A stretch of 64,000 bases of DNA from Haloterrigena alkaliphila (GTDB taxonomy: Archaea > Halobacteriota > Halobacteria > Halobacteriales > Natrialbaceae), in the NCBI RefSeq assembly GCF_017352155.2, contig NZ_CP071462.1:1302001-1366000 (forward strand), in the 5' to 3' direction. Under the pieces are notes generated by a model. It was given only the letters and a program-made list of their open reading frames with translations. It did not search any database and was not told the DNA's origin. Of this stretch, positions 1 through 64,000 are shown one piece after another (positions within the stretch are counted from its first letter, which is position 1; each line of letters opens with the position of its first letter). Made by a program: the position numbers and the translations under genes.

Positions 1-948
1 CGGGACGACTACTGGGACGACCTCGAGCCGAACCTCCCGCGGGTACGCTTCGAGGCCCACGACGACAACGCGGGTCGCGTCTCCGACATCCGGTCGGGGA
101 ACACCGACGCCATCGCCGGCGTGCCCAACGAGGACTGGAGCGTCCTCGAGAACGAGGAGAACGTCACCCTCCACTCGGCGGAGAGTCCGACGTTCATGTA
201 CATGGCCTTTAACTGCAACGAGGGACCGACGACGAATCCGGAGGTGCGGCGGGCGATCGCCCACTCGTTCTCGATGTCGGACTTCATCGAGTCCAACGCG
301 GGGAACGTGGCGTCGCCGATGTACAGTCCGATTCCGCCGGTCGTCAACGAGATCTGGGAGTTCCCGGAGGACGAGTATCAGGAGCTCCTGCCGTCGTACG
401 ACCCCGAGCAGGCCCAGTCGCTGCTCGACGAGCACGCCCCCGACGGCTTCACGCCGACGATCATCACGCCGGAGGGGATTCGCGCGCAACTGGCCGAGCG
501 CATCGCGACCCGATTGGACGAGATCGGCTACGGCGCGGACGTGCAGGTGCTGGACTTCGCGACGCTCGTCGACACCTACACCAGCGGGAACGCGGACGAC
601 TACCAGATGTACCTGCTGGGCTGGACCGGCGGTCCCGACCCCGATTACTACCTCTACCCGCTGTTCCACGAGAGCGCGGCCGGGGTGAACCAGGGCCACT
701 ACTACGGGGGCAGCGACGGCTTCCACCAGGCGATCGCCGACGGGCGTAACTCGGCGGACCAGCAGGAGCGCTACGACCTCTACGAGCCCGTCATCCGGGA
801 GATCGTCGAACAGTTACCCGCGCTCCCGGCGTTCACGCAGGACAACACGATGGCCTCGCGGGACTACGTCCAGGACCTGCAGGCCCACCCGGAGGTGACG
901 AGGAACCCGGACCTCGTCGCCGACCACGCCAACGTCTCGATGGAGTGA
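1..948 (+). CDS. Dipeptide/oligopeptide ABC transporter substrate-binding protein (5' end outside window)
   Basis: This is the C-terminal 315 residues of an extracellular solute-binding protein of family 5 (SBP_bac_5, DppA/OppA type). The reading frame is open from base 1, so the start and the lipoprotein signal lie upstream of the window. Visible family features are the lobe II segment with PTTNPEVRRAIAHSF near the left end and the GGPDPDYYLYPLFH stretch near residue 215. It would bind peptides outside the membrane and deliver them to the permeases encoded 100 bp downstream. The operon order SBP-permease-permease-ATPase-ATPase is typical of Dpp/Opp systems. The substrate cannot be read from the sequence; some haloarchaeal members bind other solutes. 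Confidence 0.93.
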   Translation, partial: RDDYWDDLEPNLPRVRFEAHDDNAGRVSDIRSGNTDAIAGVPNEDWSVLENEENVTLHSAESPTFMYMAFNCNEGPTTNPEVRRAIAHSFSMSDFIESNAGNVASPMYSPIPPVVNEIWEFPEDEYQELLPSYDPEQAQSLLDEHAPDGFTPTIITPEGIRAQLAERIATRLDEIGYGADVQVLDFATLVDTYTSGNADDYQMYLLGWTGGPDPDYYLYPLFHESAAGVNQGHYYGGSDGFHQAIADGRNSADQQERYDLYEPVIREIVEQLPALPAFTQDNTMASRDYVQDLQAHPEVTRNPDLVADHANVSME

Positions 949-1050
949 GGACAGCGACTCGACGCCGCCGTCGGGGCGTCGATCGGTCTCGCGGCCGCGA
1001 CGACCGTCGGCCTCGACCGACGACGAGATCACCGACCGATTCGCGAACAC

Positions 1051-2052
1051 ATGAAACTGCTCAAGTACACGATATACAGGGTCTTGCAGGCGATCCCCGT
1101 CCTGATCGGGATCTCCGTCATCACGTTCCTGCTCGCGAACCTCGGCCCGGGCGATCCGGTCAGCCTCATGCTGCAGGGACAGGAACACAGCGAGGAACTG
1201 GTTCGGTCGATCGAACAGCGGTACGGCCTCGACAAACCGCTCCACGAGCGGTACGTGACGTACATGTCCAACCTGGTGCAGGGCGATCTCGGCCGGAGCA
1301 TCCACTACCAGCGGCCGGTCGCCGACCTGATGCTGGAGCGGGTCGGGCCGACGCTCCTGCTGGTGCTGTCGGCGTACGCGTTCGCGCTGGTCACGGCGAT
1401 CCCGCTCGGCGTCATCGCCGCCGACAGGCGCAACGAACCGACCGATCACGCCTCGCGGGTCGCCGCGCTCGTCGGCGTCAGCACCCCGTCGTTCTGGATC
1501 GGGATCGTCCTGATCCTCGTCTTCGCGGTCACGCTCGGGTGGCTCCCCTCGAGCGGGCTCGTCTACCCGTGGCGACCGCCCAGTGCCTACCGGTGGATCG
1601 ACGGCCACCTCGAGCTGTACTACCAGTCGCTGCGACACCTGCTGTTGCCGATGATCGCGCTGGGGACCCTGCAGATGGCGACGATCATGCGCGTCGAGCG
1701 CACGCAGATGATCGAGTCGCTGCAGGGCGAGTACGTCAGGCTGGCCCGCGCGTACGGCGTGCCCGAGCGGACGATCCTGCGAAAGCACGCCTTCCAGCCG
1801 GCCCAGTTGCCGATCATCACGATCGTCGGTCTCAACCTGTCGACCGCCATCGGCGGCGCGGTGCTGGTCGAGACGGTGTTCGACATCAACGGAATGGGGC
1901 GACTGTTCATCGACGCGATTCAGTCGAACGACTACCAGCTGGTGATGGGGATCACGATGATGCTCGGCGCGCTGTTCGTGATCGGCGTCATCATCACCGA
2001 CATCTCGTACGCGTACGTCGATCCGCGGGTCACCTACGGTGAGAGGGAGTAA
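1051..2052 (+). CDS. dppB: ABC transporter permease, DppB family
   Basis: This 333-residue integral membrane protein is of normal DppB/OppB length. It has an N-terminal membrane segment at residues 9-30, a long external loop, five more hydrophobic segments, and the cytoplasmic EAA-type loop around residues 228-248 (ARAYGVPERTILRKHAF), which docks on the ATPases. It forms half of the membrane channel for peptides with the next gene. Start ATG 1051 gives the canonical MKLLKYTIYRVLQAIPVLI beginning. Only 2 bp separate it from the DppC gene, so the two are co-transcribed. Larger antisense and overlapping frames in this interval are coding shadows. Confidence 0.95.
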   Translation: MKLLKYTIYRVLQAIPVLIGISVITFLLANLGPGDPVSLMLQGQEHSEELVRSIEQRYGLDKPLHERYVTYMSNLVQGDLGRSIHYQRPVADLMLERVGPTLLLVLSAYAFALVTAIPLGVIAADRRNEPTDHASRVAALVGVSTPSFWIGIVLILVFAVTLGWLPSSGLVYPWRPPSAYRWIDGHLELYYQSLRHLLLPMIALGTLQMATIMRVERTQMIESLQGEYVRLARAYGVPERTILRKHAFQPAQLPIITIVGLNLSTAIGGAVLVETVFDINGMGRLFIDAIQSNDYQLVMGITMMLGALFVIGVIITDISYAYVDPRVTYGERE

Positions 2053-2054
2053 CC

Positions 2055-3092
2055 ATGGCAGTCGGCGAATCACAACTCGGAAGCGGTACTGATTCGGTAT
2101 CGGACGACGAGGAGGAGGTCGAAGCCCGCGTGGGCTGGCGCTACACCGTCGCGCGGATCAAGCGGGACACGACGGCCCGCTGGGGGCTATACGTCGTCGC
2201 GCTCGTCCTGGTCGTCGCGGTGTACGCGCTGATCGACAGCAACCTCTCGCGGCTCACGTTCGGGCAGTTCTCCGACTACGCGTTCGCGCAGTTGCTGCCG
2301 ATCTTCGATCACCCCACGCGCATCCCGCCGCCGGGCGAGGGGCAGCAGAACGTCCCGCCGTACTTCCCGCTCGCCGAGCAGCCGTGGAACCCGTTACCGG
2401 CGGGCGGCACGCTCGAGTACCCGCTGGGTACCGATCCCGCGGGCCGGGACTACTTCACCCGGATCGTGTACGGCACGCAGGTGTCGGTGTTCGTCGGCCT
2501 GGCCTCGACGTTCATCGGGCTCTCCGGCGGGACGGTCATCGGTGCGGTCGCCGGCTACTACGGCGGCCGGGTCGACGACGTCCTGATGCGGATGGTCGAG
2601 ACGGTGTACGCGATTCCGCCGCTGATCCTCATCATCGTTTTCACCGTCTTCGTCGGCGGCGCGAACATCTGGTACGCCGTGCTCGGCGTCGGCATCGCGT
2701 TCGTGCCCGTCTTCGCCCGCATCATCCGGAGCCGCGTGCTGAGTATCCGCGAGATGGACTACATCGAGGCGGCCCGGGCGGCCGGCGTGAAGGATCGAAA
2801 CATCATCATGCGACACGTCGTCCCGAACAGCTTCGCGCCGGTGCTGGTGTACGCGACGCTCCAGATCGGCGTGACGATCCTCATCGTCGCCGGCCTCTCC
2901 TTCCTCGGCTACGGCGCACAGCCGCCGACCCCCGACTGGGGCCAGATGCTCAACGTCGCCCACAGCAACCACATGCACTCGAACATCTGGCTCTCGATCT
3001 GGCCGGGACTGGCGATCATGATCACCATCATGGGCTTCAACCTGTTCGGCGACGGCCTGCAGGACGCCCTCGACCCCCGAATCGACGATTAA
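2055..3092 (+). CDS. dppC: ABC transporter permease, DppC family
   Basis: This 345-residue second permease of the peptide transporter partners DppB in the membrane. It has an acidic cytoplasmic N-terminus, a first membrane segment near residue 50, an external stretch rich in Pro and Gly, and the permease core from about residue 130, with LGTDPAGRDYFTRIVYG at its edge, a motif common in DppC. The EAA loop lies near residues 236-256 (EAARAAGVKDRNIIMRH). The extracellular loop between the first and second segments is longer than in most bacterial DppC, which is common in haloarchaea. The gene is in an operon with dppB before it and the ATPase gene 2 bp after it. Confidence 0.94.
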   Translation: MAVGESQLGSGTDSVSDDEEEVEARVGWRYTVARIKRDTTARWGLYVVALVLVVAVYALIDSNLSRLTFGQFSDYAFAQLLPIFDHPTRIPPPGEGQQNVPPYFPLAEQPWNPLPAGGTLEYPLGTDPAGRDYFTRIVYGTQVSVFVGLASTFIGLSGGTVIGAVAGYYGGRVDDVLMRMVETVYAIPPLILIIVFTVFVGGANIWYAVLGVGIAFVPVFARIIRSRVLSIREMDYIEAARAAGVKDRNIIMRHVVPNSFAPVLVYATLQIGVTILIVAGLSFLGYGAQPPTPDWGQMLNVAHSNHMHSNIWLSIWPGLAIMITIMGFNLFGDGLQDALDPRIDD

Positions 3093-3094
3093 CA

Positions 3095-4321
3095 ATGAGC
3101 TCCGAACCACTCCTTCGCGTCGAGAACCTCAAGACGCAGTTCTTCACGGAAACCGGTACAGTACGCGCCGTCGACGGCATCTCCTTCGAGATCCGCGAGG
3201 GCGAGATCGTCGGCCTCGTCGGCGAGAGCGGCGCCGGCAAGTCGGTCGCCTCGATGAGTCTGCTGCGGCTCGTCGAAAGTCCCGGCGAGATCGTCGCCGG
3301 CGAGATCACCTACAAGGGCGAGACCATCTTCGGCCTCGAGGAAGGTCCCGACGGCGAACTCCGGGAGCGCGACGACGTGCTCTCGAACGAGGAGATCCGC
3401 ACCCGGATCCGGGGTAACGAGATCGCGGTGATCTTCCAGGACCCGATGGAGACGCTCAACCCCGTCTTCACCGTCGGCGGCCAACTGCGGGAGTTCATCG
3501 AACTCAACCGCGGACTCCCGAAAGACGAGGCGAAAGCGGAGGCGATCGACATGCTCCGGGAAGTCGGCATTCCCGACCCCGAGCAGCGCTACGAGGAGTA
3601 CCCCCACCAGTTCTCGGGTGGGATGCGCCAGCGCGTGCTCATCGCGATGGCGCTGGCCTGCGAACCCAGCCTCATCATCGCCGACGAGCCGACGACGGCG
3701 CTCGACGTCACCGTCGAGGGACAGATCCTCGAGCTCGTCGACGACCTCCAGTCGAAGTACGGAACGAGCCTCCTCTGGGTCACCCACGACATGGGCGTCG
3801 TCGCCGAGATCTGCGACCGGGTGAACGTGATGTACCTCGGCGAGATCGTCGAACAGGCGCCCGTGGACGAACTGTTCTACGACACCAAACACCCCTACAC
3901 CGAGGCGCTGCTGAACTCGATTCCCCGCCCCGACCGGACCGTCGCGGAACTCGACCCCATCGAGGGCGTGATGCCCGAGGCGATCAACCCGCCCTCGGGC
4001 TGTCGGTTCCACCCTCGTTGTCCCGACGCGCGCGAGGTCTGCGCCCGCGTCCACCCCGAACCGCTCGAGGTCGACCGGGCCGACGGCGAGCCCCACCGCG
4101 CGGCCTGCGTGAAACACGACGCCTTCGACGTGGGCTACGCCGAGAGCGCGCCGCTCGAGGGCGGCGACGAGACGGTGGTCGGCCAGGCGGGTACCGAGGC
4201 GAACGCGGAGTCGCCGTCGGACGCGAGTGGGGAAAAGGCGTCGGCTGACGGGGGTGAGACGAGCGAAGCGAGTCGATCCTCGTCGGACCTGCGGTCCGAC
4301 GGAGGTGAGTCACAGCGATGA
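3095..4321 (+). CDS. dppD: ABC transporter ATP-binding protein, DppD/OppD family
   Basis: This 408-residue ATPase powers peptide uptake. Walker A GESGAGKS is near residue 45, the signature SGGMRQRV near 173, Walker [13 protein letters not shown] near 193, and the OppD/DppF C-terminal Cys motif [12 protein letters not shown] near 298. Start ATG 3095 lies 2 bp after dppC and removes a long spurious N-terminal extension of the open frame. The last ~55 residues are an acidic, Ser/Gly-rich tail unlike the family core. They contain a perfect 9-3-9 bp palindrome at 4281-4301, which suggests an in-frame addition. The stop overlaps the next start by 4 bp (ATGA). Confidence 0.95.
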
Positions 4322-5673
4322 GCCGACCGGACGAACCCATCGGGTTCGGTGACACCGACCTCGAGCACGGCGAGACGGTACTCGAGGTCGACGGGCTGAC
4401 GAAACACTTCGCGGCCGACTCGGGGCTGTTCGCGGGCGTGAACTTCGATCCCGATCGGTTCCCGCCGGTGAGTTTCGGGGTCGACCGCGTCGAGGCGGTC
4501 GACGACGTCTCGCTCGAGATCGAGATGGGCGAGACGCTGGGGCTGGTCGGCGAGTCCGGCTGTGGCAAGAGCACGCTCGGGCGGACGATCCTCCGCCTGA
4601 TCGACCCGACCGACGGGACGATCCGGTTCAAGGGCGAGGACCTCTCCGAGATGAGCGACGAGCAACTCCGACGGAAGCGCTCGGAGATCCAGATGATCTT
4701 CCAGGATCCCCAGTCCTCGCTGGATCCCCGCATGAAGATCGGCCAGATCATCGAGGAGCCGATGCGGGCCCACGGCATGTTCGACGACGAGGGCCGGGAG
4801 GCCCGCGCGAAGGAGTTGCTCGAGAAGGTCGGCCTCGATCCGCGCCACTACAACCGCCACCCCCACGCGTTCTCGGGCGGCCAGCGCCAGCGGATCAACC
4901 TCGCGCGGGCGCTGTCGGTCGACCCCGACTTCGTGGTCTGTGACGAACCCGTCTCCGCGCTCGACGTCTCCATCCAGGCGCAGGTGATGAACACGATGGA
5001 GGAACTCCAGGAGGAGTTCGGCCTCACCTACCTCTTCATCGCCCACGACCTCTCCGTGATCCGGTACATCTCCGACCGCGTGGCGGTGATGTATCTGGGC
5101 CACATCGTCGAGGTCGCCGAGAAGGAGGAGCTGTTCGAGAATCCCAAACACCCCTACACGAAGGCGCTGCTCGAGTCGATCCCCGTCCCCGATCCCCGAG
5201 AGTCGGGCGTCCGGGGCGTCCTCGAGGGCGAAGTACCGAGCCCGCAGAATCCGCCATCGGGGTGTCGGTTTCGGACCAGATGTCCGCAGCTGATCGCGCC
5301 CGACGAGTACGACCTGACCGACGAGGAGTGGGCGCACACCCGGGCGTTCATGCGCGCCGTCAAACGGCGGACGTTCGAGCCGATGCCCGCAACCGAAATT
5401 CGCCGGGAGTTCTTCGGCGGCGACCTCCCGCGCGGTGAGGCCGGCGAGATCGTCGCGGACGCCGTCGAACTCGTCGCGTCCGATCGGGAGGGCGGTAACA
5501 GTTCCGAGGCTGGCGATACCGATGCGGACCGCGACGGCTGGACGGACGCGGCCGATCTCCTGCTCGAGTCGTTCGCCGAGCGGAGCATCTGCGCTCGCGA
5601 ACGACCCGCCTACGACCTCGAGTCGGAACTCGGGACGGAGACCCACTTCGCGGCGTGTCACCTGCATCGGTGA
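4318..5673 (+). CDS. dppF: ABC transporter ATP-binding protein, DppF/OppF family
   Basis: This 451-residue second ATPase of the peptide importer is longer than usual (about 320-350). Walker A GESGCGKS is near residue 78, the signature SGGQRQRI near 187, Walker [12 protein letters not shown] near 205, and the Cys motif [12 protein letters not shown] near 312. After this motif about 100 residues are inserted before the terminal Cys-containing segment ([12 protein letters not shown] ... FAACHLHR), which usually follows closely. Such expanded C-termini are common in haloarchaeal DppF. It ends the operon. A T-rich stretch follows at 5692-5712. Confidence 0.95.
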
Positions 5674-5689
5674 CGGTCACGAGGATTGT

Positions 5690-5712
5690 TTTGTCTGATT
5701 TCATATATTTGT
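5690..5712 (+). terminator. T-rich putative terminator after the dpp operon
   Basis: Sixteen bases after the dppF stop the sequence becomes T-rich (TTGTTTTGTCTGATTTCATA and following) in an otherwise GC-rich genome. Archaeal termination relies on such oligo-T tracts rather than on strong hairpins. The placement is right for ending the operon. It has not been tested experimentally. Confidence 0.45.
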
Positions 5713-5883
5713 GAATAGCCCGCTAGATTCGAGAATAGTCAGGAGATAATCACCCGCATTCTTCATCGAAAAGGCTCAGGGAGTAGATTTACTCTGTACG
5801 GCGATTCCCGGATAACCGCGCCGAAAGGACACGAACTTTCATCTCGAAAATACTTATGTACCCGCCGGCCCTTTTACTCATGT

Positions 5884-6042
5884 ATGAGTAAGATACTCGC
5901 AACCGTCACGGCAGGCACGCAGCGAATCGCGAAGGCCCGACGAACGATCCAGCACTCCCCGGCGCTCGGTGAGGACCGAGCGACGAACGAGGACGGCACT
6001 CCGGCGACGCGAATTCCGCCGGGTGGCTTCCTCACCGGGTGA
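5884..6042 (+). CDS. Small hypothetical protein (52 aa)
   Basis: This open frame of 52 codons begins ATGAGTAAG and ends in TGA. It gives a basic N-terminal half (MSKILATVTAGTQRIAKARR) and a Pro/Gly-rich end. An AT-rich promoter-like element (AAAATACTTATG) lies 25-35 bp upstream, as expected for a leaderless haloarchaeal gene. A competing ATG at 5880 closes after three codons. I recognise no domain. The promoter and the amphipathic N-terminus argue for a real gene, but codon bias over 52 codons is weak evidence. Confidence 0.45.
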   Translation: MSKILATVTAGTQRIAKARRTIQHSPALGEDRATNEDGTPATRIPPGGFLTG

Positions 6043-6204
6043 GGACGACTCGATGACCGACCGCGCGGACGCGGACTCCCCTTTTCCACCCGCTACTCGA
6101 CGGTGACCAGTCTCGACTCACGCGGCACTGACGACGCTACTCGAGATTCGCCACCCACGTTGCGGTCTCGTCGCCGTAGTCTACAGCAGCCATCTCGCAG
6201 GTGC

Positions 6205-6789
6205 CTACGCGTCCTCGTTCGACGGGTGCTCGCGCGCGTTTCGAATCCGATCGAAGTACGGATCGTGCGCTCGCATCTCGAGGATCACCTCGCGGAGGGC
6301 CTGAAGGACGGCGATACCGACCGCGGGCTGGAGGTTCAGTTCGCGAGCGGCGACTCGCTCGGACATCCTTCCTTCGACGTAGGGAACGGCATACGTGAGC
6401 GCAGCCGCGAGTTTGCCGATCCCGTGTTTGTCGATTAGAAACTCGAGATCCTGCGCTCGCGGTGTGCGGCCGAACGCTTCGATGAACGTCGGCGTAATCG
6501 TGTACTCGTCGCCATCGAGGGTCGCAGTGAGCGCGAGTGGAACGGCGGTATACGTGTGCGTCTTCTGCTCGTCGTCGCGCTCGAGCGCTCCCAGATCGAC
6601 GAGCGTCGCCGTGTCGGCGTAGGCCGTCGTTCGAGGCGTATCGAGATCGGCTGTAATCTCGTCGATCGTGGCTTCCCCGATCCGAAGGACGTACGTATAG
6701 AGCCGCGCGAGCCGCGGCTCCTCGAGCAGTCGAGCGATCGATATGAATCCGTTGATGGCGCGCTCGGGATCACCGGCCGCTTTCGACAT
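6205..6789 (-). CDS. Winged-helix transcriptional regulator (haloarchaeal DUF7437-like)
   Basis: This 194-residue protein has an N-terminal helix-turn-helix around residues 30-75 (LARLYTYVLRIGEATIDEITADLDTPRTTAYADTATLVDLGAL), the arrangement of a TrmB/ArsR-like winged helix, followed by a beta wing with acidic residues. The C-terminal half resembles the haloarchaeal family annotated as DUF7437 (YVEGRMSERVAARELNLQPAVGIAVLQALR). It is presumably a DNA-binding regulator; its targets are unknown. Start ATG 6789 follows an AT-rich promoter at about 6800-6820. The C-terminal domain assignment is from memory. Confidence 0.8.
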   Translation of the reverse strand: MSKAAGDPERAINGFISIARLLEEPRLARLYTYVLRIGEATIDEITADLDTPRTTAYADTATLVDLGALERDDEQKTHTYTAVPLALTATLDGDEYTITPTFIEAFGRTPRAQDLEFLIDKHGIGKLAAALTYAVPYVEGRMSERVAARELNLQPAVGIAVLQALREVILEMRAHDPYFDRIRNAREHPSNEDA

Positions 6790-6863
6790 AATTCATAATT
6801 CGTGTATTGAGTAATAGACCTTGGGATCGAACAGCCCGATACCGTCGGCCCGCGAACCGACGC

Positions 6864-7370
6864 TCACTCGAGCACCGAGAGCGGATCCTTCAGATACGCG
6901 TCCTGGTCGGTCACCCGCTGGTACCAGTCGTAGAGCGTCGCGACAGCCGCCTCGTCGGGATCGAATCGGATGTGCGGCGCGGCGTGATAGCCGCGACAGC
7001 TGATCAGGAAGAAGTACAGCGTCCGGTGGTGGTCGGGCGTGGCGTCGACGACGCCCATCGATCGACCGCCGAGGTCGTCCGAGAAGTCGTTGAGCAACGC
7101 CCCGATATCGTCGTGTAACTGCTCGTCCGGCCGATACTGGGGGACGCCGAACGACTGCTGCATGTACGTCGTCGCCGCCTCGAGCAACGGGTTCGCGTCC
7201 AGCCCGGTCGGGTCGACGCGCCGGAAGGACTCGTAGAGGTCGAGGACCGTATCGAGTTCCTCGCGCGTCACGGCGACGGGCATGACGGGATCGCCCTGCG
7301 GGAGCGAGTAGTCGGGAAACGAGTGCGAGCGGGGATCCGGCAGTCCGACGAACACCTGCTCGAGGGACAT
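6864..7370 (-). CDS. Conserved haloarchaeal hypothetical protein
   Basis: A 168-residue, soluble, acidic protein without a domain I recognise. Visible blocks are an aromatic/His motif LYFFLISCRGYHAAPHIRFDP near residues 120-140 and a preceding helical region. The start was set at ATG 7370 (MSLEQVFVGLPDP). The open frame continues seven codons further, but without a better start context. It lies between the regulator gene and another haloarchaeal gene on the same strand, with gaps of 57-74 bp, so the three could be one transcription unit. Confidence 0.7.
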   Translation of the reverse strand: MSLEQVFVGLPDPRSHSFPDYSLPQGDPVMPVAVTREELDTVLDLYESFRRVDPTGLDANPLLEAATTYMQQSFGVPQYRPDEQLHDDIGALLNDFSDDLGGRSMGVVDATPDHHRTLYFFLISCRGYHAAPHIRFDPDEAAVATLYDWYQRVTDQDAYLKDPLSVLE

Positions 7371-7427
7371 GTGCGGTCTCACGGCGCACACGATTATACG
7401 GTTACCGACGGGCGCGGATCCTCGTCG

Positions 7428-7943
7428 CTACTCGAGGCGAATCGTCGTCGAGTCGCTCGGCCGATATCGCCCCTCGTGGGTCGCGACGAACGCGCGGAGT
7501 TCGTACTCGCCGGGGTCGGGAACGATCGATTCGTGGGCGTCGCCGGCGGTGCGCTCGAGGCGGCCGTGCCAGGTGAACCGGATCCGTTTGCGCTCGCCGC
7601 CGTCGAAGCGAAACGCCGCGGGCCGCTCGCGGGTGTACCGGCGCTCGTCGCTGGCCTCGAGATCGCCGTCGACCGTCCACCCCCAGCGGCGCCGCCGGGG
7701 CGTCGGAATCGCGACGGGCACCGGGAGCCGATTCTCGAAGGTGACGGTGATCTCGACGGGGTCGTCGCGCGCGTAGACGTCCCGATCGGTCTCGAGGGAG
7801 ACGGCGACCGCGCGCCGGGCGAGCGCTGCGGGGACGAGCGACGAGAGGCGCGTGGCGAGACCGGACCGCGAGTCGCCGGGGTCGACGCCGAACTCGTCGC
7901 TCGCGTCGGTCCCGACGTCGCGCCGGGGCTGTGGACCGACCAT
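7428..7943 (-). CDS. Haloarchaeal hypothetical protein with beta-sandwich domain (DUF7974-like)
   Basis: This 171-residue protein has a C-terminal ~115-residue part that reads like an immunoglobulin-like or BsuPI-type beta sandwich: alternating hydrophobic strands (VAVSLETDRDVYARDDPVEI, VTFENRLPVPVAIPTP), a Trp-containing strand, and PDPGEYELRAFVATHEGRYRP near the end. BsuPI-like proteins share the 'positive features, strength/ornament' strand pattern. The N-terminal 50 residues are polar and probably disordered. No signal peptide is evident, although Leu/Ala-rich residues 35-50 could be an amphipathic helix. ATG 7943 was preferred over ATG 7958. Confidence 0.7.
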   Translation of the reverse strand: MVGPQPRRDVGTDASDEFGVDPGDSRSGLATRLSSLVPAALARRAVAVSLETDRDVYARDDPVEITVTFENRLPVPVAIPTPRRRRWGWTVDGDLEASDERRYTRERPAAFRFDGGERKRIRFTWHGRLERTAGDAHESIVPDPGEYELRAFVATHEGRYRPSDSTTIRLE

Positions 7944-8122
7944 CGACCGGGATTGCAACGGTCACATACTAAAATTCGTTCCCTCGAGCGGTTGCTCGCC
8001 GGTCCTCGGGGCCGTCGACGCCGGTCGCTACCGGACTCGTCGAACGGTGAATCGAAAACGGTGACCGCGCGGTCGAAACCGATCGACGCGTAACCCGCGC
8101 CGAAATCCCTCCACTCCCCCAG

Positions 8123-8287
8123 TTATCGCCATGCCGGTAGCGTCGGCGCGTCGTCCGCTCGCATCGAAAGCCAGGCGCCATCGGCCGAGATGTCGGCGAT
8201 GACGTATTCCGTACTCGAGTCCGTCGAGTCGATCGAACCGACGACGGTCTCGTCGTCGGGCGTCATGGCGTGGGGGTTCGTCGCCAT
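8123..8287 (-). CDS. Small conserved haloarchaeal protein (54 aa, DUF7556-like)
   Basis: A 54-codon gene that is easily missed. The product starts MATNPHAMTPDDETVVGSID and ends with the motif EYVIADISADGAWLSM...APTLPAWR, which I recall as the conserved end of a family of tiny haloarchaeal proteins. ATG 8287 is preceded at 27 bp by a TATA-like element on the same strand (8311-8320), as expected for a leaderless transcript. It is divergent from the CBS-domain gene. The function is unknown. Confidence 0.75.
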   Translation of the reverse strand: MATNPHAMTPDDETVVGSIDSTDSSTEYVIADISADGAWLSMRADDAPTLPAWR

Positions 8288-8310
8288 GTATGGGACAGTC
8301 TCCCACCCAC

Positions 8311-8320
8311 ACATAAACTC
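8311..8320 (-). promoter_or_regulatory. TATA box of the 54-aa gene
   Basis: On the minus strand the sequence reads GAGTTTATGT, centred about 27 bp before ATG 8287. This is the normal spacing for a leaderless haloarchaeal transcript and supports that start. Confidence 0.55.
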
Positions 8321-8386
8321 ATCGAATCGAACTGTTCGTTCCGGCGACCGATCGGGCGGCCGGTCGCGGGCCCGCGAAACACTGGG

Positions 8387-8396
8387 TTTATACTTA
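8387..8396 (+). promoter_or_regulatory. TATA box of the CBS-domain/glyS unit
   Basis: TTTATACTTA lies 22-31 bp before ATG 8418. This spacing decides the start: the longer frame from 8190 would begin upstream of the promoter. Confidence 0.65.
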
Positions 8397-8417
8397 TTTT
8401 GGGCGTACCGTGGGGAC

Positions 8418-9326
8418 ATGAACGTAGCCGACGCGATGACGCCCCGCGAGGACGTGGTAACCGTCGAACTACCCGGTACTCGCACGGACGTCCTCGAGTA
8501 CCTGCAAGAACAGTCGTTCTCGTCCGTTCCGGTCGTCGATTCGACCGACGACGGCCCCGAGTACAGGGGACTGATCTCGCGCAAGGTCCTGATCGAACAG
8601 CCCGACGAGGACCAGCTCGTCATGCTGATGGATGAGACCGTCCCGACCACGACCGCGAGCACCCCGCTCGAGGAGGTCGCGCAGACGATGGTCAGGGAGG
8701 GCGCGCGCCGCGTCCCCGTGGTCGGGAGCACGGAACCGACCGGCGCCGACCCGACGGACGGCGACGAGTCGACCGACGCCGACCAGTTCGAGGGGATCGT
8801 CACCGTGACCGACGTGATCCACGCGATCGCGACGGGCGATCAGGAAACCGACGGCACCGTCGACGCCTACGCGAGCGAGAACGTGAACACGACCTACGAG
8901 GGGGCGCCGCTGCCGGTCGCCGAGCGCGAACTCTCCTACGCGAACGTCCCCTACACCGTCGCGCTGGACGACGACGGCGAGATGAGCGGCGTCCTCACCG
9001 AGGTCGACGTCATCGACGTCGCTCGCATCGTCGAGGGCGAAGAGGAAACCGGCGACAACTTCGGAGACCAGGACGACGAGTGGTCCTGGGAGGGGATCAA
9101 GGCCGTCGGCAGCCGCTACCTCCCGACGCGTGACATCGAGATCCCCGCCGGGCCCGTCCGGGAGTTCATGAGCGACGACGTGGTGACGGTCTCGGGCCAG
9201 ACGCCCATCCAGGAGGCCGCCCAGCGGATGATCAGCAACGACATCGAACAGATCCCGATGGTGACCGGCGAGCAGCTCGTCGGCATCGTCTGCGACGTCG
9301 ACATCCTCGAGGCGCTCTATGAGTGA
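8418..9326 (+). CDS. CBS domain protein (four CBS motifs)
   Basis: A 302-residue protein built of two CBS pairs. The first starts MNVADAMTPREDVVTVELPG and contains the EFSSVPVVD-like strand; the last pair starts VREFMSDDVVTVSGQTPIQEAAQRMI and ends with IEQIPMVTGEQLVGIVCDVDIL. CBS pairs bind adenine nucleotides and act as energy or ligand sensors; the ligand here is unknown. There is no catalytic domain. The gene overlaps glyS by 8 bp, so it is translated from the same message and may sense adenylates in connection with tRNA charging (inference). The start was chosen from the TATA position. Confidence 0.9.
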   Translation: MNVADAMTPREDVVTVELPGTRTDVLEYLQEQSFSSVPVVDSTDDGPEYRGLISRKVLIEQPDEDQLVMLMDETVPTTTASTPLEEVAQTMVREGARRVPVVGSTEPTGADPTDGDESTDADQFEGIVTVTDVIHAIATGDQETDGTVDAYASENVNTTYEGAPLPVAERELSYANVPYTVALDDDGEMSGVLTEVDVIDVARIVEGEEETGDNFGDQDDEWSWEGIKAVGSRYLPTRDIEIPAGPVREFMSDDVVTVSGQTPIQEAAQRMISNDIEQIPMVTGEQLVGIVCDVDILEALYE

Positions 9327-11103
9327 GCACGAACACGCGGACGAAGCCGAACACGAAACGGACGCGACGAGCGAGAAACTGGTCGAACTGGCCAAGCGTC
9401 GGGGCTACTTCTTCCAGTCCAGCGGGGCCTACGGCGGCGTCGGCGGCTTCTACACCTTCGGCCCGCAGGGCGCGTCCCTGAAGGGCAACGTCGAGGACGC
9501 CTGGCGCGACCGGTTCGCCGTCGCCGAGGGCAACATGGAAATCGACGCGCCGACGATCATGCCCGAACCCGTCTTCGAGGCCTCGGGCCACCTCGAGGGC
9601 TTCGACGACATGCTCGTCGAGTGTCCCGAGTGCGGTGAGAGCCACCGCGCGGACCACGTCATCGAAGATAACACGGAGTACGAGGACGCCGAGAGCCTCC
9701 CCATTCCGGAGGTCGAGGACGTCATCGCCGAGTACGAACTCGTCTGTCCGAACTGCGGTGCGGGACTGGCGGGCCAGGCCGTCGAGACCTTCAACCTCAT
9801 GTTCGCGACGAACATCGGCCCCGGCGACTCCGATCCCGGCTACCTGCGCCCCGAGACCGCCCAGGGCATCTTCGTCGAGTTTCCCCGACTCAAGGAGTAC
9901 GCCCGCAACCAGCTTCCCTTCGGCGTCACCCAGATCGGCCGGGCCTACCGCAACGAGATCAGCCCGCGCCGCTCGATCATTCGGACGCGGGAGTTCACGC
10001 AGGCCGAACTCGAGTACTTCATCGACCCCGAAACGGACGAGCCCGACCTCGAGAGCGTCGCGGACGTCGAAGTGACGCTCTATCCGGCCAGCGAGCAGAA
10101 CGCCGAGGACGGCTCGGAGATTCAGACGACGATCGGCGAGGCCGTCGAAGACGACGTCATCACCAGCCCGTGGGTCGCCTACTTCCTCGGCGTCGCCAAG
10201 CCGTGGTACGACGCGGTCGGCGTCGACATGGACCGGTTCCGGTTCCGCCAGCACCTCTCGGGCGAGCGCGCCCACTACGCGGCCGACTGCTGGGACGCCG
10301 AAAGCGAAATCGACGGAAACTGGATCGAGATGGCCGGCTTCGCCTACCGCAGCGACTACGACCTCTCGAAGCACGCCGAACACTCCGGCGACCGCTTCAC
10401 CGTCTTCAAGCAGTACGACGAGCCCAAAACGGTCGAGCGCGCCACGGTCGACCCCGACATGAGCTATCTGGGACCGGAGTTCGGCGGCGACGCGCAGGCC
10501 GTCGTCGCGGAACTCGAGGACCTCGCGGCTCGCGACCGCGCCGCGTTCGAGGGGGACACCGTCGAGATCGATCTTGAGGGAGAGACCCACGAACTCCCCG
10601 TCGAAAAGACCGGCTTCGCCGTCGAAGAGCAGACCGAAGCGGGCGAGCACATCATCCCGCACGTCATCGAACCCTCCTTCGGCGTGGATCGGCTCGTCTA
10701 CACCGTCCTCCACCACGCCTACCGCGAGGACGAGGTCGACGGCGAGGAACGGACCTACCTCGAGCTCGAGCCCGAGGTCGCGCCCACGTTCGTCGGCGTC
10801 TTCCCGCTGCAGAACGACGACGGCCTCGAGGCGCAGGCCGACGAGATCGTCGCCGACCTGCGGGCGGCCGGTCTCTCCGTCGCCTACGACGACTCGGGCA
10901 ACATCGGCCGGCGCTACCGCCGGCAGGACGAGGTCGGCACGCCGTTCTGCGTGACCGTCGACTACGAGACGATCGAAGACGACGAGACGACCGTCACCGT
11001 TCGCGAGCGCGACTCGACCGACCAGAAGCGACTGCCCGTCGAGGACCTCGCGGAGACGCTGTCGGCGATTCGGGACGGCGACCTCGAGTTCGAGGAGCTG
11101 TAG
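9319..11103 (+). CDS. glyS: Glycyl-tRNA synthetase
   Basis: This 594-residue class II synthetase attaches glycine to tRNA-Gly in the cytoplasm and is of the archaeal/eukaryotic alpha2 type. Class II motifs are clear: motif 2 region QIGRAYRNEISPRRSIIRTREFTQAELEYF near residue 210, preceded by YLRPETAQGIFVEF, and motif 3 GVDRLVY near 455. Two Cys pairs (CPEC...CPNC, residues ~105 and ~140) form the zinc-binding insertion. The C-terminal anticodon-binding domain begins around residue 490 (APTFVGVFPLQ). The start overlaps the CBS gene by 8 bp. Confidence 0.98.
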   Translation: MSEHEHADEAEHETDATSEKLVELAKRRGYFFQSSGAYGGVGGFYTFGPQGASLKGNVEDAWRDRFAVAEGNMEIDAPTIMPEPVFEASGHLEGFDDMLVECPECGESHRADHVIEDNTEYEDAESLPIPEVEDVIAEYELVCPNCGAGLAGQAVETFNLMFATNIGPGDSDPGYLRPETAQGIFVEFPRLKEYARNQLPFGVTQIGRAYRNEISPRRSIIRTREFTQAELEYFIDPETDEPDLESVADVEVTLYPASEQNAEDGSEIQTTIGEAVEDDVITSPWVAYFLGVAKPWYDAVGVDMDRFRFRQHLSGERAHYAADCWDAESEIDGNWIEMAGFAYRSDYDLSKHAEHSGDRFTVFKQYDEPKTVERATVDPDMSYLGPEFGGDAQAVVAELEDLAARDRAAFEGDTVEIDLEGETHELPVEKTGFAVEEQTEAGEHIIPHVIEPSFGVDRLVYTVLHHAYREDEVDGEERTYLELEPEVAPTFVGVFPLQNDDGLEAQADEIVADLRAAGLSVAYDDSGNIGRRYRRQDEVGTPFCVTVDYETIEDDETTVTVRERDSTDQKRLPVEDLAETLSAIRDGDLEFEEL

Positions 11104-11190
11104 TCGGAGGCGGACCTCGAGAACGAGGGCTCGTCGAGCGACGTTTTCCAGTCGATATCCGCTGAGAACGTCTCACGCCACGCCGCGCAG

Positions 11191-11395
11191 CCGGCGTGCG
11201 GTGGCGCGCGCTGTCGGTGGTTCGAGGGATACCGAGAATCACCGACGAACCTGCGCGAGGTCTTCGCGAGTCTCGCGAGCGAACGGCTCGGAAGACGCGA
11301 AGCGTCTTCCGTTGGACGAGCGAAGGAACGACGTGACTGAGCGAGTCGACTGGGGAGGGTGTGGAATCCCCAGTGTCCGCGGGAGCAGGACGCTC
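11191..11395 (+). repeat. Structured intergenic element, copy 1
   Basis: This copy fills most of the 414 bp gap between glyS and the next gene. It starts with CCGGCGTGCGGTGGCGCGCG, followed by a 7-bp stem (GTCGGTG 11213-11219 with CACCGAC 11240-11246), then a GCGCGAGG block. An extra perfect hairpin follows (11289-11311, 10-3-10), and the right-hand block GACTGGGGAGGGTGTGG...CC ends it. Copies 2 (31518) and 3 (35876, opposite strand) share both end blocks and the hairpin positions. The remaining parts of this gap show no gene. Confidence 0.75.
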
Positions 11396-11517
11396 GGTTT
11401 CGTTCGCGTCGCCCGCGGCCAGCACAGTGAAGACGGCGACCGTTCCCCACACGTTCGAGGCTTGTTGCCGACAGATAACCGACGCACTGAAGGTAGTCAC
11501 CTTCGAGGGGTGACGTG

Positions 11518-12108
11518 ATGGCCGACGAAATCAAGCGACGGCTCGTCCACGCGAGCGGGTCCGGACTGGTCGTCCTCTATCTGCTGGCGGACTCTCTCGA
11601 GCTCGGGCTGACCTGGGGCCGGTTTCAGCTCCTCGTCGGCGCCCTCGCCCTCGGCGCGCTCGTCCTCGAGTTCATTCGGCTGCGGATCGGACTGGACTGG
11701 GCGCTCTACGACACGCTGACCCGAGAGTACGAACAAGATCAGCTGGCCGGCTACGGGCTCTACATGATCAGTATGGCCGTCGTGGTCCTGCTGTTCGACT
11801 CGCAGATCGCGCTGCCGGCGATGCTGATGCTCTCGCTCGGCGATCCGATCAGCGGCGCCGTCTCAGACAACACGCTCAGGCAGGTCAAGAGCGCGAAGGT
11901 GCTCGTGACGATGTTCGTCGTGAGCGCGCTCATCGCCGTCCCGTTCCTCCACGAGCATCCGGCCGCAATCGTCGCGGCGGCGCTGGGCGCGACCCTCGCC
12001 GACGGCGTCAAACTCCAGTTGGGCGACTACATCGTCGACGACAACCTGACGATCCCCATCTACGCCGGCGTGCTGGCGTATCTGGCCCTCGAGTTCGTGC
12101 CGGTCTGA
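11518..12108 (+). CDS. Dolichol kinase-like / CTP-dependent membrane kinase family protein
   Basis: A 196-residue membrane protein with about six hydrophobic segments. It has the family pattern of archaeal dolichol kinases and SEC59/phosphatidate-cytidylyltransferase relatives: an N-terminal EIKRRLVHASGSGLV, a loop with LGDPISGAVSD near residue 108, and a later TLADGVKLQLGDYIVDDNLTIPI near residue 160, where acidic residues and Asn would hold nucleotide and metal. It probably phosphorylates a polyprenol used in glycan assembly. The enzyme substrate is inferred from family only. ATG 11518 was preferred over GTG 11515. Confidence 0.8.
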   Translation: MADEIKRRLVHASGSGLVVLYLLADSLELGLTWGRFQLLVGALALGALVLEFIRLRIGLDWALYDTLTREYEQDQLAGYGLYMISMAVVVLLFDSQIALPAMLMLSLGDPISGAVSDNTLRQVKSAKVLVTMFVVSALIAVPFLHEHPAAIVAAALGATLADGVKLQLGDYIVDDNLTIPIYAGVLAYLALEFVPV

Positions 12109-12232
12109 TGGACTCGTGGCCGGTCCGGGCGGTTCGATTCGGCTCGAAGCGGACGCTGTAGCACTCGATTGGCCGCACCCGTGCGAACCGAACGACGGAA
12201 GAGTTACTGTCATCCAGTTGTATAGTTGACGT

Positions 12233-12451
12233 ATGGGCGCCGACGATACCAGCAGTGAGACGTTCGTCGCCTCGCTCCACCGCACGATACTCGGCGCGTT
12301 ACTCGCGGCAGCAGGGCTCGTCGGTATCGGTGGAGTGAGAGAAGCGATTTCCGACGGGAGCGTGCTGTACGGCGTTCTGGGGGTCGCACTCGCAGGGGTC
12401 GCGGCCTACTGGATCTTCGATCTCTTCGTGGACGGGTTGCGAGAGCGGTAA
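12233..12451 (+). CDS. Small membrane protein (72 aa)
   Basis: A 72-residue protein with two hydrophobic stretches at residues 20-38 and 45-62 and a short charged C-terminus (DGLRER). A promoter-like TTGTATAGTTGAC lies just upstream of ATG 12233. I recognise no family. The two-segment hairpin topology and codon bias support a real gene. It is convergent with the ABC-2 permease gene. Confidence 0.65.
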   Translation: MGADDTSSETFVASLHRTILGALLAAAGLVGIGGVREAISDGSVLYGVLGVALAGVAAYWIFDLFVDGLRER

Positions 12452-12504
12452 CGCTCCGCTCGCGCGACTCGTTTCGAACGCCGGACAGCCGCTCCGAGCG
12501 ACCG

Positions 12505-13344
12505 TCAGAGATCCGTCGCCCGGAACCGCCAGTAGCCGACGCCGACGGAGAGGACGATCCACCCGACGAGCACCGCGAGCGCGAACGTCGGTTCCTGATA
12601 GAACGCCGTCTCCCGTGGCGGGCTGACGAAGGTCCCGCTCCGGATGTGGGGAAACAACCCCTCGACGAGGAAGGAGTACGCCGTCATCGGGTTCAACGCG
12701 TCGACGATGGAGACCCACTCCGGCGTCGTTCTGGGGGCGGAAAAGCCGTGGCGAACGTAGAGCGCGATCCGGGGAAGCTGGTCCCACAGCTGGAAGAAGA
12801 AGAGCACGAAGACGCCGAACGCGGCGACGGTCGCCCGCGTCGACGTGCTCACGACCGCGGAGAGCCCGACGGCGAGGGCGGTGAACGTGACGGCCAGCAG
12901 CGCGAGCACCGCGGCGACGCCGGCGAACTGAACGGGGTCGACGCCCACGCCGACGAGCAGTCCAACCGGAACGGCGGCGATCATCGAGACGAGGATGGCT
13001 CCGCAGATGACGAGGCTGCGCGCGACGAACGTCCCGACGACCACCGAGGCGCGATCGATCGGCAACCCGAGGACGATCTTGAGGGCGCCGTTCGTTCGCT
13101 TTTCGACGACCGACGAGGCGAAGAAGGCCAGCGCGAGCAGCGGCGTCAGCATCGTGTAGATCACGAACAGCGCCGGCGCCAGTTCGGGACCGCGACTCCG
13201 GAAGCCAACCGACCGTCCCTCGGAGTAGATCAGCAACACGCCGACGACGGCGTAGATGCCGATCAACAGGTACAGCTGACGATCGCGACGGGTGTCGCGG
13301 ACGTCCTCGCGGACGAACAGCGCGAGGGTGGCGAGTCGGCTCAC
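12505..13344 (-). CDS. ABC-2 type transporter permease
   Basis: A 279-residue membrane protein with six hydrophobic segments in the NosY/ABC2 pattern. Segment 1 lies near residue 30, followed by the conserved SSVVEKRTNGALKIVLGLPIDRASVVVGTF loop at residues 78-108 that precedes the second segment. It forms the channel for the ATPase encoded immediately upstream. The start is GTG 13344, overlapping the ATPase stop by 4 bp, which implies coupled translation. The substrate is unknown; two-gene exporters of this kind handle copper-enzyme maturation, antibiotics or lipids. Confidence 0.88.
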   Translation of the reverse strand: MSRLATLALFVREDVRDTRRDRQLYLLIGIYAVVGVLLIYSEGRSVGFRSRGPELAPALFVIYTMLTPLLALAFFASSVVEKRTNGALKIVLGLPIDRASVVVGTFVARSLVICGAILVSMIAAVPVGLLVGVGVDPVQFAGVAAVLALLAVTFTALAVGLSAVVSTSTRATVAAFGVFVLFFFQLWDQLPRIALYVRHGFSAPRTTPEWVSIVDALNPMTAYSFLVEGLFPHIRSGTFVSPPRETAFYQEPTFALAVLVGWIVLSVGVGYWRFRATDL

Positions 13345-14276
13345 TGGGCGACACCCCGGGTGTAGCGCTCGAACAGATCCTCGAGCGACGTCTCGCTCGT
13401 GGTGACGTCCGTCACGGTCGCCGGCGAGTCGTGGAACGCCGCGACGACGGGGGCCTTCGCGGCGTCGTCGCAGGCGATCGTCACCGACGTGCCGTTGGTC
13501 TCGATGCCGACCACGCCCTCGATCGACCGGACGTAGTCGACGACGTCGGCGGGAACCGACGAGAGGTCGACCGTCACGGCCGCCGAACCGCCGGCGGACT
13601 CGCGCAGCGCGTCGATGGCGTCCACGGCGACGAGTTCGCCGCCGTCGAGGATGGCGACGCGGTCGCAGACCGCCTCGACTTGCTCCATGATGTGACTCGA
13701 GAAGAAGACGGTCGCGCCGCGCTCGTTCTCCTCGCGGACGATCCGACGCATGGTCCGGGCGCCGTTGGGGTCGAGACCGGTCGAGGGTTCGTCGAGTATC
13801 AGCAGATCCGGGTCGCCCGCGAGCGCCACGGCGAGCACGAGCCGCTGGGTCATCCCCTTCGAGTACTCCGTGACGGGGTACTCGGCCGGGCCGGTCATCC
13901 CGACGCGCTCGATGAGGTCGTCGGGGTCGTCGTCGGCGCCCTTGGCGTCGATGGCGAACTCGACGTGTTCGCGGCCCGTGCGTTCGCCGATCGGACCGTA
14001 GCCGTCGGGGAGGACGCCGATTCGGTCGCGGACGGCAGCCCCGTCGGTCGCGACGTCGTGGCCGAGGACGCGAACCGACCCGGCGGTCGGGGCGGCGTAG
14101 TCGAGCAGGAGGTCGATTGTGGTCGACTTCCCGGCGCCGTTCGGACCGAGGAAGCCGAATATCTCCCCGGAGCGAACGGTGAGATCCACGTCGCGGAGGG
14201 CGGTGACCGATCGGCTTCCGAAGAGGCCGAACCGCTCGTAGCGTTTGGTCACGCCGCGGAGTTCGATCGCTGACAT
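13341..14276 (-). CDS. ABC transporter ATP-binding protein (ABC-2 partner)
   Basis: A 311-residue ATPase of the CcmA/NosF type. Walker A LGPNGAGKST is near residue 46, the signature YSKGMTQRL near 138, Walker B LLILDEPSTGLDPNG near 158, and a C-terminal ~90-residue accessory domain follows (from EGGELVAVDAIDALRE). The start was placed at ATG 14276 (MSAIELRGVTKRYERFG), with an AT-rich promoter ~30 bp upstream (14300-14320). The longer frame begins upstream of that promoter. It operates with the following ABC-2 permease as an exporter. Confidence 0.92.
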   Translation of the reverse strand: MSAIELRGVTKRYERFGLFGSRSVTALRDVDLTVRSGEIFGFLGPNGAGKSTTIDLLLDYAAPTAGSVRVLGHDVATDGAAVRDRIGVLPDGYGPIGERTGREHVEFAIDAKGADDDPDDLIERVGMTGPAEYPVTEYSKGMTQRLVLAVALAGDPDLLILDEPSTGLDPNGARTMRRIVREENERGATVFFSSHIMEQVEAVCDRVAILDGGELVAVDAIDALRESAGGSAAVTVDLSSVPADVVDYVRSIEGVVGIETNGTSVTIACDDAAKAPVVAAFHDSPATVTDVTTSETSLEDLFERYTRGVAQ

Positions 14277-14402
14277 GTCGACGACACGTCTGTGAGATAT
14301 TATGAGTCTTTTGATAATTAAGTCGGCGTCTCGAGTTCCGGTATCGGCAACACCGTACCGTTCAGGAGCCCTCAACACCGTCACCGGCGAAGGGTCGTAT
14401 CC

Positions 14403-15623
14403 GTGGCTCAGTTGCAGGGATCCGAGCGGATATCGAAGATGCAGGCGGTACTCGCGAACGGCCGCGGGAAGATCCTGTTCGCCGTCGCGACTGGCTGGTG
14501 TTTCTCGATCGGCGTCCGGCTCGCCTATCCGGTGTTGCTCCCCTACCTGCGCGAGGCCTACGGGCTCGACCTGACGACGGCCGGGTTCCTGTTGACGGCG
14601 CTGTGGCTCGCGTACGCGCTCGGACAGCTTCCGGGCGGGATCCTCGCCGACCGACTCGGCGAGGGGAACATCCTCGTCCTGAGCACGCTCATCTCGGCGG
14701 GGACGTTGAGCCTCGTCGCCCTCGCCGACTCGGCAGCCATCGTCTACCTCGCGACGGCGGCCTTCGGCTTCGGGACGGCGCTGTACGGCGTCGCTCGCTT
14801 CACGATCCTCTCGGACGTCTTCCCGAACAACGACGGCACCGCGATCGGCGTCACGATGGGCGCCGGCGAGGTCGGCAACGCCGTCCTCCCCCTGGCTGCC
14901 GGCGCCATCGCCGGCGCGTTCACCTGGCAGTACGGGTTCGGGCTGGCCGTTCCCGTCTTCCTGCTCGTCGCGGTCCTGCTCCGGCTCGTCGTCCCCGGGC
15001 GAACGTCGGGGACGACCAGCGCCGTCGACGACCTCTCGCTCGAGACGGCCCGGTACGTCCTCGCGCAGGTACGGCGCCGAGAAATCGTCGTCGTGACGGC
15101 GATCCAGATCCTTACCTACTGCGTCTGGCAGGCGTTTACGGGCTTTTACCCGACGTACCTGATCGAGATCAAGGGGTTCTCAGAGGGAGTGGCGACGGCG
15201 CTGTTCAGCACGTTCTTCGCGCTCGGGATCGTCGTCCAGCCGGCGACCGGACGCCTCTACGACCGACTCGGGATTCGGCGGTCGCTGCCGGTCATCCTGC
15301 TCGTCGTCGCCGCCGCGCTGGTCGTACTGCCGTTCCTCGAGGGGTTCTGGCCGATCGTCGCCGGCACCGTCCTCCTCTCGAGCATCCTCGGCTACGGGAC
15401 GATCACCCTGCCGTACATGACGGCGGCGTTTCCCGCGGACATGCAGGGGACGGGGGTTGGATTCCTGCGGAGCACCTACATGACCATCGGCGCCGCGAGT
15501 CCGGTCCTATTCGGTGCGTTCGCCGAACGGGGCTACTTCGACGAGGGGTATTTCGTTCTGGCCGGCTTCGCGATCGTCGCGACGGTGCTGATTCGATGGC
15601 TGCCCGAACTCGAGGATCGGTGA
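14403..15623 (+). CDS. Major facilitator superfamily transporter
   Basis: About 406 residues with 12 hydrophobic segments. The MFS loop motif between segments 2 and 3 reads PGGILADRLGEGNIL (near residue 80), and the corresponding second-half motif GRLYDRLGIRRSLPV lies near residue 285. The substrate cannot be told from sequence. The start is uncertain: GTG 14403 gives 12 extra polar residues, while ATG 14439 (MQAVLANGRGKILF) gives a compact N-terminus and is equally plausible. It is divergent from the ABC exporter with 126 bp between. Confidence 0.88.
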   Translation: MAQLQGSERISKMQAVLANGRGKILFAVATGWCFSIGVRLAYPVLLPYLREAYGLDLTTAGFLLTALWLAYALGQLPGGILADRLGEGNILVLSTLISAGTLSLVALADSAAIVYLATAAFGFGTALYGVARFTILSDVFPNNDGTAIGVTMGAGEVGNAVLPLAAGAIAGAFTWQYGFGLAVPVFLLVAVLLRLVVPGRTSGTTSAVDDLSLETARYVLAQVRRREIVVVTAIQILTYCVWQAFTGFYPTYLIEIKGFSEGVATALFSTFFALGIVVQPATGRLYDRLGIRRSLPVILLVVAAALVVLPFLEGFWPIVAGTVLLSSILGYGTITLPYMTAAFPADMQGTGVGFLRSTYMTIGAASPVLFGAFAERGYFDEGYFVLAGFAIVATVLIRWLPELEDR

Positions 15624-15662
15624 TCGCCGGTCGATGTGGGACCCCGACGACCTCGCGGCCGC

Positions 15663-17981
15663 TCAGCGGCGCGTGGTGTGCTCCCGGGCCGCCGCCGTGA
15701 AGGTCGCGTGCACGTCGGTCGTCGCCTCGTCGACCCGCTCCCGACAGGGCTCGTACGAGCCGTCCGGTCGCATCACCCACCGGTTCCGGGTGTCCGCCAG
15801 CAGCGTCTCGAGGATCTCGTCGAGACGCGAGCGGAGCCGCGGGTCCTCGATCGGTGCGATGGCCTCGACGCGGTTGTCGAGATTGCGGGTCATCCAGTCG
15901 GCCGACCCGATGTAGTAGCGTTCCTCGCCGCCCGCCCGGAAGTAGAAGATCCGCGAGTGTTCGAGGAAGCGGCCGACGACGCTGTGGACGGAGATGGTCT
16001 CGCTGACGTCCTCGAGACCGGGCCGGAGCCGGCAGATGTCGCGAACGATCAGGTCGATGTCGACGCCGGCCATCGACGCCCGGTAGAGTTCCCGGACGAG
16101 TTCCGGATCCTCCAGGCGATTCATCTTGGCGATGATACGGGCATCCTCGCCGTTCCGGTCGCGCCGGGCTTCCTCGCGGACGAGGTCGACGAACCGCTCG
16201 CGCATGTTGCCGGGCGCGACGAGGAGTTTCCGGTAGTCGCGGTACATCGAGTGGCCGGTGAAGTAGTTGAACACCCGCACGAGGTCCTGGCCGATGTCGC
16301 GGTCGGCGGTCAGCAGGCCGAGGTCCTCGTACTGTTTCGCGGTCTCGGAGTGGTAGTTACCGGTGCCGACGTGGGAGTAGAGCTGTACGCCGTCGTCTTC
16401 CTCGCGGACGACCAGCGACGTCTTCGTGTGGGTCTTGTAGCCGATCGTCCCGTAGGCGACGTGGATGCCCTCCTCCTCGAGTTTCTTGGCCCACTCGAGG
16501 TTGTTCTTCTCGTCAAAGCGGGCTTTGAGTTCGACCATGACCGCGACCTGTTTGCCGTTGCGGGCGGCGTCGATGAGCGTCTCGATGACCTTCGAATCGC
16601 TCGCGGTGCGATAGATCGCGGCCTTGATCGCCAGCACGTCCGGGTCCGCGGCCGCCTCCTCGAGGAAGCGCTGGACGGTGTCCTCGAAGGAGTGGTAGGG
16701 GTGGTGGACGAGGACGTCGCGGTCGCGAATCACGTCGAAGATCGGACGGCCGTCCTCGCGGGTGCCGAGCCGCGGATGAGGCTGGGGCGTCCAGCCGGGG
16801 AGCCGCAACGCCTCGCGATCGAGGTCGGCCAGTTCGAAGAAGTCGCGGTAGTCCAGCGGCCCGTCGAGGCGGAAGACCTCCCGCTCGTCGAGTTCGAGTT
16901 CCCGCGTGAGAATCTCGAGGATGCCATCGGGCGCGTCGGGTTCGATCTCGAGGCGCACGACGGTGGCGAACCGGCGCTCCTCGATGACCTCCTCGATCAT
17001 CTCGATGAGGTCCTCGGCGACCTCCTCGTCCCGGCCGACCTCGGCGTTGCGCGTCACCCGGAACAGGGTCGTTTCGACGACCTCCACGTCCGGAAACAGC
17101 AGGTCGAGGTTCGCCCGGACGACGTCCTCGAGGAGCACGTAGCGGTCGTCCTCGCCGATCCGAACGAACCGAACCTGATTGCGCGGGATCTTCACGCGGG
17201 AGAAGGTCAGATCGTCGCCGGGGTGCTCGCGGGTCAGGACGGCCAACGAGAGGCTCTGGTTCGAGATGAACGGGAACGGATGGGCCGGATCGAATGTCAG
17301 CGGGGTCAGGGTCGGCAGGACCGAATTCTCGAAGTAGTCGCGAACCTCCCGTCGCTCGGTTGCCGAGAGCTCGTCGTAGTCGACGATGTGGATGCCGGCC
17401 TCGTCGAGGGCGGGCCGGATCTGTTCGCGGTAACAGCGGCTCTGGCGCTCGAGCAGCGAGCGGGCCTCCTCGAGGACCGCCCGCCACTGCTCGCGGGGCG
17501 TGAGCCCGTCGGGCGTCTCCTCGATGATCCCCGCGGCGATCTGCTGTTTCAGGCCGCCGACGCGCTTGCGGATGAACTCGTCGACGTTCGTCGTGAAGAT
17601 CGCGAGGAACTTCACGCGCTCGAGCAAGGGATTCTTCTCGTCGAGCGCCTCGCGGAGGACTCGGCGCTGGAAGGCGAGTTCGCTGCGTTCCCGGTTGAGA
17701 TAGTAGTTCGGATCGGAGAGGTCGACGGACTCGGGCACGTCGGCTCCGGGGTCGACAGTCTCCCCGCTGGCGCTCGCGCTGAACGCCAGTTGCGTCTTCT
17801 CGTCGACCCCTTCTTCGTCCGCCTCGTCGTCGGCCGACGATCCGCCGTCGCTCATCGCTCGAACGGCCGGAGCGTCGTCGCGGTTCGTTCCGTCACCCCG
17901 TTCAGTCGGTCGCTCCGCCGGTTCGACCGGTCGATCCCCCCGTTCCGCGCGGTCGAATTCGGACGTGTCGTTCCCAGTCAT
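15663..17981 (-). CDS. ppk1: Polyphosphate kinase 1
   Basis: A 772-residue enzyme that reversibly makes polyphosphate from ATP. The PPK1 domains are in order: an N-terminal helical domain (YYLNRERSELAFQRRVLREALDE from about residue 95), the head domain, and two phospholipase-D-like C-terminal domains. The autophosphorylated His is in YSHVGTGNYHSETAKQYEDLG (near residue 535), and a second basic motif NGKQVAVMVELKARFDEKNN is near 480. The first ~90 residues are acidic and disordered, as often in haloarchaea. The gene lies 7 bp from the phosphoesterase gene and is probably in an operon with it. Confidence 0.96.
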   Translation of the reverse strand: MTGNDTSEFDRAERGDRPVEPAERPTERGDGTNRDDAPAVRAMSDGGSSADDEADEEGVDEKTQLAFSASASGETVDPGADVPESVDLSDPNYYLNRERSELAFQRRVLREALDEKNPLLERVKFLAIFTTNVDEFIRKRVGGLKQQIAAGIIEETPDGLTPREQWRAVLEEARSLLERQSRCYREQIRPALDEAGIHIVDYDELSATERREVRDYFENSVLPTLTPLTFDPAHPFPFISNQSLSLAVLTREHPGDDLTFSRVKIPRNQVRFVRIGEDDRYVLLEDVVRANLDLLFPDVEVVETTLFRVTRNAEVGRDEEVAEDLIEMIEEVIEERRFATVVRLEIEPDAPDGILEILTRELELDEREVFRLDGPLDYRDFFELADLDREALRLPGWTPQPHPRLGTREDGRPIFDVIRDRDVLVHHPYHSFEDTVQRFLEEAAADPDVLAIKAAIYRTASDSKVIETLIDAARNGKQVAVMVELKARFDEKNNLEWAKKLEEEGIHVAYGTIGYKTHTKTSLVVREEDDGVQLYSHVGTGNYHSETAKQYEDLGLLTADRDIGQDLVRVFNYFTGHSMYRDYRKLLVAPGNMRERFVDLVREEARRDRNGEDARIIAKMNRLEDPELVRELYRASMAGVDIDLIVRDICRLRPGLEDVSETISVHSVVGRFLEHSRIFYFRAGGEERYYIGSADWMTRNLDNRVEAIAPIEDPRLRSRLDEILETLLADTRNRWVMRPDGSYEPCRERVDEATTDVHATFTAAAREHTTRR

Positions 17982-17988
17982 CCCCGTG

Positions 17989-18687
17989 TCACTCGTGTGT
18001 GTGCTCGGACGCAGTCGCGAACTTCTCGTCCGGACGCGGTTCGTGTTCGGGCGTCGAGACGCTCACGAACCGCTCTCGTCGGACGTCGTAGGCCGTGAGG
18101 TGGCCGCCGTAGACGCAACCCGTATCGAGACCGACCGCCCACTCGCGCTCGAGTGGTTCCTCGAGGACCGTGTGGCCGAAGAAGACCCGCGGCGGGCCCG
18201 CGTACTCGTCGAACCAGAACGGTCCGTCGTAGCCGTCGCCGTCCGGACTCCGCATCGTCAGCACCTCATCGCCCGAGTGGGCGGACAGCGGCCGCGCCGG
18301 ATCGACGCCGCCGTGGACGACGAGGTGGTCGTCCCACGAGATGGCGGTCGGCAGCGACTCGATGAACCGGTAGTCGGCGGACTCGAGGCCCGGCAGGTCG
18401 GCCTCGCCGTCGACGAGTTTCTGCTCGTTGTTCCCGCGGACCGACTGCAGGTTCGGCGACTCCCGGACCCGCTCGAGGACCGCCTTGCTCTCCGGTCCCT
18501 TCCGCACCAGGTCGCCGACGAACACCGCGAGGTCGTCCGCGCCGAACTCGAGCGTCGAGAGCAGCCGTTCGAGTCCCTCGAGACAGCCGTGGACGTCGCC
18601 GACGACGTAGACGTCGTCGTAGGCGTCGATGTCGATTCGGCGCTGGTCGATCGATACTTCGGCGTCGGCCGCGGATGGAACGATCAC
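17989..18687 (-). CDS. Metallophosphoesterase, serine/threonine phosphatase or Ap4A hydrolase type
   Basis: A 232-residue calcineurin-like phosphoesterase with the metal ligands DVYVVGDVHG (residue ~25), FVGDLVRKGP (~57), RGNNEQ (~82), and later His residues in VVHGGVDPA and GHTVLEE. The spacing is that of the PP1/PrpA/ApaH branch. It hydrolyses phosphoester or dinucleoside polyphosphate bonds, so its position 7 bp upstream of polyphosphate kinase suggests a shared role in phosphate metabolism (inference). An AT-rich promoter lies at 18715-18745. Confidence 0.87.
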   Translation of the reverse strand: MIVPSAADAEVSIDQRRIDIDAYDDVYVVGDVHGCLEGLERLLSTLEFGADDLAVFVGDLVRKGPESKAVLERVRESPNLQSVRGNNEQKLVDGEADLPGLESADYRFIESLPTAISWDDHLVVHGGVDPARPLSAHSGDEVLTMRSPDGDGYDGPFWFDEYAGPPRVFFGHTVLEEPLEREWAVGLDTGCVYGGHLTAYDVRRERFVSVSTPEHEPRPDEKFATASEHTHE

Positions 18688-18802
18688 GGATTCCCTACCG
18701 GACGTTTCGGAAAATCTATGATAAGCCGTTATATGTTTGATAAATTGCAGTACGTACCGCTACGTAGGCCAGCGTACCGAGCCCCCGACGCGGCGGGACC
18801 GA

Positions 18803-19303
18803 TTAGGCGTTCAGCCGCCAGAGTTCGAAGTTGAGGGCGGTCGCGAACGTCACCCACGCGAGATACGGCACGAGCAGCGCCGCGGCGCGACGGTCGACCC
18901 GGTCGAAGGCGACGATAGTCCCGACGACCAGCGCCCAGAGGACGAGGATGATCCCGAGTGCGAACAGCGGCGCCTCGAGCGCGAAGAACGCGGGGGTCCA
19001 GACGACGTTGAACGCCATCTGGACGGCGAACAGGCCGAGCGCGAGCCGTCGACCGGCGCTATCGCTGCGCCAGACCAGCCACAGGGCGATCCCCATGAGC
19101 GTAAACAGCGCCGTCCAGACGATCGGAAACGCGATGCTCGGGGGATAGAACGGCGGCTTCTCGAGGCTCCGAAGCCAGGGGCTATTAGGAGAAGAGAGGA
19201 CGCCGGGAACGGCGCCGACGACGTTTACCAGCACGACGAAGCCGATCGCACGAAGGAGCGAGTAACGGTCGGGACGGCGACGGGTACTCGTCCGGGTAGC
19301 CAT
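18803..19303 (-). CDS. TspO/MBR family protein (tryptophan-rich sensory protein)
   Basis: A 166-residue membrane protein with five hydrophobic segments. The TspO signature is present: SLEKPPFYPPSIAFPIVWTALFTLMGIALWLVW (in short blocks from about residue 48), FNVVWTPAFFAL near 105, and the C-terminal YLAWVTFATALNFELWRLN. TspO proteins bind porphyrins and other tetrapyrroles in the membrane and act in stress responses. Haloarchaeal members are common. Start ATG 19303 is preceded by a TATA-like CTTATAGC about 25 bp away. Confidence 0.93.
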   Translation of the reverse strand: MATRTSTRRRPDRYSLLRAIGFVVLVNVVGAVPGVLSSPNSPWLRSLEKPPFYPPSIAFPIVWTALFTLMGIALWLVWRSDSAGRRLALGLFAVQMAFNVVWTPAFFALEAPLFALGIILVLWALVVGTIVAFDRVDRRAAALLVPYLAWVTFATALNFELWRLNA

Positions 19304-19444
19304 ACGGTCGCTACGTCTCGGAGGTGCTTATAGCGGCGGTCCCGATCGGGACTCGCACGGAGACGGCGCCCTTCGCGCGGCGACCGCGTTCACTTCCACC
19401 GTGCTTTCTCAACGCTTAACCGCAGCCGTCTCGAATCGCCGGCA

Positions 19445-21985
19445 ATGGCAGCACAGGACGAGGAACCGCCCTCGATCGAGCATCCACTCCTCGAGCCGGA
19501 CTTCCTCGAGCGCCGACTCTACCAGTTGAAACTCGCGGGGACGGCCGCGAACGACCACACGCTCGTCTGTCTCCCCACGGGACTGGGGAAGACGACGGTG
19601 AGCCTGCTCGTCACCGCGCGCAGACTCGAGGAGGTCGGCGGGAAGTCGCTGATGCTCGCCCCGACCAAGCCCCTCGTCCAGCAACACGCCGATTTCTACC
19701 GCGAGGCCCTACAGATTCCCGACGAGGAGATCGTGGTGTTTACGGGCGACGTGAGTCCGGACGACCGCGCCGCGATGTGGGAGGAGGCGACGGTCGTGAT
19801 GGCGACCCCGCAGGTGATCGAGAACGACCTCGTCGGGAGCCGCATCTCGCTCGCCGACGTGACCCACATCACCTTCGACGAGTGCCACCGCGCGACCGGC
19901 GACTACGCCTACAACTACATCGCCGAGCGCTACCACGCCGACGCGCGCGACCCGCTCGTGACCGGAATGTCGGCCTCCCCCGGCGGCGACGAGGAGGCCA
20001 TCCTCGAGGTCTGCGAGAACCTCGGCCTGCAGGAGGTCGAGGTGATGACCGAGGAGGACGCCGACGTCGACGAGTTCACCCACGACACCGACGTCGAGTG
20101 GGAGCGCATCGACCTCCCCGAGGCGGTCCTCGAGATCCGCGACGCGCTCAACGAGGTGATCAAAGACCGCCTCGAGAAACTCAAAGAGCTGGGCGTCGCG
20201 TCCTCGACCCAGCCCGACCAGTCCCAGAAGGACCTCAACCGGATGCGCGCCGAACTCCAGAAACTGATCAACAACGACCAGTCGGAGGGGTTCGAGGGGA
20301 TGTCGATCCACGCGGAGGTGATGAAGCTCCGGCAGGCCGTGACGCTCGTCGAGACCCAGAGCGTCGAGGCCGTCTGTCGGTACTTCGAGCGCCAGCGCAA
20401 CCAGGCCCGCTCCTCGGGCGCGTCGAAGGCGAGCCAGCGGCTGGTCTCCGACCCGCGCGTCCGGGAGGCCATGCGCAAGGCCGAGAGCTTCGACCAGCTA
20501 CACCCCAAGTACCGCAAGACCAGAATGCTGCTCGCCGAGACGCTCGGGCTCGAGGGCGGCGAGCGGGTCATCGTCTTCACCGAGTCCCGAGACACCGCGG
20601 AGGCGCTGACGGAGTTCCTGAACGACAGTTTCGACGCCAAGCGGTTCGTCGGGCAGGGCGACCGCGAGGGGTCGGACGGCATGACTCAGAAGGAACAGCA
20701 GGAGGTGCTGGACGCCTTCCGTGCCGGCGAGTTCGAGGTGCTGGTCTCGACCTCCGTCGCCGAGGAGGGACTGGACGTCCCGGAGGTCGACCTCGTGCTC
20801 TTCTACGAACCCGTTCCCACCGCGATCCGGTCGATCCAGCGCAAGGGCCGGACGGGTCGCCAATCCGAGGGTCGGGTCGTCGTCCTGATGGCCGAGGACA
20901 CCCGCGACGAGGCCTACTTCTGGATCTCCCGTCGCCGCGAGAAGGAGATGGAGTCGGAACTGCGCGACCTGAAGGGGGTCGCCGACGACCTCGAGGAGGA
21001 ACTGGACGACTCCCAGCAGGCGCTGACGGACTTCGACGGGAGCGAGGAGCGACGCTCCTCGGACGGGGCGAGCGGCGGAGCCGCGAGCCGAGGCGCGGCG
21101 GAGGGCGAAGTGAAAGTGAATGGACAAGGCGAAAACCCCGACGCTGTCAGCGATTCTTCCACCGGAACTGAAGGGGTTTCGACACGGCCCGGACTACAGG
21201 AGTTCGCGACCGAGAACTCGGACTCGAGTGAGACTGACGGCGACGAGACGACGGCCGATACCGGGGGCGCTGCCGACGTTACCGAGACCGAAGCCGACCC
21301 GGTCGAGACCCACGAACCCCACGCCGAGGGCGACCGGATCGAGATCGTCGCCGACCAGCGGGAGATGGACGCCAACATCGCGCGGGACCTCTCGCGACGC
21401 GAGGAGATCGAGGTGCGCCTCGAGACGCTGGACGTGGGCGACTACGTCTGCTCGGATCGGGTGGTCGTCGAGCGCAAGTCCGTCGCGGACTTCGTCGACT
21501 CGCTCGTGGGGGGCGACCGATCGGTCTTCGAGCAGGTCGGCGCGATGGCCCGCCACTACTCGCGACCGATCGTGATCGTCGAGGGCGACGGCCTCTACGA
21601 ACAGCGGGACGTCCACCCGAACGCGATCCGCGGCGCGCTCTCGAGTCTGGCCGTCGACTTCGGCGCGAGCGTCCTGCGGACCGAGGGCGAGGACGAGACG
21701 ACCGAACTGCTCGCGGTGATCGCGGGCCGCGAGCAGGAGACCGCCGACCGGGAAGTCTCCGTCCACGGCGAGAAGCAGTCCAAGACGCTGGCCGAACAGC
21801 AGGAGTACGTCGTCTCCTCGATCGCCGATATCGGTCCCGTGACGGCGCGATCGCTGCTCGAGGAGTTCGGCACCGTCGAGGAGATGATGATCGCGACCGA
21901 GGAGGAGTTACGGGAGGCCGACGGCGTCGGGACGGTGACCGCCGAGCGGATTCGGGAGGTCATCGGCAGCGACTACACGGGGTAG
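19445..21985 (+). CDS. hef: Hef helicase/nuclease (FANCM-XPF family)
   Basis: An 846-residue enzyme that processes stalled forks. Walker A LPTGLGKT lies near residue 43, DECH near 144, helicase C-lobe motifs V-VI near 430-470 (VSTSVAEEGLDVPEVD, SIQRKGRTGR), then an acidic linker of ~110 residues, the XPF nuclease VERKSVADFVDS near 674, and tandem HhH motifs from ~780. The normal archaeal order is complete. The linker carries a perfect palindrome (21044-21060) and an ORB-like element (21155-21180), so it has apparently collected inserted sequence. Start ATG 19445 has a promoter-like CGCTTAACC 27 bp upstream. Confidence 0.97.
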   Translation: MAAQDEEPPSIEHPLLEPDFLERRLYQLKLAGTAANDHTLVCLPTGLGKTTVSLLVTARRLEEVGGKSLMLAPTKPLVQQHADFYREALQIPDEEIVVFTGDVSPDDRAAMWEEATVVMATPQVIENDLVGSRISLADVTHITFDECHRATGDYAYNYIAERYHADARDPLVTGMSASPGGDEEAILEVCENLGLQEVEVMTEEDADVDEFTHDTDVEWERIDLPEAVLEIRDALNEVIKDRLEKLKELGVASSTQPDQSQKDLNRMRAELQKLINNDQSEGFEGMSIHAEVMKLRQAVTLVETQSVEAVCRYFERQRNQARSSGASKASQRLVSDPRVREAMRKAESFDQLHPKYRKTRMLLAETLGLEGGERVIVFTESRDTAEALTEFLNDSFDAKRFVGQGDREGSDGMTQKEQQEVLDAFRAGEFEVLVSTSVAEEGLDVPEVDLVLFYEPVPTAIRSIQRKGRTGRQSEGRVVVLMAEDTRDEAYFWISRRREKEMESELRDLKGVADDLEEELDDSQQALTDFDGSEERRSSDGASGGAASRGAAEGEVKVNGQGENPDAVSDSSTGTEGVSTRPGLQEFATENSDSSETDGDETTADTGGAADVTETEADPVETHEPHAEGDRIEIVADQREMDANIARDLSRREEIEVRLETLDVGDYVCSDRVVVERKSVADFVDSLVGGDRSVFEQVGAMARHYSRPIVIVEGDGLYEQRDVHPNAIRGALSSLAVDFGASVLRTEGEDETTELLAVIAGREQETADREVSVHGEKQSKTLAEQQEYVVSSIADIGPVTARSLLEEFGTVEEMMIATEEELREADGVGTVTAERIREVIGSDYTG
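21155..21180 (+). repeat. ORB-like element inside hef linker
   Basis: TTCCACCGGAACTGAAGGGG followed by TTTC matches the origin boxes at 62441 and 62755 in layout: TCCA, a short core, GAA-C-GAAGGGG. It is in frame and encodes STGTEG in the acidic linker of Hef. Confidence 0.55.
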
Positions 21986-22038
21986 TCGACCGGCAGTTGA
22001 CCGGCGGTCGACCCCCGGTCGCTCGCAGCGGGACGGCC

Positions 22039-22683
22039 TCAATCGCTCGCGTCGGACGCGATCCCCTCCTCCCGGTCGCCGGGGACGGAGATCCGACCGG
22101 TCTCGTCTTCCGAGCGGGCGACGATTCGTTCGCCCGCGTAGAGGTGCGTCCCCGGAACGTTCGCCGGAATCGTGTAGGTGTGCTTCTCGCCGGGGTTGAC
22201 CGTGATCCCCGTCGTCGTCGGCACGCCGTCGTTCTCCCAGGTCTTCTGCGCCCCGTGGAAGTGCAGCGTGTGCGGGTGATCGGCGTCCGTGTTGTCCAGC
22301 GTGACCTCGACGTCGTTGCCCTCCGTCGTCCGGATGATCGGCCCCGGGACGCTGGGGTCGCGGTCGTCCGCCTGAAAGGCCCAGACCTGCGGGAGTTCGA
22401 CAGGCCCGCCCATCGAATCCAGCGGGTGGACGGCGTGACTGGAGGTCACCGAGCGCAGCGTCACGCTACCGCCCTGCTCGTCGGCCTGGACGACTTCGGG
22501 AGCGCTCGTCCACGGGAGGCCAGACGACGCGTCGTCAGCATCCTCGGCCGCCGTTTCCGTGGGCTGTGCGTCGCTCTCGTTCCCGCGGGACAGACAGCCG
22601 GCCAGCGCCGCCGCGCCACCGGTGGCAATCAGCAGGTCGCGTCGCGTGAGTCCGGATCCGGGTGCGCCGATGCGATCGGTCAT
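22039..22683 (-). CDS. Multicopper-oxidase-type cupredoxin lipoprotein, C-terminally truncated
   Basis: A 214-residue exported protein. Residues 10-35 form a Tat/lipobox signal (LTRRDLLIATGGAAALAGC). The body is a cupredoxin/MCO domain with VPGPIIRTTEGNDVEV and the copper-ligand motif HPHTLHFHG near residue 125, continuing to VPGTHLY. In complete homologues this point is followed by a Cys/His cluster that holds copper. Here the frame instead runs through an inverted repeat (GGGCGA...TCGCCC at about 22119-22138) into an unrelated tail, so the type 1 site is missing. It may be a non-metal-binding remnant. Confidence 0.78.
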   Translation of the reverse strand: MTDRIGAPGSGLTRRDLLIATGGAAALAGCLSRGNESDAQPTETAAEDADDASSGLPWTSAPEVVQADEQGGSVTLRSVTSSHAVHPLDSMGGPVELPQVWAFQADDRDPSVPGPIIRTTEGNDVEVTLDNTDADHPHTLHFHGAQKTWENDGVPTTTGITVNPGEKHTYTIPANVPGTHLYAGERIVARSEDETGRISVPGDREEGIASDASD

Positions 22684-22832
22684 AGACACTCGGTCGTAAG
22701 TACACCCGATGTATAACGGGGCGAGCCCGTTCTTGACCGGTGGGAAGTCCCGCGAACGTGTTCCCCGGAACGGTCATGGGAGGCCTCCCGCGCTGCCGAA
22801 CGAGCGACGGCGTCCACCCGAGACCAGGCGAC

Positions 22833-23561
22833 TCACCGCAGCGTCTCGAGCGTCTCGGCGGCCTCGCGGGCGGCCTCGAGACACTCCGTCGCGTACCGGG
22901 GGTCGTCCGTCGCGGCGGCCTTCGCCGCGAACGTCTCGAGCGCGGCGACGAGCGAGGCGTGGGCGGTCTCGAGGTCGCCGTCCGAAGAGCGTCCGGCCGA
23001 CGCGCGACGGTCGCTCGAGGGCCGTTCGCGGGCCGTCGACGACGCCGCGTCGTCGGGAGCGCCCGCGTCGGTTCGGGGCGCCGACTCCGACGGGCCCGAC
23101 TGCGTCCGCGCCTCGCGCGACGGCGCGGCGGCCGACGCGTCCTCGCTCGAGGAACGGGCGTCCCCCGCGGGGCGGGCGTCGGTCCCCTGACTGCGCTGTC
23201 GGTTCGTACCGGCGGCTTCGGCGTCGCCGGTATCGGTCGCTGGGGATTCGGCGGCGGACCCGCTGGCGGCCTCGCGGTCGGCGTGAGAGTCGGCGGCCCC
23301 CTCGGGGGACGCGTCGTCGGCCGGTCGGGCCTCGAGGTCCGTTCCCTCGACGGCGTCGGGGTTGCCGTGACAGCTCGGGCAGAAGGTGGTGCCGTCCTGC
23401 TGGAAGAGCGGGTCGCCGCAGGTCCCGCAATGGGCGTTGGTCATCGTGGCCCCCTTGAGCAGCAGGTCGCTCATGCGCTGGGTGGCCTGGCGCTCCTCCT
23501 GGTCGCGCTCGTACTTCTCCCGGAGTTTCTCGCGCTCGGCTTCCTTGTCGAAGTCGCTCAT
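22833..23561 (-). CDS. Autoantigen p27 (Sjogren/scleroderma autoantigen 1) family zinc-ribbon protein
   Basis: A 242-residue protein. The N-terminal ~80 residues match the archaeal/eukaryotic p27 family: DFDKEAEREKLREKYERDQ, MSDLLLKGATMTNAHCGTCG and TTFCPSCHG, giving a C-x2-C...C-x2-C zinc ribbon. A long disordered acidic Ser/Ala-rich middle (residues 90-190) precedes a short C-terminal helical segment ending in ETLETLR. The biological role in archaea is unknown. The middle part is low-complexity and differs strongly from bacterial or eukaryotic relatives. Confidence 0.88.
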   Translation of the reverse strand: MSDFDKEAEREKLREKYERDQEERQATQRMSDLLLKGATMTNAHCGTCGDPLFQQDGTTFCPSCHGNPDAVEGTDLEARPADDASPEGAADSHADREAASGSAAESPATDTGDAEAAGTNRQRSQGTDARPAGDARSSSEDASAAAPSREARTQSGPSESAPRTDAGAPDDAASSTARERPSSDRRASAGRSSDGDLETAHASLVAALETFAAKAAATDDPRYATECLEAAREAAETLETLR

Positions 23562-23628
23562 ACTCGTCTAGAGACGGTGGAACGTCGAAAAAGCTGCGAA
23601 GGGGGACGGCGCGGTTCGATCGCGGCCG

Positions 23629-24099
23629 TTACCGTTCGGATCGACCGTCGGTCGCCGCCTCGACGGCGTCCACGGCCGCTTCCGGCGCGTCGACCGTCGT
23701 GATCTCGAGATCGACGTCGGAGACGTCGTGGGTCTCGAGGCCGACGACGGGGCGGTCGTAGATGCCGGCGAACCCGATCTCCGTGAGGGTACCGACCCCG
23801 CCGGTGAGCGCGACGACCGCGTCTCCGTTCAGCGGAACGAGCGCGTTGCGAGCGTGGCCGAGACCGGTCGCGATCGGGTGGTCGACGTACTCGTTCGCCG
23901 CCTCGGGGTGCTCGCCGGGAAGGATCCCGATCGTCGCGGCGCCCGCCGCCTTCGCGCCGCGACAGACCGCCTCCATCGTCCCGCCGCGGCCGCCACAGAC
24001 GACCGTGTGACCGCGGGCTCCGAGTTCCCGTCCGAGGGCTTCGGCGCGGTTCGCCTGTTCGTCGGTGATGACGCCGCCGCCGATGACACTGACGCGCAT
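23629..24099 (-). CDS. LOG/TIGR00725-family nucleotide-binding protein
   Basis: A 156-residue Rossmann-fold protein of the lysine decarboxylase-like (LOG) superfamily. It begins MRVSVIGGGVITDEQANRAEALGRELGARG, and the family motif GGRGGTMEAVCRGAK at residues 46-60 and later GGVGTLTEIG at residues 110-119 are both visible. Relatives hydrolyse nucleoside 5'-monophosphates, or their activity is unknown. Start ATG 24099 is chosen because the Rossmann strand starts directly after it. The open frame extends 10 codons upstream without a homologous feel. Confidence 0.85.
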   Translation of the reverse strand: MRVSVIGGGVITDEQANRAEALGRELGARGHTVVCGGRGGTMEAVCRGAKAAGAATIGILPGEHPEAANEYVDHPIATGLGHARNALVPLNGDAVVALTGGVGTLTEIGFAGIYDRPVVGLETHDVSDVDLEITTVDAPEAAVDAVEAATDGRSER

Positions 24100-24491
24100 A
24101 CGGAAGCGTCCGCGGGCCTCGACAATCATCGATTCGGTGTCGGCGCGTCGCGATTTGGCGTCGGCGAGGATCGGCTCGGAATCGGTGGGTGATCAATTCG
24201 GCGTCGGCGCGCCTCGAGTCGGAGTCGGTGGGTCTCGAGGAACCGCCAGCTGAACGCCGACGTCGTCGTTCATGCCGTGGTTGCCTCACGGCGCCGGAGT
24301 CGGCGTTCGTTCGATTCGTCACCGGTATCGGCGGTATTCCTCTCGATTCGTCCGGTTCCGAGGGGCGAAACGGGACGGCAACGGCGTGGTACCGGTTGTG
24401 TTCGACGACTGACGAAATATCCATCGTCAGACCGTGCGATAGTGGGGGTTCCGACGGATTTAACGAGTAGGGTGGTGAAGGATTACGTGGT
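24100..24491. other. 392 bp gap with imperfect short repeats and the mdh promoter
   Basis: I see no gene. The left half contains three imperfect copies of a GC-rich unit around GATTCGGYGTCGGCG (24131-24235), which in one frame would read as FGVG repeats. This looks like local slippage duplication. The right half carries the mdh promoter GATTTAACGA at 24457-24466, with the expected 26-30 bp to the ATG. Confidence 0.55.
24457..24466 (+). promoter_or_regulatory. TATA box of malate dehydrogenase
   Basis: GATTTAACGA sits 26-35 bp before ATG 24492. This is the usual place for a leaderless haloarchaeal promoter. Confidence 0.55.
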
Positions 24492-25409
24492 ATGACGAAA
24501 GTTAGCGTGGTCGGCGCGGCCGGAACGGTCGGGGCCGCTGCGGGCTACAACATCGCGCTTCGGGACGTCGCGGACGAACTGGTACTCGTCGATATCCCGG
24601 ACAAGGAAGACGACACGATCGGGCAGGCCGCCGACACCAACCACGGCGCGGCCTACGACTCGAACACGACGATCCGCCAGGGCGGCTACGAGGACACCGC
24701 CGGTTCCGACGTCGTCGTCATCACGGCCGGCATTCCGCGCCAGCCGGGCCAGACGCGGATCGATCTGGCGGAAGACAACGCGCCGATCATGGAGGACATC
24801 GGCTCCTCGCTGGCCGAGCACAACGACGACGACTTCGTCACCGTCACCACGTCGAACCCCGTCGACTTGCTCAACCGTCACCTCTACGAGACGGGCGATC
24901 GCGCCCGCGAGCAGGTGATCGGCTTCGGCGGCCGGCTGGACTCCGCCCGCTTTCGCTACGTGATCTCCCAGCGCTTCGACGCGCCGGTCCAGAACGTCGA
25001 AGCGACCATCCTCGGCGAACACGGCGACGCCCAGGTCCCCGTGTTCTCGAAGGTCCGCGTCAACGGCCAGGACCCCGAGTTCGACGAGAACGAGAAGGAG
25101 GAGCTGCTCGAGGAGCTCCAGGCCTCGGCGATGAACGTCATCGAGAAGAAAGGCGCCACGGAGTGGGGCCCCGCGACCGGCGTCGGCCACATGGTCGAGG
25201 CCATCCTCCGCGATACGGGCGAAGTGCTCCCCGCGAGCGTCACACTCGAGGGCGAGTACGGCCACGAGGACACCGCCTTCGGCGTTCCCGTCAAGCTCGG
25301 TTCCGACGGCGTCGAAGAGATCGTCGAGTGGGACCTCACCGAGTACGAGCGCAACCAGCTCGGCGAGGCCGCCGAGAAGCTCTCGGACCAGTACGACGAG
25401 ATCTCGTAG
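24492..25409 (+). CDS. mdh: Malate dehydrogenase (lactate-dehydrogenase-like family)
   Basis: A 305-residue NAD-dependent enzyme interconverting malate and oxaloacetate in the citric acid cycle. It starts with the dinucleotide motif [20 protein letters not shown]. Substrate/catalytic features are [12 protein letters not shown] near residue 77-90 (Arg in the active-site loop), [11 protein letters not shown] near 120, and the catalytic His in [12 protein letters not shown] near 178. This matches the well-studied haloarchaeal MDH of the LDH-like group, which is a tetramer. A T6 terminator follows 20 bp after the stop. Confidence 0.97.
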
Positions 25410-25428
25410 TCGAGCCGGATTCGTGCGC

Positions 25429-25442
25429 TTTTTTCGCCGTCA
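25429..25442 (+). terminator. T-tract terminator after mdh
   Basis: GCGCTTTTTTCGCC lies 20 bp past the mdh stop and before the convergent ferredoxin gene. An oligo-T run in GC-rich flanks is the standard archaeal terminator sign. Confidence 0.5.
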
Positions 25443-25465
25443 CTCTCGTCCGCTGTCGCTCGAGA

Positions 25466-25711
25466 TTACGGAATCAGCTGCTCGCCGTCGTCGTCGTAGA
25501 TCGCGATCGCGTCGACGGGACAGGTCCGGGCGGCGAACTTCGCGTCCAGTTCCGCGTCCTCGGGCACCTCGCGGACGAAGATGCCGTCCTCGACCTCCTC
25601 GCTGTCCTCGAGGATCGCCTTCCCCTTCGACTTGTCCGCAGTGAAGGCGTCCCACTCGGCGACGCACTGGTACATCCCGATACAGGTCTCCTCGTCGAAT
25701 TCGACCTTCAT
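25466..25711 (-). CDS. [3Fe-4S]-type ferredoxin
   Basis: An 81-residue small electron carrier. The cluster cysteines are C10 and C16 in CIGMYQC and C64 in CPVDA, and the usual second Cys of a 4Fe site is replaced by Gly-Met. This pattern (C-x5-C ... CP) fits a single 3Fe-4S or unusual 4Fe-4S cluster. It is acidic, as expected for a cytoplasmic haloarchaeal protein, and has no plant-type 2Fe-2S motif. ATG 25711 gives MKVEFDEETCIGM, the normal start of this family. It is convergent with mdh. Confidence 0.85.
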   Translation of the reverse strand: MKVEFDEETCIGMYQCVAEWDAFTADKSKGKAILEDSEEVEDGIFVREVPEDAELDAKFAARTCPVDAIAIYDDDGEQLIP

Positions 25712-25825
25712 GCGTGCGGGTTGGACTGATCGCCGTAAATCGGTAGCGGTCGGTAGATGTGGTGCGCGGTAACAGAAACCACACGTCATCGTGTTTTTAT
25801 TATCGGTCGAGTCGTCTGCTCGAGC

Positions 25826-26659
25826 ATGGGAGGGAACGGCCCCGAACCGGCCGAATCGCAGGCGAGAGCGCCGGCGAATCAGAACGGAACGCGGGCGACC
25901 GCGGATCCGCTCGGCCGGGCGATGCTGGCTCACCACCGCGGGGAACCGGGAGGGCTCACCTATCGCGACGGCGCCGACATTCGGGACGGCAACGTCGAGG
26001 AGTTCTACTTCTCCGCGGCCGAATCGTGGGATCGGGAGACGATCGAGGTTCTCGAGCGTCTCGTCGGTCGCACCGACCGCGGACCGATCCTCGACGTCGG
26101 CTGTGGCGCGGGCAAACACCTCCTGTGGTGGGCCGAGCGCGACGTGACCGCCGTCGGCGTCGACGCGAGTGCGAACGCGGTGTTAACGGCCCGCAAACGG
26201 GGCCTCGAGGACGTTCTCGTCGGCGACATGTTCGATCTCCCCGTCGACACGAGCGCGTTCGGAGCCGTCCACGCCGTCGGGACCCAACTGGGACTCGGCG
26301 GGTCGCTGGCCGGAATTCGCGACCTGTGCCGCGAATTCGCTCGCGTCACCGACGACGGCGGCGTGGCCGTCGTCGATAATTACGATCCGACGCGGCTGGA
26401 CGACGAGTTCCTCGGCTACCGGCCCGATCCCCGCGAGGGCGTCGCCCACCGGTGTTTTCACCTCGAATTCGAGGGCGAGCAGGCGAGCGGCGACCGGTTC
26501 CGCGAGATCGGGCGAACGCTGCACTTCCTGCTGTGTTCGCCCGCTCGACTGCGGGCCGCGACGGCCGACACGCCGTGGCGCGTGCGCGAGGTGCTCCGGG
26601 CTGACGGGCGAGCCCATTACAGAGCGGTGCTCGAGAAGCGGCCCACCGGGCGCGCGTGA
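25826..26659 (+). CDS. SAM-dependent methyltransferase, class I
   Basis: A 277-residue protein. The SAM motif I is ILDVGCGAGKHLLWWAERD near residue 90, post-I acid in VGVDASANAVL near 113, and motif IV-like FGAVHAVGTQLGLGGSL near 150. No specificity domain can be recognised, so small-molecule or protein methylation cannot be decided. The start is ATG 25826, 28 bp after a T-rich promoter (GTGTTTTTATTA), rather than the earlier in-frame codon at 25757. Confidence 0.85.
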   Translation: MGGNGPEPAESQARAPANQNGTRATADPLGRAMLAHHRGEPGGLTYRDGADIRDGNVEEFYFSAAESWDRETIEVLERLVGRTDRGPILDVGCGAGKHLLWWAERDVTAVGVDASANAVLTARKRGLEDVLVGDMFDLPVDTSAFGAVHAVGTQLGLGGSLAGIRDLCREFARVTDDGGVAVVDNYDPTRLDDEFLGYRPDPREGVAHRCFHLEFEGEQASGDRFREIGRTLHFLLCSPARLRAATADTPWRVREVLRADGRAHYRAVLEKRPTGRA

Positions 26660-26738
26660 CCGGACGGGCGTCGTCAGACGGTCGCCGCCGAGCCAACGCT
26701 TTTCTTTCGGGTCGTAAAACGACGGGACACGAAACGGA

Positions 26739-27947
26739 ATGGTCGCACTGTCTTCCGCCATACTCGTCGGGACCGCCGTCGTCACCTGCCTGTTCATGGC
26801 GTGGGTGCTCGGGGCGAACAGCAACTCGCCGCCGTTCGCCCCGGCGATCGGCGCGAACGCGATTTCGACGATGCAGGCGGCGTTCGTCATCGGACTGCTC
26901 GCAGCCGCGGGAGCGCTCATGCAGGGCGGCAGCATCTCCGAGACCGTCGGCGCGGACCTCATCGACGGCGTCACGATCACGTCCCTCGCCGCCACCGCGG
27001 GCCTGCTGACGGCGGCGACGTTCATGGCGATCGGGATCTACACGCGGTATCCGATCCCCGCGGCGTTCGCGACGACGGGCGCGATGGTCGGCGTCGGCCT
27101 CTCGCTGGGCGGGGACCCGGCGATGGATACCTATCGTCGGCTCGGGACCTTCTGGGCGCTCGTCCCGATCATGTCCGGCGGACTGGCGTACGTGACGGCG
27201 ACGGTCCTGCGACGCGACGACGTTCCCGAAACGGTCGGGGTGCCGCTGCTGGCCGGACTCGTCGGCGCGATCGTCGCCAACGTCCGCCTCGGGATCATCC
27301 CGGATCCCGCGGCCGATCAGGGAACCCTCGCCGGCTTCGTCGCTCGACAGTTCGGCGGCGGACCGGCGCTCGTCGGAGGGTTCGATCTGGAAACCGCCCT
27401 CGTGACGGTCGCCGCCGGCGCCGCCGCGTTCCACTGGGTTCGCCAGCGGGTCCGCGCCTCCGTCGAGGACGGAATTCGCTCGTTCCTGCTCGTGTTAGGC
27501 GGCATCGTCGCCTTCTCCTCGGGCGGCTCGCAGGTCGGCCTCGCGACCGGCCCGCTCGAGAACCTCTTTCGCGTCGAACTCGGCCTCCCGGGAAGCGTCC
27601 TGCTCGGCATCGGCGCGACCGGCATCCTCGCCGGCGCCTGGATGGCCGCGCCGCGGCTGCTGCAGGCGACCTCACGGGAGTACGCGCAACTGGGCGTGCG
27701 GCGTTCGATCGCGGCACTCGTGCCGGGCTTCGTCGTCGCACAGCTAGCCATCGCGCTCGGGATTCCGGTCTCGCTGAACAACATCATTCTCTCCGGGGTC
27801 ATCGGCGGCGGTCTGGCCGGCGGGTCGGCCGGCGTCTCGCGGCGCAAGATCGGCGTCACGATCACGTTCTGGCTGCTGACGCTGGGGAGTTCGATCGTCG
27901 TCGGCTTCGGTCTGTACCGGCTGCTCGCGGCGGTCATCGGCGGGTGA
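26739..27947 (+). CDS. PiT-family inorganic phosphate permease
   Basis: A 402-residue membrane protein with about 10-11 hydrophobic segments. It contains the PiT signature near the N-terminus (GANSNSPPFAPAIGANAISTMQAA, residues 25-45) and its inverted second copy in the C-terminal half (VSLNNIILSGVIGGGLAGG, residues ~345). These proteins are cation-coupled phosphate symporters. The replacement of the GAND core by GANS in the first copy is a departure from the bacterial PitA motif. It is divergent in function from the UspA gene that follows on the other strand. Confidence 0.9.
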   Translation: MVALSSAILVGTAVVTCLFMAWVLGANSNSPPFAPAIGANAISTMQAAFVIGLLAAAGALMQGGSISETVGADLIDGVTITSLAATAGLLTAATFMAIGIYTRYPIPAAFATTGAMVGVGLSLGGDPAMDTYRRLGTFWALVPIMSGGLAYVTATVLRRDDVPETVGVPLLAGLVGAIVANVRLGIIPDPAADQGTLAGFVARQFGGGPALVGGFDLETALVTVAAGAAAFHWVRQRVRASVEDGIRSFLLVLGGIVAFSSGGSQVGLATGPLENLFRVELGLPGSVLLGIGATGILAGAWMAAPRLLQATSREYAQLGVRRSIAALVPGFVVAQLAIALGIPVSLNNIILSGVIGGGLAGGSAGVSRRKIGVTITFWLLTLGSSIVVGFGLYRLLAAVIGG

Positions 27948-28038
27948 ACCACCGGACGAGGGGTGAGCAATGAGCAACCGGGTGAGAGGTGAGCAACCGG
28001 GGCAAGAGCCGACGTCGAGCCGCTCGAGGCGCAGCGCC

Positions 28039-28500
28039 TCACTCGAGGACCGTCACCGGCTCGTCGGTCCGTTCGACGACCGTGGCGGCGATTCCCCGAC
28101 CGAGGATTCGTCGGACGAACCCGCTCGTGTCGGTTCCGTGGCCGTACATGACGACGTGATCGACGCCTTCGGTGCTCGCGTACTGCGGGATGACGGTTCC
28201 GGGCCGTCCGTCGGCGGTCTCGACCCGGATCCGCTCCGTCGCCGTCGGATCCGCGACCGACTCGAGCAGGTCCGTTGCGCTGGCTCTCGCCCGTGCAGTC
28301 CGCTCCTCGCTTCGCTCGAGGACGCCGCCCTCGCTGAGCGGCGCGTCCAGCGGCGTCACGACCGCCAGCAGGGTGACGTCGGCGTCGGGAAACGTCTCGA
28401 GGGCGTAGGCCAATGCCTCGTCCTCCCGCGGGCGGCCGAGCGTGGGGACGAGGACGCGATCTGGATCGACCATAGCTACGAGTTCGGTCGCCACGCCCAT
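28039..28500 (-). CDS. Universal stress protein (UspA family)
   Basis: A 153-residue (or 144 if started at ATG 28473) UspA-fold protein. It has the first strand [35 protein letters not shown], and the C-terminal ATP-type motif near [33 protein letters not shown]. The typical G-2x-G-9x-G(S/T) loop is partially conserved (GHGTDTSGF...GRG), so ATP binding is possible. [10 protein letters not shown] at 28473 is the more usual start for the family. Role: stress-related, details unknown. Confidence 0.85.
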
Positions 28501-28581
28501 CGGTCTATCGCCGCGCGGGCTCGAGTCGCGACGGGCTGCCAAGACGACAGTTTAAACCCCGGGACGCGCCAAGGACGGACA

Positions 28582-30933
28582 ATGAATATCGAGGAGCTGT
28601 CGGGGCTCCCGCCCGGCGCGACCGACCACTTTCGGGCGGAGGGAATCGAGGAGCTCTACCCGCCCCAGGCCGACGCGGTCGAGGCCGGCGCGACCGACGG
28701 GGAGAACCTCGTCGCGGCCGTCCCCACCGCCAGCGGGAAGACGATGATCGCCGCGCTCTCGATGCTGTCGGCGATCCAGCGGGGCGGAAAAGCCCTCTAC
28801 ATCGTTCCCCTGCGAGCGCTGGCCAGCGAGAAAAAGGAGGAGTTCGAGGCCTACGAGAAGTTCGGCGTCACGGTCGGCGTCACGACCGGCAACTACGAGA
28901 GCACCGACGACTGGCTCGCGACGAAGGATATCATCGTGGCGACCAGCGAAAAGGTCGACTCGCTCGTGCGCAACGGCGCCGACTGGCTCTCCGATCTGAC
29001 CTGCGTCGTCAGCGACGAGGTCCACCTCATCGACGACCGCAACCGGGGGCCGACCCTCGAGGTCACCCTCGCGAAACTCCGGAAGCTCAACCCCGGCATG
29101 CAGGTCGTCGCGCTCTCGGCGACGGTCGGCAACGCCGGCGAGATCGCCGACTGGCTCGACGCCGCGCTCGTCGACACCGACTGGCGCCCCATCGACCTGC
29201 GAATGGGCGTCCACTACGGGAACGCGCTGAACTTCGACGACGGCTCGACCCGCGAGGTGCCCGTCGAGGGATCGGAGAAGCAGGAGGCCGGGCTCGTCCG
29301 CGACATCCTGCAGGAGGGCGGCTCCTCGCTCGTCTTCGTCAACTCCCGCCGAAACGCGGAGGCCGCCGCGAGTCGGCTGGGGCAGGTCTCGAGTCGCGAA
29401 CTCACCGACGACGAACGCGCGGAACTGGCCGCCCTCGCCGACGACATTCGCGACGACAGCGACACCGAGACCAGCGCGGATCTGGCCGACTGCGTCGAGC
29501 GCGGTGCGGCCTTCCACCACGCCGGCCTCTCGAGCACCCAGCGCTCGATCGTCGAGGACGCCTTTCGCGACCGCCTGCTGAAGGTCATCTCGGCGACGCC
29601 GACGCTCGCGGCCGGCGTCAACACGCCAGCCCGGCGCGTCATCGTCCGCGACTGGCGGCGCTTCGACCCCAGCGCGGGCGGGATGGCCCCGCTGGACGTC
29701 CTCGAGGTCCACCAGATGATGGGCCGGGCCGGCCGACCCGGCCTCGACCCCTACGGCGAGGCCGTCCTGCTCGCGAAGAGCCACGACGAGAGCGAGGAGC
29801 TGTTCGACCGCTACGTCTGGGCCGACCCGGAGCCCGTCCGCTCGAAACTGGCGGCCGAACCCGCACTCAGAACCCACGTGCTCGCGACCATCGCCTCCGG
29901 CTTCGCCCGCACGCGCGGCGGCCTCCTCGAGTTCCTCGAGGCCACCCTCTACGCGAGCCAGTCGACCGAGGCGGGCCGACTCGAGTCCGTGACCGACGAC
30001 GTGCTGGACTACCTCGAGCGGAACGACTTCATCGAGCGCGAGCGAGGCGACGTAACCGAGGAGGAGGAAGACGACGACGGCGCGTTCACCTCCGCGGCCG
30101 ACCTCGCCGAACAGCAGGCCGCGACGCGCGAGGAGACTCTCGAGGCCACCAGCCTCGGCCACACCGTCTCGCGGCTCTACCTCGATCCGATGAGCGCCGC
30201 CGAAATCGTCCACGGGCTCGAGCGCGCCGACGAGCGTCCGACCGCGCTCGGCCTCTATCAGCTGGTCTCGCGGACGCCCGATATGTACGAACTCTACCTG
30301 CGCTCCGGGGAGGACGAGAAGTTCGGCGAACTCTTCTACGAGCGCGAGGCCGAACTGCTCGGCGACGCCCCCGGCGAGTTCGAGGAGGACCGCTTCGAGG
30401 ACTGGCTGGCCGCGCTGAAGACGGGCAAACTGCTCGAGGACTGGGCCGACGAGACCGACGAGGAGACGATCACCGACCGGTACAAGATCGGGCCCGGCGA
30501 CCTCCGCGGGAAGGTCGACACCGCCGAGTGGCTGCTGGGCGCGGCGGAGTCGCTGGCGAGCGAGATCGGCAGCGAGTGGACCGTCGCCGTCCGCGAGGCC
30601 CGCGCCCGCGTCGAACACGGCGTCGGCGAGGAGTTGCTCGAACTCGTCTCGGTCGGCGGCGTGGGCCGCAAGCGCGCCCGCCGGCTCTACGAGCGGGGCA
30701 TCGAGGAGCCCGCCGACCTCCGGAGCGCCGACAAGAGCGTGATCCTCGGCGCGCTGAAAGGGAAGAAAACCGCCGAGAACATCCTCGAGAACGCCGGCCG
30801 CGAAGACCCCTCGATGGACGGCGTCGAGGCGGCCGAGGGAGACGCCGACGCCGGCGCCGTGACGACCGCCTCGAGCGAAGCCGGCGAGACGGACGACGCG
30901 GACGACGGCCAGTCGAGCCTGGGTGACTTCTGA
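28582..30933 (+). CDS. hel308: Hel308 / Ski2-type DNA helicase
   Basis: A 783-residue ATP-dependent 3'-5' DNA helicase acting at blocked replication forks. Walker A VPTASGKT is near residue 46, DEVH near 143, motif IV region [10 protein letters not shown] near 250, motif [12 protein letters not shown] near 378, and winged-helix, ratchet and HhH regions follow ([23 protein letters not shown] near 690). Start ATG 28582 gives the family start [10 protein letters not shown]; the longer frame upstream overlaps the uspA gene. Its TGA stop overlaps the cgi121 ATG by 1 bp, a conserved haloarchaeal pairing. Confidence 0.97.
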
Positions 30934-31478
30934 TGGAACTTCTGGAGTGTTCCCTCTCGATCGACGACCTCGACGCGTTCGTCGCCGATCTGGGCGAGAT
31001 CGGGGAGCGCCACGGCGTGACGGTGCAGGCCTTCGACGCGCGCTACGTCGCCGACCGCGCCCACCTCGAGCGGGCCGTCGAACTGGCAGACCGCGCCGTC
31101 GCCCGCGGCGAGAACGTCGCCCGGGATCGGGCCGTCGAGATCCTGCTCTACGCCGCCGGCCGCCGGCAGATCGATCGCGCCCTCGAGATGGGCGTCGACG
31201 AGGGCGAGAATCGGGCCGTAATCCTCGTCGACGGCGGCGGTTCCACCGGAAACGAAGGGGGTCGCGACGGCGGTGACGCCGAGGCTGACGAGACGGCCGC
31301 GCTCGAGGACCTCGCCGACCTCGAGGCCGTCGTCGCGACCGGGCCGACCCTCGCGGAAGCCGACGAGGAAACGCTCTGCTCGTACTTCGAGATCACGGAC
31401 GCCGAACGCGGGGCCACCGACGCCTCGCTATCGGCGCTGGTCCGCGAACGAGTGGCGTTGCTCGAGGTCGAGAAGTAG
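30933..31478 (+). CDS. cgi121: KEOPS complex subunit Cgi121
   Basis: A 181-residue subunit of KEOPS, the complex that makes the t6A modification on ANN-decoding tRNAs. The N-terminal half shows the Cgi121 pattern (LLECSLSIDDLDAFVADL, ...VARDRAVEILLYAAGRRQIDRALEMGV, residues 55-85). A Gly-rich linker at residues 103-118 (STGNEGGRDGGDAEADE) interrupts the fold. It is encoded by the ORB-like element 31240-31261 and looks like an inserted piece. The C-terminal half (TLCSYFEITDAERGATDASLSALVRERVALLEV) is conserved. It is co-transcribed with hel308. Confidence 0.9.
   Translation: MELLECSLSIDDLDAFVADLGEIGERHGVTVQAFDARYVADRAHLERAVELADRAVARGENVARDRAVEILLYAAGRRQIDRALEMGVDEGENRAVILVDGGGSTGNEGGRDGGDAEADETAALEDLADLEAVVATGPTLAEADEETLCSYFEITDAERGATDASLSALVRERVALLEVEK
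31240..31261 (+). repeat. ORB-like element inside cgi121 linker
   Basis: Contains TTCCACCGGAAACGAAGGGG and one more G, close to the origin boxes (TCCA...GAAACGAAGGGG plus G-run). It is in frame, coding STGNEGG in a loop of the Cgi121 protein. Confidence 0.6.
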
Positions 31479-31517
31479 TCGCGGTACGAGGAGCGCTCAC
31501 ACCCCACCCTGACGAAC

Positions 31518-31670
31518 CCCGTGCGGTGGCGCGTGCTGAGCGACAGTGAGCCGCTGGCGAACTGTCGCTCGAATGCACGCGAGGGATGAGCGAGCGCTCG
31601 GAGAGCGGGAGCGAATCGGTTGGGGAGGACGTGGAAATCCCCTGTGGCCACGTACGCAGAACACTCTTCT
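31518..31670 (+). repeat. Structured intergenic element, copy 2
   Basis: The element lies between cgi121 and the OYE gene. The left block is GTGCGGTGGCGCGTGCTG. The first hairpin is GAGCGACAGT (31538-31547) with ACTGTCGCTC (31561-31570), 10 bp perfect. The second hairpin is ACGTGG (31629-31634) with CCACGT (31648-31653). The right part contains GCGAGGGATGAGCGAGCG, GAATCGGTTGGGGAGG and CGCAGAACACTC. The stems differ in sequence from copies 1 and 3, but the pairing is kept. Confidence 0.75.
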
Positions 31671-31792
31671 CCGCCCTCCTTCGGTTCGAGACGGAACCGA
31701 ATCCGACCACATCGTAGCGTTCGACGCGAGAAACCCACCCGTCGACTCCGAATCGGCGCTATCCTCTTGTACGGGCACCTGATACGCCCTGC

Positions 31793-33181
31793 ATGGCCAC
31801 CCTCGAGAACCCCATCGAGATCGGCGGCGTACGGATCCCCAACCGGCTCTACCGGGCGCCGCTGCTCGAGTGTGCGGGCAACGGCCCCGACGCGGTCGAT
31901 ACCCTGATCGACGACCTCGAGCCGGCCGCCGAGTCGGGCGTCGGGCTCATCTGCCAGGGCGCGACGATCGTCCACGGCGACGGCGGCTGCGCCGCGCCGG
32001 GGATGACCCGCGTCCACGACCCAGAGTTCGTCTCGCGGCTCTCCCGCCTGACGCATCGCATCCACGATCACGGGAGCCGAATCTTCGTCCAACTCGAGCA
32101 CGGCGGCCTGCGGAGCATGGAGACCTGGCACGCCGAGTACCGCCGGGAGCACCCCGACCTCCACCAACTCGCCGTCTCGCGGCCGCCGTGGCAGTTGCGC
32201 CTGTTCGATCGCCTCGGTTTCCTCTCCTACGACCCGCACGTCCTCTCGACCGACGAGGTGTACGACCTCGCGGCCGATTTCGGTCGCGCCGCCGCGTCCG
32301 CGGTCGACGCGGGTTACGACGGGATCCACCTCTCAGGAGCGAACATGGGAATCGTCCAGCAGTTCCTGTCGCCGTTCTACAACCGTCGGGACGACGAGTT
32401 CGGCGGCTCGCCGGAGGCCAGACTCGAGTTCCTCGCCGTCGTCCACGACGAGATCCGCGACCGGGCCGGGGACGTCCCATTGATGACCAAGGTGCCGGCG
32501 GAGACGCCGGCACCTCCGCGGCCGGTCGTTCGGCGGAAGCTGTCGCTCGAGGACGGCGTCGAGATCGCCCGCCGACTCGAAAAAATCGGCTACGACGCGG
32601 TCGTCCCCGTCCAGACGTCGGTCGTCTGGGACATGAGCATCGTCCGCGGGGAGTACCCCGATCGAGCGTGGTCGAACGAGCAGCTACGCGAGGCGTACGA
32701 CGCGGCGTTCGGCGGCGCGACGCGCAGACGACTCGTCGCGCTGGGTAATTGGCTCGAGTCGCTGCAGTACGATTTCGAACCCGCGTGGAACGCGGACTTC
32801 TGTCGGCGCGTACGAGAGCGGGTGTCGATCCCCGTCCTCGCGGAGGGCGGGATCCGCGAACGGGCACGGATGGATCGGCTGCTGGGGGACTCGAGCGACG
32901 ACACGGGAGATACTGATCGCGAACCGGCCTGCGACATGGTCGGCATGGCTCGCCCCTTCTACGCCGAACCGCGGCTAGGGGCGCGGCTGCTCGAGGACGA
33001 GTCCGCAACTGAGGGCGATGCTCGAACGAGCGAGGATCGACGCGTCCTCTGTGAGAGCTGTAACAACTGTACCGTGCCGCAGGTCACGGGCGCACCCGGA
33101 ATTTGTCGGACGCCGGACGTGTTGCGGAAGCGCGGCGACCTCGAGCGCGAGGGCGCCTACGAGCGAGCCGAGTCGAAGTGA
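31793..33181 (+). CDS. NADH:flavin oxidoreductase, old yellow enzyme family
   Basis: A 462-residue FMN TIM-barrel enzyme. The N-terminus is IEIGGVRIPNRLYRAPLLECAG, FMN and substrate residues appear in RIFVQLEHGG (near residue 95) and GYDGIHLSGANMGIVQQFLSPFYNRR (near 175), the barrel strand LAEGGIRE lies near 348, and the C-terminal Cys motif is CESCNNCTVPQ near 420, as in 2,4-dienoyl-CoA reductase-like members that carry a 4Fe-4S cluster. The substrate is unknown. A perfect 10-4-10 palindrome (32491-32514) lies within the coding sequence for KVPAETPAP. Confidence 0.9.
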   Translation: MATLENPIEIGGVRIPNRLYRAPLLECAGNGPDAVDTLIDDLEPAAESGVGLICQGATIVHGDGGCAAPGMTRVHDPEFVSRLSRLTHRIHDHGSRIFVQLEHGGLRSMETWHAEYRREHPDLHQLAVSRPPWQLRLFDRLGFLSYDPHVLSTDEVYDLAADFGRAAASAVDAGYDGIHLSGANMGIVQQFLSPFYNRRDDEFGGSPEARLEFLAVVHDEIRDRAGDVPLMTKVPAETPAPPRPVVRRKLSLEDGVEIARRLEKIGYDAVVPVQTSVVWDMSIVRGEYPDRAWSNEQLREAYDAAFGGATRRRLVALGNWLESLQYDFEPAWNADFCRRVRERVSIPVLAEGGIRERARMDRLLGDSSDDTGDTDREPACDMVGMARPFYAEPRLGARLLEDESATEGDARTSEDRRVLCESCNNCTVPQVTGAPGICRTPDVLRKRGDLEREGAYERAESK

Positions 33182-33187
33182 ACCGGC

Positions 33188-33937
33188 TCAGGCCGTAACG
33201 GTAGTGGTCGTCAATTCCTCGAGCGTCTTCTCGACCGTGTAGTCCGGGGCTTCGACTCTGAATCGGGAATCGGTCGAGCCCGCGTAGTGGAGTTGCAGCG
33301 TGTACGAGCCGTCGTCGGCGATCGGCGCCGCTTCGCGCCGGTCGACGTCGACCTGCTCGAGCATGACCATCTCGCCGGCGTAGGCGACGTCGGACTGGCC
33401 GCGAATGCGGTAGGTTGCCCGGTCCTCCGATACTTCCGAGCCCGCGAGCGGATAACCGCGGTCGATCCACGCCTGAAAGCCGTCGTCGAGCGCGTACACC
33501 TCCTCGTAACCGTTGTCGATCAGGGACGCAGCGCGCAGTCCGGAGAGGTGGTGGGGACAGCCACAGTAGGTCACGATTCGGTCGTCCGTCGACCACTCCG
33601 CGATCGGGTCGTCCGAGCCCCCGTCCGGGGCGGGGCTCAGCGGCGCACCGACGATGTGTGCGTTCTCGTACTGGTTCGAACCGCGCGCATCCGCCACTCG
33701 CGCTTCCCGTCGCTGGTACCAGTAGAAGACGTCGGCAATCGGTGCCAGCGGAACCTCGGTTCCGTCGAACACCTTCGTCCGGTAGGCGCTGGTGTCGATC
33801 GACCGTTCTTCGGGGACCGACTCCGGTTCCGGACCGTACCCGTCGTTGTCACCGCTCTCACCGCCGCCACTCAGACACCCGGCGACGCTCGCGGCGGTGG
33901 CCGCGGCCCCTGTCACCAGAAACTGCCGTCGATTCAT
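33188..33937 (-). CDS. Rhodanese-domain lipoprotein
   Basis: A 249-residue exported protein. A Tat signal (MNRRQFLVTGAAATAASVAGC, residues 1-21) ends in a lipobox with the Cys followed by Ser/Gly-rich spacer. A rhodanese-like domain spans about residues 75-175, with its active-site region at YCGCPHHLSGLRAASLIDNGYEEVYALDDGFQAWIDRGYP; the catalytic position holds CGCPH instead of the canonical CxxGxR loop. A C-terminal beta domain follows. Sulfur transfer outside the membrane is inferred, not shown. Start ATG 33937 begins the twin-arginine signal exactly. Confidence 0.88.
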   Translation of the reverse strand: MNRRQFLVTGAAATAASVAGCLSGGGESGDNDGYGPEPESVPEERSIDTSAYRTKVFDGTEVPLAPIADVFYWYQRREARVADARGSNQYENAHIVGAPLSPAPDGGSDDPIAEWSTDDRIVTYCGCPHHLSGLRAASLIDNGYEEVYALDDGFQAWIDRGYPLAGSEVSEDRATYRIRGQSDVAYAGEMVMLEQVDVDRREAAPIADDGSYTLQLHYAGSTDSRFRVEAPDYTVEKTLEELTTTTVTA

Positions 33938-33997
33938 CGATGTACGGTAGGGATTCGACTTCAATATGGGTTCTGGTCGGGGAGTAGTCACTGCGGG

Positions 33998-34018
33998 ACC
34001 CCTTCGTTTCGACTGGAG
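33998..34018 (-). repeat. ORB-like element upstream of rhodanese lipoprotein gene
   Basis: The plus strand reads CCCCTTCGTTTCGACTGGAG. This is the reverse complement of CTCCAGTCGAAACGAAGGGG at 62756 in the origin. It lies 60-80 bp before ATG 33937, in a non-coding stretch between that gene and tRNA-Gln. Confidence 0.65.
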
Positions 34019-34068
34019 ATCGAGAGACGGGGCTGCGGGATGCCTCGAATCGAAAAAACGGGAGGAGT

Positions 34069-34140
34069 AGTCCATGCTGGATTCGAACCAGCGTCGAAGC
34101 CCCCAGAAGGCTTCAGGATTGGCCGCTACCCTAATGGACT
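34069..34140 (-). tRNA. tRNA-Gln (CTG)
   Basis: The minus strand folds into a cloverleaf. The acceptor arms are AGTCCAT and ATGGACT (7 bp). The D arm has GGGTAGCGGCCAATCC. The anticodon stem AAGCC/GGCTT encloses the loop TTCTGGG with anticodon CTG (reads CAG, glutamine). The T arm is GCTGG TTCGAAT CCAGC. Length 72 nt without CCA. No intron is visible. An HNH-type endonuclease gene lies 132 bp away on the same strand. Confidence 0.95.
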
Positions 34141-34272
34141 TGACATGTTCGCCGGTCTCGATTACCGACGACGTACCAGTCTGTAGTCTGGGTTCGTATT
34201 AGAGTGTTACGGACTCAGTCGGGATCGATATGAGGATGCATCTCAATCTATCCTCGTCTCTTACGGCGATTA

Positions 34273-35052
34273 TCACGATGGGGGATCGGTGTGTTCCATT
34301 CGGTGGCAGTTCGCACAGAGAACAGAACATCGTTCAATCTCCGTGCGAATTCGCTCTTTCGCTCGGTCATCCGAGACCAATCTTGCGATAGTAGATTCCT
34401 TCTCATCGTTTCTGTGATGAAAATCTAAGCAGGCGAGATCCGACTCTCTACATCGTTCGCACCCTCCGATATCGCGTTTTCGGTCATGAATCCATCGTCG
34501 AGGCTCGCGTTGCGGTAGCTCGTAGTGTTCCTTGCGGTGACAATTCGCACAGAGAACGATACACTTCTCGACTTCGTCGCGAAGGGCGTCTTTTCCGTAG
34601 CCGAACGTAACCATGCGACCGACCGCCATCACTTTCGTCGTTTCGTCGGTATGATGGAAATCGAGACACGCCGGTGTATCGACTTCACACTGCGAACAGC
34701 CTCGTTTCACCTGATTGAGCCACGAACGAAGTCGAGATCGACGACGTAACGATCGTTCGGTATTCCACTCGACGTTTCGATAGTGCCACCGCTGGTCTAC
34801 CGAGAGGTCCGTCCAAACGAGATCAGCGGGGAGATCGACGTCGTCCGACTTTGGCTTCACACGAGATCCAGTAGACGGAGCCGTTTCTAGCCCCGCTTTC
34901 TCCTTCGCATCGTTCCACCCGCCACACGCCCGAATAATCGTGGCAGAAGCCGGCGTCAATCCCAACTCCTCGTACTGCGCCTTCGTCGGCGACTCGCCGA
35001 GTCGCTCGGCGGCCTCCCGCAGCGCCTCGAGACAGTCCGCCTCCGTCGTCAC
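34273..35052 (-). CDS. HNH endonuclease with homing-endonuclease-associated repeat and duplicated HNH fold
   Basis: A 259-residue protein. Residues 1-55 form a homing-endonuclease-associated repeat ([30 protein letters not shown]...[16 protein letters not shown]), a DNA-binding unit. Two zinc-HNH modules follow: GCSQC...[10 protein letters not shown]...[13 protein letters not shown] and GCERC...[10 protein letters not shown]...[13 protein letters not shown]. Each has C-x2-C, an FHH core and C-x2-CH. Start GTG 35052 was chosen because a TATA box at 35077-35082 lies 25-30 bp upstream; the longer frame to 35169 begins beyond this promoter. It lies next to tRNA-Gln, and may be mobile or a nickase. 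Confidence 0.85.
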
Positions 35053-35076
35053 ACCCCCGTTGGCTGCGCCTTCCAA

Positions 35077-35082
35077 TATAAA
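35077..35082 (-). promoter_or_regulatory. TATA box of the HNH endonuclease gene
   Basis: The minus strand reads TTTATATT, 25-30 bp before GTG 35052. It decides that start over the longer frame and predicts a leaderless message. Confidence 0.6.
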
Positions 35083-35173
35083 CTCTCGCGAGCGCGTTCG
35101 GAACGGCGCCGGCGGAGACGAGCGACGAACGCGAACCGATACCCCTTTTTCCCGCTCGAGCACACTCACGCGT

Positions 35174-35764
35174 ATGTACGTCGGACGATTCGTCGTCGTC
35201 GGTCCCGAGGTCGGCGCCTACCGCGTCTCCTCGCGCTCGTTTCCGAACCGCAAGCTCACCGCTCGAGACGAGGCGCTCACGGTCGGCCCCACCGAGGACG
35301 CCCCGGAGACGGACAACCCCTACGTCTCGTACAACTGCCTGCGCGTCGTCGAGACGCCGACCGGCGAGACGGCCGCGTTCGGGAACGGCTCGCACGTCGA
35401 TCCGATCGCGGAGAAACTCGAGCTGGGCTACCCGGCCCGCGACGCGCTGGCCGAGAGCCTGCTGGCGCTGGACTACGAGAAGGACGACTACGACACGCCC
35501 CGAATCGCGGCGACGATCGGTGCCGACGGCGAGGCGCTGATCGGCACCGTCCGGAAGGACGCCCTGCTCGTCGAAACCGTCGACGAGCCGACGCTGGTCG
35601 CGACCTACGAGAAGAACGCTCCCGAGTCGTTCGAGTTCGAGGCCGATACTGCAGACGCGGCCGCGAGCGAGGCGTATGGCCTCGAGTTCGAACACGCCGT
35701 CTGCGCGGCCGGCGTCGCGCGCACCGACGACGGGTTCGAGACGGCCATCGAGAACGGCGACTGA
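35174..35764 (+). CDS. purO: IMP cyclohydrolase, archaeal PurO type
   Basis: A 196-residue enzyme of the last step of purine synthesis, ring closure of FAICAR to IMP, in the archaea-specific PurO fold unlike bacterial PurH. The N-terminus [28 protein letters not shown], the central [31 protein letters not shown], and the C-terminal [14 protein letters not shown] are conserved PurO blocks. Start ATG 35174 gives the usual MYVGRF. The HNH gene is divergent with 121 bp between, where both promoters must sit. Confidence 0.95.
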
Positions 35765-36106
35765 TCGACTCCTCGAGATTCACGGGTTTCGAACGGCGAA
35801 CTCACTTCGATTGTAATTGACACTGTTCGATCGATTTGCTTATTGAACGGTGTAATTGGAGGAGATCAGAAGGGAACAGCGTGTTCTGCTAGCGTGGCAA
35901 CAGGGAATCGCCACGCCCTCCCCAGCCGATTCGCTCGTTTCACTCGCTCATCCCTCGCGCGCTGTCGTCAGCCGGCCTCACTATCGTTCGGCCGGCCGAC
36001 AGCGCGCGCCACCGCACGCCGGATAGTCGAGTGCCCAGTGATACGTAGACCCCTCGAGTGAGTACTCGGCCAACCTACAAACCCCTCGCACCCCTTATCT
36101 CCGAGC
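35765..36106. other. 342 bp gap holding structured element copy 3
   Basis: There is no coding signal. The left 90 bp are AT-rich (TTGTAATTGACACTG, TTTGCTTATTG) and may contain a transcription end for purO. The centre is the repeat at 35876-36022. The right end carries the promoter of the phosphodiesterase gene. Confidence 0.6.
35876..36022 (-). repeat. Structured intergenic element, copy 3
   Basis: On the minus strand the order is CCGGCGTGCGGTGGCGCGCG, a large hairpin (on the plus strand GCGCGCTGTCG 35957-35967 and GCCGGCC 35971-35977 pair with GGCCGGC 35990-35996 and CGACAGCGCGC 35997-36007), GCGAGGGATGAGCGAGTG, GAATCGGCTGGGGAGGGCG, and a second hairpin (GCGTGGC 35892-35898 with GCCACGC 35910-35916). 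It ends with TAGCAGAACACG. This is the cleanest of the three copies. Confidence 0.78.
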
Positions 36107-36775
36107 ATGAAGGTCGGACTCATTTCGGACGTCCACAGCAACCGGGTCGCCCTCGAGACGGTCCTCGCGGAGATGCCGCCGGTCGACGAACTGCTGTGTG
36201 CCGGCGACGCGGTCGGCTACAACCCCTGGCCCGCGGCGTGCGTCGACGAACTCCGGGAGCGGGACGTCCCGACGGTGATGGGGAACCACGACGCCGCGGT
36301 CGCGGGCGACGCGCCGTTTCGCTTCAACGGGATGGCCCGGGCGGGCGTCGAACACGCGAAGCGACGCCTCGACGACGACCAACTGGCGTGGCTCGAGGCC
36401 CTGCCCGCAGAACGATTCGAGTGCGACGGGCGGGTGAAACTCGTCCACGGCCACCCGGACGATCCGGACCGGTACACGCGCTACACCCACCCGGACGAGT
36501 TCTCGCCGCGGCTGCTCGGCGACGAGGACGTGCTGGTGCTGGGCCATACCCACGTCCAGGGCGTCAGAAAGTTCGCGGAGGGGATCGTCGTCAACCCGGG
36601 CAGCGTCGGCCAGCCCCGCGACGGCGACCCGCGGGCGGGCTACGCGGTCGTCGACCTCGACGCGCTGACGGTCGAGACCCACCGCGTCGAGTACGATATC
36701 GAGGCCGTGCAGGCGGCCGTCGAGGAGGCCGGCCTCCCCGACCGGATCGGTCGCCGACTCGCACGCGGGAAGTGA
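36107..36775 (+). CDS. Metallophosphoesterase, YfcE/MJ0936-like phosphodiesterase
   Basis: A 222-residue calcineurin-fold enzyme. The metal ligands are seen in MKVGLISDVHSNRVAL (D8, H10), CAGDAVGYNP (~34), VMGNHDAAV (~64), VHGHPDD (~115) and LGHTHVQ (~148). This is the layout of small archaeal phosphodiesterases acting on bis-p-nitrophenyl phosphate-like or cyclic substrates; the physiological substrate is unknown. It stands alone, downstream of the structured repeat. Confidence 0.87.
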   Translation: MKVGLISDVHSNRVALETVLAEMPPVDELLCAGDAVGYNPWPAACVDELRERDVPTVMGNHDAAVAGDAPFRFNGMARAGVEHAKRRLDDDQLAWLEALPAERFECDGRVKLVHGHPDDPDRYTRYTHPDEFSPRLLGDEDVLVLGHTHVQGVRKFAEGIVVNPGSVGQPRDGDPRAGYAVVDLDALTVETHRVEYDIEAVQAAVEEAGLPDRIGRRLARGK

Positions 36776-36845
36776 GGGCACACTGATCGAACGCCGACCG
36801 CGGGGAAACGAACCCTTTTAGGCGACCTCGCCGGTATGCCCGAAC

Positions 36846-37013
36846 ATGGTATTCACCGGCCAGACCGCGTGTACCGACAGGGACCAGCCTCGTCGCGTCA
36901 CTGGCCGGTGCTGTTGTCGGCCCCGTTCCACCGGGACGCCGCGCCGCCGTCGTGTCGCGACCGTACCGGCCGCTCTCGCTTCCGAGGTGAGCGATGGTCC
37001 GACGGCTGCGTGA
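36846..37013 (+). CDS. Possible Cys-rich leader peptide ahead of cysE
   Basis: A 55-codon frame starts ATGGTATTC, ends 20 bp inside cysE, and contains three adjacent Cys codons (TGC TGT TGT, 36909-36917) plus an earlier Cys. The Cys codons lie in the loop of an inverted repeat, GGCCG (36903-36907) with CGGCC (36918-36922). A promoter-like CCCTTTTAGG lies ~25-33 bp before it. This resembles an attenuator for a cysteine-biosynthesis gene, but coupled attenuation is not established in haloarchaea. The protein is otherwise Arg-rich and may simply be a shadow. Confidence 0.3.
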
Positions 37014-37503
37014 GGACGTTCGGGCGATGGCCGCCCGCGATCCCGCGGCGACCGGGCGCCTCGAGGTCCTGCTGTGCTACCCGGGACTCCACGCCGTCTG
37101 GGCCCACCTCTTGCTCCACCGGCTCTGGAACGCCGGCTTCGAACTGACCGCGCGGCTGCTGTCGAACGTCGTCCGCCTGCTGACGGGCGTCGAGATCCAC
37201 CCCGGCGCGACGATCGGTCGCCGGGTGACGATCGACCACGGGATGGGCGTGGTGATCGGCGAGACCGCCGAGATCGGCGACGACGTCCACATGTACCACG
37301 GCGTCACGCTCGGCGGCGACACGAACGAGCCGGTCAAGCGCCACCCGACGGTCGAGACGGGCGTTCACATCGGCGCGAACGCGACGCTGCTGGGCGATAT
37401 CACGGTCGGGAAGGACGCGGCCGTCGGCGCGGGTTCGGTCGTCACGAGCGACGTCGACCCGGGCGCGACGGTCGTCGGGGTGCCGGCAGAACGGGTCGAC
37501 TGA
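36994..37503 (+). CDS. cysE: Serine O-acetyltransferase
   Basis: A 169-residue acetyl-CoA-dependent enzyme that activates serine for cysteine synthesis. An N-terminal helical segment ([25 protein letters not shown]) precedes left-handed beta-helix hexapeptide repeats ([41 protein letters not shown]) with the catalytic His-Gly region. It is shorter than E. coli CysE and matches the compact archaeal/Bacillus form. ATG 36994 follows a strong ribosome site GAGGTGA, so translation is not leaderless here: a 150 nt leader precedes it. Confidence 0.93.
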
Positions 37504-37567
37504 AACGGGCTGCTGTACCGATTTCCAACAGTCCGTCTGAGCGTCGACGCACGGATTCGCCGGGTTC

Positions 37568-37948
37568 CTACTGTTGCTCGTTGCTTACGGTCCCGTCCGA
37601 GCCCGCTGGGGATCCATCCCCGGGGACGCCCTCACCCGTCGAGACGCTCTCGGAAGACTGTTCGGCGTCCGACTCGGTCGCCTCGGGATCGGGATCGGAC
37701 GTGTAGCCGAGCTCGAGGGTGAGTTTCGCCGTACAGTCGAGCCCTTCCTCCCCCTCCTCGTCGAGTTCGGTCTCCTCCTCCCGTTGGTCCATGTAGCCGT
37801 TACAGCGGCCGTGTTTGACGATGTTCATCAGCGTCGCCGCGGAGCCACACTCCGGGCAATCGAGGTAGTAGCCGCCCTCGTCGTTCTGGTGCCACGAGTC
37901 CGGCGTGAGTTCCGTGTACGCGGCGTCCGCGTGCTCGCGTTCGCTCAT
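37568..37948 (-). CDS. Haloarchaeal hypothetical protein with zinc-ribbon-like Cys pairs
   Basis: A 126-residue acidic protein. A C-x2-C pair lies at YLDCPECGSAATLMNIVKHG (residues ~30) with a following C-x...C set (RCNGYMD, GLDCTAKL), consistent with a small zinc site. The last ~45 residues are acidic and Ser-rich. I recognise only a general haloarchaeal family and cannot name it. The start is ATG 37948. Confidence 0.65.
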   Translation of the reverse strand: MSEREHADAAYTELTPDSWHQNDEGGYYLDCPECGSAATLMNIVKHGRCNGYMDQREEETELDEEGEEGLDCTAKLTLELGYTSDPDPEATESDAEQSSESVSTGEGVPGDGSPAGSDGTVSNEQQ

Positions 37949-38276
37949 ACCCGTACAGAACAGCCCGAAACTGGTAAAAAGGAACCCGGAGCACGCAACC
38001 CGGTAGCAACCCGCCGACTGCGAGGGAACCGCTTCGTTTCAGGTCCACTACGACCGAGCTGGCTGGTGTTCAGACGGTCAGTTGGACCGAGTTACCGGTG
38101 GTCTCGCAGAACGGTTACGGCTGCACCAGCAATGACGTACAACGGACCATACCCAGTCTGGATCGCAACCACGGCAGCCGAGCACCTCGAGAACTTGGTT
38201 CGTCGACTGCGGCAGACCCAATACGATTGATCACCTCAGCAATAAACCTATTACGTTCTGTGACTAGCTGTTACAC
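37949..38276. other. 328 bp gap ahead of the toxin-antitoxin pair
   Basis: No gene is convincing. A 72-codon-or-longer open frame on the plus strand is a chance frame. The last 40 bp carry a promoter for the toxin-antitoxin operon (AATAAACCTATTACG at 38240-38255), with the ATG at 38277 about 25 bp downstream. Confidence 0.5.
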
Positions 38277-38657
38277 ATGCCCGTCGATTTCGAGAACTAC
38301 CAGCCGACGGAGCTGCCGGACGAGGACACGAACGGTCGACGGATCCTCGAGTTTCTGGCCGCCAATCCCGAACTGGGGTATCGAGCCGGCGAACTCGCCG
38401 AGGAACTCGACATTCCCCGAGGGAGCGTCGGAACTACACTGAGTCGACTCGAAAGTCGAGGATTCGTCCGACACAAAGGAGAGTACTGGGCGATCAATCC
38501 AGAAGCGTACGACGCTCACACGGCGAGCGTCATCGGACTGCGATCCGTCGCGGATCAGTTCGAGGGGGATTATTACGATCGGAATCCGGACTGGGACGCC
38601 AACCTCATCGATCTCAGTGAGCGGGAGAACGACGAAAACTCGCCAGAGGCCGAATAA
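38277..38657 (+). CDS. Winged-helix (MarR-like) antitoxin/regulator
   Basis: A 126-residue protein. Residues 20-75 form a winged helix (GRRILEFLAANPELGYRAGELAEELDIPRGSVGTTLSRLESRGFVRHKGEYW). The C-terminal ~50 residues are acidic and probably unfold around the toxin partner (DYYDRNPDWDANLIDLSERENDENSPEAE). The stop overlaps the toxin ATG by 1 bp. It most likely binds both the operon promoter and the PemK-like toxin. A winged helix in place of the usual AbrB or RHH antitoxin domain is a haloarchaeal variation. Confidence 0.82.
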   Translation: MPVDFENYQPTELPDEDTNGRRILEFLAANPELGYRAGELAEELDIPRGSVGTTLSRLESRGFVRHKGEYWAINPEAYDAHTASVIGLRSVADQFEGDYYDRNPDWDANLIDLSERENDENSPEAE

Positions 38658-38977
38658 TGCACGAGCGCGGCGTCATCGGCGTCGCTGCTGATCCGTTCGG
38701 GAACACGCCGCGCCGCCCGTATCTGATCGTGAGCGACGGAACCCATCCGTTCGCCGGGAGGCAGTGCATCGCATTGGGGATAACGACGAAAGAGTACGCA
38801 GAGAGCCTCCCGCTTGCCGGCTCGTTCGAAACGGGAACGTTGAATCGCGAATCGTTCGTCTCACCGTGGGCCGTCGTCTCCATACAGGGTATCGATATCG
38901 ATCGTGCGGTTGCTCGTGTGACCGAGGAGCTAACGGAAACCGCCATCGACGAAATGACGCAGTACGTCGGCAGATAG
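38657..38977 (+). CDS. PemK/MazF-like toxin
   Basis: A 106-residue protein of the MazF/PemK fold, an mRNA endoribonuclease. Key pieces are RGVIGVAADPFGNTPRRPYLIVSDGTHPFAGRQCIALGITT, with the RP(Y)LIVS strand typical of MazF, followed by SFVSPWAVVSIQGID and a C-terminal helix. The catalytic Arg and Thr/Ser are consistent with family positions (inference). Coupled with the winged-helix gene upstream through a TAATG overlap. Confidence 0.85.
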   Translation: MHERGVIGVAADPFGNTPRRPYLIVSDGTHPFAGRQCIALGITTKEYAESLPLAGSFETGTLNRESFVSPWAVVSIQGIDIDRAVARVTEELTETAIDEMTQYVGR

Positions 38978-39000
38978 CGAACGCGGGAGACGAGTTTTCC

Positions 39001-40395
39001 TTAGATCAGCGGTTCGATCAGTTCCTCGCCGGCCTCGAGCAACTCCCCGACCCGCTCCTCGTCTTCGGCCTCGGCGTAGACCCGCAACACGGGCTCGGTC
39101 CCGCTGGGGCGGATCAACAGCCACGAGCCGTCGGCGAGTTGCAGCTTGAAGCCGTCGGCGGTGTTGACGCCCTCGACGTCGGTTCCCGCGACCGAGTCGG
39201 GGATTTCCTCCTCGAGGTCGGAGAGCACCCGCGCCTTCTCGTGGTCGGGGCAGGCGACGCTGATCTTGTCCTGAACGACCGTGCCGTGCTCCTCGAGCAG
39301 CCGATCCACGCGATCGTCGAGCGGTTCGGCGGCGTGCATCGCGGCCGCGAGCAGGGCCATGAGGACGCCGTCCTTCTCGCGGACGTGCCCGCGCACGGTG
39401 AACCCGCCGGACTCCTCGCCGCCGACGAGGGCGTCGTGGTCGCCCATCGCCTCGGCGACCCACTTGAAGCCGACCGGGACCTCGTGGACGCTCTCGCCGT
39501 GGGCCTCGGCGACGCGGTCGATCAAGAAGGTCGTGGAGACGGTCCGGACGACCGAGCCCGCGTCGTCCTCGAGCAGGTAGTCGTAGAGCGCGGCGAAGAA
39601 CAGGTTCTCGTCGAGGTAGCCCCGCCCGGGTGTGACGACGGCGAGGCGGTCGGCGTCGCCGTCGTTCGCGATGCCGAGCGCCGGCTCCGCGCCGTCGTCG
39701 GTCACCAGCTCGATCAGCGTCTCGAGGTTCTCCGGCGCGGGTTCGGGCGCGCCGCCGCCGAACTCGGGGTCGCGCTCGCAGCGCAGGCGTTCGATCGACG
39801 CCCCGGCGCGCTCGAGGAGGGCGTCGGTCGTCCCGCGACCGCTGCCGTGCATGGCGTCGTAGGCGACGGGCAGCCCCGAGAGGTCGGTCGTCCCGGTGAT
39901 CGACTCGACCAGCTCGAGGGCGGCGTCGGCGTGGGGGGTGACGAGGTCGACCTCCTCGACGGCGCCGTGTTCGTCCGCCGGAAGCGGGTCGGGTTCGGCG
40001 AGGCGGTCCGCGATTGCGTCCGTGACCTCGGGGAGCGCGGGCGCGCCGACCTCGGGGATGAACTTCACGCCGTTGTACTCCGGTGGATTGTGCGAAGCGG
40101 TGATCACGAGGCCGCCGGCGAGGTCGCGCTCGACGATCGCGTGGGCGACCAGCGGCGTCGGCCGGTCGCGTTCCGGGACGATCACGTCGAAGCCGTTCGC
40201 GCACAGCACCCGCGCCAGCTCTTCGGCGAATCCGCGGGAAGTCTCCCGAGCGTCGTAGCCGACGACGACCGTGCCGTCGAGACCCTCGTCGCGAAGGTAC
40301 GTCGCCACGGCCTGTCCGACCATTCGCACCCGCGGCGTCGTGAACTCCTCGAGCGTCGCCCGCCAGCCGTCGGTGCCGAAGTTGATCGCCTCCAT
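39001..40395 (-). CDS. Phosphoglucomutase/phosphomannomutase (GlmM-like)
   Basis: A 464-residue alpha-D-phosphohexomutase. The N-terminus is FGTDGWRATLEEFTTPRV, the catalytic Ser is in ITASHNPPEYNGVKF (near residue 100), the metal loop NDGDADRLAVVTP near 235, the sugar loop GGEESGGFTVRG near 325, and the phosphate loop SGTEPVLRVYAEA near 430. Whether the substrate is glucose-, mannose- or glucosamine-phosphate cannot be told. ATG 40395 gives MEAINFG; a longer frame upstream is not conserved. Confidence 0.95.
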   Translation of the reverse strand: MEAINFGTDGWRATLEEFTTPRVRMVGQAVATYLRDEGLDGTVVVGYDARETSRGFAEELARVLCANGFDVIVPERDRPTPLVAHAIVERDLAGGLVITASHNPPEYNGVKFIPEVGAPALPEVTDAIADRLAEPDPLPADEHGAVEEVDLVTPHADAALELVESITGTTDLSGLPVAYDAMHGSGRGTTDALLERAGASIERLRCERDPEFGGGAPEPAPENLETLIELVTDDGAEPALGIANDGDADRLAVVTPGRGYLDENLFFAALYDYLLEDDAGSVVRTVSTTFLIDRVAEAHGESVHEVPVGFKWVAEAMGDHDALVGGEESGGFTVRGHVREKDGVLMALLAAAMHAAEPLDDRVDRLLEEHGTVVQDKISVACPDHEKARVLSDLEEEIPDSVAGTDVEGVNTADGFKLQLADGSWLLIRPSGTEPVLRVYAEAEDEERVGELLEAGEELIEPLI

Positions 40396-40534
40396 ACGTG
40401 TTGGTCTACCTCGCCGGCGAAAAAGGCGACGCCCTCCGACGAACGCAGACCCCGATTCGGCGCTCGAAGCGGTCGGGTCGCACCCGACGGCTGACTGCAG
40501 CGCCGTTTTCCGGCCCGCGCCCCTCCCCGTATCC

Positions 40535-41177
40535 ATGAGCCGCACTCCCTCCGTCGTCGCCGTCAGCGGTAGTCTCCGCGATACCAGCTACACGCGGACG
40601 GCCCTGCAGTACGTCCTGCGGGCCGCCGAGGTGGCCGGGGCGGAGACGACGCTGTTCGACCTGCGCGAGTACGACATTCCCGTCTACGATCCGGACCTCG
40701 AGGAGCAGGGCGACGCCGCCGAAGCGACCCGGCTGGTCCGGGAGGCGGACGCCGTCGCTCGCTGCGGCTCGTCACCGCTCGCCGTTCCGAGGCGCTACGC
40801 GCCTCGCTCTCGGAACGCCAGTGTACCACGGCTCTTACTCCGGGGCGCTGAAAAACTTCCACGATTACTGCGGGTTCGACGAGTACGAGGGCACGACCGT
40901 CGGTCTGCTGGCCAGCGCCGGCGGCGGCAGCTACGGATCGACGCTCGACCACCTTCGGATCACCGTCCGTGGCGTTCACGGCTGGGTCCTGCCTCATCAG
41001 GTCGGACTCCGGAACGCGAGCGAGAAGTTCGAGTCCGATCCGAACGCCATCGACGGCCGACGGTTCCGCGACCCCGGCCTGCAGGAACGGGTCGAAAAAC
41101 TCGGCCGCAGCCTCGCCGAGTACGCCTTCATCGATCCCAGCGTCACCTCGGCGCAGTCCGCGGCGGCCGACGACTGA
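40535..41177 (+). pseudogene. NAD(P)H-dependent FMN reductase, disrupted by a palindromic insertion
   Basis: The N-terminal part (MSRTPSVVAVSGSLRDTSYTRTALQYVL ... READAV) and the C-terminal part (VYHGSYSGALKNFHDYCGFDEYEG ... FIDPSVTSAQ) are both typical of FMN reductases but lie in different frames. Between them, around 40757-40814, sits unrelated sequence with nested inverted repeats: CGTTCCGAG 40783-40791 with CTCGGAACG 40809-40817, and GAGGCG with CGCCTC. It replaces the expected LLATP codons and shifts the frame. The 3' part could in theory start at GTG 40821. The gene is most likely dead. Confidence 0.85.
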
Positions 41178-41201
41178 CGAGCGACCCTCGTTCGATACCG
41201 A

Positions 41202-42158
41202 TCAGGCCTCGACGGCGTCGAGGCGCTGTTCGAACAGCCGTTCGCCCGACTCCTCGCAGACCACCGCGAAGACCTCGTGTGAGGTACAGCAGGACTCGAC
41301 CGTCTCCTCGGTCATGCTGATATCGCCGCCGGTCGGACACGTCTCGATGAACATCCGGAGTCCGTTGAGCACCTGCCCCTTCGTTTCGGGTTCGTAGACC
41401 TCCCAGTCGTCGGTCCACGTCTCGAGGGCCCGGCTGGCGGCGACGTCGGCCAGGAGCGCCGCCCGGGACGGCCAGCGGCCGGCCATCCCGCCCGGGGAGA
41501 CGAGCAACTGGACGTCCTCGCGGGACTCGATGGCGAACTCCTCGGGGTCGGCGTCGAAGCCGAAGGCGTCGATGGCGTCGGCCGCGTCGAGCCCCGACTC
41601 GTCGAGCGCCTCGATCGCCTCGAGCCACGCCGCCTCGAACGCGTCGGTAACGCAGAGATCGTCGACCGTCTCGCAGGGCTCGAGGACGTCGCGTTCCAGG
41701 AAGTACGTCTCGAGGTCGGTGGGATCGAGAGTGGCCTCGGGTTGCGTCTCGGCATCGATCGATGACGTCGATTCGGTCGCGGTGGCGTCCTCGGTCGACC
41801 CCGCGCCGGCATCAGTCCCGCCTCCCGTGGCAGCGGGGTCCTCGTCGTCGGCGGACCCGGTATCGACGGGGCCGAGCCCGCTGGCGAGTTCGGGATCCGG
41901 CTCCTTCCCGAACCAGCGCAGCACTTCCGGCGGGAGGTATCGCTTCGTCAGCGTCGGCGTTCCGGGAACGAGATACCCGCGGAGGGAGATGAGCGCGATC
42001 GAGATCCCGACCGCGAGCGCACCGCCGACCCTGCTCTTGCGCGCGATCAGCGATCCGACGACCGCGGCGATAGCCAGGTTCAGTATCGTACACGGTTCAC
42101 ACCGGTTTTCGCCGGTGTACTCCGGTTGTTTGAGGTCGTCGACGATCTCGAGGTCCAT
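41202..42158 (-). CDS. Haloarchaeal membrane protein with C-terminal soluble domain
   Basis: A 318-residue protein. Residues 20-75 contain a CxxC (NRCEPC) followed by two hydrophobic segments (TILNLAIAAVVGSLIA, ALAVGISIALISL), then a long acidic linker (residues 95-160), and a conserved soluble domain from about 165 to 318 (LETYFLERDVLEPCETVDDLCVTDAFEAAWLEAIEAL ... FIETCPTGGDISMTEETVESCCTSHEVFAVVCEESGERLFEQ). The Cys pairs near the end (CPTGG, CC) suggest a metal or disulfide site. I do not recognise the family. The predicted orientation puts the soluble domain in the cytoplasm. Confidence 0.8.
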   Translation of the reverse strand: MDLEIVDDLKQPEYTGENRCEPCTILNLAIAAVVGSLIARKSRVGGALAVGISIALISLRGYLVPGTPTLTKRYLPPEVLRWFGKEPDPELASGLGPVDTGSADDEDPAATGGGTDAGAGSTEDATATESTSSIDAETQPEATLDPTDLETYFLERDVLEPCETVDDLCVTDAFEAAWLEAIEALDESGLDAADAIDAFGFDADPEEFAIESREDVQLLVSPGGMAGRWPSRAALLADVAASRALETWTDDWEVYEPETKGQVLNGLRMFIETCPTGGDISMTEETVESCCTSHEVFAVVCEESGERLFEQRLDAVEA

Positions 42159-42250
42159 TTCGTCCCGATAACGGACCCGCGATAGTATCTATTTTTCGGG
42201 ACTATTTACGGTAGATACTATGGACGAAGAACTCGGGAGCGTCGACAGCC

Positions 42251-42499
42251 TCACTCGAGGCCGACGAGTCGCTCCTTCTCCCGTCGGCTCAGCTGTTTGA
42301 TCTCGTACTCGCGGGACATCGCGGTCGATTTCGTCGCGTAGCGCTCGTGGTACCGCAGTTCGACGGGCGTCCGTCCTCGCGTGTACTTCGCTCCCTCGCC
42401 GGCGTCGTGTTCGGCGACCCGTCGCTCGAGGTCGCTCGTGTAGCCGGTGTAAAGCGAGCCGTCGGCGCACTCGAGGACGTAGACGACGTGATCCGCCAT
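42251..42499 (-). CDS. GIY-YIG nuclease superfamily protein
   Basis: An 82-residue single-domain GIY-YIG protein (UPF0213 type). The motif is present as [28 protein letters not shown], where Y-V-L and Y-T-G correspond to GIY-YIG, followed by Arg and His (RRVAEH) and [11 protein letters not shown]. Such stand-alone small GIY-YIG proteins have unknown targets, possibly DNA repair. ATG 42499 gives MADHVVYVL, the usual start. Confidence 0.92.
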
Positions 42500-42577
42500 G
42501 AGAGCACGGTCGAACCGGGACACAAAAAGCATCACGCAACGGGGGCGCATGGTCGTCGTCGCGATACGTCGACGGGA

Positions 42578-42727
42578 TCAGGTGCCGCGGCCGCGCTGTC
42601 TGGCGGCCTCTGCGATCCCGGCGTTGGCCGAACAGCTCACACACGCCCGAATCTCGCCGTTTTCGTCGGCGAAGACGCGTGCGAAGCGTTCGGAGACGTG
42701 CGCGCCGCAATGGTCACAGGTGGGCAT
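42578..42727 (-). CDS. Small zinc-finger protein (49 aa, DUF7563-like)
   Basis: A 49-codon gene. The product MPTCDHCGAHVSERFARVFA...ACVSCSANAGIAEAARQRGRGT has C4, C7, C29, C32, a zinc finger. I recall close relatives as a small haloarchaeal family. Upstream, a short inverted repeat CCAAACGCTGTTTGG (42793-42807) and a TATTTATC element lie in the probable promoter. The role is unknown; nucleic-acid binding is possible. Confidence 0.8.
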   Translation of the reverse strand: MPTCDHCGAHVSERFARVFADENGEIRACVSCSANAGIAEAARQRGRGT

Positions 42728-42855
42728 TGGGCAATGGTCACACCGGCCGAAGCCGGTACCCAATCCTACTGGGTGTGGAGATAAATAACCTTCCCCAAAC
42801 GCTGTTTGGCTTTTCGGTTCCCGAATATTATTTTTCGTATTGGCGCAGGAGCGGC

Positions 42856-43614
42856 TCAGCCACGAGCCCCGTCGATCGCACGCGCGATCAACGTCGCCTG
42901 GGCGCCGGCGACGAATCCGGCGTCGATGTTGACGACCGACAGGACGGTACACGACTGGAGCATCCCCGCCAGGGCCGCTTCGCCGTCGCCCCCGTGGCCG
43001 TAGCCGCTCGAGACGGGGACGGCGATGACCGGGGTGTCGACCAGTCCGGCGATAACGGTCGGCAGCGCACCCTCCCGGCCCGCCGCGACGATCAACACGT
43101 CCACCTCGCGGAGTCGATCGACCTGATCGAGCGTGCGGTCCAGCGCCGCGACGCCGACGTCGTCGATCCGATCGATCGTCGCCCCCGCGTCGAGGCAGAC
43201 GACTTCGGCCTCGTCGGCGACCGGCCCGTCGACGGTCCCCGCCGTGACGATACCGACCGTCGCCGACAGCGAGGGCGCCTCGTAGTCGGCCGTTACGATC
43301 CGAACCGTCGATCCCCGTCGCTCGACGGTGGCGTCGGGGAACGTCTCTCCGAGACTCGACTCGAGCGCCTCGACCTGCCGGTCGGCAGCGCGAGTAACCA
43401 GCGCTCGACCGGTGGTCTCGAGGGCGGTTTCGGCGAGGGCGACGACCTGCGGCGGAGATTTCCCCTCCGCCAAAATCGCCTCCGGAATGCCGCGACGTTG
43501 CTGGCGGGCCGCGTCGAACCGACCGGCGTCGTCGGTGACGTACCCCCTGAGTTCGGCTTCGGCCTCCGCCGGCGACAGCGAGCCGTCGGCGACGGCCTCG
43601 AGGAGTTCGCGCAT
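42856..43614 (-). CDS. larB: LarB-type protein (nickel-pincer cofactor biosynthesis)
   Basis: A 252-residue PurE-fold protein. The N-terminus MRELLEAVADGSLSPAEAEAELRGY and the LarB region (GRFDAARQQRRGIPEAILAEGKSPPQV...) precede the PurE-like domain (ATVGIVTAGTVDGPVADEAEVVCL, ...IVAAGREGALPTVIAGLVDTPVIAVPVSSGYGHGGDGEAALAGMLQSC). LarB carboxylates and hydrolyses nicotinic acid adenine dinucleotide for the nickel pincer of lactate racemase. No larA, larC or larE is in the window, so the local context does not confirm this use. ATG 43614 avoids an unlikely N-terminal extension. Confidence 0.88.
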   Translation of the reverse strand: MRELLEAVADGSLSPAEAEAELRGYVTDDAGRFDAARQQRRGIPEAILAEGKSPPQVVALAETALETTGRALVTRAADRQVEALESSLGETFPDATVERRGSTVRIVTADYEAPSLSATVGIVTAGTVDGPVADEAEVVCLDAGATIDRIDDVGVAALDRTLDQVDRLREVDVLIVAAGREGALPTVIAGLVDTPVIAVPVSSGYGHGGDGEAALAGMLQSCTVLSVVNIDAGFVAGAQATLIARAIDGARG

Positions 43615-43847
43615 ACGATTCCTCGGGGGCGGACGCACTCGAATCCGTCGACACGTTCGCTCGAGACGAGACGCGACGAAAGCGCGCGCGAGATGGACGT
43701 ACGGCGCGCGCGAGTCCGATTCGCCCCGCAATCGAGGGTCGAATCCTGCCCGCTGATTCATCGGACATATACTTTCCGGTGATATCCACCCCCGAAACAG
43801 CCGGGTCAACCGCTGCAACCCCCGTATTCCAATCCATAACCACAGCA

Positions 43848-43857
43848 CTTATATTGG
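43848..43857 (+). promoter_or_regulatory. TATA box of the histone-fold gene
   Basis: CTTATATTGG lies 24-33 bp before ATG 43881 and predicts a leaderless message. Confidence 0.6.
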
Positions 43858-43880
43858 GTTAAGCGGAATCCGTAGATCGT

Positions 43881-44048
43881 ATGGCAGACCTTATCGTCAA
43901 AGCCGCCGTAAAAGAAGCGCTCGATGACAAAAACGTCGCCTCGGATTTCTACGACGCACTCGACGACGAAGTGTCCGAGCTGCTCGACGACGCTGCGCGA
44001 CGAGCCGAATCCAACGACCGGAAGACGGTCCAGCCCCGCGACCTGTAA
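43881..44048 (+). CDS. DUF1931 histone-fold protein (55 aa)
   Basis: A 55-codon gene. The product MADLIVKAAVKEALDDKNVA, SDFYDALDDEVSELLDDAAR and RAESNDRKTVQPRDL has the length and helix pattern of one histone fold (DUF1931/archaeal histone-like family), with VQPRDL at the C-terminus as in archaeal histones. It is conserved across haloarchaea. Very acidic helices argue for protein pairing rather than strong DNA wrapping. A T6 tract (44069-44075) follows as terminator. Confidence 0.85.
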   Translation: MADLIVKAAVKEALDDKNVASDFYDALDDEVSELLDDAARRAESNDRKTVQPRDL

Positions 44049-44066
44049 GGGACGCCACGCGAGTCG

Positions 44067-44076
44067 TTTTTTATCG
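44067..44076 (+). terminator. T-tract terminator after the histone-fold gene
   Basis: CGTTTTTTAT lies about 20 bp after the stop in GC-rich context. It is a typical archaeal oligo-T terminator. Confidence 0.5.
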
Positions 44077-44191
44077 ACGCCAGTGTGCGAGTAGCCACTG
44101 CCTTCTCCGGCGATCCGGTCGCGTCGGCGTCTCGCAGTGGCGCTGCCGAGTCGAGTTTTTTGACGCTGGCCGCGGTACCGGTCAGTCGAGC

Positions 44192-44611
44192 ATGCTTCGG
44201 AAACTGTTGATCGGCTTCGGCTGTATCGAGATCGTCAGGCCCCAGCCGGTCCTCGATATGTGCGAACGGATCGGCCTGCAAAACCCCGAGGACGTCCAGT
44301 TGCGAGAGCGGGCCCTGTGGGGCGCCCGACTCGAGGGACTCCTGTTCGTCTGGCTGCTGGTACGCGGCCGGGAGGGATCGACGCTCGTCAGCGCGCTGCT
44401 CGCGCTGGCCGGGACCGTGCTGGTACTGCTCCCCCAACCGGTCATCGAACTCAGCCAGCGGCTGGTTTACGAGAACACCGACGACCTCGAGGTGAAGCCG
44501 TGGATCGAGCCCGCGGCCCGCGCCCTCGGTGCGCTCTACCTGCTCGTCGTCGTCCTCTCGGTGCGCAGCGACGACGACGCGGCGGAAGACGCGGAGATCG
44601 CGACGGCGTAG
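44192..44611 (+). CDS. Small membrane protein, tandem paralogue 1
   Basis: A 139-residue protein with an internal repeat of ~50 residues: block A (LIGFGCIEIVRPQPVLDMCERIGLQNPEDVQLRERALWGARLEGLLFVWLL) and block B (LLPQPVIELSQRLVYENTDDLEVKPWIEPAARALGALYLLVVVL). Each block has a Pro-containing loop, an E(N/P)xD turn and a membrane segment. The next gene encodes the same two-block layout, so an ancient internal duplication preceded a tandem gene duplication. I recognise no named family. The C-terminus is acidic. Confidence 0.8.
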   Translation: MLRKLLIGFGCIEIVRPQPVLDMCERIGLQNPEDVQLRERALWGARLEGLLFVWLLVRGREGSTLVSALLALAGTVLVLLPQPVIELSQRLVYENTDDLEVKPWIEPAARALGALYLLVVVLSVRSDDDAAEDAEIATA

Positions 44612-44686
44612 CGAGGTGCGCCGCCCTCGGACTGCGACGGATCGCTCTCGAACAACTGTTTTGCGACCTGCGCGCGAACTCCCCGT

Positions 44687-45109
44687 ATGCGACGCCCCAT
44701 CGCACTCGGTCTGGGACTGCTCGTGACCATCGCCCCGGAACGGATCGTCGAGCCCGCCGAACGGCTCGCCTTCGAGAACCCCGACGCGGGCCGGCTGCGA
44801 CCGTGGACGCTCCCGATTGCTCGCCTGAAGGGACTGCTGTTCGTCCGGCTGCTGGGACGGCGATCCGAGAACCCGAGGGTCCTCCCGGCGGCGGTCGCGG
44901 GGCTGGGCGCGCTCCTCGCGCTGGCACCCCGCAGCGCGCTCGCCGTCGGCCTCCGGATCGCCTACGAGAATTCCGACGACCTCGAGGTGAAACCGTGGGT
45001 GGTGCCGGCGGCGCGAGTGCTGGGGGTGTGCTACCTGGCCGTCGGGCTGTTCGCGGGGCGCGCGACCGCGCCGGACGACCGCGAGGAATCGGCGTCGATC
45101 GCCCGCTGA
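44687..45109 (+). CDS. Small membrane protein, tandem paralogue 2
   Basis: A 140-residue paralogue of the preceding gene. Block A is TIAPERIVEPAERLAFENPDAGRLRPWTLPIARLKGLLFVRLL and block B LAPRSALAVGLRIAYENSDDLEVKPWVVPAARVLGVCYLAVGL. The shared YEN(S/T)DDLEVKPW in block B of both genes shows direct descent. There are 75 bp between the two genes, and a convergent rpiA gene begins 7 bp after this stop. The function is unknown. Confidence 0.8.
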   Translation: MRRPIALGLGLLVTIAPERIVEPAERLAFENPDAGRLRPWTLPIARLKGLLFVRLLGRRSENPRVLPAAVAGLGALLALAPRSALAVGLRIAYENSDDLEVKPWVVPAARVLGVCYLAVGLFAGRATAPDDREESASIAR

Positions 45110-45116
45110 GCGTCGG

Positions 45117-45824
45117 TCAGTACTCGCGGACGTCGACGCCGTCGGCGGTTCCGACGTAGGTCGCGTCCGCCAGCCCGACGAACAGTCCGTGTTCGACGAC
45201 GCCCGGCAGGCGCGAGAGGTGCGTCGCGAGGGTGTCCGGATCCTCGATCGAGCCGAACGCGCAATCGAGCACGAGGTTGCCGTTGTCGGTGACGACCGGG
45301 CCGTCCTTCCCCTCGGCTGCGCGAAGCGTCGGCTCGCTGCCCAGATCGCGGACTCGATCGGCGATGACCGTGTGCGCGTCGGGGAGTACTTCGACCGGCA
45401 CCGATCGCTCGAGCGTCGGCGCGAGTTTTGAGGGATCGGCGACGACGACGAACCGATCAGCCGCCGTATCGACCAGTTTCTCGCGTGCGTGCGCGGCGCC
45501 GCCGCCCTTGATCAGCGCGCCGTGGCCGTCGGCGTCGGGAGCGTCGACCACCTGATCGGCCCCGTCGATCGCCAGGTCGACGGTCTCGACCGCGTCGAGC
45601 GTCGTCAGTTCGATTCCGACCTCGAGCGCCAGCCGGCGAGACTGGAATGAGGTCGGAATTCCCCGGATCTCGAGGCCGTCGGCGACGGCCCGGCCGAGGG
45701 CCTCGATCGCGTAGGCCGTCGTCGAGCCGGTCCCGAGTCCGACGACGAACCCGTCTTCGACCGCCTCGGCGGCGCGTTCGCCGGCCGCCCGTTTCGCTGC
45801 GTCGGACCCGCCTGCCGTCTTCAT
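45117..45824 (-). CDS. rpiA: Ribose-5-phosphate isomerase A
   Basis: A 235-residue enzyme interconverting ribose 5-phosphate and ribulose 5-phosphate. RpiA motifs are VGLGTGSTTAYAIEALGRAV (residue ~30), IDGADQVVDAPDADGHGALIKGGGAAHAREKLV (residues ~87-120, with catalytic Asp/Glu/Lys region), and DNGNLVLDCAFGSIEDP near 180. In haloarchaea it supplies ribose from the RuMP or related route to nucleotides. ATG 45824 is standard. Confidence 0.96.
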   Translation of the reverse strand: MKTAGGSDAAKRAAGERAAEAVEDGFVVGLGTGSTTAYAIEALGRAVADGLEIRGIPTSFQSRRLALEVGIELTTLDAVETVDLAIDGADQVVDAPDADGHGALIKGGGAAHAREKLVDTAADRFVVVADPSKLAPTLERSVPVEVLPDAHTVIADRVRDLGSEPTLRAAEGKDGPVVTDNGNLVLDCAFGSIEDPDTLATHLSRLPGVVEHGLFVGLADATYVGTADGVDVREY

Positions 45825-45997
45825 GGCTACTACCGCGACCGGCGACGGGAAAAACGTTGTACTCTCGCGGTCGGTGACATCCTCTCGGCGAACGTCGAGT
45901 CCGTAACGCGCTCCTGGCGAACGTCGGGTCCGCGACGAGCGTCGCCGGTATCGTCCGCCAGTCGAACCTTTTTCGTCAGGGCCGTGGTCGACCCGCT

Positions 45998-46831
45998 ATG
46001 GCGACATCGGGATCAGGGGGCACCGACGGTGACGACGCCAGTATCGGCACCGCAGTGGCCCTCGAGAACGTCCGCAAGACCTACCAGCTGGGCGAACCGG
46101 TCCACGCGTTAGACGGCGTCTCGCTCGAGATTCCGCGCGGGTCCTACACGGCGATCATGGGGCCCAGCGGCTCGGGGAAGTCGACGCTGATGAACCTCGT
46201 CGGTTGCCTGGACACGCCGACCGAGGGTACCGTCGTCGTCGACGGGGAGGACGTGGCCGCGCTGACCGACCGCGAGCGAACGACGCTGCGGGGGACGACC
46301 GTCGGCTTCGTCTTCCAGACGTTCAACCTCATGCCCAGACTGACCGCCCTCGAGAACGTCGCGCTCCCCCAGTTGTTCCAGGACGTCGACCGGGGAACCC
46401 GCCGCGAGCGGGCGCGTGACCTCCTCGAGCGGGTCGGTCTCGCCGATCGGGCGGACCACCTGCCCAACGAACTCTCGGGCGGGCAGCGCCAGCGGGTCGC
46501 GCTGGCGCGGGCGCTGGTCAACGATCCCGCACTCGTGCTGGCCGACGAACCGTCGGGCAACCTCGACACCGAAACCGAGGCCGACATCCTCGACCTCTTC
46601 GCGGAGTTTCACGACGCCGGAACGACGATGATCGTCGTCACCCACGAGCGCCACGTCGCCGAGCGCGCCGAGCGGATCGTCCACCTGCTCGACGGAACAC
46701 TCGAGCGCATCGAGGAACTGGATGGGTCGGACGAGGGGGCCTCGCGTCCGGCCGGTGAGGGCTCGAGGTCGATCGGTGGCGGCGCGAGTCCGTCCGACGC
46801 GGCCGACGGGGACGACGGGGCGAGTTCCTGA
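45998..46831 (+). CDS. ABC transporter ATP-binding protein, MacB/LolD type
   Basis: A 277-residue ATPase. Walker A GPSGSGKST is near residue 53, the signature LSGGQRQRVALARAL near 157, and Walker B LVLADEPSGNLDTETE near 178. The LolD/MacB hallmark is TFNLMPRLTALENVALP near 105. A disordered acidic tail (residues 245-277) follows. The start is ATG 45998. It pairs with the permease whose ATG overlaps its TGA by 1 bp, and together they form a mechanotransmission-type ABC system (no pore-type transport implied). Confidence 0.93.
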   Translation: MATSGSGGTDGDDASIGTAVALENVRKTYQLGEPVHALDGVSLEIPRGSYTAIMGPSGSGKSTLMNLVGCLDTPTEGTVVVDGEDVAALTDRERTTLRGTTVGFVFQTFNLMPRLTALENVALPQLFQDVDRGTRRERARDLLERVGLADRADHLPNELSGGQRQRVALARALVNDPALVLADEPSGNLDTETEADILDLFAEFHDAGTTMIVVTHERHVAERAERIVHLLDGTLERIEELDGSDEGASRPAGEGSRSIGGGASPSDAADGDDGASS

Positions 46832-48162
46832 TGCGAATCCTCGAGAGTCTGCGCCTCTCGTGGCGTTCGATCCGCGGGCACAAACTGCGCTCGGCGCTGA
46901 CGACGCTGGGAATCGTCATCGGCATCGCGGCGGTCATCGCGTTCGTCACGCTGGGCGCGAGCCTGCAGGCGGGGGTCATCGGCGACATCAGCCCCGACGA
47001 CCGGCGCAACGTCTACGGCTGGGCCGCCGACCCCGACACCGATGGCGGACCGCTGGCCGGCGCCCAGCCGGTATTCAGCCAGTCGGACCTCGACGCGCTC
47101 GAGGAGCGAGAGGGGATCGACGCGGCCTACGGCTACATGCCGCTGTCGACCCAGGCGCTGATCTACGAGGGAGAGATCTCGCCCCAGAGCGACGCGTTGG
47201 TCGCCGCGGGACCGTCCTACATCAGGGAGAACACGCTCGACGAGGGCCGACAGTTCCGACAGGGCGAACGCGAGGCGGTCATCAATCCGGCCGTCGCCGG
47301 ACAGTTCGAGGAACCCGTCTCGGTCGGCGACGAACTGACGATCGCCCTGCAAGGCGGCGAGCGGACGACCGTCACCGTGGTCGGGATCACCGACTCCTCG
47401 GAGGGACTGAGCCCGTTCGAGGGGTTCGAACCCTCGCCGCAGGTCTACGTCCCGACCGACCCCTTCTACACGGAGGACGCGGCCGGGGCGTTCCCGAGCG
47501 GCGGCGATAGCGAGGGCGACGGTGGCGAGAACGCCAGCGACGGCAACGGGACGCAGTCGAACGGGGACGGGGGCGACGCGGCCGACGCGCTGTTCCTCGC
47601 GATCGTCATCGAGGCCCCGTCGGCCGACGAGGCGGCGATCGACCGGGCCAAGGAGAGCGCGACCGCCTACCTCGAGAGCGAGGAGTCCGACGCGAGCGAT
47701 CTGCTGACAGACGATCTCGCCATCACTCTCCAGACGAGCGAGGAGTTGCTCCAGCAACTCGAGGACGTGCTGGACCTGCTGCAGAACTTCATCGTCGGCA
47801 TCGCGGCGATCTCGCTGGTCGTGGGATCGATCGGAATCGCCAACATCATGCTCGTCTCCGTAACGGAGCGAACCCGCGAGATCGGCATCATGAAGGCCAT
47901 CGGCGCCCAGAACCGGGAGGTCCTCGGGCTGTTCCTCGCCGAGGCGGTGATCCTCGGCATCATCGGGGCGATCCTCGGCACGCTGCTGGGCCTCCTCGCG
48001 GGCTACGTCGGCGTCTGGTACATCGATCTCCCGCTGGTCTACCCTTACGAGTACGTCGCGGTGGCGATCGCCGTCGGCGTACTCGTCGGAATCCTCGCGG
48101 GGCTGTACCCGGCCTGGCGGGCGGCGCGAACGGATCCGATCGACGCGCTCCGGTACGAGTGA
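46831..48162 (+). CDS. ABC transporter permease, MacB/FtsX-like
   Basis: A 443-residue protein with the MacB_PCD topology. Segment 1 follows LRLSWRSIRGHKLRSALTTLGIVIGIAAVIAFV (residues 10-40), a large external periplasmic-type domain spans about 45-310 (including a disordered Asp/Gly/Asn linker near 220-245), and a C-terminal FtsX domain of three segments begins at LLQNFIVGIAAISLVVGSIGIANIMLVSVTERTREIGIMKAIGA. No MacA-like partner is adjacent. The cargo is unknown. Confidence 0.92.
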   Translation: MRILESLRLSWRSIRGHKLRSALTTLGIVIGIAAVIAFVTLGASLQAGVIGDISPDDRRNVYGWAADPDTDGGPLAGAQPVFSQSDLDALEEREGIDAAYGYMPLSTQALIYEGEISPQSDALVAAGPSYIRENTLDEGRQFRQGEREAVINPAVAGQFEEPVSVGDELTIALQGGERTTVTVVGITDSSEGLSPFEGFEPSPQVYVPTDPFYTEDAAGAFPSGGDSEGDGGENASDGNGTQSNGDGGDAADALFLAIVIEAPSADEAAIDRAKESATAYLESEESDASDLLTDDLAITLQTSEELLQQLEDVLDLLQNFIVGIAAISLVVGSIGIANIMLVSVTERTREIGIMKAIGAQNREVLGLFLAEAVILGIIGAILGTLLGLLAGYVGVWYIDLPLVYPYEYVAVAIAVGVLVGILAGLYPAWRAARTDPIDALRYE

Positions 48163-48211
48163 GCGGTGAGACGAGCGATCGGCGGCGGGTTCGGAAACGA
48201 AGGGCGAGTCG

Positions 48212-49336
48212 TCAGTCGTCGGCCGGTCGCGATCCCGACTCGTCGGGCGAGGGGATCGACGGCTCGGAGGCGGTTTCGACGGAGTCGGCCGGGGGCTCCT
48301 CGAGGTCGGTCTCGGCGAGTTCGGCGAAGGTCGCGTCGCCGTTGACTTCGTCGGCGAGCAGGTCGACGGCCTCGACGAAGACGGCGACGATCAGCGGGCC
48401 GACGACGACGCCGATCGCGCCGAGGGTGAACAGTCCACCGGTGAAGCCGACGAAGTAGAGGCTGCCGGGCAGGCCGGCGGAGCGGCGGGCCAGTCGCGGC
48501 CGGACGACCACGTCGGGGAGCGAGGCGACGAAGACCATTCCGAGGACGCCGACGAGGAGTCCAGCGGCGAGTTCGCCGACGGCGAGATGGTAGAGCGCGA
48601 TCGGCAGGATCAGCAGGCTGGGACCGATCATCGGGATGAACTGGAGGATTGCCGCGACGAACCCGAGGGTGAAGGCCGCCTCGTAGCCGAGTAGCCAGAA
48701 CAACGGGTAGGCGACGGCGAACGTCGCGACCGACGTCGCGAGCTGGAGGACGTAGATCGCGTACAGCGTCTCGCGGATGCGCGTGGCGAGCGCGAAGACG
48801 ATGTCTCGGTAGCCGTGGGGGACCGGTGCGATGGTCGCGCGGCCGGCGTCGTCGGCCTTCAACAGCAGCGCGAACAACACCATGACGAACAGCGCGAACT
48901 TGATCGCGAGCACCGGTAACGACGCGGCGAAGGAGACGGCCACATCCCCGAGGACGTCCAGCGCCATCGACCTGGCGTCGGCGACCTCGACGGTGTAGGC
49001 GACGTCCAGCACCGTAACCGTCACCTCGGGCGGAATGCCTTCGACGACCTCTCGTACCTGATCGAACCGCACGTAGAGGGCGACGACCAGCGGCGCGAAG
49101 ACGGCGACGGCGCCGAGGAATCCGAGCACGGTCGCCGCGGCGGCCGACAGCCACTCCGAGAGCCCGCGTCTGTGCAGCCAGCCCTGGACGGGCAACAGGA
49201 CGTACGCTACCGTCAGCGCGAACATGATCGTTCCCAACACGTCGAGCAGGATCCCACCGGTCACGATCCCGAGTATCGCGACGATACCCGCGAGCACGTA
49301 CCGCCGATTTCTGGCCGCAGTCGCGTTCCCAGTCAC
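48212..49336 (-). CDS. AI-2E family transporter (TqsA-like)
   Basis: A 374-residue membrane protein of the AI-2E (UPF0118) family with about eight hydrophobic segments. Conserved features are the N-terminal GILLDVLGTIMFALTVAYVLLPVQGWLHRRG and the C-terminal GFVAAILQFIPMIGPSLLILPIALYHLAVGELAAGLLVG, where Pro-Gly pairs mark the substrate path. Members export AI-2 or act as Na/H antiporters; the archaeal substrate is unknown. The last 40 residues form an acidic tail. Confidence 0.9.
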   Translation of the reverse strand: MTGNATAARNRRYVLAGIVAILGIVTGGILLDVLGTIMFALTVAYVLLPVQGWLHRRGLSEWLSAAAATVLGFLGAVAVFAPLVVALYVRFDQVREVVEGIPPEVTVTVLDVAYTVEVADARSMALDVLGDVAVSFAASLPVLAIKFALFVMVLFALLLKADDAGRATIAPVPHGYRDIVFALATRIRETLYAIYVLQLATSVATFAVAYPLFWLLGYEAAFTLGFVAAILQFIPMIGPSLLILPIALYHLAVGELAAGLLVGVLGMVFVASLPDVVVRPRLARRSAGLPGSLYFVGFTGGLFTLGAIGVVVGPLIVAVFVEAVDLLADEVNGDATFAELAETDLEEPPADSVETASEPSIPSPDESGSRPADD

Positions 49337-49503
49337 AGGCGAGGGTGGAACCGAGACGACAAAACCTTTCGGATCCGGTGAACGTTGGGACGACAGTTAC
49401 GGTCACGCTCGAGCGATCCGACTGACCGAACTGCTGACGGTCGAACCGATCCGATTCCGCCCGATCCGACTCCGCCCGCGCCGGGCGACGGGACCGAGCC
49501 CGC

Positions 49504-51882
49504 TCACTCGGCCTCGAGCCGGTCGCGGAACCGCTCGAGGCCGAACTCGAGCATGTCGGGGCTCACCGTCTGGAACTCGCCGTCGTCGGGCAGGTACGGT
49601 CGCACCGAGTCCCAGCTGTCGCGCGCGTAGCGCTCGTCCAGGAGGACCCGGACGCCGACGTCCTCCGGCGAGCGGATGACGCGACCGATGGCCTGTCGGG
49701 CTTTGCGAACCGCGGGGATCGTCAGCGCGTACGTGAAGCCGTCCCCGAACTCGTCGTCGTAGGCCCGCCGGACCGCTTTCGTGCGCGGGCTCGAGGTGTT
49801 GACGATGGGGACGCCGCAGACGACCGCCGCCGCGAGGCGGTCGCCGCTGTAGTCGACGCCCTCGGTGAGCGTGCCCCGGAGGCTGGTGACCAGCACCTTC
49901 CCCTCGCCCGCGAAGAAGTCGCGCTTGAGCGCCTGCGTGGTCTCGTCGTCGCTGGCCGCGTCGAGCAGGACGGGTTTGTCGACGCGGTCCTCGAGGACGC
50001 CGGCGATCCAGTCCGCCTCGGCGTAACTGGGCATCCCGACGAGAACGTTTCCCGGGAGGTCGGCGACGTTCGCGACAGCGTCGGCGTAGTGCGTTCGGGT
50101 CGGATTCTCCTCGCCCGGCCGGCCTCGGTTGTCGTAGGTGTACTTCGGCGCCGCGACCGCGAAGCTCTCGCGGTTCTCCGCGGGGAAGTGAAGCCCGTAG
50201 CGGCGTTCGACGACCGGCCGGTCTTCTTCGGACTCGAGGTAGTCCAGCCCCGTCACCTCGGTAAAGGCCTCGATCGGCTCGAGGGTCGCGCTCATGAGGA
50301 TCCCGCCGCCGAACATCCCGAGGCGCTCGCCGATGGCGTCGCTGGGGACGCAGTTGTGCAAGGCGAGGCGGGCGTTGTACGCTCTGCGCCACGAATCGGC
50401 GGGTTCGGTGTCGTCCCAGGTGCGCTCGAGTTCGATCTCCCGGAAGTAGTCGGTGTGACCCCGACGGTACCACTCGCCGAGAACGCGGCCGACGGCGGGG
50501 GCGGCGCGGGTGCGGTCCTCGTCTTCGGCCTCGTTGAGAATTCGCTCGACGACGGCGCCGACGGACTCGGCGCGGACCCAGTCGGCATCGCTGTACCCCG
50601 CCTCGCGAGCCCACTCGGACAGTTCGTCTTCGGCCGGTTTCGCGGGATCGCGCAGCGGAATCTCGTCGTCCCCGAGGTCGGTGAGGTTCGACTGCCACCC
50701 CCTGTGTTTCCGGTCGAGATGCGCCGTGACTCGGCGATCGAGTTCGCTCCGGAGGTCCCGGACGAACTCGAGGGTGCGGTTCAGTTCGTCGTAGGAAACG
50801 TCGCTGTCGTTCAGTTCCGCGCGGACGAGGTCCGCGTCGGCGGTTTTGGAGCCGCCTTGCGCGTTTCGGCCCTCGCGCTCGAACTTGATCGGCTGGATGA
50901 CTCGCGAGAGTTCGGTCTCGGCGTCGCGCAGGGTTCGATCGGCGACGCCGTCGCTGACCAGGTCGCGGACTCGCGGCTCGAGCATATGAGCTTCGTCGCA
51001 GACGACGAACGTGGAGTCGTCGAGCAGGGCGCCGGTGAAGGAGCCGACCGTCCGGGGGTCGAACGCGTGGTAGTAGTTTCCGATGACGACCTCGACGTGG
51101 CCGAGGACGGCGCCCATCACCGAGTGCGGACAGGTGCCGTGGGCGACCGAGCGGGCGACGAGGTCCTCGGGCGTAATCATCCCCGCTTCGGTGAAGTCGT
51201 AGGGGACCGCTTCGACTGCGTCGCCGTCGCTGCCTTCCTCGGGCAGGTCCTCGAGGTATTGGGCGTAGAACGGGCAGTACTCCGTCGAGACGTCGACGGG
51301 TCCGCCGTCGCTATACTCGGGAAGATCCGGCGCGTAGGGGGCCGTCTCGTCGGCTGTCTGGAGGAGTCGCGGTCCGCGACCCTGAGCGCCGCTGTCCGCT
51401 AATCCCATCTGCTGGCTGCGGGCCTGGGCGGTCAGGCTCCCGGCGGTCGTCTCGCCGCCCTCGCCGGTCAGATCGCGAGTGCGATCCCGGAGGGTCTCAC
51501 AGCGGTCGTAGACGTTGCCGTCGTCGATCCCGGCCGCGTTCTCCCGGTTGTACGGACAGACGTCGGCCTTGCCGACGAGGGTGAGCCCCGAGACGGGTCT
51601 ATCGTCGTCCGGGAGGTTCTCGTTGATCGTCTCGAGGTCGGCTTCGAACTGGCGCAGTTGCTGCTTGACGCTCGTGAGCACGAACACGCGCTCGTAGTCG
51701 GTGTCCGGATCGCGCACGAGGTCGATTCCGGCCGTGAGCGCGATCATCGTCTTTCCGGTGCCACAGGCACCCTCGACGACGGCGTAGCCGCCGTCTCGAG
51801 CGGTGTCGACGACGGTTTCGATGCCGTCGACCTGCTCGTCGTAGGGGTGCTCGTGGCCGAAGATCGAGCGCCAGTCCGTCAT
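49504..51882 (-). CDS. XPD/Rad3-family DNA helicase
   Basis: A 792-residue SF2 5'-3' helicase. Walker A VEGACGTGKTMIALTAG is near residue 38, Walker B VVCDEAHMLEPRVRD near 292, and motifs V-VI KVLVTSLRGTLTEGVDYSGD and KARQAIGRVIRSPED in the C lobe (residues ~650-740). Four cysteines around residues 112-275 (CPYNRE, CETLRD, CPFYAQY, CPHSVM) match the FeS domain of XPD/FancJ. Haloarchaea usually have several Rad3-like proteins, so NER versus other repair cannot be fixed. A TATA box (TTTATATATC) lies 58-67 bp upstream of ATG 51882. Confidence 0.95.
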   Translation of the reverse strand: MTDWRSIFGHEHPYDEQVDGIETVVDTARDGGYAVVEGACGTGKTMIALTAGIDLVRDPDTDYERVFVLTSVKQQLRQFEADLETINENLPDDDRPVSGLTLVGKADVCPYNRENAAGIDDGNVYDRCETLRDRTRDLTGEGGETTAGSLTAQARSQQMGLADSGAQGRGPRLLQTADETAPYAPDLPEYSDGGPVDVSTEYCPFYAQYLEDLPEEGSDGDAVEAVPYDFTEAGMITPEDLVARSVAHGTCPHSVMGAVLGHVEVVIGNYYHAFDPRTVGSFTGALLDDSTFVVCDEAHMLEPRVRDLVSDGVADRTLRDAETELSRVIQPIKFEREGRNAQGGSKTADADLVRAELNDSDVSYDELNRTLEFVRDLRSELDRRVTAHLDRKHRGWQSNLTDLGDDEIPLRDPAKPAEDELSEWAREAGYSDADWVRAESVGAVVERILNEAEDEDRTRAAPAVGRVLGEWYRRGHTDYFREIELERTWDDTEPADSWRRAYNARLALHNCVPSDAIGERLGMFGGGILMSATLEPIEAFTEVTGLDYLESEEDRPVVERRYGLHFPAENRESFAVAAPKYTYDNRGRPGEENPTRTHYADAVANVADLPGNVLVGMPSYAEADWIAGVLEDRVDKPVLLDAASDDETTQALKRDFFAGEGKVLVTSLRGTLTEGVDYSGDRLAAAVVCGVPIVNTSSPRTKAVRRAYDDEFGDGFTYALTIPAVRKARQAIGRVIRSPEDVGVRVLLDERYARDSWDSVRPYLPDDGEFQTVSPDMLEFGLERFRDRLEAE

Positions 51883-51954
51883 GCTTCGCCTACTCGGGGG
51901 TGGTTGGCCATAGCGTTGACGGACTCAGTTGGCCGCGCCCCGATATATAAACTG

Positions 51955-51972
51955 GTGGATGGATGGATGGAT
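51955..51972. repeat. Short GGAT tandem repeat
   Basis: GGTGGATGGATGGATGGATC holds four GGAT units between two gene starts. A short microsatellite of this kind is unusual in this genome. It lies between the helicase promoter and the next gene. Confidence 0.6.
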
Positions 51973-52139
51973 CGCTCGAATGCGGACCGTCCGTCTGGTC
52001 ACGAGTGCGGTAGTCGGCGAGTGCGAACAGTCGTCGGTTTAACGGATATCACGTCCCGTAATTTCCGATTAGCGGGAACGGGTCGCGGCCGGAGGCTGCC
52101 AGCGTGGTCCTTTAATTGGGTCGGTCCCTACGCTCGAGC

Positions 52140-52379
52140 ATGAAAGTCCCAAACTCACTCAAGAACGTCGACGACGACGACGCGGTCATCCGCACGTTCG
52201 AATACGACGACGGCAGCGTCATCGCCGTCGACTTCGGGAACGCCGCCGCGGATATCGAGATCGACATCGTCGGGTCGACAGCGATCATCGTCGCGAACGG
52301 CGAGCAGTTCGAGTTCGAACTGCCGCCGGAGGCCAGCGACGTCTCCGCGCACAACGGCGTGCTCACAATCAACGAATAG
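52140..52379 (+). CDS. Small haloarchaeal protein, Hsp20-like fold (DUF7127-like)
   Basis: A 79-residue protein. The sequence reads like one half of an alpha-crystallin/Hsp20 beta sandwich: VIRTFEYDDGSVIAVDFGN...ADIEIDIVGSTAIIVANGEQFEFELPPEASDVSAHNGVLTI, with the strand pattern and the 'NGVLTI' end of that fold. ATG 52140 (MKVPNSLKNVDD) follows a TTTAATTG promoter at ~52112. The C-terminal IXI extension of true Hsp20 chaperones is absent, so a chaperone role is inferred only. Confidence 0.75.
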   Translation: MKVPNSLKNVDDDDAVIRTFEYDDGSVIAVDFGNAAADIEIDIVGSTAIIVANGEQFEFELPPEASDVSAHNGVLTINE

Positions 52380-52497
52380 CCAGCGATCAGCGACGTGATA
52401 TCGATACCGGGACCGATACGCGGGAAGAGACGTCGCCGATTTTCCGGAACGCCATTCATGAAAACGGATTTGTCATTCGACCGACTATCGGCGACTG

Positions 52498-52704
52498 ATG
52501 TCGGATACGAATCGGCGGCCGGAACGCGAGACACGGACGACGAACGTGCTCCTGGTCCTGATCCTCGTGACCCTCGCCGCGGGGTTTCTCCACGTCGGTG
52601 AGGGCACTGGCAAGGGGAGCCACCACGTCGTCCGCCTGATTCTCTCGACGATGCTCTGGGGGCCGCTTCTCGTCGGCGGACTGGTACTGTTCAATCGCCT
52701 CTAG
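52498..52704 (+). CDS. Small membrane protein (68 aa)
   Basis: A 68-residue protein with a polar N-terminus (MSDTNRRPERETRTTN) and two hydrophobic stretches (VLLVLILVTLAAGF, LILSTMLWGPLLVGGLVLF) around a short His-rich loop (KGSHHVV). No named family is recognised. A promoter-like element lies in the 118 bp gap. The gene is well separated and has normal codon bias. Confidence 0.65.
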   Translation: MSDTNRRPERETRTTNVLLVLILVTLAAGFLHVGEGTGKGSHHVVRLILSTMLWGPLLVGGLVLFNRL

Positions 52705-52753
52705 CGTCGACGACAAACGCAACGCACTCCAGTCGCGACGCCCAACGGAAGAT

Positions 52754-53329
52754 ATGAGCACTCTCGACGACGTCGACCGCTGGCGCGAGGAACTCGAGTC
52801 GAAACGCGCCGAGAAGGACGAGTTCTTCGCGAACCACCCGCAGTCGCCGATCCCGCCCGAGGGGCGCGACGCGTTCGACGGACTCGACTACTTCCCGCCC
52901 GCTCCCGACTATCGGGTGGCCGCGACCGCGACGGTCCACGACGACCCAGAGGTCGTGTTGATGGACACGACCGCGGGTCGAGAGATGCGGTATCTGCGTG
53001 TCGCGACGCTGGAATTCGAGTTGGATCGGGCGGACGAGGACCTCGAGGACGGCACCTTCGAACTCGCGGCCTACCAACAGGAGAGCCCGAACGAGGAACC
53101 CCTCTTCGTCCCGTTCCGGGACAAGACGACCGGGCAGCAGAGCTACGACGGCGGCCGGTACATGGAACTGTCGTCGGATCGCGACCTCGAAAATGGAGAC
53201 GAACTCGTGATCGATTTCAACCTCGCGTACTCGCCGTTCTGTGCCTACAGCGAGACCTTCGACTGTCCGCTCCCGCCCGAGGAGAACTGGCTCGACGTGG
53301 CGATTCCGGCCGGCGAACGGTTCGAGTAA
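52754..53329 (+). CDS. DUF1684 domain protein
   Basis: A 191-residue protein that matches DUF1684: W-R-E-E-L-E-S-K-R at the N-terminus (VDRWREELESKRAEKDEFFANHPQSPI), the core FVPFRDKTTGQQSYDGGRYMELS, and the near-C-terminal YSPFCAYSETFDCPLPPEENWLDVAIPAGE. The conserved Lys/Asp/Tyr/Cys residues suggest an enzyme active site of unknown reaction. The gene is followed by 190 bp of gap with a 20-bp period repeat. Confidence 0.9.
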   Translation: MSTLDDVDRWREELESKRAEKDEFFANHPQSPIPPEGRDAFDGLDYFPPAPDYRVAATATVHDDPEVVLMDTTAGREMRYLRVATLEFELDRADEDLEDGTFELAAYQQESPNEEPLFVPFRDKTTGQQSYDGGRYMELSSDRDLENGDELVIDFNLAYSPFCAYSETFDCPLPPEENWLDVAIPAGERFE

Positions 53330-53467
53330 CGCCACCGCGTGACCGCGACGTTCACGGGTAGTTTCGAGTCGAGTACTAGCCCGAAAACCCGACGACTGCG
53401 ACGGTACTCGACCGGAAGCGAGGGGGTTGTCAGTCGGCGGCTAGCTCGAGTGGAAACCGGGGCGTGC

Positions 53468-53505
53468 GAACGGACCGCAGGACCGTGGAACGAACCGCAA
53501 GACCG
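53468..53505 (+). repeat. Imperfect tandem repeat, period 20
   Basis: GAACGGACCGCAGGACCG (53468-53485) and GAACGAACCGCAAGACCG (53488-53505) differ at two positions. They lie in the gap after DUF1684, which holds no gene. Confidence 0.6.
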
Positions 53506-53522
53506 GGGGCCGAACCCGGCGT

Positions 53523-54203
53523 TCAGGGAGCGACGCCGACCGTGAGCAACGTGCCGAACTCGCGGTAGCGTTCGACCATCGCCTCGCGAGTCTCCCAGTC
53601 GTCCGTCGGGAACTCGGACTCGGCGGGGATCGAAATCTCGCGGTCGGGGATGGAGTCCTGTTCGGCGACGTGGAGGCCGGCGTCGCGGAAGGCCGCGCGG
53701 TACTGCTGGCGATCCCAGCGGGTCATCTCGATCGAGATGAACTCCTTCCACTCGTGGGAGTGGACGTTTTCCTCGTAGTAGTTGACGGCGCAGTGGAAGG
53801 TGCCGCCGGGTCGGAGGATCCGGGCGATCTCCTCGAGCGTGCGGTGGGGATCGCTGGCGTAGTAGAACGCCTCCATCGAAAACACGTGATCGATCGAGTC
53901 GTCCGCGAAGGGAAGGGCGTCGAAGTCGCCGACGAGGAACCCGGCCTGCGGATCGTTCGTGTACCCCGCGGCGTTGCGGGCCATCTCCGGCGACCCGTCG
54001 AGGCCGTAGACGCGCCCGGCATCCTGGGTATCGCGAAGCGCGCGACCGGCGTACCCGCTGCCACAGCCGAGGTCGAGGACGACGTCACCGGGTTCGACCG
54101 GCATCCGCGCGAGCGCGTGCTTCGCGGTGTGCCAGTGGCGTTCCTCCATCCCCCTGTCCCGGCCGCTCGCGGCCCACTCGTCGAACTCCTCGCGAACGCT
54201 CAT
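53523..54203 (-). CDS. SAM-dependent methyltransferase (Methyltransf_11 type)
   Basis: A 226-residue class I methyltransferase. SAM motif I VVLDLGCGSGYAGRALRD near residue 42, post-I acidic residue in VYGLDGSPEMARNA near 65, motif II-like DALPFADDSIDHVFSMEAFYY near 95-115 and motif III HRTLEEIARILRPGG near 125. The C-terminal half likely defines the substrate, which I cannot name. The closeness of two DtxR-like operators (54311-54360) upstream on this side hints at iron control. Confidence 0.88.
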   Translation of the reverse strand: MSVREEFDEWAASGRDRGMEERHWHTAKHALARMPVEPGDVVLDLGCGSGYAGRALRDTQDAGRVYGLDGSPEMARNAAGYTNDPQAGFLVGDFDALPFADDSIDHVFSMEAFYYASDPHRTLEEIARILRPGGTFHCAVNYYEENVHSHEWKEFISIEMTRWDRQQYRAAFRDAGLHVAEQDSIPDREISIPAESEFPTDDWETREAMVERYREFGTLLTVGVAP

Positions 54204-54310
54204 ACTCGAGGCGTCACGCCGGGCGAGGAAAACGCGTTCGGTCGACGCGCCGACGGATCGACGCGCCGGCGGGTGACCGCAGTGACGCGTCGCTCGAGGC
54301 CGACAGACTT

Positions 54311-54326
54311 TTTAGGTTGGCCTAAA
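54311..54326. promoter_or_regulatory. DtxR/SirR-type iron-regulator operator, site 1
   Basis: TTTAGGTTGGCCTAAA is a perfect inverted repeat (TTTAGG, 4-bp spacer, CCTAAA), matching the half-site pattern of DtxR-family iron or manganese regulators. It lies between the methyltransferase gene (start 54203, leftward) and the gene at 54505 (rightward). Confidence 0.55.
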
Positions 54327-54344
54327 TAGAGAGGAGTGGAGAGG

Positions 54345-54360
54345 TTTAGGTCGGCCGAAA
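54345..54360. promoter_or_regulatory. DtxR/SirR-type operator, site 2
   Basis: TTTAGGTCGGCCGAAA repeats site 1 with one mismatch in the right half (CCGAAA). It starts 34 bp after site 1 in the same arrangement, about three turns of the helix. Confidence 0.5.
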
Positions 54361-54504
54361 CTCCGTGGGCATCGGATATCGGTCGGGCGAACTGCTCCTG
54401 TGGATCCTCTTTCCGTGCGAATCAGACGTCGCTGGACCCGACAGCGAACAGTAACTACTGACATCCGCACTATTAAGTCAGTGCCGAAAGTTGTTCACTC
54501 CAAT

Positions 54505-55083
54505 ATGGACTATTCACTTGAGATAGATGGCACGCCGGAGACGGTACCGGGCGGCACCGGGGTGCTCCTTCTCCACCCGAGCACCGGGGAAACGGACCGT
54601 ATCGACACCGACTTTCTCAAAGTCGACACGGATCACTTCCTCGTCGTCTCCACGCGAACCACGGCCCGCGAAGTCAGACAGAAACTCGAGTACTACGACG
54701 TCGACGAGGACCGCGCCGAAATTCTGGACACGCTGAGCATCGAACACGGCTACTCGCGGCGCAAGAGCGACACCGTCCACTACGTCGCCGCCCCCGACGA
54801 CGTCGACGGGATCGTCGACCACATCGACGGCTTCCTCGACGCCCACGACGGCAAACTCCGGCTCAGTTTCGACTCCGTCACCGAACTCGCCTACTACGCC
54901 GGCGACGACCAGGCCCTCGAGGCGGTCGAACGCATCCTCGAGTTGCTCGATGAGTACGACGCCATCGGTCTCTTCCACGTCTCGGAAGAACCCCACGACG
55001 AGGCGCTCGTCGACGAGTTCCGCGAGCTGTTCGACGGGGTCATCGACCTCGACGAGGACGGCAGCATCGACGCCGAGTTCTGA
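54505..55083 (+). CDS. Conserved haloarchaeal hypothetical protein
   Basis: A 192-residue acidic protein. It has the look of an alpha/beta domain related to RecA/KaiC-like haloarchaeal sensors (TGVLLLHPSTGETDRIDTDFLKVDTDHFLVVSTRTTAREVRQKLEYYDVDEDRAEILDTLSIE ... FDSVTELAYYAGDDQALEAVERILELL), but no Walker motif is intact. The fold assignment is a guess. ATG 54505 has a TATTAAGT promoter about 34 bp upstream. It would lie downstream of the two iron-regulator boxes. Confidence 0.72.
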   Translation: MDYSLEIDGTPETVPGGTGVLLLHPSTGETDRIDTDFLKVDTDHFLVVSTRTTAREVRQKLEYYDVDEDRAEILDTLSIEHGYSRRKSDTVHYVAAPDDVDGIVDHIDGFLDAHDGKLRLSFDSVTELAYYAGDDQALEAVERILELLDEYDAIGLFHVSEEPHDEALVDEFRELFDGVIDLDEDGSIDAEF

Positions 55084-55127
55084 GAGTCGCAGTCGGAATC
55101 GCTTTTGGGCGGTGTATTGATGGCTCG

Positions 55128-55385
55128 TGCCGAGCGTCTCGTCGGAAATCGACGACGGAGCGAACCCCATCGTTTCCGGTGCAGCCGTCGACATCGCGAA
55201 CGTCGTGTCGAGTGAGGCGTGCTCGTACTCGTGGGCGAACTCGAGGTTGCGGACGAACTCGAGGAACCGATCGACCTCGTCGGTGCCCACGTGTGCACAA
55301 CAGACCCGCAGCTCGGGGTCGGACTCGAGCAGTTCCTCGAAGACGTCTCCGCCCACGTACGGACTCCCCTCGTACCCGCTATCCC
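55128..55385 (-). pseudogene. Amidohydrolase remnant
   Basis: The minus strand reads part of a TIM-barrel amidohydrolase (Amidohydro_2 type): GSPYVGGDVFEELLESDPELRVCCAHVGTDEVDRFLEFV, then LDTTFAMSTAAPETMGFAPSSISDETL. The first third of the barrel (metal HxH motif) and the last part are missing, and the block from residue ~64 to ~75 is altered. It sits in a 347 bp gap between two intact genes and has no start in context. It is a decayed gene fragment. Confidence 0.65.
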
Positions 55386-55430
55386 GCGGAATTATCACTG
55401 CCGAGGTGGAGAGAGCCGGTAGACCACCGC

Positions 55431-55814
55431 ATGGCACGGCCAGTAGAAGGTGAGACTCACACGTTCGAGCGGACGTTCACGACCGACGACGTCGAGCGGT
55501 TCGCGGACCTCTCCGGCGACAGACAGGACATCCACACCGAACCTGACGAGGAGGGCCGCCTGATGGTCCACGGACTGCTGACCGCGACCCTGCCGACGAA
55601 GATCGGCGGCGACCTCGAGGTGCTCGCCCAGCGGATGGACCTGGAGTTCGTCCGTCCGGTTTACACCGGCGAGCGGATCACCTGTAGGTGGACGTTCGAG
55701 TCCGTCGCGGAGCGCGACGATCGCTACGAGATCGTCGTCGACGTGAACTGCGAGAACGGGGACGGGAAAACGGTGCTGACCGGCAGTACCGAGGGACTCA
55801 TCTGGAGGGAATGA
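55431..55814 (+). CDS. MaoC-type hotdog dehydratase family protein
   Basis: A 127-residue hotdog-fold protein. The MaoC signature is near residues 20-40 (FTTDDVERFADLSGDRQDIHTEP, with D/H near the active-site loop) and LMVHGLLTATLPTKIGG; the second half has FVRPVYTGERITCRWTFESV. Such proteins hydrate enoyl-CoA thioesters; specificity is unknown. ATG 55431 was set from the start of the fold. No lipid genes are adjacent. Confidence 0.85.
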   Translation: MARPVEGETHTFERTFTTDDVERFADLSGDRQDIHTEPDEEGRLMVHGLLTATLPTKIGGDLEVLAQRMDLEFVRPVYTGERITCRWTFESVAERDDRYEIVVDVNCENGDGKTVLTGSTEGLIWRE

Positions 55815-55849
55815 TAGACGGCTTTGGCGTATTCCGGCGACCGCGATAG

Positions 55850-56030
55850 CAACCGCTCTGGGTTGTTGAGAACGGGGTAGGCCAGTCAGGTGAACGCCCG
55901 TGGTAACCCACGCGCGCTGAAAGGTAGCTGCTGGCCGTGCCGTCCTTTCCTCCTCGCGGGTGGCGCCATAAAACACCTCCGGTACGCGGATCGAGAGCGT
56001 GTCGGATTCCTTGAGGCAGAGCGAAGCGAG
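55850..56030 (+). other. Gap with a possible folded RNA segment
   Basis: GGCCAG (55882-55887) and CTGGCC (55932-55937) pair around a segment with an inner hairpin CGTGG-TAAC-CCACG. The flanks hold CGCGGGTGGCGCC and AAAACACC. The same region gives no protein. It could be a small structured RNA or a 3' region of the maoC transcript. I could not identify the class. Confidence 0.25.
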
Positions 56031-56032
56031 TC

Positions 56033-57682
56033 CTAGCTGAACTTCTGAACCGTCACGTCCAGCGTATCGAGGTCGACGATGGGCGCGTAGCCGGCGTCGG
56101 GGTCGATGTTGACGCTCTTCTGGAAGTCGGTCTGGGCCTGCCAACAGCCCGAATTGATGGCGAGGACGTTGTGGTACTTCCCGAATCCGAGTTTGTGGAC
56201 GTGGCCGGTGTGGAAGATGTCGGGCACCTCGTCGATGACGAGGTAGTCCTCCTCCTCCGGCGCGAGTCGCGTGTGACCCCCGAACTGCGGGGCGACGTGG
56301 CGCTTCTTGAGCAACTGGTACATCGCCTTGTGCGGGTCGTCGTAACTCGCCTTCTCCTCGGGAAGTTCGGCGATCACTTCGTCCAGGCTCACACCGTGGT
56401 ACATCAGCACGGAGACGCCCTCGAGGGTGACCGTCGAGGGGTTGCTCACGATCCGCGGATCGTGGGCGGACATGATCGCTCGCAGTTCCTCGTCGAACCC
56501 CGGTTGAGGCTCCGCGAGGCGGACCGCGTCGTGGTTTCCCGGGATCATGACGATCTCGAGGTCGCCGGGGACCTTCTTTAGGTACTCGTTGAACGCCTCG
56601 TACTGCTCGTAGATGTCGACGATGTCGAGTTCCTCGTCTTGGTTCGGGTAGACGCCGACGCCCTCGACCATGTCGCCGGCGATCAGCAGGTACTCGACGT
56701 GCTGGGCCTGCTCGGTGTGGAGCCAGTCGGCGAAGGCGTTCCAGGCGTCGGCCATGAACTCCTCGCTGCCGACGTGGATGTCGCTGATCAGCGCCGCCTG
56801 GACGTGGCGGTCGGCGGTCGAGGGTTCGTGCGTTCTGGGGATATCGGGGAAGTACATCGAGTCGACGAACGCGATCCCCGAGTCGTCCGCCAGCGTCCCC
56901 TCCATCGCCAGCACCTCGTCGCAGAGCAACTCGTCGACGAGATCGACGTACTCCCGGTCCTTCATCACCAGCCACGGGAAGGTTCCCGTCGCGTCCTCGA
57001 GTTCGATCAACCAGTGACCGCTGGCGGTCGAGCGGATGTCGTTGACCAGGCCGACCATCGCGACGTCGTCGCCGCCGGGCATGCTCTGGATGGCCGACGC
57101 CGGCCGGTGGTTGATCCGGCCGCGCAGTTTCGACCCCACGCGCTCGAGTCGATCCCGGAACACCGAGACGAAATCCTCGTACTCGCCGGTCCCCGTGCTT
57201 TCGCCGGTCATGTCGCCCGCGATCTCGAGGGAGCGCAACTCGGGATCGACCGATCGCTCGACCGTTACGCCCCCCTTCGTTTCGACTGGAGTATTCCCAC
57301 CCGTTGCCCCGTGATCTGCCGATTGGCCTCCAGTCGAAATTGAGGGATCTTCGGTCGCGTCTGGGGACGCATCGGCGCCTCGGTCGTCGTCCCCGAGCGA
57401 CGTGTCGAGAGCGCTTCCGGCGGCGCTCTCGTCAGTGGCGCGTTCGGTATCGGGGGCGCTACCGTCGCCGGCGGCAGGGTTGGCTGCCGGCGCGGCGGCG
57501 AGCGCCGCGTCGACGTGGTCGGTCCGGACGACCAGCGCGTCCTCGGGGAGGTCCTCGACGACGCGCTCGAGGGCCGCCTGCGGATCGTCGGCCGAGGCGA
57601 GCAGGGTCACGGCCTCGCGTTCGGCGTTGTAGCCGCGGCTCGTGAGTTCGCTGACGATCCTGGCCGTCGCCTCGAGTGGCAC
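56033..57682 (-). CDS. polB: DNA polymerase D small subunit (DP1)
   Basis: A 549-residue exonuclease subunit of the archaeal replicative polymerase PolD. An N-terminal helical domain is followed by a disordered acidic linker (residues ~65-165), an OB fold and the calcineurin-like exonuclease with ISDIHVGSEEF near residue 310, IAGDMVEGVG near 350, GNHDAVRLAEP near 385 and HTGHVHKLG near 505. GTG 57682 starts VPLEATARIVSELTSRGYNA, the family's beginning, 25-35 bp downstream of a TATCCTTTTCTC promoter; the longer frame to 57787 lies beyond it. The linker carries two ORB-like elements in inverted orientation (57271 and 57327). Confidence 0.95.
   Translation of the reverse strand: MPLEATARIVSELTSRGYNAEREAVTLLASADDPQAALERVVEDLPEDALVVRTDHVDAALAAAPAANPAAGDGSAPDTERATDESAAGSALDTSLGDDDRGADASPDATEDPSISTGGQSADHGATGGNTPVETKGGVTVERSVDPELRSLEIAGDMTGESTGTGEYEDFVSVFRDRLERVGSKLRGRINHRPASAIQSMPGGDDVAMVGLVNDIRSTASGHWLIELEDATGTFPWLVMKDREYVDLVDELLCDEVLAMEGTLADDSGIAFVDSMYFPDIPRTHEPSTADRHVQAALISDIHVGSEEFMADAWNAFADWLHTEQAQHVEYLLIAGDMVEGVGVYPNQDEELDIVDIYEQYEAFNEYLKKVPGDLEIVMIPGNHDAVRLAEPQPGFDEELRAIMSAHDPRIVSNPSTVTLEGVSVLMYHGVSLDEVIAELPEEKASYDDPHKAMYQLLKKRHVAPQFGGHTRLAPEEEDYLVIDEVPDIFHTGHVHKLGFGKYHNVLAINSGCWQAQTDFQKSVNIDPDAGYAPIVDLDTLDVTVQKFS
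57271..57347. repeat. Inverted pair of ORB-like elements inside the DP1 linker
   Basis: CCCCTTCGTTTCGACTGGAG (57272-57291) and CCTCCAGTCGAAATTGAGGG (57327-57346) are opposite copies of the origin box, 35 bp apart. On the coding (minus) strand they encode NTPVETKGG and SISTGG in the linker. Confidence 0.65.
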
Positions 57683-57990
57683 ACCCCTCGCATTCGTGAG
57701 CGGGGAGAAAAGGATACCGTAATTGGCGTCCGTGGCCGGTGGGGGGCCACCTGAAGCGAGACGGACCAGTAGCGTTATTTCCATCAAATTCGTACCAGAT
57801 ACAATGTTGATCGCTCACGCTCTCAGCGATAGAGCCTGCGACGAATTCGACGGGCGCGAAGACGGAATCGGTGACTCCGACCGGACGACTACCGACGCCC
57901 GAATCGGTGCAATCCCGGTGGGAACAGCCGGAATCAGTGACGATTACTGGAGCAGAAGGTTGATTGGGTGGCCCGGCAAAACGGGTGACG

Positions 57991-58995
57991 ATGAGCGGTT
58001 CTAACCGCGGCGACCCTCCCGACGGACCCGGTGACGACGGCAATTCCGATTCCGCCACCGATCGGCCGGCCCGGAACGGGACCGACGACCCGGCGACCGA
58101 CGACGGGCCGGCTGACGCCGGGACCTCGTCGAATCCACGCGAAGCCGACGGGTCCGGCGCCGAGACGGACGGCGATCCCGTGACGATCGAGGACGACGGC
58201 GCCGTCCGCTGGTTTCTCAACTCGCAGGACGGCAACGTCATCTTCGTTCGGGACGTGTTGAGCAGCGTCGCGATCGTCGCGGTCGTCGGCCTGCTGCTGT
58301 TCGCGGTCAGCGGCGTCTGGCCGCCGCTGGTCGCCGTCGAGAGCGGCAGCATGGAGCCGAACATGGAGCGGGGCGACCTCATCTTCGTCGTCGACGACGA
58401 TCGGTACGCCGGCGACGGGGCCACGGACGGTACCGGAGTGGTCACGCTCGAGAACGGCCAGGACAGCGGTCACGATAAATTCGGCAATCCCGGCGACGTG
58501 ATCGTCTTCCAGCCGAACGGAAACGACCGCCAGACGCCGATAATCCATCGCGCCCACTTCTGGGTCGAAGAAGACGAGAACTGGGTCGACACCAAGGCAG
58601 ACGAGGACCTCGTGGGTGATCTCACCTGCGAGGACGTCGACGACAGGATCTGTCCGGCGGATCACGCCGGATTCATCACGAAAGGCGACGCGAACCCCAG
58701 CTACGACCAACTGTCCCAGAGAGGGCCGGGAGGACCGAGAACGCACATCGTGAAGCCCGAGTGGATCGCCGGCAAGGCGATGTTCCGCATCCCGTGGCTC
58801 GGACACGTCCGCCTCGCGTTCGACAGCCTCTTCGGCGGGATGGTCGTTCCCTCGCCGCTGATCGACGGGACATCGACGCAGACGCCGACCGCCGGTCCGG
58901 AAGCGACATCCCCGGGAGCCGAATTCGCCGGCGTAACCGGCGTCGCCGGTGTCGGCGCCGGCGCCGTCGTCGCCGTCGGACGCTACCGGAACTGA
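57991..58995 (+). CDS. sec11: Signal peptidase I (S26B, Sec11-type)
   Basis: A 334-residue membrane protease that removes Sec signal peptides. The first ~85 residues are acidic and disordered, followed by a membrane segment (FVRDVLSSVAIVAVVGLLLF), the catalytic Ser in VESGSMEPNMERGDLI (near residue 120), and the archaeal His in TPIIHRAHFW (near residue 185), with the Asp region GFITKGDANPSYDQ near 228. A C-terminal membrane segment (TGVAGVGAGAVVAVG) ends it. It is longer than usual because of the N-terminal extension. ATG 57991 lies just after the DP1 gene, divergent. Confidence 0.93.
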   Translation: MSGSNRGDPPDGPGDDGNSDSATDRPARNGTDDPATDDGPADAGTSSNPREADGSGAETDGDPVTIEDDGAVRWFLNSQDGNVIFVRDVLSSVAIVAVVGLLLFAVSGVWPPLVAVESGSMEPNMERGDLIFVVDDDRYAGDGATDGTGVVTLENGQDSGHDKFGNPGDVIVFQPNGNDRQTPIIHRAHFWVEEDENWVDTKADEDLVGDLTCEDVDDRICPADHAGFITKGDANPSYDQLSQRGPGGPRTHIVKPEWIAGKAMFRIPWLGHVRLAFDSLFGGMVVPSPLIDGTSTQTPTAGPEATSPGAEFAGVTGVAGVGAGAVVAVGRYRN

Positions 58996-59144
58996 ACCGG
59001 CGTTTCGGCCGCAGTCGAAGCGTCCCGCGGCCGTACTCGAACGCGACAGGAATTGACGACGCTATCGACGGCAGACGGCTCTCCTCCGCGTTCTCCCTGC
59101 TCGAGTCGAAACGACGGGCTCCCGATTCACGCGTCAACCATGAT

Positions 59145-59606
59145 CTACGCGTCGGTCTCGATCTCGAGTCGAAGCGACTCGCCGTTCTGGACCTCGTAGG
59201 TCGTCGGGTCCACCACCTCGTCGTCGACGAGAAACGTGATCGCCGTGCTCGAGTCGCGACCGTCGTACTCGGTTCCGTCGACGGTCACGACGTGAGCGTC
59301 CTCCCGATTCGCGTAGGCGAAGCGGGGGAGCAGATCGATCCCCTCGGCGAACGTCACGGGTTCCTCGCCCTCCATGTACCAGTACTCGTCGCGCTCGTGG
59401 AGGTGAAAGGCGACGGAGTCGTTGTCGACGTTCTCCGCCTGAAATCGATCCGCGGAGAGGTCGACCGGATCGCCGTCGACGACCACCGAGAGTTCGCCGC
59501 GGTCGAACTCGACCTCGCCGTCCGTGAAGACGCACCCGGCGAGGGCGACGAGGCTGGCCGTCGCGGCACCGAGCGTCCGTCGCCTCGTGAGGGGCCGTCG
59601 CTTCAT
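59145..59606 (-). CDS. Small secreted lipoprotein
   Basis: A 153-residue exported protein. The first 25 residues form an RR-containing signal (MKRRPLTRRRTLGAATASLVALAGC) with the lipobox Cys at about residue 25. The rest is an acidic beta-rich domain (GELSVVVDGDPVDLSADRFQ...RFAYANREDAHVVTVDGTEYDG). No enzymatic motif is visible. It is preceded downstream of sec11 by a variant of the origin-type motif (59101-59120), TCGAGTCGAAACGACGGGC. Confidence 0.8.
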   Translation of the reverse strand: MKRRPLTRRRTLGAATASLVALAGCVFTDGEVEFDRGELSVVVDGDPVDLSADRFQAENVDNDSVAFHLHERDEYWYMEGEEPVTFAEGIDLLPRFAYANREDAHVVTVDGTEYDGRDSSTAITFLVDDEVVDPTTYEVQNGESLRLEIETDA

Positions 59607-59688
59607 GTGGAATCGGGATACGACGTAGATCGACCTCGAATCCTCGCGTCGGATCGTGGTCGTGTGACCCCGAGCAGTTCTCGAGGCG

Positions 59689-61500
59689 TCACGATCCGTT
59701 CTCGAAGCGCGCCTGCACGAACGGTTGGATGTCGTCGATGTCGCTCAGCCGCGAGTCCGAGAGGAGGACGGCCTCCGTCTCCTCGATGGGTACGGAGAGG
59801 CTGATCTCCTTGGTCCGGCCGTAGCGCCCCTTCGAGACGACGACGGCGTTGACGATCCCGAGCATGTCGAGTTCGCTGATGAGGTCCGTGACCCGTCGCT
59901 GGGTGAGCACGTCGGCGTCGATCTCCTCGCAGAGGCGCTTGTAGATGTTGAACACCTCGCCCGTGTTGATGCTGTGAACGCCGTTCTTCTCGAGGAGGAT
60001 GATCGCGAAGAGGACGAGTTTCGACTGCGTGGGGAGGGTGCGGACGACCTCGACGACGCGGTCGAGTTCGATCTTGTCCTGGGCCTGCCGGACGTGCTCC
60101 TCGACGATGGTCTCGGTCTGGGAGCGTTCGGCCAGTTCGCCCGCGGTCCGGAGGAGGTCGAGCGCGCGGCGCGCGTCCCCGTGTTCCTGCGCGGCGAAGG
60201 CCGCACACAGCGGGATCACGTCGTCGGAGAGCGCGCCGCCCTTGAACGCGACCTCCGAGCGGTGCTCGAGAATGTCCCGCAGCTGGTTGGCGTCGTAGGG
60301 CGGGAAGACGATCTCCTCCTCGCCGAGGGATGACTTGACGCGGGGGTCGAGGAAGTCGGTGAACTTCAAGTCGTTCGAGATGCCGATGATCGAGACCCGG
60401 GAGTTCTCGAGTTCGGAGTTCATCCGCGAGAGGTTGTAGAGGGTGTCGTCGCCGCTCTTCTCGACGAGTTTGTCGATCTCGTCTAACATGATGACGACGA
60501 CCCGCTCGTCGTAGTCGACGGCGTCGAAGAAGACGCTGTAAACCCGATCGGTCGGCCACCCGGTCATCGGGACCTCCTCGAAGGACTCCTTGTCGTCCTC
60601 GAGGTCCTCGATCCGGGCCTCGACCGCGGCGCGGGACTCGAATCCGGTCGACGCGAGTGGATGTTCCGGTTGACGGTCGTCGGTCGAATCGGTCGGCGGG
60701 TTCGACTCGATTCCGTCCGTCTCGGTTCCGTCCGACTGGAACTCGTCGGTCAGGTCGCCGTCGGTGGTGTCGCTTGCTGCTCCGTCGGCCGTCGCCGATG
60801 TATCCGGATTGTCCGAAGACCCCTCCGTTTCGACTGGAGAATCACGAGACTCGTCGTCGGTCGTGGTTCCAGTCGAACTGTCCGATTCGTCGGAATCGGG
60901 TGCCGACTCGAGCGCGTCGAACTCCTCGAAGAGTCCGTCCTCGTCGCCGGCGTCGGCCGCCGAATCGGCTTCCGCAGCGGCTTCGTACTCGTCGACGGCC
61001 TCGAGCAGGCGCTCGAGTTCCTCGACCTGCTCGTCGATGCGGGCCTCGTTCTTCTCGATGAACTTGTTCGCCAACTGGGCGAGCACCCGGTACTGGGTGT
61101 CCGTGACCTCGCAGTTGATGTACTCGACGTCACACGGGACGCTGTACTTCTGGGAGGTGCTCTCGAGTTCCTTGCTGACGAACTTCGCGCTCGCGGTCTT
61201 TCCGGTTCCGGTCTTCCCGTAGATCAGGATGTTCGACGGGGTTTCGCCGCGCAGCGCGGCGACCAGGATCGTCGCCATCTTGTTGATCTGGTCGCTCCGG
61301 TGTGGGAGCTCGTGTGGCGTATAGGACGGCCGAAGCACTTCCTTGTTCTCGAAGATCGGTTCGCCGCTGAGCAAGTCGTCGAACAATCCCTGACTCGATT
61401 CCTCCTCGGCGAGGTCGGCGCTATCGAAGGTCGAGAACTCCCGTTTCTCGTCGATATCGACCGGCTCCGAGCCCGTGGGTTCTGATTCTTCGTCTGACAT
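59689..61500 (-). CDS. orc1: Orc1/Cdc6 replication initiator
   Basis: A 603-residue AAA+ initiator that binds origin recognition boxes. Walker A YGKTGTGKT is near residue 95, Walker B VVVIMLDEIDKL near 330, sensor 1 and the wing domain follow (TQRRVTDLISELDMLGIVNAV near 545). An acidic insertion of about 130 residues (from about 155 to about 290, Asp/Ser/Thr-rich) separates Walker A from Walker B, so the protein is longer than usual Orc1. This insertion carries an inverted pair of ORB-like elements (60819-60880). The gene faces away from the origin. An ORB lies in its 5' region. Confidence 0.96.
   Translation of the reverse strand: MSDEESEPTGSEPVDIDEKREFSTFDSADLAEEESSQGLFDDLLSGEPIFENKEVLRPSYTPHELPHRSDQINKMATILVAALRGETPSNILIYGKTGTGKTASAKFVSKELESTSQKYSVPCDVEYINCEVTDTQYRVLAQLANKFIEKNEARIDEQVEELERLLEAVDEYEAAAEADSAADAGDEDGLFEEFDALESAPDSDESDSSTGTTTDDESRDSPVETEGSSDNPDTSATADGAASDTTDGDLTDEFQSDGTETDGIESNPPTDSTDDRQPEHPLASTGFESRAAVEARIEDLEDDKESFEEVPMTGWPTDRVYSVFFDAVDYDERVVVIMLDEIDKLVEKSGDDTLYNLSRMNSELENSRVSIIGISNDLKFTDFLDPRVKSSLGEEEIVFPPYDANQLRDILEHRSEVAFKGGALSDDVIPLCAAFAAQEHGDARRALDLLRTAGELAERSQTETIVEEHVRQAQDKIELDRVVEVVRTLPTQSKLVLFAIILLEKNGVHSINTGEVFNIYKRLCEEIDADVLTQRRVTDLISELDMLGIVNAVVVSKGRYGRTKEISLSVPIEETEAVLLSDSRLSDIDDIQPFVQARFENGS
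60819..60880. repeat. ORB-like elements inside orc1
   Basis: CCCCTCCGTTTCGACTGGAG (60820-60839) and the opposite half TTCCAGTCGAACTG (60867-60880) lie 27 bp apart in the acidic insertion. On the coding strand they give SSTGTT and DSPVETEG. They are in frame and in the same arrangement as in DP1. Confidence 0.6.
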
Positions 61501-61513
61501 CCGTCGTATACAT

Positions 61514-61534
61514 ACCCCCTCGTTTCGAGTGGAA
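61514..61534 (-). promoter_or_regulatory. ORB box in orc1 5' region
   Basis: On the minus strand it is TTCCACTCGAAACGAGGGGG, 14-34 bp before ATG 61500. It overlaps where transcription of orc1 should begin, so Orc1 could control its own gene. Confidence 0.65.
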
Positions 61535-62428
61535 TGCCGGGCCAGAAAGCAGGAATATCGCTCGGTTAGTGGTCCGAATCGGCCATCCCACTACAGTGCG
61601 TCCCCGGCCCGGGTCCAGTTGATGCAACCGAAACAGAGGAAAACCACGCTATTAAATTCTTCCCTTCACACTGCACCGACCCTCCCAGGAGAGATTGGTT
61701 GAGCCTCGAGAACGGCTAAAACGGGCAAATTGCCGAACTATAGACAATTCGCAAGGCGGCGGACGGTATCGTGACGTCCGTTTCAGGTCGATATGTGACT
61801 CACGAATGGATGGTATTGTTGGATATGTGATTGTTCGGTTCTCAGAATGGAATCGGGGAAACGAAGCGACGGCTGATGCGAACGGATCCACATCCTCTCC
61901 GAAGAGAGACGCTCATTCGAGCATCTATATTGGTGATACGCGCGAGCGTTGCTAACGCGCGGAGATATCTCGAAGCCTCGGAGTGATATCGATTGCGGCT
62001 CTGCGAACGATCGACGATCGTCTTCATCGAAGCGCTGGGGCCACCCGCGAGACGCAAGATGACACAGTCAAGAGAGACCGTAGTCAGGAAATGACGGAGT
62101 CGTCCAGCATGCAGTCGTCGACCCCGGGGATGAATTCACGAGACCAGACGGAGGGCGACGCGGATTGGTTCGAGTCGAGAACCGACTCGAGCACGCAATG
62201 CGGTCCAACTGCTTGACGTGATCTGCAGTCCCACTGGTAGACGTGATCGGAAACGGGTGAGCCGCTGACGGGTGATGGATTGGAATCGACGATCGAATCG
62301 TATCGATTCGGATCCGATCAAGGCGAATCGACGGAATCGTTCGTCCATCACTGAGAGCGAATTAGGAAGGATTCGTTCAGCGGAATAGATGTGATCTGTT
62401 TGTGTGATCTGGTTGACTGGTAACGTGG

Positions 62429-62630
62429 CTAGCCCCCCACCCCTTCGTTTCAGGTGGAACGCGGAGAAGGAGGGGGTGGGGGGAGAGGGGTGTTCTAGGA
62501 CAGGCAGTTTTATCTATCTGGGGAAGAAACTCGGTCCGTAGCACTAGCAAAGCGAATATTTTACTAGATCGGTTAGATACTGTTACTAGTTTCTGCTAGA
62601 ATAGCTCTATTTGACGACCCATGTTACTAG
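62429..62630. other. CTAG-rich, AT-rich segment (possible unwinding element)
   Basis: Seven CTAG sites occur at 62429, 62495, 62544, 62564, 62586, 62596 and 62627. Three are within TTACTAG repeats. The segment from 62540 to 62625 is the most AT-rich of the origin and lies between the two inverted ORB boxes. Confidence 0.6.
62433..62460 (-). promoter_or_regulatory. ORB box with G-string (left)
   Basis: The plus strand reads six C's, then ACCCCTTCGTTTCAGGTGGA and AC. On the minus strand this is TTCCACCTGAAACGAAGGGG followed by TGGGGGG. The G-string points left. Confidence 0.75.
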
Positions 62631-62754
62631 AACTCTCTCAACCCTCGAGTTCATCGGCTTCACCGTCTCTCTGGACTGCTCGTGGACGGCTGGCAGTGTC
62701 GTATCGGGCTATCGGCGGCGATCATCACCGAACACTCACCCACACCCTCACTAC

Positions 62755-62784
62755 TCTCCAGTCGAAACGAAGGGGTGGGGGTGG
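62755..62784 (+). promoter_or_regulatory. ORB box with G-string (right)
   Basis: TCTCCAGTCGAAACGAAGGG with following GTGGGGGTGG. It is in the opposite orientation to the box at 62433, so the two flank the AT-rich segment as in an initiator-binding array. Confidence 0.75.
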
Positions 62785-62873
62785 TTCGGGCGAACAACAG
62801 AGACCGCTCGATCGGTTTGCCATCCAGTTCGGTTCCGTCTCGAGAGCTTTCCCATCTCTGCTTCGGTCACGGC

Positions 62874-62903
62874 TGGTACCACATCACAGATCAATTGGTA
62901 CCA
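62874..62903. repeat. 22-bp direct repeat with TGGTACCA palindrome
   Basis: TGGTACCACATCACA starts at 62874 and TGGTACCATCTCACA at 62896. The 8-bp palindrome TGGTACCA recurs 22 bp apart in the origin. Confidence 0.6.
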
Positions 62904-62955
62904 TCTCACATTCTCTCCGCTCGAACGGAGGTACTGATACACGCTCACACACTCC

Positions 62956-62987
62956 CTCGTTCACTCGTTCACTCGTTCACTGGTTCC
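62956..62987 (+). repeat. CTCGTTCA tandem repeat (3.5 copies)
   Basis: Three exact copies of the octamer CTCGTTCA and a partial fourth (CTGGTTCC). It lies on the right side of the origin. Confidence 0.7.
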
Positions 62988-63175
62988 CACCCTCTCCTTC
63001 CCGTACCGTCCAACGACGTATCGTTCGGTAACTCCTTGGACACCATCCTATCACTCTTTTGGCATACTGACAACGTAGTTGAATTGAATTGTCTACACGT
63101 CTGACGTAGGCTTAAGTGGGTTCAGTTTGTAGTACGCGCAGATGCACCACCCCGCGGTGCTGGAGGGCCCCACAG

Positions 63176-63814
63176 ATGGGACTGTTCACAGAACTCAAAG
63201 ATAGTATCTCTCGGGTTACGGACCGCCTCTTCTCGGAAGAGGAACCCAAACGTATCGGTATCTACGGTCCGCCGAACGCTGGAAAGACGACGCTTGCGAA
63301 CCGAATCGCTCGCGACTGGACCGGTGACGCCGTCGGTGCGGAGAGTCACATTCCACACGAAACGCGACGCGCACGCAGGAAAGAAGACGTCGAGATCGAA
63401 CGCAACGGCAAGTCGGTGACGATCGATATCGTCGACACGCCCGGTGTGACGACGAAAGTCGACTACGAGGAATTCACCGACGAGATGGAGGAAGACGACG
63501 CGATCCGTCGCTCCCGCGAGGCCACCGAAGGCGTCGCCGAAGCGATGCACTGGCTCCGCGAGGACGTCGATGGCGTTATCTACGTGCTCGACAGTGCCGA
63601 GGATCCGATCACGCAGGTCAACACGATGCTGATCGGTATCATCGAATCTCGCGATCTCCCGGTTCTCATCTTCGCGAACAAGATCGACCTCGACGACTCG
63701 AGCGTGAAACGGATCGAGGACGCGTTCCCACAGCACAAGACGATCCCGCTCTCCGCGAAGGAAGGCGAAAACATGGACGAAGTCTACGAGAACATCGCGG
63801 AGTACTTCGGGTGA
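63176..63814 (+). CDS. Era-like GTP-binding protein, origin-associated
   Basis: A 212-residue P-loop GTPase. G1 GPPNAGKTT is near residue 25, G3 DTPG near 88, G4 ANKIDL near 165, and G5 region SAKEG near 190. It starts MGLFTELKDSISRVTDRLFSEEE at ATG 63176. An alternative GTG upstream would add 20 residues of no family character. In haloarchaea this gene follows oriC1 and is described as an origin-associated protein. Its exact role is not settled. The next gene follows after 6 bp. Confidence 0.92.
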   Translation: MGLFTELKDSISRVTDRLFSEEEPKRIGIYGPPNAGKTTLANRIARDWTGDAVGAESHIPHETRRARRKEDVEIERNGKSVTIDIVDTPGVTTKVDYEEFTDEMEEDDAIRRSREATEGVAEAMHWLREDVDGVIYVLDSAEDPITQVNTMLIGIIESRDLPVLIFANKIDLDDSSVKRIEDAFPQHKTIPLSAKEGENMDEVYENIAEYFG

Positions 63815-63820
63815 TTACCG

Positions 63821-64000
63821 ATGCCAAAAGCAACTAACGCGGACGATCCCGACGCTCCAGACGGTGTCCAGATCGATCTGATCAGCGGCGAACGCATGGA
63901 CGGGATGGCGACGATGGAGAAGATCCGAATGATCCTCGACGGCGTCCACGACGGCAACATCGTCATCCTCGAGGAGGGGCTGACTCCCGACGAGGAGAGT
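63821..64000 (+). CDS. DUF2073 (origin-associated) protein, 3' end outside window
   Basis: The first 60 codons of a gene that continues past the window: MPKATNADDPDAPDGVQIDLISGERMDGMATMEKIRMILDGVHDGNIVILEEGLTPDEE. This is the DUF2073 N-terminus, always next to the Era-like GTPase at haloarchaeal oriC1. It is co-transcribed with that gene (6 bp apart). Confidence 0.9.
   Translation, partial: MPKATNADDPDAPDGVQIDLISGERMDGMATMEKIRMILDGVHDGNIVILEEGLTPDEES

Follow-up and report, generated by a model that had tools for sequence, protein, structure and literature searches.

Between a class I methyltransferase gene and a DUF7090 gene, in the 64-kb stretch of DNA analysed here (the window), stand two short palindromes of a kind associated with iron-dependent repressors. 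The question raised by this locus is which gene such a pair would serve. A sequence-only reading of the window had reported both 16-mers, taken them for DtxR-like operators and placed them in the divergent promoter region of the methyltransferase; the two sites are indeed found where it had put them, 34 bp apart from start to start. The reading favoured here, which we hold to be rather probable, is that the pair switches an unannotated small-RNA gene in response to iron, and that the iron-repressed, RyhB-like iron-sparing product of this gene would block the leaderless mRNA of a ferredoxin. Features of the locus and of related places in the genome are collected in Table 1. Throughout, G000 denotes the genome studied (4.27 Mb, haloarchaeal) and other G numbers denote the relatives with which it was compared.

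Table 1. Features of the operator locus and related sites. Positions are those of the window unless a contig or kilobase position of the G000 genome is given.
Feature	Position	Strand	Basis or remark
BRE/TATA element (CCGACAGACTTTTTAGG) of the putative small-RNA promoter; overlaps operator 1	54300-54316	+	CCGACAG-like block conserved
Operator 1, DtxR/Idr-like palindrome TTTAGGTTGGCCTAAA	54311-54326	no strand	exact TTAGG-N4-CCTAA
Operator 2, TTTAGGTCGGCCGAAA	54345-54360	no strand	one mismatch to TTAGG-N4-CCTAA
Putative small RNA of about 75 nt with predicted ends (roughly +/-5 nt each)	54340-54413	+	covariance model R1
Helix P1, 54351-54358 (UCGGCCGA) with 54379-54386 (UCGGUCGG)	54351-54386	+	covariation; single-sequence fold
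Hairpin P2 (seed), UCCG, loop UGGGCAU, CGGA	54362-54376	+	RNAalifold; 94.4% of cells paired
11-nt stretch CCGUGGGCAUC, perfectly complementary to ferredoxin nt -1 to +10	54363-54373	+	sequence match
P3 hairpin with a short T-run, presumably the 3' end	54389-54412	+	weak in G000, clearer in some relatives
Class I SAM methyltransferase gene, left neighbour	53523-54203	-	Pfam Methyltransf_11, E 6.2e-24
Methyltransferase core promoter (CGAACGCGTTTTCC on the - strand)	54227-54240	-	similar element in family genomes
DUF7090 gene (KaiC-like family, PF23365), right neighbour	54505-55083	+	E 2e-106
DUF7090 core promoter (CCGCACTATTAAGTC) with its own TATA	54464-54479	+	read from the sequence and from relatives
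Exact palindrome	565 kb		before a HitA-like binding protein, then an ABC permease
Exact palindrome	1643 kb		before a Peripla_BP_2 protein
Exact palindrome	2333 kb		before a Peripla_BP_2 protein; second site 35 bp away
Exact palindrome	2730 kb		before an ABC ATPase with a TOBE domain
2Fe-2S ferredoxin gene, outside the window, starting GTGATGCCCACGGTAGAA	G000:C1:1454901-1455287	-	genome search

Operator motif and placement

The TTAGG-N4-CCTAA palindrome is one that we take to be the haloarchaeal Idr (iron) box. Within the 64-kb window the 16-mer pattern, at three mismatches or fewer, has six matches against 0.88 expected, a number reached in 0 of 100 shuffles; four of the six are the two near-palindromes themselves, each counted on both strands. 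Genome-wide the motif is not enriched: at one mismatch or fewer, TTAGGNNNNCCTAA occurs at 24 places, whereas its reversed control is found at 51 on each strand. Counting of the motif was rejected as uninformative on this ground and, the raw genome counts being unenriched, it is placement and conservation that matter, not number.

Exact palindromes occur at 12 places in the genome. Four of these (565069, 1643264, 2333008 and 2730228) lie 2-41 bp upstream of ORFs with ABC-transporter or substrate-binding Pfam matches, and the transporters concerned appear from their protein families to be of the iron type. The genome also encodes four proteins with a DtxR C-terminal domain (PF02742, above cut-off). 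Because the same motif stands at iron-type transporter promoters of a genome that encodes four DtxR-domain proteins, the identification of both sites as DtxR/Idr-like operators is supported by their placement rather than by their number, and to this extent the sequence-only reading is borne out.

Further groups of such sites were seen elsewhere in the genome. A second tandem pair, 35 bp apart at G000:C1:2332973-2333021, lies directly before a Peripla_BP_2 binding protein, and the FAD-dependent oxidoreductase-like gene that follows this protein may point to ferric-siderophore use. Five DtxR-like sites fall within 12 kb in G000:C1:561000-576000 (at 1612, 2806, 4069, 10979 and 13209 of that stretch), where they surround a HitAB-like transporter and apparent sugar-nucleotide, glycan and membrane-protein genes, so named from their first residues only; the region is perhaps an iron-regulated surface-glycan cluster. 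At G000:C1:3070148-3070187, two sites 26 bp apart are located between a DpsA/ferritin-like gene (PF00210) and an ORF that is UspA-like by its residues.

A candidate small RNA at the operators

On the + strand the locus displays a constant order of blocks: a BRE/TATA-like element over operator 1, a spacer, operator 2, and a CCG/CGG hairpin with the loop TGGGCAT (P2). Located 3' of P2 are a segment complementary to operator 2 in its 3' half, another hairpin (P3) and, in some genomes, a T-run, a clearer example of P3 with its T-run being GAACAGC-ATCC-GCTGTTC-CCTTTTT in G028. The CCGACAG-like block beside operator 1 is conserved in most of the carriers read. The promoter element was read against the haloarchaeal BRE/TATA consensus (as given in the available text of PMC4983044), and the spacing from TATA to the predicted start site was taken from the hitA, fdx and methyltransferase promoters. 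By this placement the promoter of the RNA itself would contain the iron-repressor operators: the predicted TATA is overlapped by operator 1, and the predicted start lies just 5' of operator 2, whose 3' half is also one strand of RNA helix P1. Since the BRE/TATA-like block overlaps operator 1 and operator 2 follows just after the predicted start, the pair fits the promoter, and could serve as the switch, of an unannotated + strand RNA of about 75 nt. Rfam covariance models give no match at E<=1 in window positions 54000-54700, either to RyhB or to any other family.

Support for the RNA comes from covariation. Alignment A1 comprises 23 sequences aligned by MAFFT out of 30 with sites, omitting G002, G004 and G005, which are near-copies of G001, as well as G010, G018, G026 and G030, which have no recognisable hairpin. 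Counted on A1, the structure has 19 pairs, 78.5% of cells paired and 13 pairs with double changes, and its covariation is 0.258 versus 0.151 in shuffled alignments (sd 0.014, 0/500) and at most 0.123 with slid partners, the slide control being partly biased, as the structure was drawn from members of the set. In P2, three of the four pairs have changes on both sides, and the outer pair occurs as UA, CG, UG and AU. RNAalifold, left to find the structure of the same 23 sequences by itself, returns P2 and one small hairpin within operator 2 and nothing else, and its covariation term is close to nil (-0.15); P1 and P3 were not found in this way and were thus written in from single-sequence folds, P1 being present also in the single-sequence fold of the G000 RNA. 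Single-sequence folding energy was rejected as evidence, as that of the G000 RNA is no better than shuffles (z +0.89) and is therefore uninformative; five relatives give moderate values (-0.98 to -2.15).

Covariance model R1 was built from 21 sequences (alignment A3, which is A1 minus G015 and G032). When 58 held-out hits are fitted to R1, covariation is 0.315 versus 0.189 (0/500), with the number of pairs showing double changes less clear (36/500 shuffles). Unfitted, the held-out signal is weaker than in A1: alignment A5, the best-scoring 29 of the 58 held-out hits aligned by MAFFT without structure, has 75.5% of cells paired over 17 pairs (the outermost P2 pair, whose column the alignment splits, is omitted) and a covariation of 0.149 versus 0.117 (sd 0.010, 2/500), and one of its five measures, further pair types, is unremarkable (76/500 shuffles). 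The + strand GTG ORF yields no conserved peptide among the 14 genomes translated. Covariation together with the lack of a conserved + strand peptide qualifies the locus as a putative structured non-coding RNA gene, of which RNAalifold alone backs only P2 and the one small hairpin.

Distribution and loop conservation

The distribution of the RNA supports the same interpretation. R1 matches 93 of 125 family genomes at E<=0.01 and has no match in the other 32. A search of 392 genomes of the order returns four matches outside the family, with E of 1e-3 to 6e-3, which is about chance level; second weak matches in G024, G107 and G126 were rejected, also as chance level. The match in G000 itself (G000:C1:1356339-1356419, window 54339-54419; 79 bits, E 4.6e-19) is to a sequence in the R1 training set. 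A pattern of operator 2 plus seed matches 22 named contigs, all Natrialbaceae by label or by a genus name that we take to belong there, and the locus is also carried by the Haloterrigena salina JCM 13891 record. Natronorubrum texcoconense and Halopiger djelfimassiliensis are further cultivated carriers. In G130, two equally scoring copies of the small RNA are present (C1:26938-27017 and C1:3963232-3963311).

The loop is the near-invariant part of the RNA, the 9-mer GTGGGCATC being exact in 80 of the 93 carriers. Operator 2 is unrecognisable (score below 9 of 12) in 42 of the 93, yet 35 of these 42 keep the 9-mer; conservation of the loop is thus not due to its being part of an operator. One genus (g9) accounts for 26 of the 42, and in many of its members the stem is lengthened to CGAAATCCG/CGGATTTCG. 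Conversely, the family genomes G018 and G030 keep the operators with no hairpin seen.

Complementarity to a ferredoxin gene start

The reverse complement of the loop region, CCGATGCCCACGG, resembles a gene start coding MPT. Haloarchaeal 2Fe-2S ferredoxin presumably begins MPTVEY, and from this N-terminus ferredoxin was named as the target before the genome search found its gene to start GATGCCCACGG. Exact copies of GATGCCCACGG occur at five places in the genome: the RNA locus, the ferredoxin gene, the inside of an apparent ADH-like ORF at 506 kb, and places at 1992 and 2531 kb that have no plausible gene start. Ferredoxin is, in our judgement, the only gene start among the five. The shorter GATGCCCAC occurs at 24 places, two of which are plausible gene starts when judged by eye, namely ferredoxin, with 11 nt, and a gene that matches over 9 nt and is presumed from its N-terminus to be pheT-like. 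Other places were rejected as targets: 506060 is inside the apparent alcohol-dehydrogenase-like ORF, another belongs to the RNA locus, and the remainder are short, upstream-open or wrong-frame readings. Ferredoxin is the only iron-protein mRNA target found.

Among 2000 shuffles of the G000 RNA the best complementarity is 10 nt, and none reaches 11. The loop and the ferredoxin start share at least 11 contiguous Watson-Crick pairs in 78 of 92 carriers and 13 or 14 pairs in 10 of 92, a count that omits G073 (no ferredoxin found) and in which the target string is identical except in G012, G072 and G074. In G012, ferredoxin ACG has become ACA, and the RNA, with UGUGGGCAUCA, keeps the pairing and part of the stem, which is also altered. 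The duplex energy of the 14-nt seed is best for ferredoxin, at -23.8 versus -20.9 for the best of 98 other gene starts called by a crude ORF filter.

The ferredoxin TATA is about 32 bp upstream of the ATG, a distance from which a leaderless or nearly leaderless mRNA is expected. Leaderless transcripts make up 72% of the protein-coding ones in Hfx. volcanii (PMC4983044), and Fdx protein of this species falls about 2-fold under iron starvation (PMC11349517). Haloferax is outside the range in which the RNA was found; the drop in Fdx is physiologically fitting nonetheless.

From the computed features, i.e. the operators, the same motif at iron-type transporters, the covarying structure, the near-invariant loop and the ferredoxin complementarity, we infer transcription of the RNA, its strand and ends, the identity of the repressor, the response to iron and the repression of ferredoxin, in the following way. 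With iron present, a DtxR/Idr-type repressor bound to operator 1, which overlaps the TATA, and to operator 2, where the transcript begins, would keep the RNA off. With iron scarce, the repressor would leave and the structured RNA of about 75 nt would be made from the + strand. P2 would then expose UGGGCAU as its loop; the mRNA of the main 2Fe-2S ferredoxin has the complement, AUGCCCA, as its first seven coding bases, and pairing could extend over 11-14 nt. With the start codon of a leaderless or nearly leaderless message held in a duplex, ribosome entry would be blocked, less ferredoxin would be made, and iron would be spared. That this holds family-wide, as an archaeal RyhB counterpart in which a DtxR/Idr-repressed RNA carries a loop serving as 'anti-start-codon' for leaderless ferredoxin mRNA, we consider somewhat better than an even bet.

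The small RNA could also be real and iron-controlled with ferredoxin not its target, or not the main one, the loop binding other mRNAs or a protein and the match being a coincidence. This we regard as unlikely, though worth serious consideration. Family genomes that lack the RNA have a ferredoxin start of the same invariance, so the conservation of that start proves nothing about the RNA. Pairing is weakened to fewer than 11 nt in 14 of the 92 carriers: changes in the loop break it in G019, G025, G134, G122, G117, G118, G093 and G095, a seed change in G071, G072 and G074 leaves 8 pairs, and another change leaves 8 nt in G091. In G072 and G074 the ferredoxin start has changed too, but pairing is not regained. 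Nor is ferredoxin picked out by the duplex energy of the whole RNA, where its -28.3 is surpassed among the 98 other gene starts (best -36.2), and the pheT-like gene start shares 9 of the bases. Set against a coincidence are the position of ferredoxin as sole gene start among the five exact 11-nt places (by our own reading), the 11 or more pairs kept in the 78 genomes, the matched change in G012, and the fact that ferredoxin is an abundant Fe-S protein.

A separate observation concerns the ferredoxin gene itself. Its first coding bases (GATGCCCACGGTAGAATACCT) are nearly identical in nucleotides family-wide, including a GTA codon, which is rare in such GC-rich genomes. Genomes lacking the small RNA show this conservation as well, so a different constraint acts on these bases.

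Flanking genes and their promoters

Direct regulation of the methyltransferase (or of DUF7090) by the operators, with no separate RNA, would suit a pair that lies between two divergent genes with no iron gene adjacent in G000. It was examined in a synteny set of 33 family genomes (G000 included) that have both genes on one contig, by comparing the sequence between the two, and we judge it improbable. Both genes have core promoters of their own at leaderless distance, so neither needs the operator pair, and the client of the tandem operators is probably neither of them. The BRE/TATA-like element of the methyltransferase lies 24-37 bp upstream of its ATG; the pattern for it matches 29 of the 33 family genomes, including all five without operators, and is also found in 5 of 8 other-family genomes (cut at the start codon). 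The tandem pair, 31-34 bp apart, is kept on the methyltransferase side in 21 of the 33, while five have operator 1 only, five have no operators, and G010 and G026 are rearranged. The distance from operator 1 to the methyltransferase start is variable (60-223 bp). Upstream of the methyltransferase, operator sites are absent in 20 of 20 other-family relatives examined and in the family genomes G008 and G035. Direct regulation of a neighbour would, in addition, leave the covarying RNA 3' of operator 2 unexplained. Both neighbours were rejected as clients, each having its own core promoter, and the earlier assignment of the operators to a divergent methyltransferase promoter is not upheld.

The gap between the two flanking genes is less than 0.7 kb in 19 of the 33 genomes and about 3-5 kb in 14. 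All 14 long-gap genomes carry a HitA-like binding protein and an FbpB-like permease in this gap, and the earlier suggestion that the neighbourhood has lost genes is supported in spirit, genes having been gained or lost. The 'amidohydrolase remnant' on which that suggestion drew could not be confirmed, the - strand ORF at 54514-55437 having no Pfam or NCBIfam match when searched whole.

The presence of hitAB downstream on the same strand in these 14 genomes, and the terminator-like appearance of P3 with its T-run in some relatives, would be expected if the structured RNA were a hitAB 5' leader or attenuator (a metal riboswitch) that has outlasted these genes in the genomes without them. Yet hitA has its own TATA and a further operator directly before its ATG (13 of 14; in G010 the site is not in the stretch read), and in hitAB genomes the tandem pair remains on the methyltransferase side. 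The P2 hairpin, seen in 10 of 14 genomes with hitAB, persists in 14 of 19 without it here, including all six same-genus genomes examined. A hitAB leader was rejected on the ground that the RNA is retained at loci lacking hitAB, and we give it very little credence.

Least credible is an explanation of the block without an RNA, either as a DNA element, with TCCG-N7-CGGA as a third inverted-repeat protein site, or as a very short ORF (beginning ATGCCCACGG on the - strand or GTGGGCATC on the +): P2 is an inverted repeat in DNA too, the - strand block begins with ATG and RNAalifold alone supports little beyond P2, but the outer arms of P2 covary through UA, CG, AU and UG, unlike a fixed protein site, P1 and P3 show double changes too, and a small ORF was rejected on either strand, as the + strand GTG peptides (9 to 50 residues in 14 genomes) diverge after the first few residues and the - strand frames (MPTEFRPT in G000) shift and, by eye, stop at different points.

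Relation to known systems

Iron control in bacteria characteristically involves iron-sparing RNAs. Bacterial sRNAs of the RyhB/PrrF/IsrR type are made under iron scarcity from promoters governed by an iron-dependent repressor and pair at the starts of iron-protein mRNAs. The candidate RNA is like them in its proposed control by an iron repressor and in its predicted pairing at an iron-protein mRNA start, by which iron proteins would be lowered. It differs in being archaeal, with an operator of DtxR/Idr type and no Rfam match, whereas they are bacterial and use Fur; moreover its start-codon loop appears suited to leaderless mRNA. IsaR1, an RNA of cyanobacteria under iron stress, reportedly represses ferredoxin along with further Fe-S proteins. 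Set beside the candidate by description only, it is alike in targeting ferredoxin, as is proposed for the candidate, and differs in being bacterial and Fur-controlled and in having several targets.

IsrR is described as a bacterial iron-sparing sRNA (PMC9410917). Among haloarchaeal RNAs, those of Haloferax volcanii described in connection with phosphate (sRNA132; PMC6560208) and zinc (s479; PMC8155600) offer a comparison. Both are likewise tied to nutrient or metal uptake, and both differ from the candidate in nutrients and targets. Neither is known to have a DtxR operator or a start-codon loop.

The regulators Idr1 and Idr2 of Halobacterium, and Idr, SirR and TroR of Haloferax, are described as DtxR-family regulators of iron homeostasis (PMC11349517). 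Regulators of this group would be expected to read operators of the present kind, and their known clients are protein genes. We know of no earlier RNA client in an Idr-type regulon. Among the literature matches listed, as far as titles and the beginnings of abstracts go, no iron-responsive archaeal sRNA was found. In the available text of a 2018 review of archaeal regulatory RNAs the sole 'iron' passage concerns Pyrobaculum antisense RNAs, one of which is opposite a ferric uptake regulator, and a text search of a 2025 Haloferax review gives no occurrence of the word.

Should the proposed reading be true, this would be the first iron-sparing RNA in Archaea, as far as the literature search reaches, and the same regulatory logic would have an independent origin here, with a different family of repressors and a different geometry of pairing. 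Operator 2 would serve twice, as a DNA site and as a strand of the main helix of the RNA. Repression of leaderless messages by trans-acting RNAs is, to our knowledge, poorly known, and a loop complementary to the start codon would be a simple way of silencing such messages. The action of the AUGCCCA-complementary loop on leaderless ferredoxin mRNA would be directly testable in cultivated species.
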